Under the pieces are notes generated by a model. The model was not told the DNA's origin. It ran no database searches and saw only the letters and a list, made by a program, of their open reading frames with translations. A stretch of 10,810 nt of DNA, from the NCBI GenBank assembly GCA_002731985.1, contig PCCT01000089.1:1-10810 (forward strand). Reading direction: 5' to 3'. The stretch is from Nitrospinota bacterium (lineage in GTDB: Bacteria > Nitrospinota > Nitrospinia > Nitrospinales > VA-1). The position numbers and the translations under genes are program-made. Of the stretch, positions 1-10,810 are shown one piece after another; within the stretch, counting starts at the first letter, position 1, and each line of letters starts with the position of its first letter.

Positions 1-1
1 C

Positions 2-2068
2 AAAGCAGGTCATATCGTAAGTACTGAGTATGTTCGGTATCGATGGTGGGTTGACGTGGATATGGGTCTTGTTTTCTGGCATGACCATGCGTTCGGCGCG
101 ACCACCTGGCCGCACGGTGGTATCGGTTCTACAATTGTTGAGCCTTGGGGTTCTACGTATCATGATCCCACGACTGGCAAGCAGATCCGCAGTGGTGTTG
201 TAGCTGACATCCACGGAACAGAACCATTTGCTTATGGTCGAAATGGTAGTTTCCGTGAATTGGTAGCTCAACTTCACGATACCGTTCCGCATACAGCACA
301 GCTCGTTACCGAAGGGAACCCTCCGGGACTCTCTCGTGAGAATGCTATTGCGGCAGGTCAGTCCATTTCCTTTCAGATGCCTAAGACCATGCAGATGGTT
401 GCCTTTCCGCATCTGAACGGTGGAACGCATACAACGGGTGGCGGATTCAACTTCCGTGCGGCTTCGCTTTCCGCAAGGTTGTTAAGCAACTCTGATGCTT
501 CCAAAATGTTCAGTAGTAAAGTTCATGGAGATCCGTCAACACCAATGTTGCGTGCTTATCTCGGTGATAGCATTGTGTTTCGTATTCTTCATGGGATGAT
601 GAATGAAACACACACCTTTGTTGTTTCCGGTCACGGGTATCGTCCCGAGCGTTATGACCGCGACTCCAGAGTGACAAATGCTTTGCACATCGGTATCGCA
701 GAGCGCTATGACCTGGCCACCACGGCAGGTGGATATCAGCAGATGGCAGGTGACTATATGTATTACGATGGTCGTACCTCTCACCTGTCTGAAGGTAGTT
801 GGGGTATCATCCGTGTTCATGACAAACTGCAAAAGGATCTCAAAGTTCTTCCCGGAAACGAGAAGCCTAAGAAGTCCTCCACACAGCTTTGTCCAAGTGG
901 TGCGCCGGTGAAAAATTTCAGTGTGGTTGCAGTTAACACCAGCTTGAAATTCAATCCAAACACCGAGGATGAAATCGAAGTTGATTTTGAGCGTAAACTC
1001 CAACTGGCTAACGCAGACGCTAAAATTTTCGTCCTAGAAGGCGAAGTGGCTAAAGCCGCGGCCAAAGGACATTCTCCGCATCCGTTGACACTCCGTGCCA
1101 ACATTGGAGAATGTATCAAAATCAAACTGACCAACCGCTTGAAAAAAGGCAATGCCTCGCTTCATGCGAACAACATTGCGTTTGATCCTCTGGACTCTCA
1201 GGGAATCAACGTAGGTAATAATCCTGGTGACCAGACGGTTGCTCCTGGCAAGTCCAAGGTGTATACCTTCTATGCACATCAGGATTACAATATCAATGGA
1301 GCCTTGCTCTGGGATTTTGGTAACTTGACCGGAAACGTTCGAGACGGCCTGTTCGGTGGAATCATCATCGGTCCCAAAGGTTCTATCTACCGTGATCCAG
1401 AAACAGGGAAAGATATCTCCCTGGGTAACTCTTGGAAAGCGGACGTGATCATTGACAAGTCCTATCCGGAAAATCGGAACCTGGAAAACTACCGCGATTT
1501 CGCGCTATATTTTCAGGATGAGGACAACATCCTCGGTACGTCTTTCATGCCTTACCTGCAGAACGTTGCGGGACTCACAGGCGTGAACTACAGACTGGAA
1601 CCGTGGTCCTATCGTGAAGATGAAGGTTGTGAACTGGGTAATATGTTCACAGCCTGTGTCGCCGCGGCTAGTGATCCTGCGACTCCGACTCTGAAGGCAC
1701 ATGCCGGTGATCGTGTCATGATCAATATCTTTGGTGCTCATAATGAGCAGAACCAGATGTTTAATGTAGACGGTCACCAATGGCGTCGCCACTTGAACCA
1801 GGAGAACTCGGATATGATTGATGTAGAAGAGTTCGGCGGTGGCGAATACATCCAGGCCTTTATTAAGGCGGGTGGCACCTACAACAACCCCGGAACTTAC
1901 CTGTGGCTGAACGCGCGTACGCCGTATCAGCAAGCGGGTCAATGGGGTTACTTCAAGGTTCTGCCAGCGGGCGACCGCTCTGTCCTGCCATTGGGTGGAG
2001 CGTCACCGACAGGTGTTAAGTCTGCTTCAAAAGACGCTGGAGACGACGTGTTATCAATGAACCGCTAA
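2..2068 (+). CDS. Giant multicopper oxidase, copy 1 (C-terminal part, 5' end cut by window edge)
   Basis: The reading frame is open to the left edge, so the GTG at 56 is an internal Val codon and not a start. The 688 visible residues align from end to end with residues 952-1638 of the oxidase at 4932-9848, with only three one-residue indels, so the full protein is probably also about 1640 residues. The visible part holds the second type 2/3 copper motif FWHDH (His27 and His29 of the visible part, nt 80-88), then three more cupredoxin-type domains. These carry degenerate copper sites, for example the FDGRTSH-type YDGRTSH stretch where an active domain would have HCHxxxH. The other copper motifs would lie upstream, outside the window, so activity cannot be judged. 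The paired Cys of LCPSGAP and RANIGEC mark the start of the last domain pair. The family is predicted to be exported. It ends 35 nt before a strong terminator. The multicopper oxidase assignment is firm; the substrate is unknown. Confidence 0.93.
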   Translation, partial: KAGHIVSTEYVRYRWWVDVDMGLVFWHDHAFGATTWPHGGIGSTIVEPWGSTYHDPTTGKQIRSGVVADIHGTEPFAYGRNGSFRELVAQLHDTVPHTAQLVTEGNPPGLSRENAIAAGQSISFQMPKTMQMVAFPHLNGGTHTTGGGFNFRAASLSARLLSNSDASKMFSSKVHGDPSTPMLRAYLGDSIVFRILHGMMNETHTFVVSGHGYRPERYDRDSRVTNALHIGIAERYDLATTAGGYQQMAGDYMYYDGRTSHLSEGSWGIIRVHDKLQKDLKVLPGNEKPKKSSTQLCPSGAPVKNFSVVAVNTSLKFNPNTEDEIEVDFERKLQLANADAKIFVLEGEVAKAAAKGHSPHPLTLRANIGECIKIKLTNRLKKGNASLHANNIAFDPLDSQGINVGNNPGDQTVAPGKSKVYTFYAHQDYNINGALLWDFGNLTGNVRDGLFGGIIIGPKGSIYRDPETGKDISLGNSWKADVIIDKSYPENRNLENYRDFALYFQDEDNILGTSFMPYLQNVAGLTGVNYRLEPWSYREDEGCELGNMFTACVAAASDPATPTLKAHAGDRVMINIFGAHNEQNQMFNVDGHQWRRHLNQENSDMIDVEEFGGGEYIQAFIKAGGTYNNPGTYLWLNARTPYQQAGQWGYFKVLPAGDRSVLPLGGASPTGVKSASKDAGDDVLSMNR

Positions 2069-2102
2069 TCGTTCGTTTGATAGCATTTACATTGCATAAT
2101 GG

Positions 2103-2132
2103 CAGGGGAACCTTTCGGGGTTCCCCTGTTTT
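2103..2132 (+). terminator. Intrinsic terminator of oxidase copy 1
   Basis: A perfect 10-bp stem pairs CAGGGGAACC (2103-2112) with GGTTCCCCTG (2119-2128) around a 6-nt loop, and a T-run (2127-2132) follows. It lies 35 nt after the stop codon of the first oxidase gene. Confidence 0.9.
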
Positions 2133-2158
2133 GCGTTTTACTTAAATTGTGGTAGAAT
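2131..2158 (+). promoter_or_regulatory. Possible sigma-70-type promoter for the cupredoxin-like gene
   Basis: TTGCGT (2131-2136) and TAGAAT (2153-2158) are 16 nt apart, just after the terminator of copy 1. A transcript from here would have a 5' leader of roughly 105 nt. The -35 match is poor, so this is only a candidate. The strong terminator upstream does make an independent promoter in this gap likely. Confidence 0.3.
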
Positions 2159-2254
2159 GCGCGCCATCTTAATTCAGACATTGATGGAATTTGCTAGTGC
2201 ATCTATCGTTTGTATTATTTGTTTGAGTGTTTAATGGTTGTTTTTGTTTAATTC

Positions 2255-2262
2255 AAGGAGGG
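2255..2262 (+). promoter_or_regulatory. Strong ribosome binding site
   Basis: AAGGAGGG lies 9 nt before the ATG at 2272. It is a near-consensus Shine-Dalgarno sequence and fixes that start, which is also the start that gives a proper signal peptide. Confidence 0.85.
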
Positions 2263-2271
2263 TATTAGGTA

Positions 2272-3078
2272 ATGAAAAAAGTTTGGATTGCAGTATTAAC
2301 GTTGGTTGTTTCTGTTGCGTTGGCAGGAACAAGTTTTGCCAAGAAGAAGGGCTATAAGGAAGGATCTGCTGGCTCTGGTTCAATCGCAGGTGTGGTCACT
2401 CTTAAAGGGGCGGCTCCAGCACCCATTATGGAGAACTTGGCAAAGGGTAAAAATGTAGAATTTTGCTCCAAGCACGCTGATGCAAAAGACGGAGTTCGAC
2501 CTCGTGTTAAAGTTTCCGCGGCTGGTGGTAAGCTGAAAGACGCTGTAGTTTTCATCGAAAAAATTGACGGTGGTAAACCTTGGGGTGATGGTGGCAAGTT
2601 TGTTTTTGATTTTACCGATTGTGACGTTGTACAGAAAATGGGCGCAGTTCGTAAGCCTACCAAGCCTGAAAGAAAGACTGGTGGAATTGTTAAGGTAAAC
2701 AATAATGACACTGACATTCTGCACAATCCTCATGGTTATTCAGTTGTTGGCGCAAACCGCAAGACCCTGTTCAACAAGCCTCTGCCTAGTAAAGGTGATG
2801 TTGCTGATGTGACCAAGAATCTCGCGCGTTTGAAACAGAAAAAAGACAAGCATTTCTTCTTGCAGTGTGATCAGCATAACTATATGGAAGCAGATGCTCG
2901 TATCGTTTGGAACCCATACTATGCCATTACCGGCGCTGATGGATCTTTCAAGATTGACGGTGTTCCAGCGGGTAAATACAAAGTAACCGCGTGGCAGCCG
3001 TATGTTGGAGAAGTAAGCCAGGAAGTAACTGTTGGTGCTGGCGCGGCTTCTGCTAACTTTGAGCTTGCTGCCAAGTAA
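2272..3078 (+). CDS. Secreted cupredoxin-like protein with carboxypeptidase-regulatory-like domain
   Basis: The 268-residue protein begins with a clear signal peptide (MKK, a hydrophobic stretch, then a probable cut after SFA at residue 23), so it should act in the periplasm or outside the cell. Residues about 36-210 resemble cupredoxin-like secreted proteins. NNNDTDILHNPH (143-154, His151 and His154) precedes CDQHNYM (Cys199, His202, Met205), which matches the C-D-x-H-x-[WY]-M copper-ligand pattern of that family. Residues about 212-267 (YYAITGADGSFKIDGVPAGKY and after) form a small beta-sandwich of the carboxypeptidase-regulatory-like type. Two further Cys (65 and 117) may form a disulfide. 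The gene lies between two terminators, so it is probably transcribed alone. A role as a copper carrier or electron-transfer partner of the flanking oxidases is an inference from copper chemistry and position. No enzyme activity is implied. Confidence 0.8.
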   Translation: MKKVWIAVLTLVVSVALAGTSFAKKKGYKEGSAGSGSIAGVVTLKGAAPAPIMENLAKGKNVEFCSKHADAKDGVRPRVKVSAAGGKLKDAVVFIEKIDGGKPWGDGGKFVFDFTDCDVVQKMGAVRKPTKPERKTGGIVKVNNNDTDILHNPHGYSVVGANRKTLFNKPLPSKGDVADVTKNLARLKQKKDKHFFLQCDQHNYMEADARIVWNPYYAITGADGSFKIDGVPAGKYKVTAWQPYVGEVSQEVTVGAGAASANFELAAK

Positions 3079-3103
3079 GTTCAGTTAAACAGGTTCATTA
3101 GAA

Positions 3104-3142
3104 AGCAGTACTGGAACTATTGTTCTGGTGCTGCTTTTTTTT
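3104..3142 (+). terminator. Intrinsic terminator of the cupredoxin-like gene
   Basis: A 14-bp stem with three G-T wobble pairs (3104-3117 with 3122-3135) has a TATT loop and a run of eight T (3135-3142). It lies 25 nt after the stop codon. On the minus strand the stem is followed by only three T, so any termination of the opposing rubrerythrin-like gene would be weaker. Confidence 0.88.
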
Positions 3143-3214
3143 GTTCTGATTTCAAGAGAAAAAAGTTTCGGAGAGGATGATTTGGAGATTGTGTGGCGGA
3201 TAGAGGGCTTAGTC

Positions 3215-3712
3215 TTATTTGCTTTCGGGGCTTTTTTTGAGGAACTCTTTTCGTAGGAGCTGGATTCTCTCCAGGTGGTCGTGTTCAGCTTTTTGCAGCA
3301 GGACCAGCAAGGTTTTGACTTCAATGTTATTGCACATGTCAATCAGAAGTCCGTAGAACTCACCGGCCACCGTTTCTGCTTCCACCGCAAAATCCAAGGC
3401 TTTCTCTATGCCTTTGACCTTTGTGACATGCTCCATGATTTCTTCGATCGGAGGGAAAATATCAGTCTTGAATTCCTTCTCCATCATGTCTCTGAGTCCC
3501 TGATGGTCCTCCCAGCCGTATACCTGGTCGCCTTTTTTCTCCAGCATTTCCTTAAACTGGACTTCATGGAGAGCTTCTTCCCTGGCCATGACCTGGAGAA
3601 ATTCATTTACGGTGGGGTCATCAACGTGTTTTGATAGTTCCAGGTAGAAAAGTCTGCCATCACGCTCTATCTGGGTGGAAATTTCCAATAACTCTTTGTT
3701 TGATATAACCAT
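3215..3712 (-). CDS. Rubrerythrin/ferritin-like diiron protein
   Basis: This 165-residue cytoplasmic protein has no signal peptide and is predicted to be a four-helix bundle. It has two matching half-sites: Glu16 seven residues before Tyr23 with ExxH at Glu46-His49, and Glu113 seven residues before Tyr120 with ExxH at Glu143-His146. This is the repeated E...ExxH pattern of ferritin-like diiron proteins. It lacks the C-terminal rubredoxin Cys4 iron site of classical rubrerythrin and has only one Cys (127), so it is the short form. Relatives act in peroxide reduction or iron handling, and either would suit a cell oxidising metals, but which applies here is not visible. The gene is on the opposite strand to all others in the window, convergent with the cupredoxin-like gene and divergent from the sigma factor. 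The start has only a weak ribosome site (GGTAGG just upstream). Confidence 0.85.
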   Translation of the reverse strand: MVISNKELLEISTQIERDGRLFYLELSKHVDDPTVNEFLQVMAREEALHEVQFKEMLEKKGDQVYGWEDHQGLRDMMEKEFKTDIFPPIEEIMEHVTKVKGIEKALDFAVEAETVAGEFYGLLIDMCNNIEVKTLLVLLQKAEHDHLERIQLLRKEFLKKSPESK

Positions 3713-3742
3713 AACCTACCAAGTTAGAAGTCGAGTCAAATA

Positions 3743-3748
3743 ATTGTA
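3743..3748 (-). promoter_or_regulatory. Possible -10 box for the rubrerythrin-like gene
   Basis: Read on the minus strand this is TACAAT, about 30 nt upstream of the start codon. No convincing -35 box lies 16-18 nt further upstream, so the call is weak. Confidence 0.22.
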
Positions 3749-3855
3749 CAGGGGTTAGATGCGTGTTGAAGTAGAAGGTTGCATATATTATTTGGCCAAT
3801 AGTAAAAAAAACAAAAATACTACTTTAAATGATCCGGTTTTTTCTTTATTATTCC

Positions 3856-3861
3856 TATAAA
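3856..3861 (+). promoter_or_regulatory. Possible -10 box for the ECF sigma factor gene
   Basis: TATAAA lies in an AT-rich stretch about 55 nt before the likely start of the sigma gene. No good -35 box is visible at the usual distance. The divergent intergenic region 3713-3909 must carry signals for both neighbours, but none can be assigned firmly. Confidence 0.22.
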
Positions 3862-3903
3862 TTCAAAGAATTGTTTTATTCTTAGGTTTAAGCGAAGCTT
3901 TAC

Positions 3904-3918
3904 AAAGGGGTGGTTTTG
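3904..3918 (+). promoter_or_regulatory. Ribosome binding site that favours a TTG start
   Basis: AAAGGGG at 3904-3910 has a workable 5-nt gap to TTG at 3916. The in-frame GTG at 3910 overlaps the last base of this site and so is a poor start. The next residues are the same either way. Confidence 0.55.
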
Positions 3919-4503
3919 GATTTTTTAGTCAAATTCGCTACGAATCTGTCGGATAATAATGGAAGTCTGGACACTTTTAATAAGTACCTCCTTCCTCATG
4001 CGGCAGTAATTTACCGGTCTGCATTTCGTTTATGTGGAACCAGTCAGGGCTCTGAAGACCTGGTCCAGGAAACGTATTACATTGCGTTGAAAAACTTCGA
4101 CCAGTTAAAGGATCGGGGCAAAAGTAAATACTGGCTGTTCGCCATTCTAAGAAACTTGTTTCTCAAAGATATTGAAAAAGGCAAGAATAAGATTGAGATT
4201 GAGTTTGAAGCGGTTTGTGATACCCTCCACAGTAACATCCACCCTGAGAATGAATTTTTAAAAAATGAGGTTAAACAATACATCCAGTCTGCCATGGGCA
4301 AACTAGACGAAAGACTTCGTGAGCCGATCAGGCTTTTTTATTTTGAAGGTTTGTCCTACCAGGACATTTCCGATCAGCTAAATATTCCCATCGGCACGGT
4401 AATGTCCAGAATTGCCAGAGCTAAAGTTTACTTAAAACGCTATCTGGTGCGTTCGGGTGCATCTTCCTTCCCAAACGATGAAAAGCCGGATCAATTTCGG
4501 TAG
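3916..4503 (+). CDS. ECF-type RNA polymerase sigma factor
   Basis: I place the start at TTG 3916 (195 residues). The best ribosome site, AAAGGGG (3904-3910), lies 5 nt before it but would abut the alternative GTG at 3910. Numbering from that GTG, region 2 spans about residues 24-92, with the DLVQETYYIAL core helix (50-60) and a typical WLFAILRN segment (75-82). Region 4 spans about 125-178, with a helix-turn-helix (YQDISDQLNIPIGTVMSR, 150-167) that reads the -35 element. There is no region 1 or 3, as is normal for ECF factors. No anti-sigma factor or membrane partner is encoded on either side, so it may be controlled transcriptionally or by a distant partner. It lies directly upstream of oxidase copy 2 with no terminator seen at its own end, so read-through into the oxidase leader is possible. 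Its regulon is unknown; copy 2 is a natural guess. Confidence 0.9.
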   Translation: MDFLVKFATNLSDNNGSLDTFNKYLLPHAAVIYRSAFRLCGTSQGSEDLVQETYYIALKNFDQLKDRGKSKYWLFAILRNLFLKDIEKGKNKIEIEFEAVCDTLHSNIHPENEFLKNEVKQYIQSAMGKLDERLREPIRLFYFEGLSYQDISDQLNIPIGTVMSRIARAKVYLKRYLVRSGASSFPNDEKPDQFR

Positions 4504-4665
4504 ATTTCGAAGGATCCCTCCCTTTCATTCCATCATTTCCTCCGCTCTAGAATTGTTCTGTTATGCGATGTCAAAATAGGCCTTTCCCCTTTTTTTTAAA
4601 AGCTTTCACTATTTTAAATAAATTTTAATTTAAGGGAATATTTATCCTGCTTTTGTATCTTTAAT

Positions 4666-4721
4666 AGTGCCGCTCCCAGCAGGAGAGGCCCCTGTCGTGG
4701 GGTCCATTACGGGCGGTTGCT
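4666..4721 (+). ncRNA. Candidate structured leader RNA (three-way junction)
   Basis: By hand this GC-rich block folds into a closing stem (AGTGCCG 4666-4672 with CGGTTGCT 4714-4721, one bulged T), hairpin 1 (CTCC 4673-4676 with GGAG 4682-4685, loop CAGCA) and hairpin 2 (GGCCCC 4687-4692 with GGGGTCC 4699-4705, one bulged T). ATTACGGG (4706-4713) is left as junction sequence. A competing pairing exists: TCCTGCT (4645-4651) is perfectly complementary to AGCAGGA (4678-4684) and would break hairpin 1. I do not recognise it as a known riboswitch class. It could also be a chance fold. Confidence 0.35.
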
Positions 4722-4780
4722 TAGTTAACTACTTGAAAGTTAAAGTTTTAAATATTTTGTGGGATTGCATTCGGTCCTTG

Positions 4781-4840
4781 AATCGGATGGTTCTTACGAA
4801 TTAGATAATTAGATAATCGGATGGTTCTTACGAATTAGAT
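4781..4840 (+). repeat. Perfect 26-bp tandem direct repeat, 34-bp period
   Basis: The two units at 4781-4806 and 4815-4840 are identical over 26 nt, from AATCGG to AATTAGAT. The 8-nt spacer (4807-4814) is itself AATTAGAT, a third copy of the unit's last 8 nt. Each unit contains TTC-TTAC-GAA, a short inverted repeat. It could be a pair of binding sites for a regulator, or a recent slippage duplication. Confidence 0.9.
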
Positions 4841-4882
4841 GTTTTTTTCAGGGGGGAAGAAGTTTTTTCCACCAAGTCTTAT

Positions 4883-4911
4883 CCCAAAACTACAGGTTTT
4901 TGGGCTTTTTT
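4883..4911 (+). terminator. Intrinsic terminator just before the oxidase gene (likely attenuator)
   Basis: CCCAAAA (4883-4889) pairs with TTTTGGG (4898-4904) around an 8-nt loop, and six T follow (4906-4911). It ends 20 nt before the ATG at 4932, leaving no room for a promoter that would still transcribe the ribosome site. Transcripts of the oxidase gene must therefore pass through it, as in an attenuator. TTTTGTGGGA (4755-4764) could pair with TCCCAAAA with a 2-nt bulge and act as an antiterminator; that part is inferred. Confidence 0.65.
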
Positions 4912-4918
4912 ATTAACC

Positions 4919-4924
4919 GGAGGG
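4919..4924 (+). promoter_or_regulatory. Ribosome binding site of oxidase copy 2
   Basis: GGAGGG lies 7 nt before ATG 4932 and fixes that start over the later Met codons in the signal peptide. Confidence 0.85.
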
Positions 4925-4931
4925 TGTATTT

Positions 4932-7900
4932 ATGACTTGCAACACTTTTACCAACCCATCGCGAGGTTTGGGCAGGTGGATCATGATGATCTTGACCTTT
5001 GCCTTAGGCCTTGGCTTGAATCCCGCTTTTGCGGCATCAGGTCCTGAGGATCACAAACAGGGGCATGATCGACCGGTCTGGCTGGACAAGCTGGAAAATC
5101 AGGTAAACTATGAAGAAGTGATGAGCGGCATGGATGGTCGCCAGGATCGCCTGAACAACACGTTCATGAAGCTGATGGACCGTTTACAGGGTAAAATCAA
5201 GGAACATGCCAGCCCGGCTTCTCAAGGTGGCGCATTCCACGATTCTTGGTCGGCGCATCAGTTGGGCCAGAGCTACCTGCTTGGACCTTCAGAGGCAGGT
5301 TTGACTGTGAACCAGGGCTCTCATTGTCCGAGCAATGCTCCGGTCAAGCAGTACAATGTTTCGGCAATCAATGTCGAAATCATGCTGAACCAGTGGGGCG
5401 ATTATTTCCCTGGCTACATGTATGCTCTTGATTCGGAGATCAGCAAGGTTCGCACTGAAGAGAAGGCCAATGCCAAGTCTCGGGATGATGAGATGGACCC
5501 GGGTATGGTTTCGACCGGAATTCAAGGCGATGCCATTCAGCCATTGGTATTGCGTGCTAACCAAGGCGACTGTGTTCGCGTTCATTTCTCCAACAAGGTA
5601 GAAGATGAGGATGCCGGATTCCAGGTTCTTGGATCGGCTATGATCATCAGTTCTTCCGGTCTTCCGGCTTCTGCGGCTTCTGCGGGCGGTATCACCAAAT
5701 CTGGTGGCTCTCAGGATTTCGAGTGGATGATTCCAATCGATGAGCAGGAAGGTAGTCACATGATCATGAGTCGCGCAGGCCGAGATCCTTCGGCTCTCGG
5801 TTTGATCGGTGCGTTCATTGTTGAGCCTAAAGGTTCTACATACTTGAGCCCTTACACCGGGCAACCCCGGGCAATTGGCTGGCAATCGATGATCGCTAAT
5901 GAAAACGCAAAAGACTTTCGTGAGTTTGTTCTGTTCTATCACGAAGTCGGCGATGAATCTTTCCGCCCTCTGAATCGACACGGCGAAATGATTCCTCAGC
6001 GCGATCCGTTGACTGACGCTTATCGTCCTTCAGCACGTGCTATGAACTACCGTTCTGAGCCTTTCGGTATCAACAACCTGGCGGTACAGGACAAAATGTT
6101 TCATTATGAAGACGAATCATTGTCTTACAGTTCTTATACTTTTGCTGATGTTCCAACTACCATTCCACGTTCGTACTTGGGTGACCCAGCAAAATTTCGC
6201 TTGATCCATGGTGGTGGTGAGGTGTTCCATTCGCATCATCCGCATGGTGGTTCCATTCGCTGGACGCGTTCTCCGCAACGCGAAGCGCAGTTGCCGAACC
6301 TTACCCAGGCTGCCTGGGACGGTCCGGTTAAATACCCGGTTGTCCGCACCACGACTGACCGTGTAGACGTTGAAGTTATCGGACCTGCTGAGGCACTTGA
6401 CCTTGAGACCGAATGTGGTTCTGGTCTGTGTCAGCGTTTGGCTGGTGACTTCCTGTTCCACTGCCATGTAGCGCATCACTATGTTGCTGGTATGTGGGGA
6501 TACTGGAGGGTTTATAACACCCTTCAAAACGGCAACTACCCACTGGGTAGTACCGATGTTATGATTCCATTGGTTGAGCTTCCTGACCGTGCAGGCCGCA
6601 TCCCTCAGGGTGTATCCTCAGATCAGTTGGTCGGCCAGACAATGGACTGGTTTGGTACCAAGTTCAAAATCACCGGTAGCGGTGAGAGTGACTGGACCAA
6701 AGAAACCCGTGTTGTAAACGTTAAAGACTGGGTTAAGTACATGTTGCCTCCTATGGGCAAACCCGGACACTCTGACGATGAAGTAACCCAGGTAAAATCC
6801 AATGACGGTTCTGTATGGGATTATGCTTGGAAAGGTAATCAAGCTCTGTCTGAGCGTGAACCTACCTATAAAGTAGTAAAATACATTTCTCCACGTCCTG
6901 GCAAGCGTCATCCGCTTCAGTTCGATGAGAAAGGTAAACTGGCATGGCCTCACATGACACCTCACTTTGGCAAGCGTGTTCCTTTCGCGCGAAACCATGG
7001 TGGTGCTCCATGGTTGGAGCCGTTCCATTCACAGCCAGATGACACTGTCATTACCGCTACGGAATCTGGTAGTGGACGGTCTGGTCCAAATGTAGAAAAT
7101 ACGACACCAGCAAAACCGGGTGAGCAAGGCCGTTGGAGTCTTTGTCCGAAGGGTGCTGGTCGTAAGCAGTACAATCTTGTGTTCATCAATACGCCGATTG
7201 AGTTGTCCGGTGCTATTGGAGATACGCCTCCGATCATCGATAAGTACGGTCTCATCTACGTACTCGACGAAGAGATGGCGGAAGTGAAGGCTGATCCTAA
7301 GAAAGCCATTCCGCTGGTTATCCGCGCAAACGTTTATGACTGTGTGGATCTTCTTTTGACCAGTGAGTGGAATGACGATGACTTCACTAACTTCCAGATG
7401 TCCAAGCTCAACATCCATCCGCACTTTTTCCAGTTCGACAACCAAGCGTCGGATGGTGTTATCTCGGGCTTCTCGTATGACCAGTCTATGCGGTCATACA
7501 GGCAGTTCACTAAGAAGATGAAAGATGGTCATCATGTTGGCATGCCTATGCCAATGAACGCCAAGCTTTTGAAAGATACAGGCCCTGGTGATCAGACCAT
7601 TGAAATCCAGATGGCTGATGGTGCCACTCCGTTCCACGCTGGTGCTGACATCATGGTTGGAATCGAAGTGCCCAATGGCAAAGATGCTCGTTGGATCAAA
7701 TCTATATCTCCAGATCCAACTAAAGGTATTGCTAAAGACGGTAAGTACAGCATCACCTTTACGGAAGGTATGACCCACGCCCACACGGCTGGACATATCG
7801 TGAGCACCGAGTTCGTACGTTACCGATGGTGGGTTGACGTCGACCTCGGACTTGTTTTCTGGCATGACCATGCGTTCGGTGCTACAACCTGGCCGCACGG

Positions 7901-9848
7901 TGGTATCGGAACGACGGTTGTTGAGCCTTGGGGATCTACGTATCATGATCCTAAGACTGGCAAACCGATTCGTACTGGTACAGTAGCAGACATTCATGGA
8001 ACAGAGCCTTTCGCTTATAGCCGAAATGGTAGTTTCCGTGAAATCGTTGTTCAAACACATGACACCGTTCCGCATACAGCACAGCTCGTTACCAAAGGGA
8101 ATCCTCCGGGACTCTCTCGTGAGAATGCTATTGCGGCGGGACAGTCCATTTCTTTCCAGATGCCTAGTACTATGCTGGAAGTGGCTTTCCCACATCTGAA
8201 CGGTGGAACACATACAACAGGTGGCGGATTCAATTTCCGTGCGGCTTCTCTTTCTGCACGGTTGAAGAGCAACTCCGACCCTTCCCAGATGTTTAGCAGT
8301 GTAGTTCATGGGGATCCTGATACTCCTATGATCAGTGCATATCTTGGGGATAATGTTGTGTTCCGTCTGTTGCATGGCATGATGAACGAAACCCACATGT
8401 TCTCAGTTTCTGGACATGGGTTCCGTCCTGAGCGTTATGATCCGCAGTCTCGCATGACTAACACACTGCATGTAGGTATTGCAGAGCGTTATGACCTGGC
8501 CACAACGGCGGGTGGTTACCAGCAGATGGCGGGTGATTATCTGTACTTCGATGGTCGTACTTCTCACCTGTCAGAAGGTAGCTGGAGTATTCTCCGGGTA
8601 CATGACAAACTTCAGGGCGATCTTAAAGTACTACCTGGCAACGACAACCCCAAGAAGTGGAAACGTGGGGTTGTTTGTCCAAGTGGTGCGCCTACGAAGA
8701 ATTTCAGCGTAGTAGCTATCAACAAAGCGCTGGATTTCAACGCGAAGGCAGAAGATCAGATCGAAGTTGACTTCGAGCGTAAGCTGGTTCTCGCTAACTC
8801 TGCGGGCAAGATTTTTGCTCTTGAGGGTGAAGCGGCCAGAACAGCTTCGGGTGGGGCTCCTCATCCGTTGACGCTTCGTGCCAACATTGGAGACTGTATC
8901 AAAATCAAGCTGTCCAATCGCTTGAAGAGTGGTAATGCCTCCATGCATATCAACAACGTTGCTTTTGATCCTATGACTTCTCAGGGAATCAACGTTGGTA
9001 ACAACTCTGGTGACCAGACTGTTCAGCCAGGTAAATCTAAGACCTACACCTACTATGCACATCCTGACTACGGTCAGACCGGTAGTGTGATCTGGGATTT
9101 TGGTAACCTGACTGGTAATGTTCGAGACGGTCTCTATGGCGGTCTCATCATTGGTCCCAGAGGTTCTGTATACCGTGATCCAGCAACAGGGAAAGACATC
9201 TCTCTGGGCAACTCCTGGAAAGCGGACGTTATCATCGATAAGTCTTATCCGGAAAATCGAAATCGTGAGAACTATCGTGATTTCGCGCTGTATTTCCAGG
9301 ATGAGGACAACATCCTCGGTACGTCTTTCATGCCTTACCTGCAGAACGTTGCGGGACTCACGGGCGTGAACTACAGGTTGGAGCCGTGGTCCTATCGTGA
9401 AGATGAAGGTTGTGAACTGGGTAATATGTTCACACCTTGTGTTGCCGCGGCTAGTGATCCTGCGACTCCGACTCTGAAGGCACATGCCGGAGATCTCGTC
9501 ATGATCAACATCATGGGTGCTCATAATGAGCAGAACCAGATGTTTAATGTAGACGGCCATCAATGGCGTCGACATCTTCGACAGGTCGGTTCAGATATGA
9601 TCGACACCGAAGAGTTCGGCGGCGGCGAGTGGATTCAGGCCGAAATGACTGCTGGTGGTACCTACAGCAACCCTGGAACTTACCTGTGGATGAATGCTCG
9701 TACTCCGTACCAGCAGGCAGGTCAGTGGGGTTACTTCAAGGTTCTGCCTGCGGGCGATCGTTCTGTCCTTCCGTTGGGTGGCGCATCTGCTAAAGGTGTA
9801 AAATCTGCTTCAGCGGCTGGCGACGATGTGTTATCGATGAATAAGTAG
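4932..9848 (+). CDS. Giant six-domain multicopper oxidase, MofA/MnxG-like layout (copy 2)
   Basis: The 1638-residue protein has a signal peptide (hydrophobic 17-31, probable cut after AFA at 35) and so is exported. It contains three cupredoxin domain pairs (about 130-530, 735-1230, 1245-1610), each opening with a CP...K.[YF].V motif and a later RAN..[DE]C. Copper ligands are complete but permuted: HxxHxH at His433/436/438 and HCHxxxHxxxxM at His510, Cys511, His512, His516, Met521 (type 1 site) lie in domain 2; HPH (829-831) and WHDH (His978/980) lie in domain 3. The trinuclear centre should therefore form between domains 2 and 3. Domains 1, 4, 5 and 6 have lost their ligands. About 100 extra His/Met-rich residues sit in domain 3 (about 848-955), and a linker of about 190 residues separates pairs 1 and 2. 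Length and layout resemble bacterial Mn(II)-oxidising enzymes, but the substrate is not proven. It is a close paralogue of the gene at the left edge. Confidence 0.93.
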   Translation: MTCNTFTNPSRGLGRWIMMILTFALGLGLNPAFAASGPEDHKQGHDRPVWLDKLENQVNYEEVMSGMDGRQDRLNNTFMKLMDRLQGKIKEHASPASQGGAFHDSWSAHQLGQSYLLGPSEAGLTVNQGSHCPSNAPVKQYNVSAINVEIMLNQWGDYFPGYMYALDSEISKVRTEEKANAKSRDDEMDPGMVSTGIQGDAIQPLVLRANQGDCVRVHFSNKVEDEDAGFQVLGSAMIISSSGLPASAASAGGITKSGGSQDFEWMIPIDEQEGSHMIMSRAGRDPSALGLIGAFIVEPKGSTYLSPYTGQPRAIGWQSMIANENAKDFREFVLFYHEVGDESFRPLNRHGEMIPQRDPLTDAYRPSARAMNYRSEPFGINNLAVQDKMFHYEDESLSYSSYTFADVPTTIPRSYLGDPAKFRLIHGGGEVFHSHHPHGGSIRWTRSPQREAQLPNLTQAAWDGPVKYPVVRTTTDRVDVEVIGPAEALDLETECGSGLCQRLAGDFLFHCHVAHHYVAGMWGYWRVYNTLQNGNYPLGSTDVMIPLVELPDRAGRIPQGVSSDQLVGQTMDWFGTKFKITGSGESDWTKETRVVNVKDWVKYMLPPMGKPGHSDDEVTQVKSNDGSVWDYAWKGNQALSEREPTYKVVKYISPRPGKRHPLQFDEKGKLAWPHMTPHFGKRVPFARNHGGAPWLEPFHSQPDDTVITATESGSGRSGPNVENTTPAKPGEQGRWSLCPKGAGRKQYNLVFINTPIELSGAIGDTPPIIDKYGLIYVLDEEMAEVKADPKKAIPLVIRANVYDCVDLLLTSEWNDDDFTNFQMSKLNIHPHFFQFDNQASDGVISGFSYDQSMRSYRQFTKKMKDGHHVGMPMPMNAKLLKDTGPGDQTIEIQMADGATPFHAGADIMVGIEVPNGKDARWIKSISPDPTKGIAKDGKYSITFTEGMTHAHTAGHIVSTEFVRYRWWVDVDLGLVFWHDHAFGATTWPHGGIGTTVVEPWGSTYHDPKTGKPIRTGTVADIHGTEPFAYSRNGSFREIVVQTHDTVPHTAQLVTKGNPPGLSRENAIAAGQSISFQMPSTMLEVAFPHLNGGTHTTGGGFNFRAASLSARLKSNSDPSQMFSSVVHGDPDTPMISAYLGDNVVFRLLHGMMNETHMFSVSGHGFRPERYDPQSRMTNTLHVGIAERYDLATTAGGYQQMAGDYLYFDGRTSHLSEGSWSILRVHDKLQGDLKVLPGNDNPKKWKRGVVCPSGAPTKNFSVVAINKALDFNAKAEDQIEVDFERKLVLANSAGKIFALEGEAARTASGGAPHPLTLRANIGDCIKIKLSNRLKSGNASMHINNVAFDPMTSQGINVGNNSGDQTVQPGKSKTYTYYAHPDYGQTGSVIWDFGNLTGNVRDGLYGGLIIGPRGSVYRDPATGKDISLGNSWKADVIIDKSYPENRNRENYRDFALYFQDEDNILGTSFMPYLQNVAGLTGVNYRLEPWSYREDEGCELGNMFTPCVAAASDPATPTLKAHAGDLVMINIMGAHNEQNQMFNVDGHQWRRHLRQVGSDMIDTEEFGGGEWIQAEMTAGGTYSNPGTYLWMNARTPYQQAGQWGYFKVLPAGDRSVLPLGGASAKGVKSASAAGDDVLSMNK

Positions 9849-9881
9849 TCCTCATCGAAAACGCTTAACCTCAGCACCATG

Positions 9882-9916
9882 GCAAGGGGGCCCTCGGGTC
9901 CCCTTGCTTTTTTTTT
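9882..9916 (+). terminator. Intrinsic terminator of oxidase copy 2
   Basis: GCAAGGGG (9882-9889) pairs with CCCCTTGC (9900-9907); the stem is extended inwards by G-T and GC pairs and followed by nine T (9908-9916). It lies 33 nt after the stop codon, so the downstream cytochrome gene probably has its own promoter. Confidence 0.92.
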
Positions 9917-10036
9917 GCTTCAGCCAACAACTGCAAGCCTCGTTGTGTTTCTACCTGAACTTTTTGCAATTCTTTGATGATTATCTTTTCGATTTAAGTT
10001 AATATTTCGGCTTTAGATCCCATTTCACTTAAGGCT

Positions 10037-10048
10037 CCTGTTATCAGG
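10037..10048 (+). promoter_or_regulatory. Small hairpin covering the only ribosome-site-like bases of the cytochrome gene
   Basis: CCTG (10037-10040) and CAGG (10045-10048) pair around TTAT, two bases before the ATG at 10051. AGG is the only Shine-Dalgarno-like sequence near the start and is caught in the stem. Initiation may be weak or regulated. The stem is short, so this is tentative. Confidence 0.25.
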
Positions 10049-10050
10049 CT

Positions 10051-10810
10051 ATGCCAAACCCCCTTAAAGTTCTTTTATTGGTAGCCTGTTTTGCGGTGAT
10101 ACCCAGTCTCCCCGCATGGGCCGGAGGTGTGCCCTCATCTCCTCCGGGATTAGCAATGGACCCCGAATTCCAGGAAAAGGGAAAACGCCTGTTTTTGGAT
10201 TACTGCGCTCACTGCCATGGCAATCATGGTGATGGGGATGGATTCAATGCGGAGTTTCTTGATAAAGATCCTGCTGAATTGTCCAGCCCTGAGTTCCTCG
10301 CTAAACGGACCAACGACCAGCTATTTAGAGTCATTAGTGAGGGAGGGGCCAAGGTTAAGAAGTCCCATTTGATGCCCGTATTTGGTCATACCTTGTCTGA
10401 AGAGGAGATATGGTCGCTGATAGCATTTATCCGGCAGCTGGGACAAGGTGGATCCGCGGTAACGGCTCCAGAAGGTGTGAACACCGAGAGGCCTCTAGGA
10501 TCTGTATTGTCGCGCTCTGCCATGGATTCTTTTTCGAAATGGTTCGCCGGGGAAGGCCAGAAAAAGGAGCAAACGAAATCTGGCGAACTGCTGATTATGA
10601 ATAAAAAAAGTTGTCTGGGTTGTCATCAGTTGAATGAGGCGGGAGGAAAGATAGGTCCAAATTTAAACCGTTCTTCATTTAATTACAGACCTGAATGGAT
10701 TTATGCCTGGATTTCTAATCCGCAGGCTTTTCATCCAGATACAAAAATGCCGAATTTGGGCCTGGAGCCGGAAGAGGCTCGTGCGATTACGGCGTTTCTG
10801 GCGTCATTCC
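10051..10810 (+). CDS. Periplasmic diheme cytochrome c (3' end cut by window edge)
   Basis: This frame stays open to the right edge, giving 253 residues without a stop. The start is fixed by an in-frame TAA at 10030 with ATG 10051 the first usable codon after it. A signal peptide runs to a probable cut after AWA at residue 24. Two class I cytochrome c domains follow. The first has CAHCH (Cys52, Cys55, His56) with Met108 in LMPVFG as likely sixth ligand. The second has CLGCH (Cys188, Cys191, His192) with Met233 in KMPNLG. A polar linker (about 132-180) joins them. It should carry electrons in the periplasm. It follows oxidase copy 2 on the same strand after a terminator, a pairing that recalls the cytochrome gene reported beside mofA in Leptothrix. 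The electron path from oxidase to cytochrome is an inference. More domains could lie beyond the edge. Confidence 0.9.
   Translation, partial: MPNPLKVLLLVACFAVIPSLPAWAGGVPSSPPGLAMDPEFQEKGKRLFLDYCAHCHGNHGDGDGFNAEFLDKDPAELSSPEFLAKRTNDQLFRVISEGGAKVKKSHLMPVFGHTLSEEEIWSLIAFIRQLGQGGSAVTAPEGVNTERPLGSVLSRSAMDSFSKWFAGEGQKKEQTKSGELLIMNKKSCLGCHQLNEAGGKIGPNLNRSSFNYRPEWIYAWISNPQAFHPDTKMPNLGLEPEEARAITAFLASF

Follow-up and report, generated by a model that had tools for sequence, protein, structure and literature searches.

The DNA analysed here (10,810 nucleotides over its whole length, hereafter the window) is a contig of a Nitrospinota metagenome-assembled genome (MAG) that is 65% complete. Nitrospinota include major marine nitrite oxidisers. 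Two genes for giant multicopper oxidases lie on the contig, and they are the only two oxidase matches in this genome; the second is preceded on the same strand by the gene of an ECF sigma factor, and the two genes are separated by the region that is the subject of this work (Table 1). The product of the sigma factor gene is short, contains sigma regions 2 and 4 only and scored 77.7 bits against the NCBIfam sigma70-ECF superfamily (cut-off 42.9), which identifies it as an ECF sigma factor. Relatives of the oxidase in named genomes were found mostly in Nitrospina-type MAGs. The window oxidase is alike in giant multicopper type to the MnxG-type (manganese) oxidases and shares partial similarity with them, but it belongs to a different equivalog, as its score of 115.5 bits against NCBIfam NF041487 lies far under the MnxG cut-off of 3100 bits. 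The role of the giant MnxG-like copper oxidase carried by Nitrospinota is unsettled. Compared as a protein type and not as a specific copy, the putative multicopper oxidase of Nitrospina gracilis is of the giant type too; it is described as resembling the Mn-oxidase of Bacillus SG-1, and protection against reactive oxygen is suggested as its role in the N. gracilis genome paper (PMC3578206). The terms 'sigma factor' and 'ECF' do not occur in the main text of that paper, and a literature search returned no related work linking Nitrospina with an ECF sigma factor (a single listing was judged unrelated).

Table 1. Features of the window, in order of position.
Feature	Position	Strand	Remarks
First giant oxidase (copy 1), 3' part	2-2068		Contig start falls inside copy 1
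268-aa ORF	2272-3078		Carboxypeptidase-regulatory-like match
Rubrerythrin/ferritin-like gene	3215-3712	-	Pfam PF02915; divergent from ECF gene
ECF sigma factor gene, 197 aa	3910-4503	+	Pfam Sigma70_r2, r4, r4_2; NCBIfam sigma70-ECF superfamily
Predicted -35 element GGGAATAT (consensus GGGAATAA)	4634-4641	+	GGAATA columns nearly invariant in 22 leaders of 9 groups
Predicted -10 element GTATCTTT (consensus GTATCTAT)	4655-4662	+	GTATCT nearly invariant in 22 leaders
Predicted transcription start (+1)	4667 (within a few nt)	+	Inferred from position of -10 element
5' stem-loop region	4669-4717	+	Outer stem 4669-4675/4711-4717, inner hairpin 4687-4692/4699-4704; predicted fold
26-nt exact direct repeat, copies 4781-4806 and 4815-4840	4781-4840	+	Within leader; stretch absent from G006
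Hairpin just 5' of terminator-like hairpin	4853-4873	+	-6.2 kcal/mol; G006 counterpart -8.3
Terminator-like hairpin CCCAAAAC..GTTTTTGGG (4883-4904), C, T6 (4906-4911)	4883-4911	+	7 pairs (3 GC), -6.1 kcal/mol
Ribosome-binding site CGGAGGG	4918-4924	+	Sequence; directly behind T6
Giant multicopper oxidase gene (second oxidase), 1638 aa	4932-9848	+	Pfam Cu-oxidase_3
Cytochrome-c gene	from 10051 on

Oxidase loci of GTDB genomes (75 named loci) were queried with the ECF protein of the window. Nine were left out since the oxidase 5' end or the upstream DNA was missing, and 66 were examined. An ECF homologue was located directly 5' of the oxidase in 13 of the 66, a count to be read with the fact that several of the other loci have upstream DNA too short to judge; the distance from the end of the ECF match to the oxidase start was 329-437 nt in these 13 loci. 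In a survey of 46 genomes of the family, the ECF gene was present in 21 genomes (23 loci) and the oxidase was the next gene in 21 of the 23 loci. In locus L006 and its counterpart G042:C44, a distance of about 7.7 kb separates two ECF genes, each with the promoter motif described below after it, and in G042 both ECF genes are followed by an oxidase. The leader comparison comprised 26 distinct leaders after removal of duplicates, including L018 and L028, in which the contig ends before the ECF gene; L098 (oxidase start unresolved), L099 and L101 (oxidase match absent) were dropped. A DNA search detected the window leader in one out of 40 other genomes, G006, which belongs to the same genus; the match consists of two segments, at 74% for 4640-4750 and 82% for 4866-4931. 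Of the 8 genomes of the window's genus that were searched, only two contain this locus.

What is strongly conserved between the ECF gene and the oxidase gene is a motif in the DNA, GGGAATAA-N13-GTATCTwT, at positions 4634-4662 of the window. The motif, or a sequence close to it, recurs with the same 13-nt spacing in 22 of the 26 distinct leaders. For these 22 leaders (the four without spacing 13 being left out), the group-weighted relative entropy per column was 1.76 bits for the -35 octamer and 1.53 bits for the -10 octamer, compared with 0.48 bits for the spacer and 0.23 bits (ungapped) for the 50 nt that follow the predicted +1. A conservation pattern that favours the two elements over the spacer and the RNA block is that of a sigma-dependent promoter and not that of an aptamer. 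The DNA piece from TTTAATTTAAGGGAATA to GTATCTTTAAT is also the most conserved part of the region in the comparison with G006, and it recurs in genus g9 (G015), where its spacer is altered. By its sequence, 4634-4662 is thus a predicted promoter of the ECF sigma type. Neither this promoter nor the upstream ECF gene had been recognised in the initial annotation.

A fixed-spacing score of at least 21 was reached in 12 of the 13 named loci with ECF gene and oxidase. Among the 48 named oxidase loci without an ECF match for which at least 330 nt of upstream DNA were present, one attained this score; the contrast is partly circular, because the motif and its weights were set after these same leaders had been seen. 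The one ECF locus missed, L010, fits only with a spacing of 14. For L018 and L022 the best score merely equalled the maximum of 60 shuffles and for L020 it was one above that maximum; these three leaders have a diverged -10 element (GGTCT). In the 46 family genomes, a pattern search returned 43 sites versus 8 for a reversed control. Twenty of the 43 are oxidase promoters, all with a single spacing, and the other 23 lie elsewhere. Upstream of the ECF gene itself no such motif was detected in the window and the 13 named ECF loci (best scores 15-19), which gives no indication that the sigma factor regulates its own gene through this motif.

Seven of the 23 sites outside the oxidase promoters are alike. 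These read GGGAATAGAyC...AAGTATCT with a spacing of 15 and occur 5' of a CBS-domain-like gene in L107, L108 and L109, the three loci in which the downstream gene was identified by eye, and at similar sites of genus g8, giving 7 sites in 7 genomes. They are perhaps a second target of the sigma factor, or the promoter of another sigma factor. A wider regulon defined by the exact motif was rejected, as those other matches with a spacing of 14 that were inspected shared no gene. In genus g8, an inverted repeat like TTGTAG-N8-CTACAA was seen by eye about 30-55 nt 5' of the -35 element, imperfect in several species; a second regulator may have its operator here.

ECF promoters with a GGAACTT -35 element and spacers of 16-19 bp have been described (PMC10771440). 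The predicted promoter of the window is similar to these GGAAC-type promoters (RpoE/sigmaE), as characterised in that source, in its GGAA-core -35 element, its short -10 element and the fixed distance between them, but it differs in that the -35 element is GGGAATAA instead of GGAACTT and the -10 element is GTATCTwT. Because the ECF gene and the motif are tightly associated, the sigma factor encoded at 3910-4503 presumably acts on this promoter. The closest functional analogue comes from Myxococcus xanthus: CorE, an ECF sigma factor that depends on copper and has no linked anti-sigma factor, is encoded beside the multicopper oxidase gene cuoB, which it regulates (PMC3107203). The window sigma factor likewise lies beside a multicopper oxidase gene, which it is presumed to drive directly. 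No anti-sigma gene was recognised among its neighbours, of which those other than the rubrerythrin-like gene were judged only from their ORF starts. CorE-like factors are defined in the same source by a Cys-rich C-terminal domain with four invariant cysteines. The window protein lacks this domain: it contains two cysteines in its 197 residues (positions 42 and 103, each present in 21 of 27 aligned homologues) and none in the C-terminal tail, and it is therefore not a member of the CorE group, although by analogy it may work like CorE. The most consistent neighbour of the ECF gene is the divergent rubrerythrin-like gene, which is the nearest gene on its 5' side and was confirmed by Pfam in all 10 loci scanned out of the 13; a similar ORF was seen by eye in this position in 13 of 13 named ECF loci. 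It could belong to the same module and sense, or answer to, the same stress.

The GC-rich block pointed out in the initial annotation is present at 4666-4721 and would thus begin at the predicted start of the oxidase transcript. Folding of the leader, of the block and of the terminator stretch gave dinucleotide-shuffle z-scores between -0.15 and -1.25, i.e. at chance level, and the block of the window is no more stable than its shuffles (z -0.22). Across species a signal depending on position became apparent: 45-nt windows starting at the predicted +1 had a mean z of -1.33 in the 26 leaders (mean of the 9 group means -1.18), whereas the window placed 15 nt further upstream averaged -0.29 and the four that follow downstream lay between -0.01 and -0.35. 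With 55-nt windows at +1 the mean z was -0.93, and values below -1.5 were obtained in 5 of the 26 leaders. A mean z of -1.15 was found on the DNA side in the window starting at -60, and such values are consequently no proof of an RNA function. The hairpins at +1 differ in sequence between genera while their position recurs. Inspected by eye, G006 retains the inner hairpin (4687-4704) with one two-sided change from C-G to T-A, and its outer stem pairs in a shifted register only. In genus g8, a structural alignment made by hand showed standard pairing of 92% in the +1 hairpin (0.92; shuffles 0.86, P 0.005), and 4 of the 8 positions carried two-sided changes (shuffles 1.5, P 0.016); the 3' arm was re-gapped manually, so that the alignment leans towards structure, and the sequences are related. 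RNAalifold run on the MAFFT alignment of genus g8 provided no support: the covariation term was +0.39, and changes on both sides were seen in 2 of 18 pairs. 5' stem-loops can protect mRNA or control early elongation. A fold kept in position but not in sequence suits such a stem-loop better than an aptamer, which suggests by analogy that the predicted +1 stem-loop has one of these roles.

At the other end of the leader, the hairpin with its T6 run ends 20 nt before the ATG at 4932 with the ribosome-binding site directly after it, as had been noted before. It has the form of an intrinsic terminator, a GC-containing hairpin followed by a U-run, and the predicted probability of a pair in its stem is 0.965 in the window leader and 0.999 in the G006 leader. 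G006 has a counterpart of -5.5 kcal/mol with changed stem bases, G015 has none, and there is no sign of a ligand. A scan of the whole window returned 18 terminator-like sites versus 11.2 +/- 4.0 in shuffles, which is within two standard deviations.

Taken together, these data suggest that 4634-4931 probably comprises a dedicated ECF sigma promoter and the 5' UTR of the oxidase mRNA, with regulation mainly at initiation. According to this model, the ECF sigma factor would direct RNA polymerase to GGGAATAA-N13-GTATCTwT, transcription of the oxidase would begin near 4667, and control would be exerted mainly through the amount or the activity of the sigma factor; a metal or redox signal is our guess. 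The GC-rich block would be the first stretch of the RNA, in which the 5'-end stem-loop may shield the long mRNA or pace early elongation. The hairpin with T6 before the ribosome-binding site would act weakly at most, possibly as a partial attenuator in the genus of the window, and might also stop transcripts reading through from the ECF gene.

A stronger role of the hairpins is conceivable, and we consider it somewhat unlikely: the leader could be a conditional attenuator, in which polymerase coming from the ECF promoter meets terminators, located before the ATG in the genus of the window and shortly behind +1 in genus g8, and passes them with the help of some signal or factor. The persistence of the hairpin with T6 in the genomes of the window (G000) and of G006 despite changed stem bases argues for this, as do the +1 hairpins of genus g8, which reach -9 to -15.5 kcal/mol and are joined to a T-run in 5 of 8 leaders, with two-sided changes in the stem. 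In all 26 leaders together, 15 terminator-like sites were counted where 5.2 were expected from shuffles, and in 7 leaders the T-run of such a site begins within 60 nt of +1 (1.2 expected). Owing to this roughly threefold enrichment attenuation stays a possibility, and the leader may do more than a promoter and a UTR account for; the enrichment counts related leaders separately, however, so that it does not represent 15 independent events, and a stricter scan returned 5 sites versus 2.7 expected. The position of the terminator also varies between genera. A site within 45 nt of the ATG is present in only 3 of the 26 leaders (window, G006 and L093; 1.1 expected), and the one in L093 is unrelated to the hairpin shared by the other two. 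Moreover, no antiterminator pairing better than in shuffles was detected. The competing arm TTTTGTGGGA (4755-4764) proposed earlier is indeed complementary to TCCCAAAA of the terminator arm with a 2-nt bulge, but the pairing is at shuffle level: the duplex energy between the terminator 5' arm and the upstream leader was equalled or surpassed in 851 of 1000 shuffles for the window (G000) and in 196 of 1000 for G006.

The hairpin could instead serve mainly to insulate the oxidase from read-through of the ECF gene, a strong oxidase promoter tolerating the partial loss, and this appears doubtful to us. In its favour, 25 of the 26 leaders have no terminator-like site between the ECF stop codon and the -35 element (L018 and L028 covered partly), and in the window scan 4883-4911 is the first such site that read-through would meet; on the other hand, the hairpin would cut the oxidase's own transcript as well, and in 23 of the 26 leaders no terminator-like site comes as close as 45 nt to the ATG. 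The initial assertion that a terminator in this place makes sense only if it is conditional goes too far, because the hairpin is weak (-6.1 kcal/mol) and is the first site encountered by ECF read-through. Partial attenuation or insulation are both possible functions of the hairpin with T6 under the promoter and 5' UTR model.

The initial annotation had suggested a possible riboswitch-like or attenuated leader at 4640-4931. Its description of a folded leader with a terminator-like hairpin holds, and attenuation is possible as discussed above, but a ligand-binding riboswitch sensing a metal or the redox state appears very improbable to us. Such a reading is prompted by the order of a folded GC-rich block and a terminator-like hairpin ahead of the start codon. 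It is disfavoured by the comparison of orthologous leaders, in which the region of 4666-4721 is almost without sequence conservation and the length from the predicted +1 to the ATG ranges from 98 to 265 nt. An aptamer core conserved in sequence and structure, as expected of a new riboswitch class, is not seen at 0.23 bits per column in 22 of the 26 leaders. In agreement with the earlier remark that no known class was recognisable, no credible Rfam match was obtained for the window, for 4500-4990 at a permissive threshold or for 11 related loci at the gathering threshold. Of the two alternative pairings put forward, the second was at chance level (see above); in the first, TCCTGCT at 4645-4651 is complementary to AGCAGGA at 4678-4684 in hairpin 1 but sits in the spacer between the two promoter elements, 5' of the predicted start, and should therefore not be contained in the RNA. 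The region thus illustrates how a tempting 'riboswitch' can prove to be a promoter followed by an ordinary folded leader.

In a bolder version, which we regard as quite unlikely, this would be a system of one sigma factor and one target: the ECF sigma factor would fire the single promoter of the giant oxidase, and the resulting RNA would carry a lineage-specific intrinsic terminator. In this case Cys42/Cys103 or the product of the divergent rubrerythrin-like gene would perhaps sense metal or redox state, and a single leader lacking a conserved aptamer would bring initiation and attenuation together. In the preferred reading of a promoter with its 5' UTR, the locus belongs to a known kind, an ECF sigma factor and the promoter that goes with it; across Nitrospinota this pair is linked to a giant copper oxidase, and a variable folded leader follows. 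The pair of sigma factor and promoter would then provide a handle on when the ECF-linked oxidase copy is switched on. The motif allows the start site to be predicted in many species with a margin of a few bases, and together with the ECF gene it distinguishes the ECF-controlled oxidase copy from copies without an ECF gene.

Oxidase copies without an ECF gene have a different leader in common, which was aligned for L008:5806-5985 and 10 similar leaders (alignment A4). The oxidase copy of L008 sits behind a DegP-type protease-like gene, as seen by eye. The yybP-ykoY element is a Mn riboswitch, and it was considered as a candidate for the L008 leader and rejected, as no such match was obtained. 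One study in the literature on multicopper oxidases and riboswitches reportedly concerns copper control through an upstream ORF. In alignment A4 no Rfam match was found and the covariation term was only +0.1; two-sided changes were present in 5 of 16 predicted pairs, and a hairpin around AAGGGGTGGA is conserved in the alignment, which contains another small hairpin as well. This leader is perhaps a better candidate for an RNA element than 4640-4931.
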